From: Veillonellaceae bacterium | Lineage (GTDB): Bacteria > Bacillota > Negativicutes > JAAYSF01 | Length of the DNA stretch: 42,422 nucleotides | NCBI GenBank assembly: GCA_012523975.1 | Contig: JAAYSF010000014.1 | Span: forward strand, 1 to 42,422 | Reading direction: 5' to 3' | Shown: one piece after another, positions 1 through 42,422 of the stretch | How positions within the stretch are numbered: position 1 is the stretch's first letter | Layout: each line of letters begins with the position of its first letter | The notes under the pieces: generated by a model | The model's input: the letters and a program-made list of their open reading frames with translations, nothing else | The model's database searches: none | What the model was told of the DNA's origin: nothing | Made by a program: the position numbers and the translations under genes

Positions 1-101
1 CCGTTCCGCAAGGACGGGAAACCGTGCGGCTTACGTTAAAAAATCCCGACTGTCTGAGCGTTAGCGAGTTTCGGGATTTTAGTAAGCTGTGCGGTTTCCC
101 G
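1..101. repeat. Dispersed palindromic repeat, left copy
   Basis: Bases 15-24 (cgggaaaccg) pair with 92-101 (cggtttcccg), and an inner stem pairs aaaatcccga with tcgggatttt at the centre. The first 86 bases recur almost unchanged at 42336-42422 in the same orientation, differing only around the central loop. No coding signal is seen. It looks like part of a multicopy intergenic repeat; its function is unknown. Confidence 0.85.
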
Positions 102-132
102 AGGCTTTTGGAATATAGGGCCTAGACCTTTG

Positions 133-222
133 GTTACTTTGGGGCAATGCCAAAGTAACAACCCCCTTTAGGGGTTAGATTATTTAAGGCATGGTAGGGA
201 AAGATGGCTGCTTTGAGCAGCC
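133..222. repeat. Further hairpins of the composite repeat
   Basis: Two more inverted repeats lie here. One has a 10-bp stem (gttactttgg / ccaaagtaac, 133-142 with 150-159). The other is ggctgctttgagcagcc at 206-222, which has a near-identical counterpart at 42046-42062. Bases 1-257 hold no gene, only these repeat modules. Confidence 0.6.
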
Positions 223-257
223 GTCCTTTTTAACAAGTAACATCCCCTTTTGCATGA

Positions 258-289
258 GAGAAAGCCTACTCACTTGAGTAGGCTTTCTC
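258..289 (-). terminator. Hairpin overlapping the glycosyltransferase stop codon
   Basis: This is a perfect 15-bp stem (258-272 with 275-289). It contains the last codons and the TAG stop of the leftward glycosyltransferase gene. There is no clear T-run after it on either strand, so it may act as a 3' stabiliser or weak terminator rather than a classic intrinsic terminator. Confidence 0.5.
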
Positions 290-1069
290 ATTCAGGAAAT
301 TGTCTAATAGGTCAAATCTGCGCTCGCTTTGATAACCGATGTAGGACTTGTTATTGAATTGTCGATTACGGGGCTCATTTTTAAAGACAGCAATTGCTTC
401 CAGACAATCACCGACAATTGTGTCGATAATTTTATTGGTGTGGATTTGATTCTTGATAGACGAACCTAGACGATAATGGGGGATCGTAGTCGCAACGTCA
501 ATCCTAAGCTTGTGAATACGGGCTAAGGCTAACGGAACGGGCGGAATGGCTAATTCGCGAATGGGGATGGTTTCGAGAAGACGGCGTGATACCGCATGCG
601 GACCATGAGCGGGGGTGGCTAGACTAATTTTTTTATCCAATCCGAGTTCCTTATTAAGGTTGAGTCGCCATTGAAAGGTTGGATTATACCGCTCTATATG
701 CCGCGGCGGTGATGGGTAACAATTAGTTAAAGCGATATCAAGATGCTTTAGCAGTATTCCGTCAACCAGTTCCATCAGGTTTTCACTGAAAGTGCCCACC
801 ATGTCGCCGTCTACAAAGGCAATAACATCGCTGCCCAATGCTAAGGCTACTTTTGCTCCAATTGCTCTTGGAATGTCGATGCCAAGACAGTCATTAAAGT
901 AAATTATTTGCAATTTCGGAATTCTAAGCTGCAAAACTTCCTGCATGGTGGTGTCTTTTGAACCGTTTGCTACAAGAATGATATGATCCACCGGTAAGAT
1001 TGCTAAGTTCTGTAGTACAGTGACGATTCGTCCTGCTTCGTTTTTTGCGGGAACGACCACGCTTATCAT
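266..1069 (-). CDS. Family 2 glycosyltransferase
   Basis: The 267-residue protein starts like a GT-A fold enzyme (VVVPAKNEAG, residues 4-13). It carries NGSKD at 35-39 and the metal-binding VDGD at 86-89, the usual nucleotide-sugar signature of family GT2. No signal peptide or membrane segment is visible, so it probably acts in the cytoplasm; the acceptor cannot be predicted. The ATG start is preceded by gaggtg at a suitable distance. The gene diverges from yabG, with a palindrome between them, so a role in spore or envelope glycosylation is possible but inferred only from position. Its stop codon lies inside a strong hairpin. Confidence 0.8.
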   Translation of the reverse strand: MISVVVPAKNEAGRIVTVLQNLAILPVDHIILVANGSKDTTMQEVLQLRIPKLQIIYFNDCLGIDIPRAIGAKVALALGSDVIAFVDGDMVGTFSENLMELVDGILLKHLDIALTNCYPSPPRHIERYNPTFQWRLNLNKELGLDKKISLATPAHGPHAVSRRLLETIPIRELAIPPVPLALARIHKLRIDVATTIPHYRLGSSIKNQIHTNKIIDTIVGDCLEAIAVFKNEPRNRQFNNKSYIGYQSERRFDLLDNFLNEKAYSSE

Positions 1070-1101
1070 GCGCCATCACCTCGTGAATGGAGTGCGGTGC
1101 A

Positions 1102-1120
1102 TGTGACCGGTGCGGTCACA
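1102..1120. promoter_or_regulatory. Operator-like palindrome between divergent genes
   Basis: TGTGACCG and CGGTCACA form a perfect 8-bp inverted repeat around GTG, in the 169-base gap between the leftward glycosyltransferase and rightward yabG. It has the form of a dimeric regulator site, but the regulator is unknown. The rest of the gap shows no gene. Confidence 0.4.
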
Positions 1121-1238
1121 AACTTAGTACAGTATATGGCGTTCAGCCTATTTTGCTAATTGTCCCGAAAAAAAGAGCTCCGGTAGCAAAATCACCATAC
1201 CCCACATATTATGAAGTAACGAGGGGGAGGGGTGAGCA

Positions 1239-2111
1239 GTGGCAATAACGATCGGAGATTTAGTCATTCGTAAGTCACATGGCGGCGATATAGTCTTTAA
1301 AGTTTCTGATATTCGCGAAGATGATAACGGGCAGCGGTTCTGTGTTCTGAAAGGCATGCATTTGCGCTTGATTGCCGATGCGCCTATGGGCGATCTAGAG
1401 AGAATTGATGCAGAGCATCTTCGTAATGAAATTGTCCGGATGGAGAGTGTACACAACGATAGCCTGAAAAGGGTAATGATGCGACGCAGTATTGAACGGG
1501 AAAAAGTAGAGATGGGGCGTTCGGAGGCGGCAAAAAAGTTCAGTTTTTTTGATTTACCCGGCCGAGTTCTGCATCTTGACGGTGACGAGGAGTACTTAAA
1601 GATGTGCTTGAAGACTTACAGTCAGCTTAATATGGAAGCTGTCGGCCGGTGTATAGCTGAAGATAAGCAGCACGAGCATGTGGTTGCGCTTATTGATGAA
1701 TATCGTCCTGATATCTTGGTACTTACCGGACATGATGCTCTGATTGGCGGAGGCAAAAAAGATTTTCGCGATATAAACAATTACCGTAATTCTAAGCATT
1801 TTTGTGAATCTGTTAAGCGGGCTCGGGTCTTTGAGCCTTCCCGTGATGATTTGGTAATCTTCGCTGGAGCTTGCCAATCTTATTTTGAAGCAATTCTGGC
1901 AGCCGGTGCTAACTTCGCATCCTCGCCGACCCGTATCTTTATCCACGCCTATGATCCGGTGTTCATTGCCGAAAAGGTAGCATTTACACCCATCAACAAG
2001 ACGGTCGACGTCAGTGATGCAATAACTGCATCGGTCACCGGTATAGAAGGAGTAGGGGGCCTCGAAACGCGCGGCAAGTTTCGGCTGGGATTGCCGAAAA
2101 CTCCATATTGA
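1239..2111 (+). CDS. yabG: Sporulation-specific protease YabG
   Basis: The product is 290 residues, the usual length of YabG (peptidase family U57). This protease acts in the mother cell and trims spore-coat and cortex proteins during spore assembly. Recognisable features are the N-terminal 'GDLVIRKSHGGDIVFKV' stretch, LTGHD at 162-166 and GACQS near 210-214, whose Cys-212 is a candidate nucleophile. The GTG start follows a strong gagggggagggg site; a GTG 7 bases upstream is out of frame. A long hairpin follows. Nearby SPOCS genes fit the known clustering of yabG with coat morphogenesis genes in clostridia. Confidence 0.95.
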   Translation: MAITIGDLVIRKSHGGDIVFKVSDIREDDNGQRFCVLKGMHLRLIADAPMGDLERIDAEHLRNEIVRMESVHNDSLKRVMMRRSIEREKVEMGRSEAAKKFSFFDLPGRVLHLDGDEEYLKMCLKTYSQLNMEAVGRCIAEDKQHEHVVALIDEYRPDILVLTGHDALIGGGKKDFRDINNYRNSKHFCESVKRARVFEPSRDDLVIFAGACQSYFEAILAAGANFASSPTRIFIHAYDPVFIAEKVAFTPINKTVDVSDAITASVTGIEGVGGLETRGKFRLGLPKTPY

Positions 2112-2136
2112 GAGCCAAATGTAAAACAAATATAAC

Positions 2137-2179
2137 AGAAAAAGAGTAAGGTGCGATTTTCGCGCCTTACTCTTTTTCT
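2137..2179. terminator. Bidirectional terminator between yabG and two small leftward genes
   Basis: A 20-bp stem (2137-2156 with 2160-2179, one G-U pair) closes on TTT, with A-rich and T-rich outer ends. It lies 26 bases after yabG and directly before the stop codon of the leftward small gene, so it can serve both strands. Confidence 0.85.
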
Positions 2180-2180
2180 A

Positions 2181-2342
2181 TTAGGATTTTGGCCTCGGTT
2201 TTACATACTTTTCATCTGGGAAGCTGGTTGAAAGCTGTTGTTGATTAGCCTTGCCGCCGTAGGGACCGTGATGTTTTTGGGCCACAGTACCTGAGGGCCC
2301 ATGAACTGATTTCGTATTTTTATCATACATGTCGCCGCTCAA
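2181..2342 (-). CDS. Small hydrophilic protein, 53 residues, unknown function
   Basis: I do not recognise this family. A TTG start is preceded by agaggtg six bases upstream, and the frame runs 53 codons to TAA. The product begins (M)SGDMYDKNTKSVHGPSGTV and continues with two His-Gly-Pro segments, a Gly/Asn/Gln-rich middle and a basic KPRPKS tail. It has no hydrophobic segment. Size, hydrophilicity and location beside yabG resemble small spore proteins, but no known SASP signature is visible. It starts two bases after the stop of the Cys-rich gene 2345-2479, so the two are probably co-transcribed. The ribosome site and operon spacing support it being real. Confidence 0.65.
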   Translation of the reverse strand: MSGDMYDKNTKSVHGPSGTVAQKHHGPYGGKANQQQLSTSFPDEKYVKPRPKS

Positions 2343-2344
2343 TC

Positions 2345-2479
2345 CTAACACCTCTTTTCTGAGCTTTTAAGGCTTTTTGCTGATTTAGGACACAGTTCTG
2401 ATGCAAATTCAGTAAAGGAGTCCTTGCAGCCTTTGCTTTGGCTGCAGCAAGCGCAATCTGATTTTCTAAAGTCGGCCAA
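2345..2479 (-). CDS. Small Cys-rich protein, 44 residues, unknown function
   Basis: A TTG start lies seven bases after a strong ggaggtg. The product, (M)ADFRKSDCACCSQSKGC and onward, has six cysteines in 44 residues (positions 9, 11, 12, 18, 30 and 44) and many Lys and Ser. The spacing CxCC...C suggests metal binding or disulfide crosslinking; no family is recognised. A longer reading back to 2560 from another TTG lacks a ribosome site. The gene is first of a two-gene leftward unit with 2181-2342, in an intergenic region next to yabG, so a spore role is plausible but inferred. Confidence 0.65.
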   Translation of the reverse strand: MADFRKSDCACCSQSKGCKDSFTEFASELCPKSAKSLKSSEKRC

Positions 2480-2711
2480 TAAAATCACCTCCGTTATAAA
2501 GGTAGCTTTCCCGACAAGAGTGGCTTTGATAAATGTCAAAGTGTGGAGAACAGCCGGCAAGATCAGTCGTTGATGCGTTAGTTATGTAAACATTACCAAA
2601 TGTCAGAAAGAGGATTTTTGCTATTAAAAGAGAATTATTATTACGTGAAAACCACAGAGTTTTAAACTAATCTTCAAATCTGCTTTATTTACTAGAAGGA
2701 AGGAATTTAAA

Positions 2712-3395
2712 TTGATTAAGAAAAGTAAAGTTAACAAGGTCCTTGTTTTAAGTTTTACCGTAGCTTCGCTTTTAACCACTTCTTTTGGCGGCGCTTTTGC
2801 CAACTCTGCCTTGGCTGCCGAGGTAACAACCGCTCAGCAGGAGAAGAAAGATACCAAGAAAGACATCCTTACCGGTGTAGCCGCGCTTGGCTTGCTAGCG
2901 CTGCTCAGTAACGGCGGCGGTGGCGACAGCGATGGCAATGCTGCTAAGACAACTGTGCCGTCAACTGGCGGTAAAACTACTAAGCCTTCCACTACAGTTC
3001 CAGCGGGTAATGTGGCAGCAGCTGAGGCTCGTGCCGTCCAATTATTAAATGCTGACCGTGCCAAATATGGTCTGCCGGCCCTAAAGGTTAACAGCAAACT
3101 TACTTCTCTGGCTGGAAAATATGCTCAAGACATGATTAACAGAGGGTACTTCGCTCATAACAATCCTGAAGGGCAAACTCCGTTTGATCGAATGAAGGCG
3201 GCCGGTATTAGCTATACTTATGCTGGGGAAAACTTAGCTATCAACAGCAATGTTGATGCAGCTCAAGTAGCCTTTATGAACAGTTCAGGCCATCGCGCCA
3301 ATGTTTTAAGCAGCAACTTTACTGAGGTTGGTATTGGTGTGAGATATGCCCCAAGCGGCCAAGTATATGTAGTTCAAGAGTTTATTCGTCCATAG
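2712..3395 (+). CDS. Secreted CAP-domain protein (YkwD type)
   Basis: The 227-residue product has a classic Sec signal peptide (basic KKSKVNK, hydrophobic core, ALA/AE cleavage near residue 36). A Gly/Thr/Pro-rich linker (about 60-100) and a C-terminal CAP/SCP domain (about 103-227) follow. The CAP motifs FAHNNPEGQTPFDRM, GENLA and HRANVLSSNFTEVGIG are clear. Bacterial YkwD-like proteins are exported and often spore- or wall-associated; their biochemical activity is not settled. The TTG start is chosen because aaggaagg precedes it. A strong bidirectional terminator follows. Confidence 0.9.
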   Translation: MIKKSKVNKVLVLSFTVASLLTTSFGGAFANSALAAEVTTAQQEKKDTKKDILTGVAALGLLALLSNGGGGDSDGNAAKTTVPSTGGKTTKPSTTVPAGNVAAAEARAVQLLNADRAKYGLPALKVNSKLTSLAGKYAQDMINRGYFAHNNPEGQTPFDRMKAAGISYTYAGENLAINSNVDAAQVAFMNSSGHRANVLSSNFTEVGIGVRYAPSGQVYVVQEFIRP

Positions 3396-3407
3396 TGTAC
3401 AGCCAAA

Positions 3408-3455
3408 CAAAGCAAAAAATGAAGCCTGCTGAGCAGGCTTCATTTTTTTGCTTTG
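3408..3455. terminator. Bidirectional terminator
   Basis: A stem of about 22 bp joins 3408-3429 to 3433-3455 with one extra T. It has poly-A and poly-T flanks inside the stem and a GC-rich top (gaagcctgc / gcaggcttc). It sits between the convergent CAP gene and the Cys/Met-rich gene, and ends directly beside the latter's stop codon. Confidence 0.9.
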
Positions 3456-3797
3456 TTAGTCGCAGCGTGGGCACATGCCGCGATGACGGTGATAGTCAAA
3501 TTCATGGCCGCAGCGCGGACAGACCTTTTGGAGTCGATAACAGCAGATTTTATAGAGCTTATAGGTGCACTTAAAAGTTTTTACGCATTTTTTTTCACAC
3601 TTCATTTTGGGCATATTGCAGCTCATATCATGGTCTTTCATTTTTGGTTCGCACATATCATAGTCTTTGTACATTTTTGGTTTGCAGCACATGTCATAGT
3701 CCATCTTAGGCATTTTGTGCATATAATGCATTGAGGAACAGTCGCTGTCGTACATTTTGTCGTCATCACAATACTTTTCCGACCACTTAGGGTACAT
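3456..3797 (-). CDS. Cys/Met-rich repeat protein with C-terminal zinc-ribbon-like motif
   Basis: The family is not recognised. The 113-residue product contains 15 Cys, many Met, Lys, Asp and Tyr, and degenerate repeats of about 10-12 residues built on PKM(x)nDM(C) between residues about 29 and 68. The C-terminus has CPRCG and CPRC pairs, a zinc-ribbon-like arrangement. There is no signal peptide. Such composition suggests metal binding or a crosslinked structural (spore coat-like) protein. ATG at 3797 lies eight bases from aaggagg; GTG at 3800 is the alternative. It faces away from the SPOCS genes, which are similarly metal-ligand-rich. Confidence 0.75.
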   Translation of the reverse strand: MYPKWSEKYCDDDKMYDSDCSSMHYMHKMPKMDYDMCCKPKMYKDYDMCEPKMKDHDMSCNMPKMKCEKKCVKTFKCTYKLYKICCYRLQKVCPRCGHEFDYHRHRGMCPRCD

Positions 3798-3942
3798 CAC
3801 AAGAACCTCCTTGTTATATTATGTTTATTCAAAGTCCTTTGAAGACTTCTGCTATATCATATGAATGAAAAAAGTAAAATGTTATGTTTAGAAAAAATAT
3901 TACAATATACGCCAAATAATTTTACCAAGCGTCACTGTTTTT

Positions 3943-3971
3943 GCACATAACCGGTGGCACAGGCATATATA
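3943..3971 (+). promoter_or_regulatory. Possible late-sporulation (sigma-K-like) promoter for SPOCS gene
   Basis: GCAC at 3943-3946 is followed, after 17 bases, by CATATATA at 3964-3971. This loosely fits the sigma-K pattern (AC-type -35, CATA-type -10) about 30 bases before the SPOCS gene. The match is weak and AT-rich sequence makes chance matches easy. Confidence 0.25.
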
Positions 3972-4001
3972 TAAATAGAACTTACGAAGGGGGGAATATG
4001 A

Positions 4002-4694
4002 ATGACTGATAAAGAAGGTTTAAGGCCTATGGTGGATTACTGTACTCTTGGTCAGCAAGCAGGACCGCAGACTATCGTTGTTCGTCAGGTAATAGGCGAA
4101 GCCGAAAAACAGAAATCCTTGGATATTCATGTGAGGGTACCCGACCGTAAACCGGAAATTGAGCAAATTGTTGATGTTTTTGTTAAGGACGTTGAGATCA
4201 ATAGCATCGATGTTATCACCAACAAGGTCATTGTTCGCGGTGATTTCGAAATTAAGGCTATTTACGTAGCCTGCCTGCCTGATCAGCCTGTTCATGCCGT
4301 TGAACTCAAGAACTTTAAATGGACAATTGATATTCCGATTCCGGGAGCCCGTAAGGGTATGGACGCTGAAGCTACTGTCGATGTTGAGTATGTTGATTAC
4401 GATGTTGATAAGCACACTCGCGCTTATAAGTACAAAAATTATGAAGTCGATGACGATATGTGCGATGATGATGACGATGATGACTGCAATGACAACCACA
4501 ATCATCACCACCACCATCACGACGATGATGACTGCGGTAATAACAACAATCATCATCACCACCACCATCACTGCACCCGCGACTTTGATGTAGCTGTTGT
4601 TCTCAGAGTTAACGCGAAAGTCTTAGCCGATCGTCAAGTTATGATTGGTGGACCTGTTCCTAATGGTACATTGCCAAATAACGCAAAAGGATAA
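4002..4694 (+). CDS. SPOCS-domain (DUF3794) protein with Asp/His/Cys insert
   Basis: The 230-residue product aligns by eye with its downstream neighbour over a SPOCS domain (about residues 25-210: VPDRKPEIEQIVDVFVKDVE, ITNKVIVRGDFEIKAIYVA, LPDQPVHA). SPOCS domains occur in spore-coat and encasement proteins such as SipL. Inside the domain, before the last strands (DFDVAVVLRVNAKV), lies a 42-residue insert at 150-191 made of 15 Asp, 14 His, 7 Asn, 4 Cys, 1 Met and 1 Gly. The neighbour lacks it. The insert should bind divalent metals; this is inference. The ATG follows gaagggggg. A spore-surface location is likely. Confidence 0.88.
   Translation: MTDKEGLRPMVDYCTLGQQAGPQTIVVRQVIGEAEKQKSLDIHVRVPDRKPEIEQIVDVFVKDVEINSIDVITNKVIVRGDFEIKAIYVACLPDQPVHAVELKNFKWTIDIPIPGARKGMDAEATVDVEYVDYDVDKHTRAYKYKNYEVDDDMCDDDDDDDCNDNHNHHHHHHDDDDCGNNNNHHHHHHHCTRDFDVAVVLRVNAKVLADRQVMIGGPVPNGTLPNNAKG
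4449..4574 (+). repeat. Low-complexity GAT/GAC and CAT/CAC trinucleotide tract
   Basis: Near-continuous runs of Asp and His codons, with two Asp blocks and two His blocks separated by Asn/Cys, encode residues 150-191 of the SPOCS protein. The mixed use of synonymous codons (gat/gac, cat/cac) argues for selection on the protein rather than a recent pure slippage array. Confidence 0.85.
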
Positions 4695-4729
4695 GTTTGC
4701 CGCCTATCCTTGGAAAAGGGGGGAATGAA

Positions 4730-5719
4730 ATGGGCAAGAAAGAGTCAAGACCTAGTTTAAGGGCTATAGCTAATAAACCAGGTGAGCTTTTACGTCAAGG
4801 CTTTGAAGATTGTTATTGCTTTGAACCCGGGATGGAAAAAATCCAAGTTGAACAGGTGCTTGGGGCGGAAATGGAGCAGCGGGTCGTAGAGTTTGATATG
4901 TTTGTTCCTGACAGGAAACCGCCTATTGAGCAAGTTATTGACGTTTATGTAAAAGATATATGCATCAAATCGGTTGATGTCATTCCCAATAAGGTTATTG
5001 TCAGAGGCGAACTAGAAGTTAAAGTTATGTATGTGGCCGACCTTCCTGATCAGCCTGTTCATGCTTTTGAGCGTAAAGGTGTTAGATGGACGCGTGATAT
5101 TGAAATTCCAGGGGCTGTTAAAGACGATGCAGCGACAGCCGATGTTCAGATTGAATTTGTAGATTATGATTTCTGCGAGCATGATGATCCGCGCAAAGTC
5201 CATATTACAATCGTATTGAAAGTCTGGGCCCGTGTAACAAGCACTATCGAAATGGACGCTTATGTAATGGATCCGGTTGTGACGGCCGGAGCATTCGAAA
5301 TGACGACAGCTGCTAATACGGTGACCTCGTCTGACGGTTTTAATGATGATAAGGTTTCTGCTTCCCAAATGGGCGGCGGCGATGTCGAAGCTTTCGGGGA
5401 GTCGAACATTCTGGTAACCGGCCCGGAGGGGATGGTTGGTTATCCAGAAACAGTTACCGGTCCGTTTGAACCGGTGGCAGGTGTTCCGACAACAGTTTCA
5501 GGCATGGCTGTAGTCAACGGTAATAGTGTTAACGTTCGTACCGGCCCTGGCACTAACTTCCCGGTAATTCAAAAAGTTAACAGAGGCGATACCCTTACGA
5601 TTAAGGACGAAGCTTTCGGCTGGTATAAGGTCGTTCTTCCGGATGGAAACACAACAGGGTGGATTGCCAGCTGGTTGCTAAATACCAATGGGACTGTACC
5701 TTCGGCGCCTAAGGGTTAA
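4730..5719 (+). CDS. SPOCS-domain protein with C-terminal SH3b domain
   Basis: The product is 329 residues from the ATG at 4730, chosen because aaaagggggg precedes it. A SPOCS domain (about 45-185) closely parallels the upstream protein (VPDRKPPIEQVIDVYVKD, PNKVIVRGELEVKVMYVA, LPDQPVHAFE). A Thr/Gly/Val-rich linker follows, then a bacterial SH3 domain (about 265-325: NSVNVRTGPGTNFPVIQKV, GWIASWLL). SH3b domains commonly bind peptidoglycan. This recalls SipL-type architecture (SPOCS plus LysM), with SH3b in place of LysM. It is probably a spore-coat/cortex interface protein, co-transcribed with 4002-4694 (35-base gap) and ended by a terminator. Confidence 0.88.
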   Translation: MGKKESRPSLRAIANKPGELLRQGFEDCYCFEPGMEKIQVEQVLGAEMEQRVVEFDMFVPDRKPPIEQVIDVYVKDICIKSVDVIPNKVIVRGELEVKVMYVADLPDQPVHAFERKGVRWTRDIEIPGAVKDDAATADVQIEFVDYDFCEHDDPRKVHITIVLKVWARVTSTIEMDAYVMDPVVTAGAFEMTTAANTVTSSDGFNDDKVSASQMGGGDVEAFGESNILVTGPEGMVGYPETVTGPFEPVAGVPTTVSGMAVVNGNSVNVRTGPGTNFPVIQKVNRGDTLTIKDEAFGWYKVVLPDGNTTGWIASWLLNTNGTVPSAPKG

Positions 5720-5725
5720 CAGACG

Positions 5726-5764
5726 AAAACACCGCTCATCCTGATGGATTGCAGCGGTGTTTTT
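5726..5764 (+). terminator. Intrinsic terminator after SPOCS-SH3b gene
   Basis: aaaacaccgct (5726-5736) pairs with agcggtgtttt (5753-5763), followed by further T residues, seven bases after the stop codon. Confidence 0.85.
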
Positions 5765-5841
5765 AATTGTTCTTTTGCGCATATTTCGGCATATATTTTA
5801 CCGTATGCATTATTAATATGCGGAAAAAGAGGGTGAACTAA

Positions 5842-6642
5842 TTGCTTACGGCAGTTACATATTTGGGCTCGGTAGGACTTGGCGTAACTTCACCGCAATT
5901 ATTTAAGGCTGATGATGGGTTAGTCTATGTTGTCAAACTCAAAAATAATCGCCTTGGGCTTAAGGTTTTAGTCAATGAGTTATTGGCGTGCCGATTTGCA
6001 ACATTAATGGATTTGTGTTTTCCGCCGGGGGGAATAATCACAATAACTGAGGAATTGCTGACCAAGACTCGCAGGCTTAGGGCGGCCCGAGTCGAGCCCG
6101 GACTCCACTTTGCTAGCAGGTATATAAGCGGCAGCCGGTATGTAGTTAAGTCAAATTTGCATCGGGCAACTAATAAATCCCAGATGGCGGGCGTTATGCT
6201 CTTTGACCATATGTTCCACAATCTTGACCGCACATGGAATCGGCGTAATTTGATTATGCATCGCAATGAGGATAAGGCCCAAATATATGCTATCGATAAT
6301 TCCCATCTATTTAAGAAAGGCCGTTGGACAGTTGCTTGGCTGGCTAAGCTTGAGCCTAAGATAATAATGAACTATCGGCGGGCGTACGGCTGGCTGCTCA
6401 AGCACTATTTAACGGCTAATGATTTTAAAGACTATATTGAAAAGGTGCGGAGCATAACTGATGAAGATATTGAGACGATTGTAAGCGAGATACCGCTGGA
6501 ATGGCTGCCGGATGACAAAGAGCGGCAGGCACTTATTCACTATATTAAAGCCCGCCGCGATATGATTGATAAGATTGCCCGCCCCTTTTTGGAATTGTTA
6601 ACGGATGAAGACGGGCGTCCCGATTCTGATGAGAGCAAATAA
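5842..6642 (+). CDS. HipA-like protein kinase
   Basis: The 266-residue product resembles the stand-alone HipA-like kinase family (HipA_2 type) of Firmicutes. Visible landmarks are a likely ATP lysine in VYVVKLK (Lys-32), a catalytic-loop-like HNLDRTWNRRN (126-136, Asp-129) and a metal-binding IDNSH (Asp-152, in the DFG position). No HipB antitoxin gene adjoins it, so a toxin-antitoxin role is not supported; the substrate is unknown. The TTG start follows agagggtg. Its 3' end overlaps the convergent L,D-transpeptidase gene by 45 bases, so the transcripts would be antisense to one another there. Confidence 0.8.
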   Translation: MLTAVTYLGSVGLGVTSPQLFKADDGLVYVVKLKNNRLGLKVLVNELLACRFATLMDLCFPPGGIITITEELLTKTRRLRAARVEPGLHFASRYISGSRYVVKSNLHRATNKSQMAGVMLFDHMFHNLDRTWNRRNLIMHRNEDKAQIYAIDNSHLFKKGRWTVAWLAKLEPKIIMNYRRAYGWLLKHYLTANDFKDYIEKVRSITDEDIETIVSEIPLEWLPDDKERQALIHYIKARRDMIDKIARPFLELLTDEDGRPDSDESK

Positions 6643-7224
6643 CTCTTCTGCATTATGGTTATGCATGCGTATGCAGCCATTTGATACCATCTGCCCGATG
6701 AGCCAAGGTCTATTGGTGCCATGAATTCCGTAGGCATCATAGTTTAAGCCCATCCAGCGCGTACCTAGAACTCCACCCGGGTTTAATATTTTGGTGGCAA
6801 TAGCGTAGTTGCCTTCCGGGGTTGGGGTAGATGGTTTGCCGATTGCGACCGGAAACTGGCGAATGGTGGTTTTGCCGTTGAACAGGGTGAGCTGACGGTT
6901 GGATTTCGTTATAAGGATGTTGGCGTTAGCCAGGGTTCCATAAACGCGATCGGTTTTCTCGATTGGTTCGATTTCAGAAACCGCGGCATCAAATAGACGA
7001 CAGTAGGTAGTGTGGTCAAGAGTGGCTGTCGGCCGCAGACCTTGACGCATTTGAAATTCGGCAATAGCTTCGCGTGTATTTGAATCATATAAATTATGCT
7101 CGGCTCCTTCATAACAGCCATGTTTTTTTAGCAGACGATGGATTTCAGGCAGCAGTCTTGAATTATCAGAGGCCATACCGAGCAGGCCTAACGAATGCGG
7201 TAGGTAAATTCTCCGGATATTCAT
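6598..7224 (-). CDS. L,D-transpeptidase (YkuD) with peptidoglycan-binding domain
   Basis: The 208-residue product has an N-terminal PG-binding-1-like segment (about 20-80, YDSNTREAIAEFQMRQGL). A YkuD catalytic domain (about 102-207) follows, with HGTN at 168-171 and SNGCIRM (Ser-181, Cys-184 nucleophile, Arg-186). The family makes 3-3 crosslinks in peptidoglycan. There is no obvious signal peptide (MNIRRIYLPHSLGLLGM); several sporulation YkuD proteins also lack one, which is compatible with action on forespore or mother-cell side wall. The ATG is preceded by ccaggaggttgact. It is divergent from cyanophycinase and overlaps the HipA-like gene tail to tail. Confidence 0.9.
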   Translation of the reverse strand: MNIRRIYLPHSLGLLGMASDNSRLLPEIHRLLKKHGCYEGAEHNLYDSNTREAIAEFQMRQGLRPTATLDHTTYCRLFDAAVSEIEPIEKTDRVYGTLANANILITKSNRQLTLFNGKTTIRQFPVAIGKPSTPTPEGNYAIATKILNPGGVLGTRWMGLNYDAYGIHGTNRPWLIGQMVSNGCIRMHNHNAEELFALIRIGTPVFIR

Positions 7225-7282
7225 ACAGTCAACCTCCTGGATAATGATTTATTGGCATAATCATTATATGTGGGTCGACTGT
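7225..7282. promoter_or_regulatory. Nested inverted repeats in the ldt-cphB divergent region
   Basis: ATAATGAT (7241-7248) is inverted at 7260-7267, and outside it ACAGTC (7225-7230) is inverted as GACTGT (7277-7282). They lie just upstream of the L,D-transpeptidase gene and 106 bases before the cyanophycinase start, so they could form a regulator site for one or both genes. The regulator is unknown; AT-rich composition lowers confidence. Confidence 0.3.
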
Positions 7283-7387
7283 TTTTGTTTTTAGAGAAAA
7301 AATGTATAAATGTATGCAATAAATGGTAAAGATATTATTGAAATAATTGTGCATATTATGTTTTGTGACAGTGTTTGGAGGAAAAGC

Positions 7388-8200
7388 ATGCAGACAAAAA
7401 AAGGAAGCCTCTTGATCATAGGCGGTAACGAGGATAAGGACGGTAAGTGTGAAATACTCAGGCGATTTGTAAAAATGGCGGGAGGAAGGGATTCGCGCCT
7501 GGCAATTATAACTACAGCTACCGAGCTGCCTCGTGAAGTAGGCGATGAGTATAAATCGCTGTTTACCCGAATTGGCTCAGAAAGTATTGCAGTTTTATAT
7601 ATCGATAACCGTGAAGAGGCGAATGATGCCCGAAATATAAGTGATATTGAACAGGCTACCGGTATTTTTTTTACGGGCGGAGATCAGCTAAGGCTGACGA
7701 GCATTTTAGGCGGCTCAGGTGTTGAGGCCGCTCTTAGGCATGCTCATTGTAAAGGTGCGGTAGTGGCGGGGACAAGCGCCGGGGCCTCTGTTATGAGTAA
7801 TACGATGATTGTAGGGGGCGACTCAAGTGATACTCCTAAAAAATCGGCTTTAAGTATGGCTCATGGTATGGGGCTGCTGGAGGAAGCGGTTATTGACCAG
7901 CACTTTGCCCAACGGGGCCGGATAAATCGGCTGCTAGCAGCGATAGCCCAGAATCCGCACATTCTGGGCATTGGCATTGATGAAGATACTGCCTTGGCAG
8001 TTAATGCCGACAGCAAGTGCGAAGTAATCGGTTCACAAACAATCACTATTCTGGACGGAAAAAACGTAGTCCATTCAAATATATCTGAATCGAAGCGCCA
8101 TGATCCCTTGGCGCTTACTAACGTTTTGCTTCATATTCTGCCGGCAGGGTACGGATTCGATATTAGACGCCGCCGGCCTTACATTATTGCCGAAAATTAA
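7388..8200 (+). CDS. cphB: Cyanophycinase
   Basis: The 270-residue serine exopeptidase (family S51) hydrolyses cyanophycin to beta-Asp-Arg dipeptides. Features: GSLLIIGGNEDKDG at the N-terminus, FFTGGDQLRL in the middle, and the nucleophile elbow AGTSAGASVM with Ser-130, the position expected from characterised CphB. DQHFAQRGRINRLL and GIGIDEDTALAV follow. ATG at 7388 is chosen over an upstream ATG at 7310 because ggagg lies six bases before it and homology begins there. Cytoplasmic. It precedes cphA by 27 bases, giving a degradation-synthesis pair in one operon. Confidence 0.95.
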   Translation: MQTKKGSLLIIGGNEDKDGKCEILRRFVKMAGGRDSRLAIITTATELPREVGDEYKSLFTRIGSESIAVLYIDNREEANDARNISDIEQATGIFFTGGDQLRLTSILGGSGVEAALRHAHCKGAVVAGTSAGASVMSNTMIVGGDSSDTPKKSALSMAHGMGLLEEAVIDQHFAQRGRINRLLAAIAQNPHILGIGIDEDTALAVNADSKCEVIGSQTITILDGKNVVHSNISESKRHDPLALTNVLLHILPAGYGFDIRRRRPYIIAEN

Positions 8201-8227
8201 TTTCCGCCAGCTAAGAAGGGGGCACAC

Positions 8228-10885
8228 ATGGAGATTTTAACAACAAGAATTTTGGAAGGGCCTAATATTTACAGTTATCGTTCGGTAATTTGGATTAAGC
8301 TTGATCTCGCTCAGTATGAAGATATACCCAGCAAGAACATTGCTGGCTTTAACGAGCGTCTGCTTGAAATGCTACCAGGGTTAGCTCAGCATCATTGTTC
8401 GCGGGGAAAACCGGGCGGGTTTGTTGAACGCTTGCTCGACGGGACTTATTTAGCCCATATTTTTGAACATACGCTATTGGAATTGCAGACATTAGCTGGT
8501 TTTGAGGTTAAGTTCGGCAAAACTCGCAGTACCGGGCTTCCCGGTATTTACGACGTCGTGGTCGGCAGCCGCGACGGCGAGGTATCAAGACTGGCGGCTA
8601 AGACGGCCCTGGAATTAATTCAGGCTGGGCTGACTCAGCAGTATTTTAATGTCGAAGAGGCTGTGGCCAAATTAATTGCGTTGGGCGAGCAGCGGCGGTT
8701 GGGTCCCAGTACTCAGGCAATTCTGACGGCTGCTCAGGCTCGGGATATTCCGGCTGTTGTGTACACTGAAGAAAATCTGCTGATGCTAGGCTATGGACAT
8801 CAGCGCCAATTGGTATGGGCAACGCTTACTGGGCGGACAAGCGCAGCCGCAGTTGATTTGGCTTGTGACAAACAATTAACTAAAAGAATCCTAGATGAAA
8901 ATGGTATTCTTGTTCCAAATGGCATAGTTGTTAAAAGCGCCGTCGAGGCCGTTAAGGCTTTAGACCTTATCGGACCGAAGGTGGTGGTAAAACCGCTGAC
9001 TGGGAACCAGGGTAAGGGCGTTACTGTTAATATAAACAGCGCGGCAGAAGTTGAGCTTGCCTTTCAAGGTGCCAGCCAGTATGATGAGCAAGTTCTGATT
9101 GAAGAATATATTCCAGGTATGCAGTACCGTTTTTGCGTTGTAAACGGCAAAACGGTAGCAGCATCCGAACGAATTCCGGCCTATGTTATCGGTGATGGTC
9201 AGCATACTGTTGCCCAGCTTGTCGACATTGTTAATACTGATCCTGCCCGTGGTGACGGTCATAGCAAACCGCTCAGTAAAATCAAGCTGGATGCTGTGGC
9301 GATTACCGTGCTAGCCAAGCAAAATTTGACGCCGCAGTCGATACCCGACAAGACTGCTGTCGTACGCATCCGCGATAATGCCAATATAAGTACCGGCGGT
9401 ACGGCAATAGATGTAACCGACATTGTTCACCCTGCTAACTGCAGGCTGGCTGAACGGGTGGCCAGATTAATTGGTTTAGACGTGGCAGGAGTCGACATTG
9501 TGGCAAAAGATATTACAATGCCGATTGGCCCTGATAACGGAGCTGTTATTGAAGTCAACGCTGCCCCGGGTATTCGCATGCATCATTATCCTTCGGCCGG
9601 GAAGCCGCGAAATGTTGCTGCGCAGATTATTGATTATCTTTTCCCTAACGGCAGTACCGGGCGGATTCCGCTTGTAGCTGTCACCGGCACGAATGGCAAG
9701 ACAACGGTAACAAGGATGATTGGACATATTTGGCGGCAAGCCGGCTTTAATGTCGGTATGACAACCACCGACGGTATCTATATAAATGACGAATGCATTA
9801 TGGAGGGGGATACTACCGGACCAGACAGCGCCCGCATAATACTGAGCGACCCGCGGGTGGACACCGCTGTGCTCGAAACGGCGCGTGGTGGCATTGTCCG
9901 CGGTGGACTGGCGTTTGATAAATGCGACATCGGGATTGTTACCAACATTACTGAAGACCACCTAGGCCAAGACGGCATTGAAACGCTGTCTGACTTAGCT
10001 TATATTAAATCACTTGTTATTGAAACAGTGCGTCCCGGCGGATTTGCATTATTAAATGCGGACGATCCTTATGTAAATGAAATGGCTGAACGCGTCCAGG
10101 CTGAGATTGTCTATTTTAGCGTTGAACCCTCGAATGTCATAGTGCGGCGTCATCTTGGCTGCGGCGGCAGAGCTTTCTTTGTAAAAGACGGTGTTATTTA
10201 TGCGGCAAGCGGGGCATTTGCTCGGGCTATTCTGCCAGTTGAGAATATTCCGGTTACTTTAGGCGGCATTGCCCTTCATAATTTGCAGAACGCGATTATT
10301 GCCGCGGCTGCTTGTTATTGCGCTAAAGTTCCCATTAACTATATACGACAGGGTTTATCAAGCTTTGCCCAAAATCCCGGCCGCCTTAATATAATGTCTG
10401 TCGGCGATTTTAGGGTTTGCATTGATTACGGTCATAATCCAGCCGGGTATCAAGCGCTTATTAATACTGTCCGGCGGATGGGTGCTAAACGGCTGATAGG
10501 AGTTATCGCGGCCCCCGGTGATCGCCGCGATGATGTAACAGTGAATGTTGGCCGTATCGCCGGTCAAGGCTTTGATTGTATTTATATAAAAGAAGATAGC
10601 GATCTGCGCGGCCGAAAAGCTGGTGAAACGGCTGCTCTCTTGCAGCGCGGGGTATTTGAAGCCGGTTTTGCCGATGACAAGGTAGCAATAATTCTCAATG
10701 AGGCTGAGGCCGTTAAAGCGGCCTTGAAATGTGCCGAACCTGAGGATTTAATTGTTGTATTTTATGAGAAATATCAGACCGTTATTGATGCTTTGAACGA
10801 ATTTTGCGAAACGCTTAAACCAGACCATGAAAGAATTGAGACTAATTATGAAGAAACAATCGTGGCCGGTGCAAAAATGATATAG
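8228..10885 (+). CDS. cphA: Cyanophycin synthetase
   Basis: The 885-residue product matches the usual CphA length. The N-terminal domain (1-160) has AHHCSRGKPGGF-like and HIFEHTLLELQ motifs (AQHHCSRGKPGGF here). The ATP-grasp half (about 170-470) has KPLTGNQGKGV near 254-264. The Mur-ligase-like half (about 480-870) has TGTNGKTTVTRMI near 486-498. The two halves add Asp and Arg alternately to grow the multi-L-arginyl-poly-L-aspartate polymer. All three domains look intact, so activity is expected. Cyanophycin genes in sporulating clostridia have been linked to spore assembly, which fits the neighbourhood. The ATG follows aagaaggggg. Confidence 0.97.
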   Translation: MEILTTRILEGPNIYSYRSVIWIKLDLAQYEDIPSKNIAGFNERLLEMLPGLAQHHCSRGKPGGFVERLLDGTYLAHIFEHTLLELQTLAGFEVKFGKTRSTGLPGIYDVVVGSRDGEVSRLAAKTALELIQAGLTQQYFNVEEAVAKLIALGEQRRLGPSTQAILTAAQARDIPAVVYTEENLLMLGYGHQRQLVWATLTGRTSAAAVDLACDKQLTKRILDENGILVPNGIVVKSAVEAVKALDLIGPKVVVKPLTGNQGKGVTVNINSAAEVELAFQGASQYDEQVLIEEYIPGMQYRFCVVNGKTVAASERIPAYVIGDGQHTVAQLVDIVNTDPARGDGHSKPLSKIKLDAVAITVLAKQNLTPQSIPDKTAVVRIRDNANISTGGTAIDVTDIVHPANCRLAERVARLIGLDVAGVDIVAKDITMPIGPDNGAVIEVNAAPGIRMHHYPSAGKPRNVAAQIIDYLFPNGSTGRIPLVAVTGTNGKTTVTRMIGHIWRQAGFNVGMTTTDGIYINDECIMEGDTTGPDSARIILSDPRVDTAVLETARGGIVRGGLAFDKCDIGIVTNITEDHLGQDGIETLSDLAYIKSLVIETVRPGGFALLNADDPYVNEMAERVQAEIVYFSVEPSNVIVRRHLGCGGRAFFVKDGVIYAASGAFARAILPVENIPVTLGGIALHNLQNAIIAAAACYCAKVPINYIRQGLSSFAQNPGRLNIMSVGDFRVCIDYGHNPAGYQALINTVRRMGAKRLIGVIAAPGDRRDDVTVNVGRIAGQGFDCIYIKEDSDLRGRKAGETAALLQRGVFEAGFADDKVAIILNEAEAVKAALKCAEPEDLIVVFYEKYQTVIDALNEFCETLKPDHERIETNYEETIVAGAKMI

Positions 10886-10892
10886 AAATCTC

Positions 10893-10922
10893 TTGGCAAA
10901 TGAAGGCAAACAGCTTTATAAT
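10893..10922 (+). promoter_or_regulatory. Sigma-A-type promoter for cheW-ispE
   Basis: TTGGCA (10893-10898), an 18-base spacer and a perfect TATAAT (10917-10922) lie in the 108-base gap between cphA and cheW. This suggests that cheW and ispE are transcribed separately from the cyanophycin operon. Confidence 0.6.
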
Positions 10923-10993
10923 AACGAATATAGTAACGAGCGAAAAATATCGCATCTATATGGCCTTGGGCCTATTATGGAGGTGTTTGCTGA

Positions 10994-11464
10994 ATGGGAG
11001 AAGTACTAGACGATCAAGAATTGCAATTGGTTATATTCCGTTTAGCTAAAGAAGAGTACGGCTTGCCGATAACTAAGGTTCAAGAAATAAACCGCTTAGT
11101 GCCAATTACCAAATTACCACAGACACCATCGTTTATGGAGGGTGTTATTAACCTAAGAGGTCGGATTATCCCGGTCGTTGACTTAAGAAAGCGGTTTCAA
11201 CTGGAAGTTACCGGCTATGATGAAGACACCCGAATTATTATCGTCGAGGTTAATGGGCAGACTGTTGGTATTATTGTTGATGCCGTAAATGAAGTTGTAC
11301 GGCTTAGCGCTGACAACATTGAACCGGCTCCGCCCGCATTTGTGCTCGACGCCCGCTATATTAACGGGGTGGGCAAGCTTGAAGACAGACTGCTAATTCT
11401 GCTTGATATCGATAAAATCTTAACAACCCAGGAAGAAATTGCTCTTCGGCAAATGAATGGTTGA
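10994..11464 (+). CDS. cheW: CheW-like chemotaxis coupling protein
   Basis: The 156-residue single-domain protein fits CheW: LQLVIFRLAKEEYGLPITKVQEI at the start (first 20: see residues 11-30), FMEGVINLRGRIIPVVDLRKRF in the middle (NLRGRIIPVVDL) and a LLILLDIDKIL strand near the C-terminus. CheW links chemoreceptors to the CheA kinase. No other chemotaxis or motility gene is present in the window, so its partners lie elsewhere. The ATG follows ggaggtg, and the stop overlaps the ispE start by four bases, implying coupled translation with a housekeeping gene. Confidence 0.92.
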   Translation: MGEVLDDQELQLVIFRLAKEEYGLPITKVQEINRLVPITKLPQTPSFMEGVINLRGRIIPVVDLRKRFQLEVTGYDEDTRIIIVEVNGQTVGIIVDAVNEVVRLSADNIEPAPPAFVLDARYINGVGKLEDRLLILLDIDKILTTQEEIALRQMNG

Positions 11465-12366
11465 GTAATGTGATAACTGTAAAAGCTTATGCTAAAGTAA
11501 ATCTCGCGCTTGATATTATTGGTAAGCGTCAGGACGGCTATCATGAAGTAGCCATGATTATGCAGTCAATTGATCTAGCTGATACCGTCTCATTCACTGA
11601 GCAGGACGGGGATATTACTGTTTCAGCGGATATCCCCGCCCTTGCTTGTGATGAGACAAATCTGGCTTATCGTGCGGCTGCCCTCTTAAAGCGGGAATTC
11701 AACATAAGAACAGGCGTTCATATTGAGCTCGTTAAAACTATTCCCATGGCAGCCGGTTTGGCCGGCGGCAGTGCAGATGCTGCCGCAGTTTTATCAGGAC
11801 TCAATCATCTGTGGGGACTTAGGCTATCTGTCGATAAACTGGTCGAATTAGGAGCCACTTTAGGTTCTGATGTGCCGTTCTGTTTACGGGGCGGAACTAT
11901 GTTGGCGACCGGTCGCGGGGAGATTTTACAGCGGTTGCCAAATTTACCTGAATGTTATATAGTGCTGGCTAAGCCTGATATAAGCGTCTCGACTGCCTGG
12001 GCTTACGGCAATTTTCGTCAAGACAAGGCCGGACAGCGCCCGGACATTGAAACCATGATTGGTTGTCTGGCAACCGGCGATTTGACGGGGATAGCGCATA
12101 GGCTTTGCAATGTGCTCGAAAGTGTTACAATAGGCGCTCACCCGGCAATTGGCGGCCTTAAACAGCTTATGCTTGACAGCGGTCTGATGGCATCCTTAAT
12201 GTCGGGGAGCGGTCCGACCGTTTTTGGCCTTACCCCCGATGCTGAAACCGCGCAAGCAGCAGCCCGAAAACTTAGAAGTGCTAATAACGCTGAGATTTTT
12301 ATCGCAAAAACAGTATCAAAGGTGGGTGATAATGTTGGAACGGAGATTATTGCCAATCAGGCTTGA
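11461..12366 (+). CDS. ispE: 4-diphosphocytidyl-2-C-methyl-D-erythritol kinase
   Basis: The 301-residue GHMP kinase of the non-mevalonate (MEP) isoprenoid pathway phosphorylates CDP-methylerythritol. Features: KAYAKVNLALDI at the N-terminus, the glycine-rich ATP motif PMAAGLAGGSADAAA (95-109) and GSDVPF with catalytic Asp-137. The likely TTG start overlaps the cheW stop (TTGA); GTG at 11470 is also possible, and neither has a good ribosome site, so translation is probably coupled to cheW. Its end overlaps the downstream GntR gene by 35 bases. Position next to purR matches B. subtilis. Confidence 0.95.
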   Translation: MSNVITVKAYAKVNLALDIIGKRQDGYHEVAMIMQSIDLADTVSFTEQDGDITVSADIPALACDETNLAYRAAALLKREFNIRTGVHIELVKTIPMAAGLAGGSADAAAVLSGLNHLWGLRLSVDKLVELGATLGSDVPFCLRGGTMLATGRGEILQRLPNLPECYIVLAKPDISVSTAWAYGNFRQDKAGQRPDIETMIGCLATGDLTGIAHRLCNVLESVTIGAHPAIGGLKQLMLDSGLMASLMSGSGPTVFGLTPDAETAQAAARKLRSANNAEIFIAKTVSKVGDNVGTEIIANQA

Positions 12367-13033
12367 TAGCTATCAGCCGCTACGCGAAGTTGTATGTGAG
12401 GCATTGCGCGAAGCTATTATTAGCGGTGTGCTGAAACCTGGCGAAAGGCTGATGGAAATTCAGCTAGCTGAAGAACTTGGTGTCAGCCGGACTCCGGTGC
12501 GGGAAGCAATTAGAAAACTTGAACTAGAGGGTTTTGTTATTATGATTCTCCGGCGCGGGACATATGTCGCCGACCTATCAATAAAGGATATCAACGAAGT
12601 GTTTGAAGTCCGTACCTCCTTGGAAGTATTAGCAGCAGGACTGGCAACTGAACGTATTACCGATGATGAATTGGAAAAAATGGAGCGGCTATTAGTTCAT
12701 ATCGGCGAGTATATTGAAAAAGGTGATATGGATAAAATAGTTGAGGCAGACAGTCAGTTTCATGATATACTGTACCAGGCTACTCGCAATGACCGGCTGG
12801 TACAGATTATCAGCAATCTGCGGGAGCAGTTGACGCGGTTCAGGTCGATTTCTATGGCCTATCCCGGACGGCTGAAAAACACGCTTGAAGAACACAGCAG
12901 GCTGGTAGAAGCCTTGGCGGCCCGGGATCAGCAACTGGCAGAACGTCTAGCTACCGAGCATATGGAAAACACTGAGCAGACGCTGCTACTTGATTTTAAT
13001 GATCGGCGCAAACTAGCGGATAATTCGAAGTAA
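12332..13033 (+). CDS. GntR-family regulator, FadR/FCD subclass
   Basis: The 233-residue product has an N-terminal winged helix (about 8-75: GVLKPGERLMEIQLAEELGV, SRTPVREAIRKLELEGFV) and a C-terminal FCD effector domain (about 80-215; NEVFEVRTSLEVLAAGLA, FHDILYQATRN). The ligand cannot be predicted. ATG at 12332 is chosen because aggtgggtg precedes it and homology begins there; it overlaps the end of ispE by 35 bases. The gene shares an apparent operon with the nucleotidyltransferase that follows, and probably regulates genes of that group or itself. Confidence 0.9.
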   Translation: MLERRLLPIRLDSYQPLREVVCEALREAIISGVLKPGERLMEIQLAEELGVSRTPVREAIRKLELEGFVIMILRRGTYVADLSIKDINEVFEVRTSLEVLAAGLATERITDDELEKMERLLVHIGEYIEKGDMDKIVEADSQFHDILYQATRNDRLVQIISNLREQLTRFRSISMAYPGRLKNTLEEHSRLVEALAARDQQLAERLATEHMENTEQTLLLDFNDRRKLADNSK

Positions 13034-13082
13034 CACCATCGCTGGTTAAGCTTGTTCATATTTTAACTGGGAGGTTCCAATA

Positions 13083-13841
13083 ATGTATGACGCCATAATA
13101 CTGGCAGGCGGTGAAAATAGCAAACATTTAAGCCAATTTTCCCCTCAGCCGTATGAGGCTATGATTGAAATAGCGGGCAAACCGATGGTATCATTTGTAG
13201 CCAAAGCTTTAGCTGCCAGCCAGCATGTGGAAAAAATCTTTGTAGTAGGCCCAGTTAAAGAGCTATCGCGCTGTGACTTTCCCAGCAACACTATAATGAT
13301 TGAGAGCGGCCAAACTATAATTGAGACCATTAAGTTGGGCATGAATGCCTTAGGGCATCAACGCAAGGTGCTTGTTGCCACCGCCGACATTCCCCTTTTA
13401 ACAGCCGAAGCAATAAACGACTTCCTAGTGCAATGCAACAAAGTTGAAGCTGATTTATACTACCCGATTGTCAGACGGGAAGTTAATAATAAATGCTATC
13501 CCGGTAATAAGCGCACTTATGTAAGACTAAAGGAAGGCACTTATACCGGTGGCAATATATTTTTGGTAAATCCGGCAATTGTCCCGCAATGTGTGACGGT
13601 AGCGGAACGGATAATCGATAACCGCAAAAACCCGTTCAAGCTGGCCTGTATCCTGGGCTGGAAGTTTGTTATCCAGTTTGTTATAGGAACTTTGAGTCTC
13701 CCAAAAGTCGAACAGCGGGTATCAGAGCTACTTGGCATAAGGGGCGCTGTTGTTCATTCGCAGTACCCTGAGTTAGGTATTGATGTAGATAAGCCAAGTG
13801 ACTTAGAACTCGTCAAGTCGACATTTTCGGCGCAGTGCTGA
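13083..13841 (+). CDS. MobA-like nucleotidyltransferase, substrate unknown
   Basis: The 252-residue product has a GT-A/NTP-transferase fold start (YDAIILAGGENSKHL), KPMVSFVAKAL and ATADIPLLTAEAI, matching the nucleotide- and metal-binding parts of MobA/IspD-type enzymes. The signature loop is GENSKHL rather than the common GxSxRMG, so it is probably not MobA itself. The C-terminal half (GWKFVIQFVIGTLSLPKVEQR) may be membrane-associating. It lies 49 bases after the GntR gene, has gggaggttccaat before its ATG, and ends in a terminator. The nucleotide-sugar or cofactor product is unknown. Confidence 0.78.
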   Translation: MYDAIILAGGENSKHLSQFSPQPYEAMIEIAGKPMVSFVAKALAASQHVEKIFVVGPVKELSRCDFPSNTIMIESGQTIIETIKLGMNALGHQRKVLVATADIPLLTAEAINDFLVQCNKVEADLYYPIVRREVNNKCYPGNKRTYVRLKEGTYTGGNIFLVNPAIVPQCVTVAERIIDNRKNPFKLACILGWKFVIQFVIGTLSLPKVEQRVSELLGIRGAVVHSQYPELGIDVDKPSDLELVKSTFSAQC

Positions 13842-13858
13842 AGTTAATATTCTGCAAA

Positions 13859-13892
13859 AAAGCAGGACGCGTTATTAGGCGTCCTGCTTTGT
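13859..13892 (+). terminator. Intrinsic terminator after nucleotidyltransferase
   Basis: aaagcaggacgc (13859-13870) pairs perfectly with gcgtcctgcttt (13879-13890) around an 8-base loop. Only a short T-run follows, so efficiency may be moderate. Confidence 0.8.
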
Positions 13893-13984
13893 AATTCTAG
13901 GATTATTTCACGGGAACAATAAATTTATTACGCAGGCGGCTTAAACGGCAGGAATTGTAAAGCTAAGGGAGAATGTGAATAAAA

Positions 13985-14016
13985 ACACCTGAACGAGGCA
14001 ATAATATTCGGCGTTT
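13985..14016 (+). promoter_or_regulatory. Possible PurBox-like pair upstream of purR
   Basis: CTGAAC (13989-13994) and the inverted ATTCGG (14006-14011) resemble the opposed CCGAAC / GTTCGG cores bound by PurR in B. subtilis, where purR is autoregulated. Both have mismatches and the spacing is not exact, so this is only suggestive. The 198-base gap 13842-14039 otherwise holds the terminator and no gene. Confidence 0.25.
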
Positions 14017-14039
14017 ACCTGACAATGGGAGGCAATTTC

Positions 14040-14849
14040 ATGAATAAAGTACGGAGAATTGAGCGGATAGCGGCTTTGACTAAGTTGCTTGTCGATGCGC
14101 CGGGGCGATTATTTCCGTTAAGCCATTTTAGTGAAATATTTGGGACCGCTAAATCGACTTTAAGTGAGGACTTGGTAACCGTTAAGCATGCGATGCAGCA
14201 GTTCGGTCTTGGAACACTTGAAACCGTCGCCGGAGCAGCAGGCGGAGTGCGGTTTGTCCCGGCTTTAAGTCAGCAGGCTATGAACGGTATATTGGCTGAT
14301 TTGGCATTGCGGTTGGCGGAGCCTGAACGGATTATTCCCGGCGGTTTTTTATATATGACTGATTTATTATTTACACCGAATTTAATGGTGCCAGTCGGCG
14401 AGATATTCATGACAAAATTTGCGCATCTCTCGCCTGATTACATAATGACTGTTGAGACCAAAGGAATTCCCTTGGCCATGATGACGGCACGAGCATTTGG
14501 CCTGCCGTTGGTTATTGCTCGGCAAGGCAGCAAAGTGACTGAGGGCCCTTCAGTAAGTATTAACTATGTATCAGGTTCAACTAAGCGTATTCAGACAATG
14601 TCCTTGCCCAAGCGAGCGCTGCCGACTGGAGCTAAGGCGTTAATCATTGATGATTTTATGAAAGCGGGGGGCACAGCTCAAGGGATGGTTGATTTGGCTA
14701 ATGAAGTAGGCGCCGAAGTTACGGGTATCGGTGTACTTGTAGCTACCGCTGAGCCTGCTGAAAAATTAGTCAAAGACTATCTGCCGCTGCTTATTTTATA
14801 TGATGTAAATCAGCATACTAAGAAAACAGATATTAGACCAGCCTTATAA
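14040..14849 (+). CDS. purR: Purine operon repressor PurR
   Basis: The 269-residue product has an N-terminal winged helix (about 1-72: RRIERIAALTKLLVDAPG, TAKSTLSEDLVTVKHAM) and a phosphoribosyltransferase-like domain with the PRPP loop ALIIDDFMKAGGTAQG near 200-215. PurR represses purine synthesis and transport genes, and PRPP relieves repression. ATG at 14040 is chosen because gggaggc lies six bases before it. Position between ispE and glmU-prs matches B. subtilis. Confidence 0.96.
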   Translation: MNKVRRIERIAALTKLLVDAPGRLFPLSHFSEIFGTAKSTLSEDLVTVKHAMQQFGLGTLETVAGAAGGVRFVPALSQQAMNGILADLALRLAEPERIIPGGFLYMTDLLFTPNLMVPVGEIFMTKFAHLSPDYIMTVETKGIPLAMMTARAFGLPLVIARQGSKVTEGPSVSINYVSGSTKRIQTMSLPKRALPTGAKALIIDDFMKAGGTAQGMVDLANEVGAEVTGIGVLVATAEPAEKLVKDYLPLLILYDVNQHTKKTDIRPAL

Positions 14850-14886
14850 ATCGTGTCTATAGTTATATCGGTCGGGAGGTTAAACG

Positions 14887-16098
14887 ATGACTAATACTAT
14901 CACTTTAACTGATATACAAGAAGCTCATTCGGCCATGCAAGGCGTTGTTCATCGCACGCCGCTTGATCGCAGTGTTACCTTTAGCGAGATGACGGGTGCG
15001 CAGGTTTTTTTAAAGCTGGAAAACCTGCAAAAAACAGGATCGTTCAAAATTCGCGGCGCCTACAATAAAATCCGGCTGTTAACTGCAGCTGAGAAAGCCA
15101 AAGGTGTTATCGCAGCCTCGGCCGGTAATCATGCCCAAGGGGTAGCATTTGCCGCAGCTCGGGCTAACACTAAAGCGACCATTGTAATGCCCGAAGTTGC
15201 TCCGCTGGCCAAAATTATGGCTACTCGGGGTTATGGCGCTGAAGTTGTTTTAAGTGGTACGGTATATGATGATGCCTATGCAAAGGCCTTGGAAATTCAA
15301 AAAGCCAGTGGGCAAACCTTTATGCACGCTTTTAATGACTGGGGCGTTATCGCCGGTCAGGGTACGGTAGGACTTGAAATACTGGAAGACCTGCCGGATG
15401 TTTCAGCAATTGTCGTTCCAATTGGTGGGGGCGGGCTGATTGCGGGGATTGCCGCGGCCGTAAAGGAAAAAGCACCGCATGTTAAAGTTTACGGCGTTCA
15501 GGCCCAAGGCGCCCCGGCAATGTATATTTCGAAAAAAGAGCATACCATCCGTACTACGCCGGATGCTGTTACTATGGCTGACGGCATTGCGGTAAAAGTG
15601 CCGGGCGATTTGACCTTTTCAATAATTGATAAATATGTCGATGACATCGTTGTCGTTGATGACGAATTAATCGCCAGCACTATTCTAATGCTGCTTGAAC
15701 GGGCTAAGATGATGGTTGAAGGGGCGGGCGCAGTAAGCTTAGCCGCTGTCTTAAATAATAAGCTTCCGCTTAAGAACAAGGTTGCCAGTGTTATTTCGGG
15801 GGGGAATATCGACGTAAATTTCATTGCGCGGATTATCGAACGCGGTCTTGTCAAGGCCGGACGGCGGATTAAAATCTCAGCGCTTATTATGGACCGGCCG
15901 GGCGTGCTTCAGCATTTGTTAACAGTGGTTGCCAAGCAGCGCGCTAATGTTATTAATGTTTACCATGACCGGGTCGAACGCAATGTACCAATTGGCCAGG
16001 CGGTAGTCGAAATAAGCTTAGAAACGCGCGACGCGCTGCATACTGAACAGATACTTTCAAGTTTACGCCAAGAAGGTTTTAATGCGGAAGTTATATAA
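14887..16098 (+). CDS. ilvA: Threonine ammonia-lyase with C-terminal ACT domain
   Basis: The 403-residue PLP enzyme converts threonine (and serine) to 2-oxobutyrate (pyruvate) and ammonia through an aminoacrylate-type intermediate. Features: the PLP lysine in SFKIRGAYNK (Lys-54), SAGNHAQGVA (78-87), the phosphate-cradling GGGGL (180-184) and an ACT-like domain (about 328-403). The length and single ACT-like tail fit TdcB/IlvA forms common in anaerobes. It starts 37 bases after purR behind cgggaggt, and ends at a terminator, so it shares the purR transcript. In B. subtilis this site is held by yabJ (ridA), which removes reactive intermediates made by this enzyme type. Confidence 0.95.
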   Translation: MTNTITLTDIQEAHSAMQGVVHRTPLDRSVTFSEMTGAQVFLKLENLQKTGSFKIRGAYNKIRLLTAAEKAKGVIAASAGNHAQGVAFAAARANTKATIVMPEVAPLAKIMATRGYGAEVVLSGTVYDDAYAKALEIQKASGQTFMHAFNDWGVIAGQGTVGLEILEDLPDVSAIVVPIGGGGLIAGIAAAVKEKAPHVKVYGVQAQGAPAMYISKKEHTIRTTPDAVTMADGIAVKVPGDLTFSIIDKYVDDIVVVDDELIASTILMLLERAKMMVEGAGAVSLAAVLNNKLPLKNKVASVISGGNIDVNFIARIIERGLVKAGRRIKISALIMDRPGVLQHLLTVVAKQRANVINVYHDRVERNVPIGQAVVEISLETRDALHTEQILSSLRQEGFNAEVI

Positions 16099-16123
16099 GG
16101 CGTCCTTGAGAGGACGCTTTTTT
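16099..16123 (+). terminator. Intrinsic terminator after threonine ammonia-lyase
   Basis: gcgtcct (16100-16106) pairs with aggacgc (16111-16117) around TGAG, followed by six T. It separates purR-ilvA from glmU-prs. Confidence 0.9.
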
Positions 16124-16231
16124 AGCAATTACTAATTCTAAATACTTGCAGGAATTTATCTAATAATGTCGAAAATCCTAATGTTTGTTCGTGTCTTATC
16201 CTAATGTGTAAGCAAGAATGGGGGAACGGTG

Positions 16232-17599
16232 ATGTCAGATTTGCTGGCAGTAATTCTGGCGGCGGGTAAGGGTACTCGCATGAAGTCAGCTTTACCCAAA
16301 GTGCTCCACCAAGTTGGCGGTAAAGCTATGGTTGAGCATGTGCTGGATGCAGCAAATAGCGCTGGTTCATCCAGGAATATAGTTATTATTGGCTTCGGCG
16401 CTGAAAAAGTTCAGGAGAAATTGGGCGAACGGGCTGAATTTGTCGTTCAGGCTGAACAGCTTGGCACTGGCCACGCAGTGCAGCAGACAGCTGAGCTCCT
16501 TGCTGAATACAACGGAACAGTTATGGTGCTGTGCGGTGATACACCATTGTTAGAAGGCAAGATGCTGGCCAAGCTATATGCCGAGCATAAAGCCAAGGCC
16601 GCAGCAGCTACTGTATTGACGGCCATAATGCCTGATCCTGCTGGGTATGGCCGGGTTATCCGCGATCAAAGCGGACAGGTTGTCAAGATTGTTGAGCAAA
16701 AAGACGCATCACCGGCTGAACTTGCTGTAAATGAAGTAAATACCGGCATCTATTGTTTCGAGCGGGCAGCGTTGTTTGATGCTCTCGCCGGAATAAACTG
16801 TGCAAACAATCAGGGCGAGTATTATCTGACCGATGTTATCGGCATTCTGGCAGGTCAGAAGGCAACAGTGTGGGCGGTCGCTGCCGCAGAGTATGAACAA
16901 ACGCTGGGAATAAACTCACGGGTGCAGCTTGCGCAGGCTGAAAGAATTATCCGGAACAGGAAACTTCAGCAGCTCATGGAGAATGGTGTTACAATTATGG
17001 ACCCTGCTTCTACGTTTGTTGATAACGACGTAATAATTGGTAGCGATACCGTTATTTACCCGTTCACATGGCTTGAAGGCAATACGACAATTGGTAGCAA
17101 TTGTGAAATCGGACCTAACACCCGTTTGCAGAATACCAAAGTTGGCGATAATGTTGTCCTTAATATTACATATGCTCACGATTGCCAAGTCAGTGATAAT
17201 GCAACCGTCGGCCCCTATGTTCATTTACGTCCCAATACGGTGCTGTCTCAGGGGGTAAAGGTCGGCAACTTTGTCGAAGTCAAGAATTCCACTGTGGGTA
17301 AAAACAGCAAAATTCCGCATCTCAGCTATATTGGTGATACCGATATGGGCGAGCGTGTAAATATTGGTTCGGGGACAATAACAGTTAATTACGACGGCAA
17401 ACATAAGCATCGGACTGTTATTGAAGATGAGACATTTATCGGCTGTAATACTAACTTAGTTGCGCCGGTAAGAGTAGGCAGCGGCGCCTATGTGGCTGCC
17501 GGTTCGACGATTACTAAGGATGTGCCGGCCGATGCGCTGGGGGTTGCCCGGGCCCGGCAGAACAACATTGATGGCTGGGCGAAAAAACGCAAAGCGTAA
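16232..17599 (+). CDS. glmU: Bifunctional GlmU
   Basis: The 455-residue product makes UDP-GlcNAc from glucosamine-1-phosphate by acetylation and uridylylation. The pyrophosphorylase domain (about 1-230) has [11 protein letters not shown] near 9-19 and LCGDTPLL. The left-handed beta-helix acetyltransferase domain (about 250-455) has hexapeptide repeats, [27 protein letters not shown] and [14 protein letters not shown] at 16232 is preferred to GTG at 16229 because of the ggggg spacing. It supplies peptidoglycan and the WecA/WecB pathway at 32458-34700. The usual neighbour spoVG is absent. Confidence 0.97.
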
Positions 17600-17651
17600 C
17601 CATTGCCAAACAGAAAAATTCTGTAATAACAATGACGCGGAGGTATATTTA

Positions 17652-18605
17652 ATGATTTTAGAAGACAGTAAGAAGTTGCGTATCTTTACCGGTAACTCTA
17701 ATCCTGCACTTGCTCATGAGATTGCCGAGTATTTAGGAGTAAAGGTAGGCAACGCTTTTGTCGGACACTTTAATAATGGTGAAACACAGGTCATCATTGA
17801 TGAAAGTGTTCGCGGTAAGGAAGTTTTTATTATTCAATCAACATCACAGCCTGTTAACGACAGTGTTATGGAGCTGCTCGTTATGGTTGATGCCGTGAAG
17901 CGGGCATCGGCCAACCATATCACGGCTGTAATTCCGTATTACGCTTACGCCCGGCAAGACCGCAAAACCCGCGGCCGTGAGCCGATTTCAGCAAAGCTGA
18001 TGGCCAACCTATTAACTACTGCCGGTGTTACCCGTGTGGTAACGATGGACTTGCATGCCGGACAAATTCAAGGTTTCTTTGATATTCCAGTAGATCATTT
18101 GCCTGGCGTACCTATTCTGGCTGATTATATAGCATCGAAAAAGCTGGATGATTTGATTGTAGTTTCGCCTGATTTAGGCGGCGTTACCAGAGCGCGGCAA
18201 TTGGCCGACCGCCTGCAAGCGCCAATCGCTATTATCGAAAAACGGCGGCCGATGCCCGGCGTTGCCGAAGTAATGAACCTAATCGGCAGCGTTGAAGGCA
18301 AAACTGCCGTGATTATAGACGATATTGTTGACACAGCCGGCTCTCTTACCGAAGGAGCGCGGGCTCTCGAACGCCTTGGGGCCAAAGAAGTGTATGCTTG
18401 CTGTACGCATCCCGTACTTAGCAACCCGGCGGTCGAACGCATTAACAACTCAAACATTAAAGAGCTAATTGTTACTAACACAATTCCGCTGCCGCCGGAA
18501 AAGCAAAGCCCGAAAATCAAGGTGTTATCAGTTGCACCATTATTAGGTGAAGCCATTGTTCGAATTTTCGGCGAGCTGTCGATCAGCAAATTGTTCGACC
18601 AATAG
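17652..18605 (+). CDS. prs: Ribose-phosphate pyrophosphokinase
   Basis: The 317-residue class I enzyme makes PRPP from ribose-5-phosphate and ATP. Features: [16 protein letters not shown] near the start, [18 protein letters not shown], the [18 protein letters not shown] region and the PRPP loop [13 protein letters not shown] near 220. The ATG follows gcggaggtat; a longer upstream reading would overlap glmU and lacks support. It is co-transcribed with glmU (52-base gap), as in B. subtilis. PRPP feeds Upp here and is the effector of PurR. Confidence 0.97.
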
Positions 18606-18632
18606 GCACTAACGATAAGTATTAAGTAAGAT

Positions 18633-18716
18633 AAACGAGATTGCCACGTCCCTTCAGTCGCGCAATGACAAGCTAAATGTCAGCGCGAGCCGAGCGTGGC
18701 GATCTCGTTTTTTGTC
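18633..18716. repeat. Palindromic repeat, likely doubling as prs terminator
   Basis: aaacgagattgccacg (18633-18648) pairs with cgtggcgatctcgttt (18695-18710) with one G-U pair. An inner stem (cgcgcaatgaca / tgtcagcgcg) closes the top and six T follow. Its 'gagattgccacg...cgcaatgac' form resembles a widespread class of dispersed palindromic repeats. Bases 18721-18740 (ccctattacggggacagtt) may be a remnant of another repeat. The gap 18606-18854 holds no gene. Confidence 0.7.
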
Positions 18717-18825
18717 TATTCCCTATTACGGGGACAGTTAAACTACACAAACAAAGGTGCGAAGCTTCAGAAGACGACTGCTGCCAACTCCTATTTAAGT
18801 GAAGTGGCTAAAGAATACCGCCTTG

Positions 18826-18834
18826 TGGTATAAT
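18826..18834 (+). promoter_or_regulatory. Extended -10 promoter for GNAT operon
   Basis: TGG-TATAAT forms an extended -10 element 20 bases before the GNAT start. The region 17-18 bases upstream has no good -35, which is common for extended -10 promoters. Confidence 0.5.
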
Positions 18835-18854
18835 TCCATTGAGGCGGTGAGGGT

Positions 18855-19481
18855 ATGGTTCAAATAGTGATTGAAAACGCAAATGAGCAGGATGTGCCGG
18901 CAATTGCCGCCCTGTTTACTGAGAGTTTTAAGGAAAGCGTCCTTCATCATTGCGGACGTTTGCCCAAACCGTTGGCTATGCAGGACGTCTTTTCGCTTGT
19001 TTACCAAGCTGAGCCTGCTGCGGCATTTGTAGCTCGCTCGGGCAGCGAGGTAATCGGCTATTGTTTTGCGCCGGTTAATTTGTCTGCTCTATGGATGCGT
19101 GCCATAACCGGCGGTCATATTATAAAATGGGCGTGGCGCTGGCTGACTGGCCGCTATGGCTTCGGCCTGCACCCGGTAAAGATAATTATCCTGAATAAAA
19201 TTGCCTTCTTGTGTTCGTCGGTTAAACCTGGTAAAGCAGCTAATGCCCGCATTCTTTCAATTGCTGTGGCTGAATCCTACCGCGGGCAGGGGGTTGCTTC
19301 AAGGCTGATGAAGGCTGCGCTTGAATATTTTAAGGCTAATAATGCATCCTTGGTGCGTTTGGAGGTAAGACCCGATAATGCTCCCGCGGTCAAGGTTTAT
19401 AAAAACTTGGGCTTTGTCGAAGGGGGAACTACGCGCGATTCGCAAGGTGATTGGTTGATAATGTTCAAAGAAATGGAGTAA
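18855..19481 (+). CDS. GNAT-family N-acetyltransferase
   Basis: The 208-residue product has a GNAT core: IENANEQDVPAIAALF at the N-terminus, the acetyl-CoA-binding SYRGQGVASRLM near 143-154 and RPDNAPAVKVYKNLGF near 172-187. An insert with aromatic and basic residues (about 75-120) separates the N-terminal strands from motif A and makes it longer than RimI. The acceptor is unknown. The ATG has a gaggcggtgaggg region upstream. It is four bases from the deacetylase gene, so the two form an operon with pth and the radical SAM gene. Confidence 0.88.
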   Translation: MVQIVIENANEQDVPAIAALFTESFKESVLHHCGRLPKPLAMQDVFSLVYQAEPAAAFVARSGSEVIGYCFAPVNLSALWMRAITGGHIIKWAWRWLTGRYGFGLHPVKIIILNKIAFLCSSVKPGKAANARILSIAVAESYRGQGVASRLMKAALEYFKANNASLVRLEVRPDNAPAVKVYKNLGFVEGGTTRDSQGDWLIMFKEME

Positions 19482-19485
19482 AACC

Positions 19486-20307
19486 ATGTTTGACTTAAAT
19501 ATGAGGCTTATTAGCATGCTCGGTCTGCTTACCGTAATCGTATTGGCTGGACTGATTTTTGATTATTTTCATAGACTGCGCCGACCGGTGAGGTTGGGGA
19601 TGTGGGTAGCCATTCTGGGCATTATTGCCGGTATCGGCCTGACCCTAAGCGCCGTACTGCCGGACAACCATGTTTACGGCACTGTTTTTTTAGAAGGGCA
19701 GCCCGACCGCAAAGTAGTGGCACTTACCTTCGATGACGGTCCTTATCCGCCGTACACCGAGCAGATTTTGGATATATTAAAGGAATATCAAGTACCGGCC
19801 ACCTTTTTTGTTGTTGGACGGAATGTTGAAAAACATCCTGAGTTAGTGCTTCGCATTAAGCAGGAAGGCCACCAAATCGGTAATCATACTTACAACCATA
19901 TTGATTTATTAAAGGCTGACCGCAATATAATGGAGCGCGAGATTGACCGCACCAACAAGGTAATTACCGACATAACCGGCCATGCGCCGCAGATTGTCCG
20001 ACCGCCGCACGGGTTCCGTGATCCAGTAGTGATGGAAGTTATGGCTGACCGCAAACTTAAAGTAGTTGAGTGGTCCGTTATGAGCAGAGACTGGACTAAT
20101 CCCGGTGTTGAGGCCATTGTCAATAGAACGGTTAGTAAAGTGCAGAATGGCTCAGTAATTTTACTGCACGATGGTGACGGGATTGCGTCTAAGGCTTCGC
20201 GGGCCCAGACAGTAGAGGCAACCCGACTTATTATCCGCGAATTAACAGCTCAGGGATATAAATTTGTTACTGTTGATGAAATTTTAACCAATCTGGAGGA
20301 TACTTAA
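19486..20307 (+). CDS. Membrane-anchored polysaccharide deacetylase (NodB type)
   Basis: The 273-residue product has two N-terminal membrane segments (about 8-26 and 38-58). A CE4 catalytic domain (about 75-265) contains ALTFDDGPYPPY, the metal-ligand HTYNH, RPPHGFRDP and LLHDGDG. The family removes acetyl groups from GlcNAc or MurNAc in wall polymers, outside the cytoplasm. The first motif keeps the metal Asp (TFDDGP), so activity is expected. ggag precedes the ATG. It may modify cortex or wall peptidoglycan; the substrate is inferred from the family only. Confidence 0.92.
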   Translation: MFDLNMRLISMLGLLTVIVLAGLIFDYFHRLRRPVRLGMWVAILGIIAGIGLTLSAVLPDNHVYGTVFLEGQPDRKVVALTFDDGPYPPYTEQILDILKEYQVPATFFVVGRNVEKHPELVLRIKQEGHQIGNHTYNHIDLLKADRNIMEREIDRTNKVITDITGHAPQIVRPPHGFRDPVVMEVMADRKLKVVEWSVMSRDWTNPGVEAIVNRTVSKVQNGSVILLHDGDGIASKASRAQTVEATRLIIRELTAQGYKFVTVDEILTNLEDT

Positions 20308-20309
20308 AA

Positions 20310-20867
20310 GTGAAAATAGTAGTTGGGTTAGGAAACCCTGGTGCCGAATACAGTGAGACACGGCATAATGCTGGTTTTATGGTAGTGGACGAGCTGGCCC
20401 GGCGGTGGGAACTTGATAACTGGCGCAGCAAGCACCAGGCATTAGTTTCGGAATATCGGGGCAAAGAGCAAGTGCTGCTGGTCAAGCCTCAGACCTATAT
20501 GAATTTAAGCGGCAACGCCGTTGGTGAAATAGCCCGCTGGTACAAGGTTGCGGCAGAGGACGTAATTGTTGCCTACGATGACCTTGATTTGCCGGCAGGT
20601 AAACTTCGTCTCCGGGTAAAAGGCGGTTCGGGTGGGCATCGTGGCATTGAATCGCTGTTAACACATTGGGGACAGGATAGCTTTATCAGGGTCAGAGTTG
20701 GTATCGGCCGGCCGCCTGTCGGGTGGGAAGTCGTAAATTATGTACTTGGCCGATTCTCAGCTGATGAAACTCCGCTTGTGCAAGAGGCTGTCAAAAAAGC
20801 AGCTGATGCTATTGAGAGCATGATTAATGACGGCATTAATAAGGCCATGAATAAGTATAATAAGTGA
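20310..20867 (+). CDS. pth: Peptidyl-tRNA hydrolase
   Basis: The 185-residue enzyme releases tRNA from drop-off peptidyl-tRNA. GLGNPGAEY carries Asn-9 and TRHNAGF carries the catalytic His-19; QTYMNLSGNAVG and YDDLDLPAGKLRLRVKGGSG follow, as in typical Pth. The GTG start is two bases after the deacetylase stop, with ctggagga ten bases upstream. Position after glmU-prs matches B. subtilis spoVC (pth), though here a GNAT-deacetylase pair intervenes in place of ctc. Confidence 0.97.
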   Translation: MKIVVGLGNPGAEYSETRHNAGFMVVDELARRWELDNWRSKHQALVSEYRGKEQVLLVKPQTYMNLSGNAVGEIARWYKVAAEDVIVAYDDLDLPAGKLRLRVKGGSGGHRGIESLLTHWGQDSFIRVRVGIGRPPVGWEVVNYVLGRFSADETPLVQEAVKKAADAIESMINDGINKAMNKYNK

Positions 20868-20877
20868 GTGATTTAAT

Positions 20878-22119
20878 TTGTTGACAGCATTATATGCCGA
20901 CAGCCGGGGTGAAATTTTTGATGCCCCGGGTTATGAAGCAGTTGGACGGGTTGCTAATGAGCATGCTCTTTTAGAGCCTGAGGATATGATACCGCTCCCC
21001 GAGGGTGCTGACCTTATGTTTTTGCCGGGACGACCAGCGCTTGCCGCGCGCAAGGGTAAGATTGAGGCTATTTCATCAGGACTAATGGCCGTCGCGGCCA
21101 TACTGCCGGCAGGCTATACCAGAACACAACTGCCAGCTTTTCAGAAAAGTCCTGATGCGCCGACGCTGCCGCTCTACGGTTATACAGCAGTTGCCCTTTA
21201 TAACGACGAAATATACGTAGCGGCCGTTAAGACTGATGATAATGCCAAATGGCATCCACTAAAATACAATACGCCTGGCATGAAGAAAAAGGTGAGCAAG
21301 ATTAAACGCGAGCTTGAAGGTAACCGGATCGTCAAGCAGTTGGCGCATTGCTCGCTTAAATGGCACTGCTGCACCGCGCAAAACTTGTTTTATCGGCGCT
21401 GGGAAGCCGGGATTCCAACCTCGCCGGCCTGTAATGCCAATTGTTTTGGCTGTATCTCGCTACAACCTTCGGAGTGCTGTCCGTCGCCTCAAAGCCGAAT
21501 TGACTTCAGACCTACCCCGGAAGAAATAGCTGCAGTCGGCGTTTTTCATCTGTCAGCGGCGCCTGAGCCCATTGTGAGTTTTGGGCAGGGTTGTGAAGGT
21601 GAACCGGCATTGGCGGCCGATAATATTGCTGCCGGGATAAAATTAATGCGGGCGCAAACACAATCTGGAGTTATTAATATAAATACTAATGCTGGCTATA
21701 CTGAAGGTATTAAGAAAATTGTGGACGCTGGTCTCGACAGTATGCGAGTCAGCATCATCAGCGCTATTCCTGAGACATACCAAGCTTACTATCGCGGCAA
21801 TTATAGTTTGGATAATGTCAAAGCTTCGATTAAATACGCCAAGGACAAAGGAATTTATATTTCGCTCAATATGCTGTTTTTCCCAGGTCTGAACGATCGT
21901 CCGGAAGAGGCTGCGGCTTGGGGAAATTTTATTGAGGAAACCAAGATAGACATGATTCAACTGCGCAACCTCAATGTCGACCCGGATGCCTTTCTGGCAA
22001 TAATGCCTGAGGGCAGTACGAAGCCGATTGGAGTCCGCAAATTCTTAGCTGAGCTTGGGGAAAAATTCCCAGGCGTCAGAGTGGGAAGTTTTAGCCGATA
22101 TATTGATAAGAAGGCTTAA
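20878..22119 (+). CDS. Uncharacterised radical SAM protein
   Basis: The 413-residue product has a CxxxCxxC cluster motif (CNANCFGC, Cys-185, -189, -192) and radical SAM core strands (FGQGCEGEP near 240, NINTNAGYTEG, SLNMLFFPGLNDRP). The 180-residue N-terminal part is unlike standard members. It contains ALYNDEIYVAAVKT and HCSLKWHCC just before the cluster, and ECCPSPQ just after; these extra cysteines could bind a second iron-sulfur cluster. The substrate is unknown. Start is uncertain between TTG at 20878 and 20881; the ribosome site is weak and it lies ten bases after pth, suggesting coupling. Confidence 0.85.
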   Translation: MLTALYADSRGEIFDAPGYEAVGRVANEHALLEPEDMIPLPEGADLMFLPGRPALAARKGKIEAISSGLMAVAAILPAGYTRTQLPAFQKSPDAPTLPLYGYTAVALYNDEIYVAAVKTDDNAKWHPLKYNTPGMKKKVSKIKRELEGNRIVKQLAHCSLKWHCCTAQNLFYRRWEAGIPTSPACNANCFGCISLQPSECCPSPQSRIDFRPTPEEIAAVGVFHLSAAPEPIVSFGQGCEGEPALAADNIAAGIKLMRAQTQSGVININTNAGYTEGIKKIVDAGLDSMRVSIISAIPETYQAYYRGNYSLDNVKASIKYAKDKGIYISLNMLFFPGLNDRPEEAAAWGNFIEETKIDMIQLRNLNVDPDAFLAIMPEGSTKPIGVRKFLAELGEKFPGVRVGSFSRYIDKKA

Positions 22120-22125
22120 ACAATG

Positions 22126-22154
22126 TTGCACATAAAAAAATGGTATGCTATAAT
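22126..22154 (+). promoter_or_regulatory. rpmE: Sigma-A promoter for rpmE
   Basis: TTGCAC (22126-22131), an exact 17-base spacer and a perfect TATAAT (22149-22154). Transcription would begin near 22161, leaving a leader of about 93 bases. Confidence 0.75.
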
Positions 22155-22160
22155 TGTCTG

Positions 22161-22253
22161 GTACGAAAACCAAAGTGGCTAATAATCATGCCCGTGCATG
22201 AGCTATACTTAGAAAAAACCCGCCGCTGAGGGAATAAAGTGAGGTGCAAACTA
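22161..22253 (+). promoter_or_regulatory. Possible structured L31 leader
   Basis: The predicted leader of rpmE contains small hairpins, including catgc / gcatg (22187-22200). L31 leaders with autoregulatory structures are known in several bacterial groups. I cannot confirm a match to a known leader family by eye. Confidence 0.3.
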
Positions 22254-22451
22254 ATGAAAGAAAAAATTCATCCTAATTTCAATGAAGCGAAAGTAATCTG
22301 CGGTTGTGGCAACACTTTTACAACCGGTTCAATTAAAAAAGAACTGCGTGTTGACGTCTGCTCAAAATGCCATCCGTTCTTCACCGGGCAGCAGCGTAAT
22401 ATCACTGCCGGCGGACGTATTGAGAAATTCAATAAGCGTTACGGCCAATAA
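22254..22451 (+). CDS. rpmE: Ribosomal protein bL31, zinc-binding form
   Basis: The 65-residue large-subunit protein keeps four cysteines (Cys-16, -18, -36, -39) of the zinc-ribbon (C+) form, in ICGCGNTF and [22 protein letters not shown] ends it. The ATG has gtgaggtgc upstream. The C+ form is the one usually made under zinc sufficiency; no C- paralogue is in the window. Confidence 0.97.
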
Positions 22452-22555
22452 GGCTAAGGTGGTAGCAGAGCAGAAATGCTCTGCTACAATTGTATATGCA
22501 TCTTATTTTAATAGGCGTTAAGGACTTGCCTTTAAACGCCGGAAGGAGGAGTACC

Positions 22556-23416
22556 GTGCCGAAACCATCTATCGGAGGTCAAGCGGTAATCGAAGGCGTC
22601 ATGATGCGCGGCCCAAGCCAAATCGCGACAGCAGTCCGTGAGCCGTCCGGCCAGATAACCATAAAGACTGAACCGCTCAAGTCAATAACCGACCGGTATC
22701 CTATCCTTAAGAAACCCATGCTGCGCGGTGTAGTAGCCCTGGTCGAATCCTTGGTCTACGGGCTCAAAGCACTGTCATTCTCAGCTCAGGCAGCCGGCGA
22801 AGAAGATGAACAGTTATCAACAAAAGAAATCGTTGTGACCATGCTGTTTTCCCTTGGCTTGGCCATTGTTCTGTTTGTGATAATTCCAACCGGCGCCGCA
22901 AAATATATTCATAGTGCGATTACCGATCCTGTTATGCTGAATTTATTTGAAGGTGTTTTACGATTGGTGATTTTTCTGGCCTATGTTGCCGGGATATCCA
23001 TGATGAAAGATATCCAGCGGGTATTTGAATACCATGGCGCTGAGCATAAGACAATTCATGCCTATGAGGCAGGAGTACCGCTCGATGTCGAACATGTCCG
23101 GCAGTTTAGCACGCTGCATCCACGATGCGGTACCAACTTTCTTCTGATTGTTATGATTGTCAGCATTGTAGTATTTGCTTTTCTCGGCTGGCCTGATCTG
23201 TGGCTGAGAATTGCTTCTCGAATTGTGCTCATGCCGCTTGTTGCCGGTATTGCTTACGAAATTATTCGGTTTGCCGGACGCAGCCAGAATAAATGGGTAA
23301 TGTACGCCATTCTGCCCGGTCTGTGGCTGCAAAAACTGACAACCCGTGAACCAAGTGACGACCAAATCGAAGTGGCCATCTCATCATTAGAAGCCGTTCG
23401 TCCCATAGAAGAATAA
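22556..23416 (+). CDS. yqhQ: DUF1385 membrane protein (YqhQ family)
   Basis: The 286-residue product begins with the family signature GGQAVIEGVMMRGP. It has membrane segments near 95-115, 128-150, 185-230 (two helices) and YHGAEHKTIHAYE, followed by HPRCGTNFLL; these His/Cys/Glu residues are conserved in the family. Function is unknown. The GTG start follows a perfect ggaaggagg; longer readings lack this. Position between rpmE and prfA is conserved in many clostridia. Two 122-base repeats follow. Confidence 0.92.
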   Translation: MPKPSIGGQAVIEGVMMRGPSQIATAVREPSGQITIKTEPLKSITDRYPILKKPMLRGVVALVESLVYGLKALSFSAQAAGEEDEQLSTKEIVVTMLFSLGLAIVLFVIIPTGAAKYIHSAITDPVMLNLFEGVLRLVIFLAYVAGISMMKDIQRVFEYHGAEHKTIHAYEAGVPLDVEHVRQFSTLHPRCGTNFLLIVMIVSIVVFAFLGWPDLWLRIASRIVLMPLVAGIAYEIIRFAGRSQNKWVMYAILPGLWLQKLTTREPSDDQIEVAISSLEAVRPIEE

Positions 23417-23422
23417 TAATTT

Positions 23423-23544
23423 ATGCCTAGACTAAGGGCGTCGATAAGGGCCCAGATGCTAGGCGCGCCGAGATGGTGAGCGAGGCGTACTCCATGTACG
23501 TTGAGCGAGCCCTCGCAGGAGTAACGACGCAGGTGAGCCTTTAG
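23423..23544. repeat. 122-base structured repeat, copy 1
   Basis: It starts atgcctagactaagggcg and ends gcctttag, with internal hairpins such as cgtac-tccat-gtacg and gcgagg...cctcgc. It is about 90 percent identical by eye to copy 2 starting 148 bases later. The ends are imperfectly inverted (ctaagggc / gcctttag). No protein is encoded. A MITE- or REP-like element is likely. Confidence 0.85.
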
Positions 23545-23570
23545 TCATAGAAACGTTAAATGAACAATAT

Positions 23571-23692
23571 ATGCCTAGACTAAGGGCGTCGATAAGGGTC
23601 CAGATGCTAGGCGCGCCAAGAAGGCGAGCGAGGCGTACTCCATGTACGTTGAGCGAGCCCTCGCAGAAGCAACAATGCAGATGGGCCCTTAG
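23571..23692. repeat. 122-base structured repeat, copy 2
   Basis: Equal in length to copy 1 and in direct orientation, with better inverted ends (ctaagggc / gcccttag). It ends 25 bases before prfA, so it forms most of the prfA upstream region. Together with copy 1 it fills the 301-base gap 23417-23717, which has no gene. Confidence 0.85.
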
Positions 23693-23717
23693 CGGCGGCC
23701 GTCTTTAGGAGGACAAT

Positions 23718-24785
23718 ATGCTGGATAAACTTCAATCCTTTGAAGATAGATATAATGAGCTTGAGTCGCTCATCAGCGACCCTGATGTTATTGCCAATAT
23801 GACTGAGTGGCAAAAGCATACCAAGGCTCATGCCAAACTAACGCCCATTGTTACCAAGATTCGCGAATACAAAGAGGTGCAGCAGGGAATTAAGGATGCC
23901 CTCGAGATGTTAGGCGAAAAACTTGATGATGATTTTCGCGAAATGGTATCTTCGGAATTACACGAGTTAAAGAAAAAAAACGAGGAACTTGAGCAGGAGC
24001 TAAAAATTTTGCTTATGCCCAAAGATCCCAATGACGAAAAAAGCGTAATTGTTGAAATCCGGGGCGGCGCAGGCGGCGACGAAGCCGCTTTGTTTGCCGG
24101 CGACCTGTTCCGGATGTATACCCGTTATGCCGAGGATAAGGGCTGGCGGACGGAAATCCTTGATGCCAACCCATCGGATTTAGGTGGATTTAAAGAAGTT
24201 ATCTTTACCGTTGACGGGGACGGCGCGTACAGCAAGCTCAAGTATGAAAGCGGTGTGCACCGTGTGCAGCGGGTTCCGACAACCGAGTCCAGCGGCCGGA
24301 TTCACACCTCAACGGTTACGGTGGCTGTACTGCCTGAGGCTGAAGAAGTCGATATCGACGTAAATCAAAATGATCTCAAAGTAGACACTTATTGTGCCAG
24401 CGGCGCAGGCGGTCAGCACGTTAATAGAACTGAATCGGCTGTTCGGATAACTCACTTGCCGACAGGCGTGGTTGTGACTTGTCAGGACGAAAAATCACAG
24501 CTGAAAAATCGCGATAAAGCTATGCGCGTGCTAAGAGCCAAGTTGCTTGAACTTGAGCAGGAGAAGCAGCGCAGCGAAGTTGCTGAAACAAGGAAAAACC
24601 AAGTCGGTAGCGGTGACCGCAGCGAGCGCATCCGCACTTACAACTTCCCGCAGGGAAGGGTTACCGACCACCGAATTGGCTTAACATTGCATAAATTGGA
24701 CTTTGTCCTGAACGGGGATATTGATGAGTTAGTCAATGCCCTGATTACCGCCAGTCAAAGTGATCAAATGAAACAGGTTGATTGA
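23718..24785 (+). CDS. prfA: Peptide chain release factor 1
   Basis: The 355-residue RF1 recognises UAA and UAG. It has [14 protein letters not shown] in domain 1, the anticodon-mimic tripeptide region containing [19 protein letters not shown] (PTT-like, hence RF1) and the catalytic SGAGGQHVN with Gln near residue 233. taggagg lies before the ATG. Its stop overlaps the prmC start (TGATG), so the factor and the enzyme that methylates its GGQ glutamine are translationally coupled. Confidence 0.98.
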
Positions 24786-25663
24786 TGATGGATAAAACAA
24801 AAACAACATGGACGATTAGCAGCATTTTAACATGGACTAAGCAGTACTTTAGCGAAAAGGGTGTGGATAATCCGCGCCTTGACGCTGAAGTACTGCTTTC
24901 CCGTATTCTTGGCAAAGACCGGCTGTATTTATATGTTAACTTTGATCAGCCGCTGCAGCCGGCTGAGCTTGCAGCTTTCCGCGATGCCGTAAAGCAGCGG
25001 GCGGCTCGACAGCCGGTAGCTTATATTATCGGCAGCAAAGAATTTATGGGCCTGAAATTCAAAGTCAGTTCGGCAGTGCTTATTCCTCGTCCCGACACCG
25101 AAATACTTGTTGAAACAGCTATCAGCCGTCTTGAAAAAATTTCTAAACCGCGCGTTCTGGATATTGGAACAGGCAGCGGAGCAATAATAATAAGTGTTAT
25201 TGCCAATTTAAAATCAGCACAAGGCGCAGCTGTAGATATTTCAAAAGAAGCTTTGGCGGTTGCCGCTGACAATGCCCACAGCAACGGTGTAGCAGATCGG
25301 CTGGAGTTTTATCGAGGTGACTTGTTTAATCCGGTTGCCGGTCAAAAGTTTGATGCCATATTATCTAACCCGCCGTACATACCAAATGACGATATCGCCG
25401 GACTTGAACCCGAGGTTCAGCGTGAACCGAAACTGGCGCTAGCCGGCGGCAAAGACGGATTGGATTATTACCGCCGTTTAATTGACCAAGGCTCAGCTTA
25501 TCTAGAACCTGGCGGATTTATGGCTTTGGAAGTTGGCATCGGACAAGCCGCCTCTATCGCTGATTTAGCTAAAAAAAACCGCTTGCTCCAAGTCACTGGC
25601 ATTATAAAAGACTACGCCGGTATTGACCGAGTGGTAGTTCTCGAACAAAGGCAGGATAATTAA
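24785..25663 (+). CDS. prmC: Release factor glutamine methyltransferase
   Basis: The 292-residue SAM-dependent enzyme methylates the GGQ glutamine of RF1 and RF2. Helical N-terminal domain (about 1-90), SAM-binding VLDIGTGSGAIIISVI near 120-135 and the active-site NPPY (195-198). ATG at 24785 overlaps the prfA stop; TTG at 24782 and ATG at 24788 are alternatives. The following gene begins immediately after its stop codon. Confidence 0.97.
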   Translation: MMDKTKTTWTISSILTWTKQYFSEKGVDNPRLDAEVLLSRILGKDRLYLYVNFDQPLQPAELAAFRDAVKQRAARQPVAYIIGSKEFMGLKFKVSSAVLIPRPDTEILVETAISRLEKISKPRVLDIGTGSGAIIISVIANLKSAQGAAVDISKEALAVAADNAHSNGVADRLEFYRGDLFNPVAGQKFDAILSNPPYIPNDDIAGLEPEVQREPKLALAGGKDGLDYYRRLIDQGSAYLEPGGFMALEVGIGQAASIADLAKKNRLLQVTGIIKDYAGIDRVVVLEQRQDN

Positions 25664-26710
25664 ATGAAGACAGCAGTTTTCGTTGTAGATAAAGATAATC
25701 CGGATAAAGAAAGCCTTGCGCAGGCCGCACAAATCCTCGCCGGGGGCGGTTTGGTTGCGTTTCCGACCGAGACAGTTTACGGTCTGGGTGCCAACGGTCT
25801 TGATGAGAAAGCCTCCGGCGGCATTTACCGTGCGAAAGGCCGGCCATCCGACAATCCCTTAATTCTCCATATAGCGGAAAAGTCGGCTCTTAACAATTTG
25901 GTAACTGAAATAACTCCCAGCGCTAAAGCCTTAATCGATAAATATTGGCCGGGTCCGCTCACGGTTGTGCTGCCGCGCGCTCAAGTTATCCCTGATATAA
26001 TAACCGGGGGCTTGGATACTGTAGCGGTACGGATGCCGGACTCGGTTGTAGCCCGTGAACTTATCCGGATGGCCGGAGTGCCGATTGCGGCGCCTAGCGC
26101 CAATACTTCAGGGCGGCCAAGCCCGACGACCGCGCAAATGGTTATTGACGATCTCAACGGTAAAATCGATGCCGTTATTGATGCAGGACCCTGCGATGTT
26201 GGTGTAGAATCGACCGTAATTGACTGCACAACTGTCGTGCCCACCCTCCTGCGTCCGGGCGGCATCACCTTGGAAATGTTGACCGATACACTTGGCGCCG
26301 TTGATCTTGATAAAGCACTGCTAACTAAAGATGCTATTCCCCGCTCGCCCGGTATGAAATATACGCACTACGCTCCCGAGGCACCTATGGCATTAATCGA
26401 GGGCCAGCCTGATAAAGTTGTAAGGGAGCTTAAGCGCCAGGTCGAGCAAGCTCTGGCTGAGAACAAGGCAGTGGGCGCAATTGCTGCGCAAGAATCTGTG
26501 GCAGTACTGCCGGCAGAAGTTAAAGCGGCAGTTTACGGCCCAAGAGGCTGTGTTGAGCAAATTGCTGCAAATTTATATAGCAGTTTGCGCTATTTTGACA
26601 ATCATCAAGTTGATATAATTTTTGCCGAAGGCATCTGTGAAGACGGTTTAGGTCTAGCGGTCATGAATCGGATGCGAAAAGCAGCAGGGCATAGGATAAT
26701 CAAAGTTTAA
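25664..26710 (+). CDS. ywlC: Threonylcarbamoyl-AMP synthase, Sua5 type
   Basis: The 348-residue product makes threonylcarbamoyl-AMP for the t6A37 tRNA modification. The YrdC-like domain (about 12-205) has LVAFPTETVYGLGANG, KGRPSDNPLILHI and SANTSGRPSPT. The linker SPGMKYTHYAP leads to the extra C-terminal Sua5 domain (about 235-348), which E. coli TsaC lacks. aggataatta precedes the ATG, adjacent to prmC. The order prmC-ywlC-mntP-ywlE-rpiB-ywlG-glyA-upp follows B. subtilis, with spoIIR not present here. Confidence 0.97.
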   Translation: MKTAVFVVDKDNPDKESLAQAAQILAGGGLVAFPTETVYGLGANGLDEKASGGIYRAKGRPSDNPLILHIAEKSALNNLVTEITPSAKALIDKYWPGPLTVVLPRAQVIPDIITGGLDTVAVRMPDSVVARELIRMAGVPIAAPSANTSGRPSPTTAQMVIDDLNGKIDAVIDAGPCDVGVESTVIDCTTVVPTLLRPGGITLEMLTDTLGAVDLDKALLTKDAIPRSPGMKYTHYAPEAPMALIEGQPDKVVRELKRQVEQALAENKAVGAIAAQESVAVLPAEVKAAVYGPRGCVEQIAANLYSSLRYFDNHQVDIIFAEGICEDGLGLAVMNRMRKAAGHRIIKV

Positions 26711-26782
26711 ATTGCCTGGCTATGTGAATGGCATGTATATCGTATAGCGGCTGTTCATATACATTAGGCGGAGGTGGAAACA

Positions 26783-27382
26783 TTGAGTAGTTTGGAGTTA
26801 GTGATACTAAGCGTGGCGCTTGGTACCGATCTGTTTTCAGTAGCTATTCCGATCGGCATGAATCGGGTGCCGCCTAGGATTATACTGCGTGCTGCTGCTG
26901 TTTTTGCGATATTTCACATTATTATGATATTAACGGGCTTTTATGCCGGCCGGTGGCTAGGCACAGTAGTAGAGCATCTGAGCAGTTATCACATAAACGC
27001 GTCGAGTGCGCTTGTCGAGAACTGGGCCAGTATTTTGGGAGCAATCGTTTTAGCCGGGCTTGGTGCTTATATGATAAAAGAAAGTTTGACGGAAGATGAT
27101 GACGACCAGGTAAAGGGTCATCCACTAAAGGGAGTTACGCTCATTATGCTGGCTACCAGTGTAAGCATCGACGCACTGGCGGCAGGCTTTAGCCTTGGTA
27201 TGATGGACGTTGATTTATTTAAGCTCAGCGTTATTCTTGGCATCGTCATTTTCGGCATCGCCACGCTTGGCTTAGGCTTAGGGCGGCGACTGGGCCGGTT
27301 TATCGGCTCGCGATCGGAAATCGTCGGTGGTTCGGTGCTTATCCTGCTTGGAGCGCATGTACTGTATACTACGCTGACTTAG
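26783..27382 (+). CDS. mntP: MntP-like manganese efflux pump
   Basis: The 199-residue product has six predicted membrane segments in two related halves. It shows GTDLFSVAIPIGM near the N-terminus and SIDALAAGFSLGM in the second half, the Asp-containing motifs of the MntP (YwlD/YebN) family that exports Mn2+. The first motif is TDLFSV rather than the common MDAF(A/S)V, a modest divergence. TTG at 26783 is preferred to GTG at 26774 because ggaggtgg would overlap the latter. No manganese riboswitch fits in the 70-base gap upstream. Confidence 0.88.
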   Translation: MSSLELVILSVALGTDLFSVAIPIGMNRVPPRIILRAAAVFAIFHIIMILTGFYAGRWLGTVVEHLSSYHINASSALVENWASILGAIVLAGLGAYMIKESLTEDDDDQVKGHPLKGVTLIMLATSVSIDALAAGFSLGMMDVDLFKLSVILGIVIFGIATLGLGLGRRLGRFIGSRSEIVGGSVLILLGAHVLYTTLT

Positions 27383-27451
27383 CAGCAGGATTTTTTGAAC
27401 TTTGAACCAATCATTATAAAAATGGGATATACTAAGGAAAGGTTGTTAGAT

Positions 27452-27922
27452 ATGCTTAGCATATTGGTAGTTTGTACAGGGAATACCTGCCGGAGCCCGA
27501 TGGCTGAAGCGCTTCTGAAGCAAAAAGCAAAGGAAACCGGTCTGAGCGATAGTGTGCACATTACATCGGCTGGGTTGGCTGCCGGAGGAAAATTTCCGGC
27601 ATCTCAGGGCGCGCATAGCGTTATGCGGAGGCGGGGACTTGATTTATCTAAGCACCGTTCACATCAATTGGCGCAGCAAGATGTAGAGATGGCCGACCTA
27701 ATACTTACAATGACAAGAGGCCATAAGCAAGCCATTCTTGCTTTTTTTCCTGAAGTTAAGGACAAGGTATTTACTTTGCCGGAATTTGCCGGAGCCGATA
27801 ACGATGTAGCCGATCCGTATGGCGGCGATGTACGAGTTTATGATGCTTGTGCTAATCAAATAGTACAATTAGTTGATAAAATATGGGAAAAAATTGTCGC
27901 TTTAGCAGGAAATAAAGCCTAA
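27452..27922 (+). CDS. ywlE: Protein arginine phosphatase (YwlE type)
   Basis: The 156-residue low-molecular-weight phosphatase has CTGNTCRSPMAEAL, with nucleophile Cys-8, Arg-14 and general-acid Asp in VADPYGGD near 121-128. Thr-12 in the loop, where classical tyrosine phosphatases carry Ile, is the residue linked to phospho-arginine specificity in B. subtilis YwlE. ATG at 27452 fits aaggaaagg and the family start; an upstream TTG extension is not supported. Its partner kinase McsB is not in this window. Confidence 0.93.
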   Translation: MLSILVVCTGNTCRSPMAEALLKQKAKETGLSDSVHITSAGLAAGGKFPASQGAHSVMRRRGLDLSKHRSHQLAQQDVEMADLILTMTRGHKQAILAFFPEVKDKVFTLPEFAGADNDVADPYGGDVRVYDACANQIVQLVDKIWEKIVALAGNKA

Positions 27923-27961
27923 ATGGCGAAATTGACCAAGATATAACATGGAGGTATCTCA

Positions 27962-28399
27962 GTGAAAATAGCAATTGGCAGTGATCATGGCGGTTTCAGG
28001 CTTAAAGAAGAAATTAAAGCAATGCTGACCGAAAAGAAAATTGATTTTCAGGATTTTGGCACACATTCTACCGAATCGGTTGATTACCCCGACATTTCCC
28101 GTAACATTGCAGAGGCGGTGGCCTTCGGGGATTATGACCGGGGCATTATTATATGCGGGACAGGCATTGGGGTCAGTATTGCCGCCAATAAGATAAAAGG
28201 AATCAGAGCGGCGTTATGCAATGATGTATTCTCGGCGCAAATGTCGCGCGAGCATAATGATGCCAACATCTTAACTCTGGGAGAAAGGGTTATCGGTCCA
28301 GGACTAGCCTGCATGATTGTTGAGACTTGGCTTGGTGCTGAGTTTGCCGGCGGACGTCACGGCCGGCGGGTCGAAAAAATAGCCGAACTCGAAAAATAA
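27962..28399 (+). CDS. rpiB: Ribose-5-phosphate isomerase B
   Basis: The 145-residue product has IGSDHGGFRLKEE near the start, the CGTGIGVSIAANK loop with its catalytic Cys and SREHNDANILTLGERVIG. It interconverts ribulose-5-phosphate and ribose-5-phosphate, the precursor that Prs uses. The GTG start follows ggaggtatct. Downstream of ywlE as in B. subtilis. Confidence 0.96.
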   Translation: MKIAIGSDHGGFRLKEEIKAMLTEKKIDFQDFGTHSTESVDYPDISRNIAEAVAFGDYDRGIIICGTGIGVSIAANKIKGIRAALCNDVFSAQMSREHNDANILTLGERVIGPGLACMIVETWLGAEFAGGRHGRRVEKIAELEK

Positions 28400-28427
28400 A
28401 CGGGCGGTACCGCTTAGGGGTGATGAT

Positions 28428-28979
28428 ATGGAGACCGAAGTTGCTAATATTGCACGTCAAACTCAAGCGGCGCTGACTGAACTCATTGCGGCAGCCGCGC
28501 TCAAGTCAGGCCAAATCGTTGTTATTGGGTGCAGCACCAGCGAAGTGCGTGGCGAAAAAATCGGGTCAGCCGGCTCGGATGAGGTGGCCGCTGCTATCTT
28601 AACTGCTTTGCGGCAAACTTTGCAGAATACGGGAATCTTTTTGGCTATCCAGTGCTGTGAGCACCTTAACCGTGCGCTGGTTGTTGAGCGGCAAGTCATG
28701 GAGCAGTACAGCCTGGAACAGGTTGCTGTTGTACCTGTTCCAAAGGCGGGCGGGGCACTGGCAGCCCGGGCTATGCGAAGTTTTGACGATGCCATTGTTG
28801 TCGAGACAATTGCCGCTAATGCCGGTCTTGATATCGGCAGTACTTTAATTGGTATGCATTTAAAGCGTGTAGCGGTGCCGGTTCGCTTAACGCAAAAATA
28901 CATAGGGCAGGCTTTTGTTACCGCAGCAAAGACCCGGCCTAAGCTCATCGGCGGCGCGCGCGCCGTTTATGAACTGTAG
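28428..28979 (+). CDS. ywlG: YwlG family protein (TIGR01440), unknown function
   Basis: The 183-residue product has VVIGCSTSEVRGEKIGS in the first third, a CCEHLNRALVVER motif and a C-terminal HLKRVAVPVRL...GGARAVY. These are conserved in the YwlG family, whose role is not established. It lies between rpiB and glyA, a position widely conserved in Firmicutes. The start ATG follows aggggtgatgat. It is soluble, with no membrane segment. Confidence 0.92.
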   Translation: METEVANIARQTQAALTELIAAAALKSGQIVVIGCSTSEVRGEKIGSAGSDEVAAAILTALRQTLQNTGIFLAIQCCEHLNRALVVERQVMEQYSLEQVAVVPVPKAGGALAARAMRSFDDAIVVETIAANAGLDIGSTLIGMHLKRVAVPVRLTQKYIGQAFVTAAKTRPKLIGGARAVYEL

Positions 28980-29015
28980 AGTATATAACGTAGTAAAATA
29001 TGGAGGTAATGATTA

Positions 29016-30248
29016 ATGAGCACACTTTACGGTATTGATCCAGAAATCGCACGGGCAATAGACCTGGAACTCCAGCGCCAGCAGAACAAGTTGGAATTAA
29101 TTGCGTCAGAAAACTTTGTCAGTAAGGCTGTCTTAGAAGCACAAGGCTCAGTTTTGACCAATAAATATGCTGAAGGATATCCAGGCAAACGCTACTACGG
29201 CGGCTGTGAATATGTTGATATTGTGGAGCAGCTGGCAATCGACAGAGCAAAAGAACTCTTTGGTGCCGAGTTCGTCAACGTCCAGCCCCATTCCGGAGCG
29301 CAGGCTAATACGGCAGTATATTTTGCCTGTTTGAATCCCGGCGATACAATTCTAGGTATGAATTTATCGCATGGCGGTCACTTAACACATGGCAGCCCGG
29401 TTAATATTTCGGGTAAATACTTCAACATTATTCCGTATGGTGTTGATGCCGAGACTAATCTCATCGACTATGATGAAGTCGAAAGATTAGCAAAAGAGCA
29501 CAAACCTAAAATGATTGTGGCCGGAGCCAGTGCTTATCCACGGATTATTGACTTTGAACGCATGGGCAAAATTGCGAAAAGCATTGACGCCCTACTGATG
29601 GTTGATATGGCTCATATTGCCGGTCTAGTAGCTGCTGGACTGCATCCGACACCGGTCGGTCACGCTGATATAGTAACAACTACAACCCATAAAACCTTGC
29701 GCGGCCCACGCGGCGGGATGATTATGTGCCGTGCCGACCTTGGTCCGGCTATTAACAAGGCCATCTTCCCTGGCATTCAGGGCGGGCCATTGATGCATGT
29801 AATTGCGGCCAAAGCAGTAGCGTTAAAAGAGGCCATGGGTGAGGAGTTCCGTTTATATCAAGAGCAAGTTGTTAATAATGCTAAAACGCTGGCTCATAAA
29901 CTTACCGACCTCGGCTTTAAGCTAGTGTCGGGCGGCACTGATAATCACTTAATTCTAGTTGACGTTCGCAAGCAAAATTTGACCGGCAAGCGCGCTGAGC
30001 AACTGCTTGATGAAATTGGGGTAACGGTAAATAAAAACACTATTCCGTTTGACCCGGCCAGTCCGTTCGTAACAAGCGGCATTCGCATTGGTACACCGGC
30101 CCTTACCTCACGCGGTATGAAGGAAGCCGACATGCTGATTGTGGCCGAAATTATCGGCATGATCTTGAACAACCCTGATGATGCCGAGGCTAAATCACGT
30201 GCCATTACCCTTGTCAGCGAACTCTGCCAGAAGCATCCGCTATATTAA
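29016..30248 (+). CDS. glyA: Serine hydroxymethyltransferase
   Basis: The 410-residue PLP enzyme converts serine and tetrahydrofolate to glycine and methylene-tetrahydrofolate. [32 protein letters not shown] and the PLP-lysine segment [14 protein letters not shown] (Lys near 228) are intact. ggaggtaatgatta precedes the ATG. It supplies one-carbon units for purine and thymidylate synthesis. Confidence 0.98.
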
Positions 30249-30293
30249 TACAAATCAAAAGCGGTATAAAGCCGCCTGACTGGAGATGTTTTG

Positions 30294-30920
30294 ATGAATG
30301 CAAAAATTATTGACCACCCGTTGATACAGCATAAATTATCACTCATTCGCGACATAAAAACCGGCCCCAAGGAGTTTCGCGAGCTTCTTGAAGAGGTTGC
30401 CATGCTAATGGCCTACGAAATTACTCGGGACCTTCCCCTCGAAGAAACTGAAATAACTACCCCGGTAGCTACCTGCAAGTGCAAAATGCTGGCTGGCAAA
30501 AAAGTTGGGGTTGTGCCTATCCTCCGGGCCGGGCTCGGCATGGTAGGCGGTGTCCTAAAACTGATTCCGGCTGCCAAGGTCGGCCATGTCGGCCTATATC
30601 GCGACCCGGAAACCTTAAAACCAGTAGAGTACTACTGCAAACTGCCGACCGATGTTCAAGAGCGTGACTTCATTGTTATCGACCCGATGCTTGCTACCGG
30701 TGGCTCGGCTTCGACAACTATCGCGATGCTGAAACGGAAAGGCGCTAAACATATAAAACTGATGTGCCTTGTAGCTGCTCCGGAAGGAGTTAAGTTGGTT
30801 AACAATGACCACCCCGATGTTGAAATATATGTTGCAGCTGTTGACGAGTGTCTCAACGATCACGGCTATATTGTTCCCGGCCTGGGTGATGCCGGTGACA
30901 GGATATACGGTACCAAGTAA
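30294..30920 (+). CDS. upp: Uracil phosphoribosyltransferase
   Basis: The 208-residue salvage enzyme joins uracil and PRPP to UMP. It has the N-terminal [30 protein letters not shown] loop [14 protein letters not shown] near 130 and uracil-binding [20 protein letters not shown] at 30294 is preferred to TTG at 30291; tggagatg lies upstream. A terminator follows directly. Confidence 0.97.
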
Positions 30921-30924
30921 TCTT

Positions 30925-30957
30925 AAGGAGACCTGGAGCAAATCCACAGGTCTCCTT
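30925..30957 (+). terminator. Terminator after upp
   Basis: aaggagacctg (30925-30935) pairs with caggtctcctt (30947-30957), and TTCT follows. It separates the upp operon from the dCMP deaminase gene, though the T-run is short. Confidence 0.7.
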
Positions 30958-31006
30958 TCTAAGTTCTGATATATAGTACAGATTGTATTTACAAGGAAGT
31001 GAAATT

Positions 31007-31456
31007 ATGCCTCGCCCCTCTTGGGATGAATATTTTATGGATATTACGCGCGTTGTTGCTGAACGTTCGACCTGCCTTAGGCGTCATGTCGGGGCCGTTA
31101 TCGTAAAAGACCGGCGGCTGCTGGCGACCGGTTATAATGGTGCGCCACAGGGGCTTGCGCATTGTGAGAAGGTCGGCTGTCTGCGGGAAGAGTGCCATAT
31201 CCCGTCCGGTCAGCGTCATGAACTGTGCCGCGGGACTCATGCCGAACAAAACGCTATCGTTCAGGCCGCCCTTCATGGCGTCGCAATCGATGGCAGCACC
31301 TTATATTGTACGCACCAGCCCTGCTCAGGTTGCACAAAAATGATAATCAACGCCGGTATAAAGCGGATTGTTTACGAAATTGGCTATCCAGACGAACTAG
31401 CCGCTCAGCTTATCAACGAAGCAGGGATCGAAAGCATCTGTGTAGCAAAATATTAA
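31007..31456 (+). CDS. comEB: dCMP deaminase (ComEB family)
   Basis: The 149-residue zinc enzyme converts dCMP to dUMP. Zinc and catalytic residues are His-78 and Glu-80 in HAEQNAI, with Cys-106 and Cys-109 in [18 protein letters not shown] and TGYNGAPQG are also typical, and further cysteines ([10 protein letters not shown]) are shared with the family. ATG at 31007 fits aaggaagtg; a TTG at 30983 is unsupported. Its order after upp matches related anaerobes. Confidence 0.93.
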
Positions 31457-31470
31457 CCATAACGTACCAG

Positions 31471-31499
31471 CCTGCCAGGAAATTGTGGCAGGTTTTTTT
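31471..31499 (+). terminator. Intrinsic terminator after dCMP deaminase
   Basis: cctgcca (31471-31477) pairs with tggcagg (31486-31492), followed by seven T. Confidence 0.9.
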
Positions 31500-31569
31500 G
31501 TTCCAGAGAAATTATAAGTGGTGAATAATTCACTTAATGGTAATATTTATCAAGCATGTGTACAAACTA

Positions 31570-31598
31570 TTGCCGATGTGCTATTATCGGAGTAGAAT
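31570..31598 (+). promoter_or_regulatory. Promoter for the MazG-like gene
   Basis: TTGCCG (31570-31575), 17-base spacer and TAGAAT (31593-31598), 20 bases before the gene. Each hexamer is one or two bases from consensus. Confidence 0.45.
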
Positions 31599-31618
31599 GG
31601 GAAACTCCGGAGGGGTCT

Positions 31619-32257
31619 ATGATCTCGGCTATTTGTTTGCCTAAGTTAAATAATTTAACGCCGACGCTGCCGTCGACTTTGCTCAAGGCTGTGGAGGAAG
31701 CGGGGGAACTGGCGCGGGCGGTACTGAAGTTTTTGCCCTACCAGAACAAAACGGCCGAAGCCGATGAACTGCTGGCCGATGTTGCCGGCGAGCTATTGGA
31801 TGTTGCTCAGACTTGTGTCACGATGATTTTTGTGATGGAGGACTCCTACGGCATTAAGGCGGATGATCTTATCGGTGTCCACCTAGCCAAGCTTGACGCC
31901 AAAGGCTATTGTTTTGACCATCAGAGGGCTTATCGTATTTCAACGACCGGAAATTATAAATACCTTGAATTGCCGAGGCTGGCGATTGCAGATGTTAATC
32001 TGCTGACAACCGTTTGCAAGATTCAGGAGGAGTTGGGTGAACTGACTCAGTTTCTTGGCAAAAAGGCTGGAGCCTCAGGGGAACGGCGCGAAATAGATGA
32101 CGACAAGGTGTATACCGGATGCGCTCTGGAACTTTTAGACGTGGCTCAGTGCTGCTTTACCATGATGTATATTCTGGCAGAAAGTTATAATGTGGATATA
32201 GATAAGCTCATTCGTCTGCATATAGCTAAGCTCAAACGCAAAGGTTATTGCGCTTAG
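31619..32257 (+). CDS. Tandem MazG-like nucleotide pyrophosphohydrolase
   Basis: The 212-residue product is two copies of a MazG-fold half. Each keeps the EExxE...ExxD magnesium motif: Glu-26, -27, -30 with Glu-58 and Asp-61, and Glu-137, -138, -141 with Glu-171 and Asp-174. Both have ELLDVAQ and a HLAKLDAKGY / HIAKLKRKGY ending. Such enzymes often hydrolyse NTPs or house-clean nucleotides; the exact substrate is unknown. The ATG has ccggaggggtct just upstream; an earlier in-frame ATG at 31556 lacks one. Confidence 0.85.
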   Translation: MISAICLPKLNNLTPTLPSTLLKAVEEAGELARAVLKFLPYQNKTAEADELLADVAGELLDVAQTCVTMIFVMEDSYGIKADDLIGVHLAKLDAKGYCFDHQRAYRISTTGNYKYLELPRLAIADVNLLTTVCKIQEELGELTQFLGKKAGASGERREIDDDKVYTGCALELLDVAQCCFTMMYILAESYNVDIDKLIRLHIAKLKRKGYCA

Positions 32258-32394
32258 ATTAGGTGTTTGTTGTGATTAGTGCAACGATATTGGTAAATAT
32301 TTGTAAGCGTGTTATATTGCTTGTATGATCTGAATATATATAATTGACAGTGAATTTCATCACTTTTGTCGGTAAATCCCGCTATTTGTGCTGT

Positions 32395-32423
32395 TTGACA
32401 CTTCAAAAACGGTAGGTTAAAAT
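32395..32423 (+). promoter_or_regulatory. Sigma-A promoter for wecA
   Basis: Consensus TTGACA (32395-32400), exact 17-base spacer and TAAAAT (32418-32423), 34 bases before the start codon. The 200-base gap 32258-32457 otherwise has no gene. Confidence 0.75.
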
Positions 32424-32457
32424 GGACTTGTTGGTTAGAAATGAGGTGTAAAAATTT

Positions 32458-33486
32458 ATGCAGGCATATTTTGTGGCATTTACGATAGCATTAGCGGTAG
32501 CTTATATTGCAACGCCGCAAGTGATAAATCTAGCTACTAAGGCCGGCGCCCTTGATGCTCCGGATGCTCGCAAAGTTCACACTAAGCCAATCCCGCGAAT
32601 GGGCGGTTTAGCTATATACGCTGGTTTTGTACTGGCAGTACTGGCCAGTATGCATGTTAACCGGGAGATAATGGGCCTGCTTGCAGGCGGTACCTTTATT
32701 TTGATAATTGGAATTATTGACGATATCATGCAGTTGTCAGCTAAAGTCAAGCTGCTTGGACAGATTGCTGCCGCCGCTGTACTGGTGCTGTTTGATATTC
32801 GAATCGAATGGCTTACTAATCCGTTTGGCGAAATGATTTATGTTGAATATCTGGCTATTCCGCTTACGATTTTGTGGGTGGTTGGTCTGACTAATACTGT
32901 AAATCTGATTGACGGTCTGGATGGCTTGGCTGCCGGCGTCTCGACAATTGCGTCGATTACAATATTACTGGTTGCATTGCAGCAGAATTTTTGGTCGGTA
33001 GCTATTTTAAGCGCGGCACTGGCCGGAAGTGCGCTCGGCTTTTTACAGCATAACTTTAATCCGGCCAAGATCTTTATGGGTGATACCGGAAGCATGTTCC
33101 TCGGTTATATGCTGGCTGCAGTATCGGTCACCGGGGCCGTCAAAAGTGCGGCTACTATAGCGCTGATCGTGCCCATTGTGGCCTTAGGGCTGCCGATTAT
33201 GGACACAGCTTTTGCAATTATCCGCCGTTATATGAGCGGCAAACCGATTTTTAAACCCGATAAAGGTCACCTGCATCATCGGCTGCTTGAAATGGGACTG
33301 ACTCAGAAACAAGCTGTACTGCTTATGTATGTTATCAGCGGCTGTCTTGGAATGAGTGCTATCGCGTTAACCGAAGTAAACCGTGCTCTTGGCGCGCTTA
33401 TCGTAATAGGGCTGGTGGTAGTTGCCTTTTTAGGCGCCAGAAAGATTGGTGTGCTTAAGGCTACCAATTCAGTCGAAAGTCATTAA
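32458..33486 (+). CDS. wecA: UDP-GlcNAc:undecaprenyl-phosphate GlcNAc-1-P transferase
   Basis: The 342-residue multi-pass membrane protein (about 10-11 helices) of the WecA/TagO/MraY family loads a sugar phosphate onto undecaprenyl phosphate at the inner face of the membrane. It has RKVHTKPIPRMGGLA, GIIDDIMQLSAKVKLLGQI, DGLDGLAAG, MGDTGSMFLGY and GHLHHRL. Sugar is inferred as GlcNAc because wecB is next. The ATG follows gaggtg. It starts teichoic acid-like or O-antigen-like glycan synthesis. Confidence 0.93.
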   Translation: MQAYFVAFTIALAVAYIATPQVINLATKAGALDAPDARKVHTKPIPRMGGLAIYAGFVLAVLASMHVNREIMGLLAGGTFILIIGIIDDIMQLSAKVKLLGQIAAAAVLVLFDIRIEWLTNPFGEMIYVEYLAIPLTILWVVGLTNTVNLIDGLDGLAAGVSTIASITILLVALQQNFWSVAILSAALAGSALGFLQHNFNPAKIFMGDTGSMFLGYMLAAVSVTGAVKSAATIALIVPIVALGLPIMDTAFAIIRRYMSGKPIFKPDKGHLHHRLLEMGLTQKQAVLLMYVISGCLGMSAIALTEVNRALGALIVIGLVVVAFLGARKIGVLKATNSVESH

Positions 33487-33494
33487 TAGTTAGT

Positions 33495-33519
33495 AAAGGC
33501 GGGCATTGCCCCGCCTTTT
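33495..33519 (+). terminator. Weak terminator or attenuator between wecA and wecB
   Basis: aaaggcggg (33495-33503) pairs with cccgccttt (33510-33518) around a six-base loop, followed by only a short T stretch. Readthrough to wecB is likely. Confidence 0.6.
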
Positions 33520-33542
33520 GTTGCGAGGAAGGGAGAATGTGC

Positions 33543-34700
33543 ATGCTGCCGATTAAAGTAATGACAGTCTTTGGAACTAGGCCTGAAGCAATTAAAATGG
33601 CCCCCGTTGTTCTGGAACTTGCTAAACACCCCGAATACATAAAGCCAATCGTGGCAGTTACCGCTCAGCATCGGGAAATGCTTGACCAAGTGCTCAATCT
33701 GTTTAAAATATCGCCTGACCATGATCTTGATATCATGGCGCAGGGCCAGACCTTATTTGATATAACCTGTCGGGCGATGCAGGGGTTGAATCGGGCCATG
33801 GCTGAGGAAAAGCCTGATCTTGTATTAGTTCATGGCGATACAACGACAACTTTTGCCGGAGCGCTTGCCGCTTTTTATCATCAGATTACAGTCGGCCATG
33901 TTGAAGCCGGACTTAGGACTGGAAATAAGTATTCACCATTCCCGGAGGAAATGAACCGGAAATTAACCGGCTCAGTTACTGATCTTCATTTTGCGCCCAC
34001 GCAAACAGCCCGCAACAATTTGTTGGCGGAAAGAGTCAATGATGAAAGCGTATTTGTTACCGGGAATACCGTTATTGATGCCCTGTTAGCAACAGTAGAC
34101 GCTGATTATAGGTTTACCGATGAATTACTGGCGAAAATTGATTATGGTAAACGAATAATACTGGTAACAACTCACCGTCGCGAGAACTTAGGCGAGCCTA
34201 TGCGCCATGTTTATCAGGCGCTGCGTCAGCTGGTTACCGAGTATGAAGATGTTGAGATTGTTTTCCCGGTGCATCGCAATCCTAAGGTCCGTGAGGTCGT
34301 AAATAGTGAACTCGGCGGTCTTGATAGGGTACACTTGATTGACCCGCTCGACTATCAGCCGTTCGCAAATCTGTTAGCCCGTTCCTATCTGGTGCTTACC
34401 GACTCGGGCGGAATTCAGGAAGAAGCGCCGTCTCTCGGCAAGCCGGTTCTAGTATTGCGTGATACTACTGAGCGTCCGGAGGCTATTGATGCCGGTACTG
34501 TTAAACTCATAGGTACCGATAAAGACCGAGTTTACAGTGAAACCAAGCTGCTGCTTGATAGCCCGGCTGAATACCATCGCATGGCTAACGCCTATAACCC
34601 GTACGGTGACGGGCAATCCTCGCGGCGAATTGTGGAGGTTATACTCTGGAAATACGGCTTCCGCTCGCAAAAGCCTGACAACTTTAATTGTGAATTTTAG
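33543..34700 (+). CDS. wecB: UDP-N-acetylglucosamine 2-epimerase (non-hydrolysing)
   Basis: The 385-residue enzyme converts UDP-GlcNAc to UDP-ManNAc. It has KVMTVFGTRPEAIKMAPV at the start, QHREMLDQVL, GHVEAGLRT, VTTHRREN and LTDSGGIQEEAPSLGKP near 280-300. The substrate is the GlmU product. ATG at 33543 is chosen by the gggag spacing; ATG at 33537 is an alternative. A terminator follows, so wecA-wecB is a separate unit from the ATP synthase operon. Confidence 0.95.
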   Translation: MLPIKVMTVFGTRPEAIKMAPVVLELAKHPEYIKPIVAVTAQHREMLDQVLNLFKISPDHDLDIMAQGQTLFDITCRAMQGLNRAMAEEKPDLVLVHGDTTTTFAGALAAFYHQITVGHVEAGLRTGNKYSPFPEEMNRKLTGSVTDLHFAPTQTARNNLLAERVNDESVFVTGNTVIDALLATVDADYRFTDELLAKIDYGKRIILVTTHRRENLGEPMRHVYQALRQLVTEYEDVEIVFPVHRNPKVREVVNSELGGLDRVHLIDPLDYQPFANLLARSYLVLTDSGGIQEEAPSLGKPVLVLRDTTERPEAIDAGTVKLIGTDKDRVYSETKLLLDSPAEYHRMANAYNPYGDGQSSRRIVEVILWKYGFRSQKPDNFNCEF

Positions 34701-34707
34701 ACTTTAG

Positions 34708-34733
34708 GAGGCTGCCTGGTGGCGGCCTCTTTT
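34708..34733 (+). terminator. Terminator after wecB
   Basis: gaggctgcc (34708-34716) pairs with ggcggcctc (34721-34729) around TGGT with one G-U pair, and four T follow. Confidence 0.85.
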
Positions 34734-34773
34734 CATACTGCAGAACACTATGTTAACAAATTAACACTCTTTC

Positions 34774-34801
34774 TGGACAATTTCAGAAGGAATTGTATTA
34801 T
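34774..34801 (+). promoter_or_regulatory. Possible promoter of the ATP synthase operon
   Basis: TGGACA (34774-34779), 16-base spacer and TATTAT (34796-34801), about 140 bases before atpZ. Other AT-rich -10-like sequences lie downstream, so the true start is uncertain. Confidence 0.45.
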
Positions 34802-34847
34802 TTTTAGAGAATAATACAAGTTACAGCAACCAAAATGACCTAAATTT

Positions 34848-34912
34848 GGCATATTATTTTTGGGGGAAAGCAATTGCCTAGTCTAAAAAATTCCTTTTAG
34901 GGCATATTATTT
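34848..34912 (+). repeat. Paired 12-base direct repeat upstream of atpZ
   Basis: ggcatattattt occurs at 34848-34859 and again at 34901-34912, 53 bases apart (close to five helical turns). It lies in the 207-base gene-free leader 34734-34940. It may be a regulator pair or chance in AT-rich DNA. Confidence 0.35.
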
Positions 34913-34940
34913 CTGGAATGTCATTTAGATGGAGAGTAGC

Positions 34941-35159
34941 ATGAACAAGGGTGATGCTGGTCAAATGCTAAAGGCGTTTAGTTATGTAGGGGCCATTGGC
35001 CTCACTATGGCTGCTACAATTGCAGTCGGTCTGTTTGGCGGACGATGGCTGGACAGTTATTTAGAAACAACGCCGTATGCCACTGTCGTAGGTATTATTC
35101 TTGGAATGCTGGCCGGCTTATGGTCGGCATATAAGCGAATTATGAAACATAAAGAGTAG
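34941..35159 (+). CDS. atpZ: ATP synthase accessory protein AtpZ
   Basis: The 72-residue product has two membrane helices (AFSYVGAIGLTMAATIAVGL, first 20, and PYATVVGIILGMLAGLWSAY). This is the AtpZ/ATPase_gene1 pattern, found at the head of many ATP synthase operons. In other bacteria it forms an AtpI/Z complex with proposed Mg2+/Ca2+ transport or assembly roles. ATG at 34941 is preferred to 34929 because ggagag lies just before it. It is six bases from atpI. Confidence 0.85.
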   Translation: MNKGDAGQMLKAFSYVGAIGLTMAATIAVGLFGGRWLDSYLETTPYATVVGIILGMLAGLWSAYKRIMKHKE

Positions 35160-35165
35160 GTCAGT

Positions 35166-35567
35166 ATGCAGGAGTTTTTTAACGAAGTTAAACGAACGCT
35201 GCTCCATCTGGCAGTTTGGGGTGCCTTGGTGGTCAGCGCGATGTATTTTTCGGGGTCTCTTGCTCTTATACCCGGGTTTATTCTCGGACTTGGCACAAGC
35301 ATTGTTTATTATCTGCTTATGAGCTACCGGGTGAAAAAGAGTGCCGAACTGCCGGCGGCAAAAGCAATATCGTATATGAGAGCCGGCGGAATGGGCAGAT
35401 TAATCTTTATCATAGCTATGTTATTCTTGGCAGCTAAACTTCAGCAAATCAATTTATGGTCAGCTGTTGCGGGAATTTTTTCACTGCATGCCGTAATGGT
35501 ATTCAATGCCGCACTTTTAATCATTAAGGACACTGGCGGCAGAGTTCAAACCCGCGGGAAGGAGTGA
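35166..35567 (+). CDS. atpI: ATP synthase subunit I (AtpI)
   Basis: The 133-residue protein has four predicted membrane helices (about 14-32, 35-52, 74-90, 96-116) and belongs to the ATP synthase I-chain family that helps assemble the c ring. The ATG lies a few bases after agagtagg. It is coded between atpZ and atpB, four bases from the latter. Confidence 0.88.
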   Translation: MQEFFNEVKRTLLHLAVWGALVVSAMYFSGSLALIPGFILGLGTSIVYYLLMSYRVKKSAELPAAKAISYMRAGGMGRLIFIIAMLFLAAKLQQINLWSAVAGIFSLHAVMVFNAALLIIKDTGGRVQTRGKE

Positions 35568-35571
35568 TGGT

Positions 35572-36527
<956 letters not shown>

Positions 36528-36547
36528 TCAGAAAAGTCCTCTTATAA

Positions 36548-36602
36548 GGCGGCTAGCAGATTTATCTGCAGCCGCCTCCCTTAAATGCCTGCTGAGGAGG
36601 GG
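36548..36602 (+). promoter_or_regulatory. Hairpin and possible ribosome-site masking between atpE and atpF
   Basis: ggcggctagcaga (36548-36560) pairs with tctgcagccgcc (36565-36576) with one bulge. Overlapping its right arm, cctcc (36575-36579) can pair instead with ggagg (36596-36600), the atpF ribosome site. This could lower atpF translation relative to atpE, which is needed in many copies. Confidence 0.5.
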
Positions 36603-36608
36603 TCCTGC

Positions 36609-37112
36609 TTGATTGAATTAAATGCGACGCTTATAGCGCAGATTATAAATTTTCTTCTTTTAGTGGCAATTTTGACAAAATTAGCTTATAAGCCGCTTAT
36701 GAAGGCGCTTGAGGAGCGCAAAAATCGAATTGAGGCCAGTATTGACCAAGCTGACCGCGCCCAGAAAGAAGCCGAAGAACTTAAACGTCAATATCAGGAG
36801 CAGCTCGCTAAAGCCCGAGCTGAAGCCCAGAATATTGTAGAAAAGGCTACACGTCTGGCTGAACAAACTAAAGATGAAATACTTACTGCTGCTAGGGCTG
36901 AACATGCCAAGCTTCTCAAAGAAGCCCAAGATGAAATTAGCCGCGAACGGGAGCGGGCGCTGAGTGAACTTCGAGGCGAGGTCGTAGCGCTGTCGATGGC
37001 AGCAGCTACCAAGATTATTGAAAAAAACCTTGATGCTGAAACAAACAGCAAGCTGGTTACTGACTTCATTAATAAGCTTGATGACAAAAAAATAGGTGGA
37101 TTGCCATGCTAA
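36609..37112 (+). CDS. atpF: ATP synthase Fo subunit b
   Basis: The 167-residue protein has one N-terminal membrane helix (about 5-24, TLIAQIINFLLLVAILTKLA) and a long, charged, coiled-coil stalk rich in Glu, Lys, Ala and Arg. It links Fo to F1. TTG at 36609 is chosen because ggagggg is six bases upstream; a longer reading from 36585 would cover that site. Its stop overlaps atpH by seven bases. Confidence 0.95.
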   Translation: MIELNATLIAQIINFLLLVAILTKLAYKPLMKALEERKNRIEASIDQADRAQKEAEELKRQYQEQLAKARAEAQNIVEKATRLAEQTKDEILTAARAEHAKLLKEAQDEISRERERALSELRGEVVALSMAAATKIIEKNLDAETNSKLVTDFINKLDDKKIGGLPC

Positions 37113-37654
37113 ATGATCAACTGGCAATAAAATATGCCCAAGCATTGTACGAGCTGGCTGGGGAAAAAGAGGCGCTGCCACAGGCTGAACAGCAGCTGAC
37201 AGAACTTGAACAAGTCCTTGCTACTAATGCTGAGTTGGCAACTTTTTTATACCACCCGCAGGTTGAAGCTCAAGCTAAAAAAGAAGTGCTTGCAGCAGTT
37301 TTCGACGGCGAGCTTGCCGAGTTTGTACATAATTTTTTACTGCTCGTCATTGATAAGCGGCGTGAAACGATTTTGCCGGCTATTTTTCGTGAGTTCAAAA
37401 GAATTCTTAATGAAGCCCGCAATATTATTGAGGCTGAAGTTACTACCGCTTTTCCTTTAAGCGACGCCGAGCATAACAGCTTGGCCCAAAAACTAGGTAC
37501 AGTAACCGGCAAGACGGTTATCCTTAATACCAAAATTGATTCCAGTATCTTAGGTGGAGTAATCGTCAAAATTGGCGATAAGCTCATTGACGGCAGTGTG
37601 GCCCGTCAGCTTAAGACACTAAAAACAGCTTTGATAAACGCTCCCGGAGCTTAA
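37106..37654 (+). CDS. atpH: ATP synthase F1 subunit delta
   Basis: The 182-residue product fits OSCP/delta. It has IKYAQALYELAGE at the start, FLLLVIDKRRETILPAI in the middle, and a C-terminal LGGVIVKIGDKLIDGSVARQL. It joins the peripheral stalk to the alpha-beta head. The ATG overlaps the atpF stop, with aggtgg upstream. Confidence 0.96.
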   Translation: MLNDQLAIKYAQALYELAGEKEALPQAEQQLTELEQVLATNAELATFLYHPQVEAQAKKEVLAAVFDGELAEFVHNFLLLVIDKRRETILPAIFREFKRILNEARNIIEAEVTTAFPLSDAEHNSLAQKLGTVTGKTVILNTKIDSSILGGVIVKIGDKLIDGSVARQLKTLKTALINAPGA

Positions 37655-37704
37655 GCCGTTTTTAAAATGGCAAGCGATGACTAGATTGGGGTGACAGAAG
37701 AAGT

Positions 37705-39240
37705 ATGAAAATGAGGCCAGAAGAAATAACGGCTATTATCAAACAGCAAATAGAACGCTACCAAGTCGATCTTAATGTCGACGATGTTGGTACCGTTATC
37801 GAGGTGGGCGACGGTATTGTCCGTATTCATGGTCTGCAGAAGGCTATGGCGGGTGAGCTTTTAGAATTTCCCCACAATATTTATGGCATGGTGCTGAATT
37901 TAGAGGAAGATAATGTCGGCGGCGTGCTTCTAGGCGGTGAAACGCTGATAAAAGAGGGCGACACTGTCCGCCGAACCGGGCGTATTATGGAAGTTCCGGT
38001 TGGCGAAGCCATGATAGGTCGTGTTGTCAACGCGCTTGGACAGCCTATTGACGGCAAAGGGCCAATCAACGCTACTGAATTTTTCCCGGTTGAGCGCCAG
38101 GCTCCTGGTATTGCCGACCGTCAGTCTGTTAAAGAGCCGCTTCAAACAGGTCTGAAGCCTATCGATGCGATGGTGCCGATTGGACGCGGCCAGCGTGAAC
38201 TTATAATCGGTGACCGTGGTACCGGTAAGACGGCCATCGCAATTGATACTATAATAAATCAGAAGGGCAAAGGCGTTATCTGCATCTATGTAGCTATCGG
38301 CCAAAAGGCTTCAACGGTCGCGCGGGTTGTTAAGACGCTTGAGGATAGCGGCGCCATGGAATATACCATTGTTGTTGTCGCCTCGGCCTCTGACAGTGCT
38401 CCGCTTCAGTACTTAGCGCCATACTCCGGGGTTGCAATGGGCGAGTACTTTATGCAAAAAGGCGGTCACGTGCTGTGTGTATATGATGATCTTTCGAAGC
38501 ATGCCATGGCGTACCGCGCTATGTCGCTGCTGCTTCGTCGGCCGCCGGGCCGTGAGGCTTATCCCGGCGACGTCTTTTACCTACACTCCCGCCTGCTCGA
38601 AAGGGCCGCCAAACTTTCGGATGAACTTGGCGGCGGATCGATTACGGCGTTGCCGGTAATCGAAACCTTGGCCGGTGACGTTTCGGCCTATATCCCGACT
38701 AATGTTATTTCAATAACCGACGGGCAGATCTTCCTTGAATCCGAGCTCTTTTACGCCGGAGTGCGGCCGGCCATCAATGCTGGTTTGTCGGTATCGCGTG
38801 TTGGCGGCGCCGCCCAAATTAAAGCCATGAAACAAGTTTCTGGCCGCCTAAGATTGGATTTAGCCCAATACCGGGAATTAGCAGCATTCGCCCAATTCGG
38901 TTCTGACTTGGATAAAGCTACTAAAGCCCTCCTGGATCGTGGTCAGCGGACAGTAGAAATCTTAAAACAATCACAGTATTCACCGATGTCGGTTGAAGAA
39001 CAGGTTATGTCTATTTATACAGCTGTCCAAGGCTATCTTGATGATATTCCTACTCACGATATTACCAAGTTTGAACATGAGTTCCTGAAATTCATGCGCA
39101 GCAATTATGCCGAAATCGGCAAGAGTATTATAGAAAAGAAGGTCCTAGACTCTGAGACCGAGGCTGCTCTCAAAAAGGCCATCAAAGAGTTTAAAGACAC
39201 TTTCTTGACTTACGAGGAACATCAAGGAGCTGCGAGGTGA
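37705..39240 (+). CDS. atpA: ATP synthase F1 subunit alpha
   Basis: The 511-residue non-catalytic nucleotide-binding subunit has [16 protein letters not shown] at the N-terminus, the P-loop [13 protein letters not shown] near 169-181 and [17 protein letters not shown]. Start at 37705 follows agaagaag closely; ATG at 37711 is an alternative. It overlaps nothing and is 50 bases after atpH. Confidence 0.98.
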
Positions 39241-39246
39241 TAAACA

Positions 39247-40095
39247 ATGCCTAGCACCCAAGATATCCGGCGCCGGATAAAGAGCATTAAGAACATCCAG
39301 CAAATAACCAAGGCCATGAAGATGGTAGCTGCTGCCCGGCTGCGCAAGGCGCAGGAGCGAGCCATTGCCAGCCGGCCGTTTACCGAGAAAATCCGCCAGG
39401 TAATGACCAGTGTTGCGCATAATGCCCGAGATGCTGTGCATCCGCTGCTCACCGTGCGGGAGGTTAAACGTACGGCCTATGTAATTCTGAGCTCTGATAA
39501 AGGCTTGGCCGGCGCTTATTCATCTAATGTTATGAAAGAAGCTCTTGCCCATATACAAAGCCGTGAGAACACCGGATTTATAACGATCGGGCGCAAGGCA
39601 CGCGACTACTTTAAACGGCGTAATTTTTCAATCGATGCTGAGTACAGTGGCTTTTCCGAGAAACCTTCGTATATGAATGCGGTAGAAATTGCCCAGCGTG
39701 TTGCTGATAGCTTTATTACCGGAGAGTATGACGAAGTATATCTGGTTTATACACAGTTTATTTCGCCTATCAACCAGAAGCCCGAAGTTATTAGGCTGCT
39801 GCCGATTGACAGCGGCGTCGAAGACGCATCAGACAAGCATGAATACATATTTGAACCGTCAGCGCCTGAAGTGCTGGATGTGCTGTTGCCGCGCTATCTC
39901 GAGACAGTGCTTTACGGAGCACTCTTGCAGGCTGCGGCTAGTGAACTCGGCGCCCGGATGACGGCGATGGAATCAGCCACCGACAACGCTGAGGAGCTTA
40001 TCTCCAAGCTTGTTCTTAATTACAATAAGGTTCGCCAGGCGACGATAACCCGCGAGATTTCCGAGATTGTGGGCGGCGCCGAAGCGCTGAAATAG
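39247..40095 (+). CDS. atpG: ATP synthase F1 subunit gamma
   Basis: The 282-residue central-stalk subunit has DIRRRIKSIKNIQQITKAMK at the N-terminus and a C-terminal SELGARMTAMESATDNAEEL coiled-coil segment. The ATG follows gaggtgat six bases after the atpA stop. Confidence 0.97.
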   Translation: MPSTQDIRRRIKSIKNIQQITKAMKMVAAARLRKAQERAIASRPFTEKIRQVMTSVAHNARDAVHPLLTVREVKRTAYVILSSDKGLAGAYSSNVMKEALAHIQSRENTGFITIGRKARDYFKRRNFSIDAEYSGFSEKPSYMNAVEIAQRVADSFITGEYDEVYLVYTQFISPINQKPEVIRLLPIDSGVEDASDKHEYIFEPSAPEVLDVLLPRYLETVLYGALLQAAASELGARMTAMESATDNAEELISKLVLNYNKVRQATITREISEIVGGAEALK

Positions 40096-41532
<1,437 letters not shown>

Positions 41533-41535
41533 CAA

Positions 41536-41949
41536 GTGGCTAACAAAATCAGGCTGGATATTGTTACTCCCGAAAAAGTTACCTATAGCGCCAGTGTGAA
41601 TATGGTTATCGCCCGGACGCTGAGCGGTGATATCGGTATTCTCCCCGGTCATGCCTCATTAATTGGAGCCCTTGCCGTATGGCCGCTTCGTATTTTAACT
41701 GATGACGGTGAGGATCAAATTGCTGTTGCCGGCGGCTTTATCGAAGTTCAGCCAGATAAGGTTACGGTACTGGCCAATTGTGCAGAGCTTGCCGAAGAAA
41801 TTGATGTTGAAAGGGCCGAAACGGCAAAAGAGCGTGCCGAAAGGCGTCTCAAAGAATCTAAGGAAGATCATGAAATGCGACTGGCTGAGGCAGCCTTGCA
41901 TCGGGCGCTTGTCCGTTTGCAGGTGGCCAAAAATAAGAAGCCTCTATAA
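41536..41949 (+). CDS. atpC: ATP synthase F1 subunit epsilon
   Basis: The 137-residue product has an N-terminal beta-barrel (DIVTPEKVTYSASVNMVIAR, LPGHASLIGAL, VAGGFIEVQPDKVTVLA) and a helical C-terminal arm (ERAETAKERAERRLKESKED) that can inhibit ATP hydrolysis. GTG follows aaggaggag. It ends the operon before a terminator. Confidence 0.97.
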   Translation: MANKIRLDIVTPEKVTYSASVNMVIARTLSGDIGILPGHASLIGALAVWPLRILTDDGEDQIAVAGGFIEVQPDKVTVLANCAELAEEIDVERAETAKERAERRLKESKEDHEMRLAEAALHRALVRLQVAKNKKPL

Positions 41950-41954
41950 AAATG

Positions 41955-41983
41955 ACCGCAGAGTGAAAAGCTCTGCGGTTTTC
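41955..41983 (+). terminator. Terminator of the ATP synthase operon
   Basis: accgcagag (41955-41963) pairs with ctctgcggt (41971-41979) around a seven-base loop, followed by TTT. Confidence 0.88.
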
Positions 41984-42045
41984 AGTCGTACATATCATTT
42001 CCGTAGCCCGTATCTTCATTAAAAGAATAAACGGGGAAGAAAGGG

Positions 42046-42226
42046 GGCTGCTTTGTGCAGCCGGTACTTTTTTCTTGATAAAAAAGTACCCAAAAAATCA
42101 AGGACCTGTCCTCCAGCGGCCTTGGAAAAAGACCTCACTTGCGGAAAGTCCGAAACTCGCTGCGCTCAGACAGTCGGACTTTCTTATCGCAAGCAAGGTC
42201 TTTTTCCATCCTTCGGACCGGCCGCT
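42046..42226. repeat. Composite palindromic repeat, right copy, first part
   Basis: It contains three nested or adjacent hairpins. These are ggctgc / gcagcc (42046-42062), ggtactttttt / aaaaaagtacc (42063-42090) and a long cruciform from agcggcc near 42115 to ggccgct near 42226. The cruciform includes ggaaaaagacct (42124-42135) paired with aggtctttttcc (42196-42207), and a core cgaaactcgctgcgctcaga that the left copy carries inverted. A 69-codon ORF at 42053-42262 follows the repeat and is not a credible gene. Confidence 0.75.
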
Positions 42227-42335
42227 TCCGTAATGGTCCGTAAGGGAGTACGAACGGGGTAATGTGAAAGATGACGACTCTAAGTTATACTCGTTTCCTC
42301 ATACCCCCGTGCCTATCGGCCCTTTCTGGAAAAAG

Positions 42336-42422
42336 CCGTTCCGCAAGGACGGGAAACCGTGCGGCTTACGTTAAAAAATCCCGACTGTCTGAGCCGCAGG
42401 CGAGTTTCGGGATTTTAGTAAG
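42336..42422. repeat. Dispersed palindromic repeat, right copy end
   Basis: These 87 bases match 1-86 in the same orientation apart from the central loop (gagccgcaggcgag here, gagcgttagcgag there). The copy is cut by the window end; at the left end it continues into a complementary arm (gtaag...cggtttcccg). Bases 42227-42335 hold no gene that I can support. Confidence 0.9.

Follow-up and report, generated by a model that had tools for sequence, protein, structure and literature searches.

The 42,422-nucleotide stretch of Veillonellaceae DNA analyzed here (the window; the entire 42-kb contig) encodes a cysteine-rich protein of 113 residues, referred to as CysR hereafter, which belongs to an uncatalogued family tied to sporulating genomes. 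Together with SPOCS1, the product of a neighboring gene that carries a loop rich in Asp, His, and Cys, it probably helps to build the outer shell of the spore. The explanation that we favor, at slightly better than even confidence, is that both are structural spore-surface proteins made in the late mother cell under sigma-K, in a layer held by metal and/or Cys crosslinks.

From the start of the window, a glycosyltransferase gene (minus strand) is followed by yabG, two small ORFs, a CAP-domain gene, and the CysR gene; then come the two SPOCS genes, a HipA_2-type kinase gene, an L,D-transpeptidase gene, the cyanophycinase and cyanophycin synthetase genes, cheW, and ispE (Table 1). The glycosyltransferase, cyanophycin synthetase, cheW, and ispE genes were named from their sequences, with no family scan. 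A sequence-only reading of this region had described three proteins (a 44-residue protein with six Cys, a 113-residue protein with 15 Cys, and a SPOCS protein with an Asp/His/Cys insert), and all three are present as described. Compared with two other genera of the family, the changes in the three ORFs and yabG are mostly synonymous (pN 0.06–0.25; pS 0.63–0.79), which points to purifying selection and indicates that they are genes, not chance frames. Two further observations concern the surroundings. One is that most Negativicutes loci, though not the Pelosinus-type ones, include the cyanophycinase and cyanophycin synthetase genes in this conserved cluster linked to sporulation. Another is that the sequence GTTATGTAAACATTACC recurs upstream of the CAP gene (2580–2600 here) in loci of several families.

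Table 1 Features in and around the yabG–CysR–SPOCS region (positions in the window)
Feature	Position	Strand	Basis or remark
yabG, sporulation protease	1239..2111	+	PF05582 E=3.7e-114; TIGR02855 above cut-off
56-aa ORF, HGP motifs	2181..2351	-	Overlaps end of 44-aa gene
44-aa six-Cys protein	2345..2479	-	TTG start after GGAGGTG
CAP-domain (YkwD-like) gene	2712..3395	+	PF00188 E=1.2e-19; constant CysR neighbor
CysR, 113 aa, 15 Cys	3456..3797	-	PKM/DYDMC repeats, two CPRC pairs
Predicted CPxC...CPxC zinc-ribbon-like end of CysR, residues 88–113	3459..3536	-	Invariant Cys and model
Putative sigma-K-type promoter of CysR, ACATTTTACTTTTTTCATTCATATGATA	3855..3882	-	Motif shared by orthologues
Putative AC-N17-CATATATAT promoter of SPOCS1	3945..3972	+	Motif shared by orthologues
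SPOCS1, single-SPOCS protein	4002..4694	+	PF12673 E=2e-12; orthologues class-wide
Asp/His/Cys loop of SPOCS1, ~42 residues	4443..4571	+	Fixed position in orthologues
SPOCS2, SPOCS domain and SH3_3, short loop	4730..5719	+	PF12673 match
HipA_2-type kinase gene	5842-6642		Constant cluster member
L,D-transpeptidase gene	6598-7224	-	Sigma-K-type sites upstream in some orthologues
Cyanophycinase and cyanophycin synthetase genes	7310-10885		

In the library and PDB profile scans, CysR, which is single-copy in the window's genome, matched no sequence family of Pfam, NCBIfam, or the PDB, so the earlier impression that it is unlike any family stands for these collections. Among 200 Negativicutes genomes, CysR was found in 47 and yabG in 54, and both occur in 46; the sole CysR carrier without yabG is an 89%-complete genome with a contig that ends beside the gene. 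No CysR was found in the 384 genomes from other classes of the phylum, although 204 of them have yabG, and in the whole phylum draw of 398 genomes that includes these 384, yabG occurs in 205 and CysR only in the window's own genome. The co-occurrence with yabG that the sequence-only reading had expected is thus observed; occurrence in non-sporulating relatives, which it had named as a sign against a spore role, was looked for as well, and CysR proved to be tied to yabG-bearing genomes, so neither check refuted the spore reading. Eight of the 200 Negativicutes genomes have yabG and lack CysR, so sporulation in the class does not depend on CysR. The carriers named by a scan with one short peptide pattern, which is no census, include Sporomusa ovata, S. 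malonica, S. silvacetica, Pelosinus fermentans, P. propionicus, and a Propionispora sp.; no CysR relative was found in viral contigs.

The position of the gene is also conserved. Once every locus is oriented by the direction of yabG, the CysR gene is flanked by the CAP gene and SPOCS1 and read in the opposite direction in almost all of the fetched CysR-bearing loci, which represent many families. In a few loci (Pelosinus-type L068, L085 of genome G138), about 11–14 kb separates yabG from the CAP–CysR pair, and the pair is intact. The 44-residue protein behaves differently: it was found in three genera (three genomes) of the window's own family, where the two other copies are 66–69% identical to it, and the remaining fetched loci had none. 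Its sequence distribution thus assigns it to the yabG neighborhood, and its membership in a class-wide module was rejected. Of the set of three proposed by the sequence-only reading, therefore, CysR and SPOCS1 are class-wide, whereas the 44-residue protein is confined to the window's family. The 56-residue ORF carries HGP...HHGPYGGK motifs, and its relatives are found between yabG and CysR in the Sporomusa-type loci L072, L073, L074, and L088.

The yabG gene of L088 (genome G058) is interrupted by an insert of 2,978 bp (positions 3695–6673 of that locus) with 11-bp direct repeats, AACAAGACTGT, at its ends. One frame of the insert encodes a recombinase similar to the large serine recombinases and another a protein like polysaccharide deacetylases, and joining the flanks gives an open yabG frame of 294 residues. 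In C. botulinum, yabG is known to harbor a prophage-like element (PMC10747680); the L088 insert differs from it in being small and in lying in a bacterium of another class.

The upstream regions hint at the time of expression. Of 32 CysR orthologues, 24 have the sigma-K-type motif AC-N16-18-CATANNNTA upstream, where 0.6 would be expected, and the spacing is 17 in all 24. For SPOCS1, 32 of 34 orthologues have CATATATAT at 33–40 bp ahead of the start, and an AC occurs exactly 17 bp upstream of it in all 32. Sigma-K-type sites also occur upstream of the L,D-transpeptidase gene in 9 of 30 orthologues (0.8 expected). The motif was found upstream of none of ispE, gntR, glmU, and ilvA, and yabG and the 44- and 56-residue genes gave no sigma-K or sigma-E site in an initial strict search of their upstream regions. 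Since related promoter copies are not independent observations, the P values overstate the certainty, and a stronger argument is that the motifs occur across many families. In C. difficile, the −10 sequences of sigma-E and sigma-K promoters are alike, while the −35 sequences differ, being ATA or AC (PMC3789822). Upstream of SPOCS1, 24 of 32 orthologues have ATA at a distance of 14 bp from CATA, and all 32 have AC at 17 bp. A spacing of 16–18 bp between −10 and −35 is expected for sigma-E. The sigma-E reading was accordingly rejected as the main one: from these spacings, a sigma-K-type promoter is preferred for SPOCS1, and a sigma-E share in its transcription is possible. The window's genome has sigK-family and spoIVA genes above the curated cut-offs. 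The spore link suggested earlier from the yabG and SPOCS context is thus supported by three features: the presence of yabG in nearly every CysR genome, the synteny with yabG and the SPOCS genes, and the sigma-K-type promoters of CysR and SPOCS1.

CysR has the high cysteine content of the cysteine-rich coat and exosporium proteins (15 of 113 residues). Its N-terminal half is variable in sequence and length, but Cys, Asp, Tyr, Met, and Lys are always abundant in it. The C-terminal half is conserved, with the consensus KECVKTFKCxYKLYRICxYRLYKVCPxCGHEFDYHxHRGMCPKC, and C67, C71, C93, C96, C109, and C112 were invariant in the first alignment. In the AlphaFold2 model, residues 1–60 are of low confidence, and the last 23 residues, with block means of 90–95 pLDDT, form a two-strand knuckle. 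The end of CysR is thus modelled as a CPxC...CPxC zinc-ribbon-like knuckle, with C93, C96, C109, and C112 on a beta hairpin, and the remainder as disordered. Foldseek gave no match at E 0.001 for the CysR and SPOCS1 models; many of the non-significant matches of CysR were zinc ribbons or knuckles, e.g., L32 and rubredoxin, and the SPOCS1 list was uninformative. No known zinc-ribbon family matched CysR above its curated cut-off, the best being Zn_Ribbon_YjdM (E=0.0017, in one of 20 members of the CysR family).

CysR paralogues located elsewhere in these genomes have the same cysteine core with other tails (GFGG...FFPFFPF or PPQPGFVFFPEL) and, by their sequences, make up a multigene family. Those in L037, L160, L163, L165, L172, and L173 have glycine/arginine/phenylalanine tails (FFPFFPF), and several have sigma-K-type sites. 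In L089 (genome G003), a CysR-type core opens a 518-residue frame, the rest of which is alpha/beta hydrolase-like by sequence, with no family scan. A small protein with a zinc-ribbon-like end could also be a regulator of late mother-cell genes, not a structural protein. We consider this very unlikely for CysR, because its N-terminal half is disordered, of low complexity, and variable in length, and the FFPFFPF/GFGG-type tails of the paralogues are unlike a regulator.

SPOCS1 and SPOCS2 score 47.6 and 52.3 bits, respectively, against PF12673 (curated cut-off, 23.6 bits), and a PDB sequence profile search of SPOCS1 gave no match. The window's genome has a further single-SPOCS gene (L155:3655-4296, contig C4 of G000), 59% identical to SPOCS1 and with a shorter loop. 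The loop of SPOCS1 occupies the same site in nearly all orthologues, between the strands ending in VEFVDYD and beginning with REFDVSVVLK; it is 24–103 residues long as delimited and is disordered in the model. Its sequence drifts, while the Asp/His/Cys composition is kept in most orthologues: the three residues account for at least half of the loop in 24 of 31 orthologues and for less than 30% in three (median 0.63), and the loops of L078, L081, and L093 are His-poor. The matching place in SPOCS2 has just 8–14 residues where readable, often FHCHHDRRK. Among 29 scanned loci of other classes, only L139, which has the longer SipL-type form, has a SPOCS protein with HDHHDHHDHHDHH at the matching place. 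Trinucleotide-repeat slippage as the source of the loop was unsupported: identical adjacent codons in DD/HH pairs numbered 218, against 235 under synonymous shuffling. Since there is no excess, selection on the residues is the simpler explanation. A relation between the cysteines of the loop and the absence of CysR was also considered and rejected; where CysR is missing, the loop has 10–15 Cys in L090, L091, and L093 but 2–3 in L095 and L099, and the comparison is confounded by kinship.

The dense ligands of the loop might suggest that its chief role is to store or trap metals, by which the spore would be loaded with them or they would be detoxified, and not assembly. This is improbable, as the loop is inside a domain of the coat-morphogenesis type and no recurrent metal transporter or regulator occurs in the conserved neighborhood. 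A more serious alternative, to which we give a lesser but substantial chance, is that cysteine (and tyrosine) crosslinks hold the layer and metal is incidental, CysR being like the Cys-rich exosporium proteins and the loop being an acidic hydrating spacer. The abundant Cys and variable N-terminal half of CysR agree with this alternative, as do CdeC and CdeM of C. difficile, which are cysteine-rich and required for coat/exosporium assembly (PMC10681294). However, the best conserved part of CysR is the CPxC...CPxC knuckle typical of zinc sites, and His as well as Asp is abundant in the loop of most orthologues. Given the zinc-ribbon-like end and the composition-kept loop, metal loading is plausible.

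Among the closest known systems, SipL has several SPOCS domains and a LysM domain, whereas SPOCS1 and SPOCS2 are encoded by tandem genes and have one SPOCS domain each and no LysM; SPOCS1 further differs by its long loop and by its sigma-K-type promoter, C. difficile sipL being reported under sigma-E. The likeness lies in the SPOCS domain and in the gene position: the order in C. difficile is yabG, veg, sipL. Coat and exosporium assembly in that species requires YabG (PMC10681294). CysR resembles CdeC and CdeM, which are linked to YabG-dependent spore layers in C. difficile, in its many cysteines and its putative sigma-K-type promoter, but it has the C-terminal zinc-ribbon-like knuckle and was seen only in Negativicutes; library scans gave it no match to CdeC, CdeM, CotY, or CotZ. 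With zinc-ribbon and rubredoxin-like domains, to which its matches are weak, it shares a small beta hairpin with a pair of CPxC-type knuckles; in CysR, unlike in them, this end follows an extended disordered chain rich in Cys, Asp, and Met and a conserved segment, CVKTxxCxYKLYxxCxYRLYKVC.

Taken together, sequence and context strongly suggest that CysR and SPOCS1 are located at the spore surface. In the favored explanation, they would be coat or exosporium proteins that spore-forming Negativicutes produce in the mother cell at a late stage, under sigma-K control. The SipL-type beta domain would dock SPOCS1 on the developing spore and display the disordered loop, and CysR, with its Cys/Asp/Tyr/Met-rich chain and knuckle, would pack onto the SPOCS1 layer. 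The layer would be held by metal coordination, most likely of zinc, and/or cysteine crosslinks; YabG may act on it. This explanation draws on the co-occurrence with yabG, the absence from the 384 other-class genomes, the fixed place between CAP and SPOCS1, the sigma-K-type promoters, and the sigK-family and spoIVA genes. It also draws on the zinc-ribbon-like end, the loop composition kept without codon slippage, the paralogues that share the core and have sigma-K-type sites, and the C. difficile precedent (PMC10681294). The non-significant fold matches, the His-poor loops, the eight yabG genomes without CysR, and the kinship of the orthologues were counted against it.

The Negativicutes considered here are endospore formers that also have an outer membrane, and the spore shell of such bacteria is little described in the literature searched. 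In that literature, the setting (yabG/sipL and the spore coat) is known, and CysR and the loop-bearing SPOCS1 were not found as spore components. Tentatively, sporulating Negativicutes may build a metal-coordinated layer from two components: SPOCS scaffold proteins bearing Asp/His/Cys loops of kept composition, and a Cys protein family with zinc-ribbon ends that was unseen in the other classes sampled. The finding would add a spore protein family that is class-wide and uncatalogued, as well as a variant of the coat scaffold, both open to tests of their promoters and metal ligands, and the cultured carriers, such as Sporomusa ovata and Pelosinus fermentans, make direct examination feasible.
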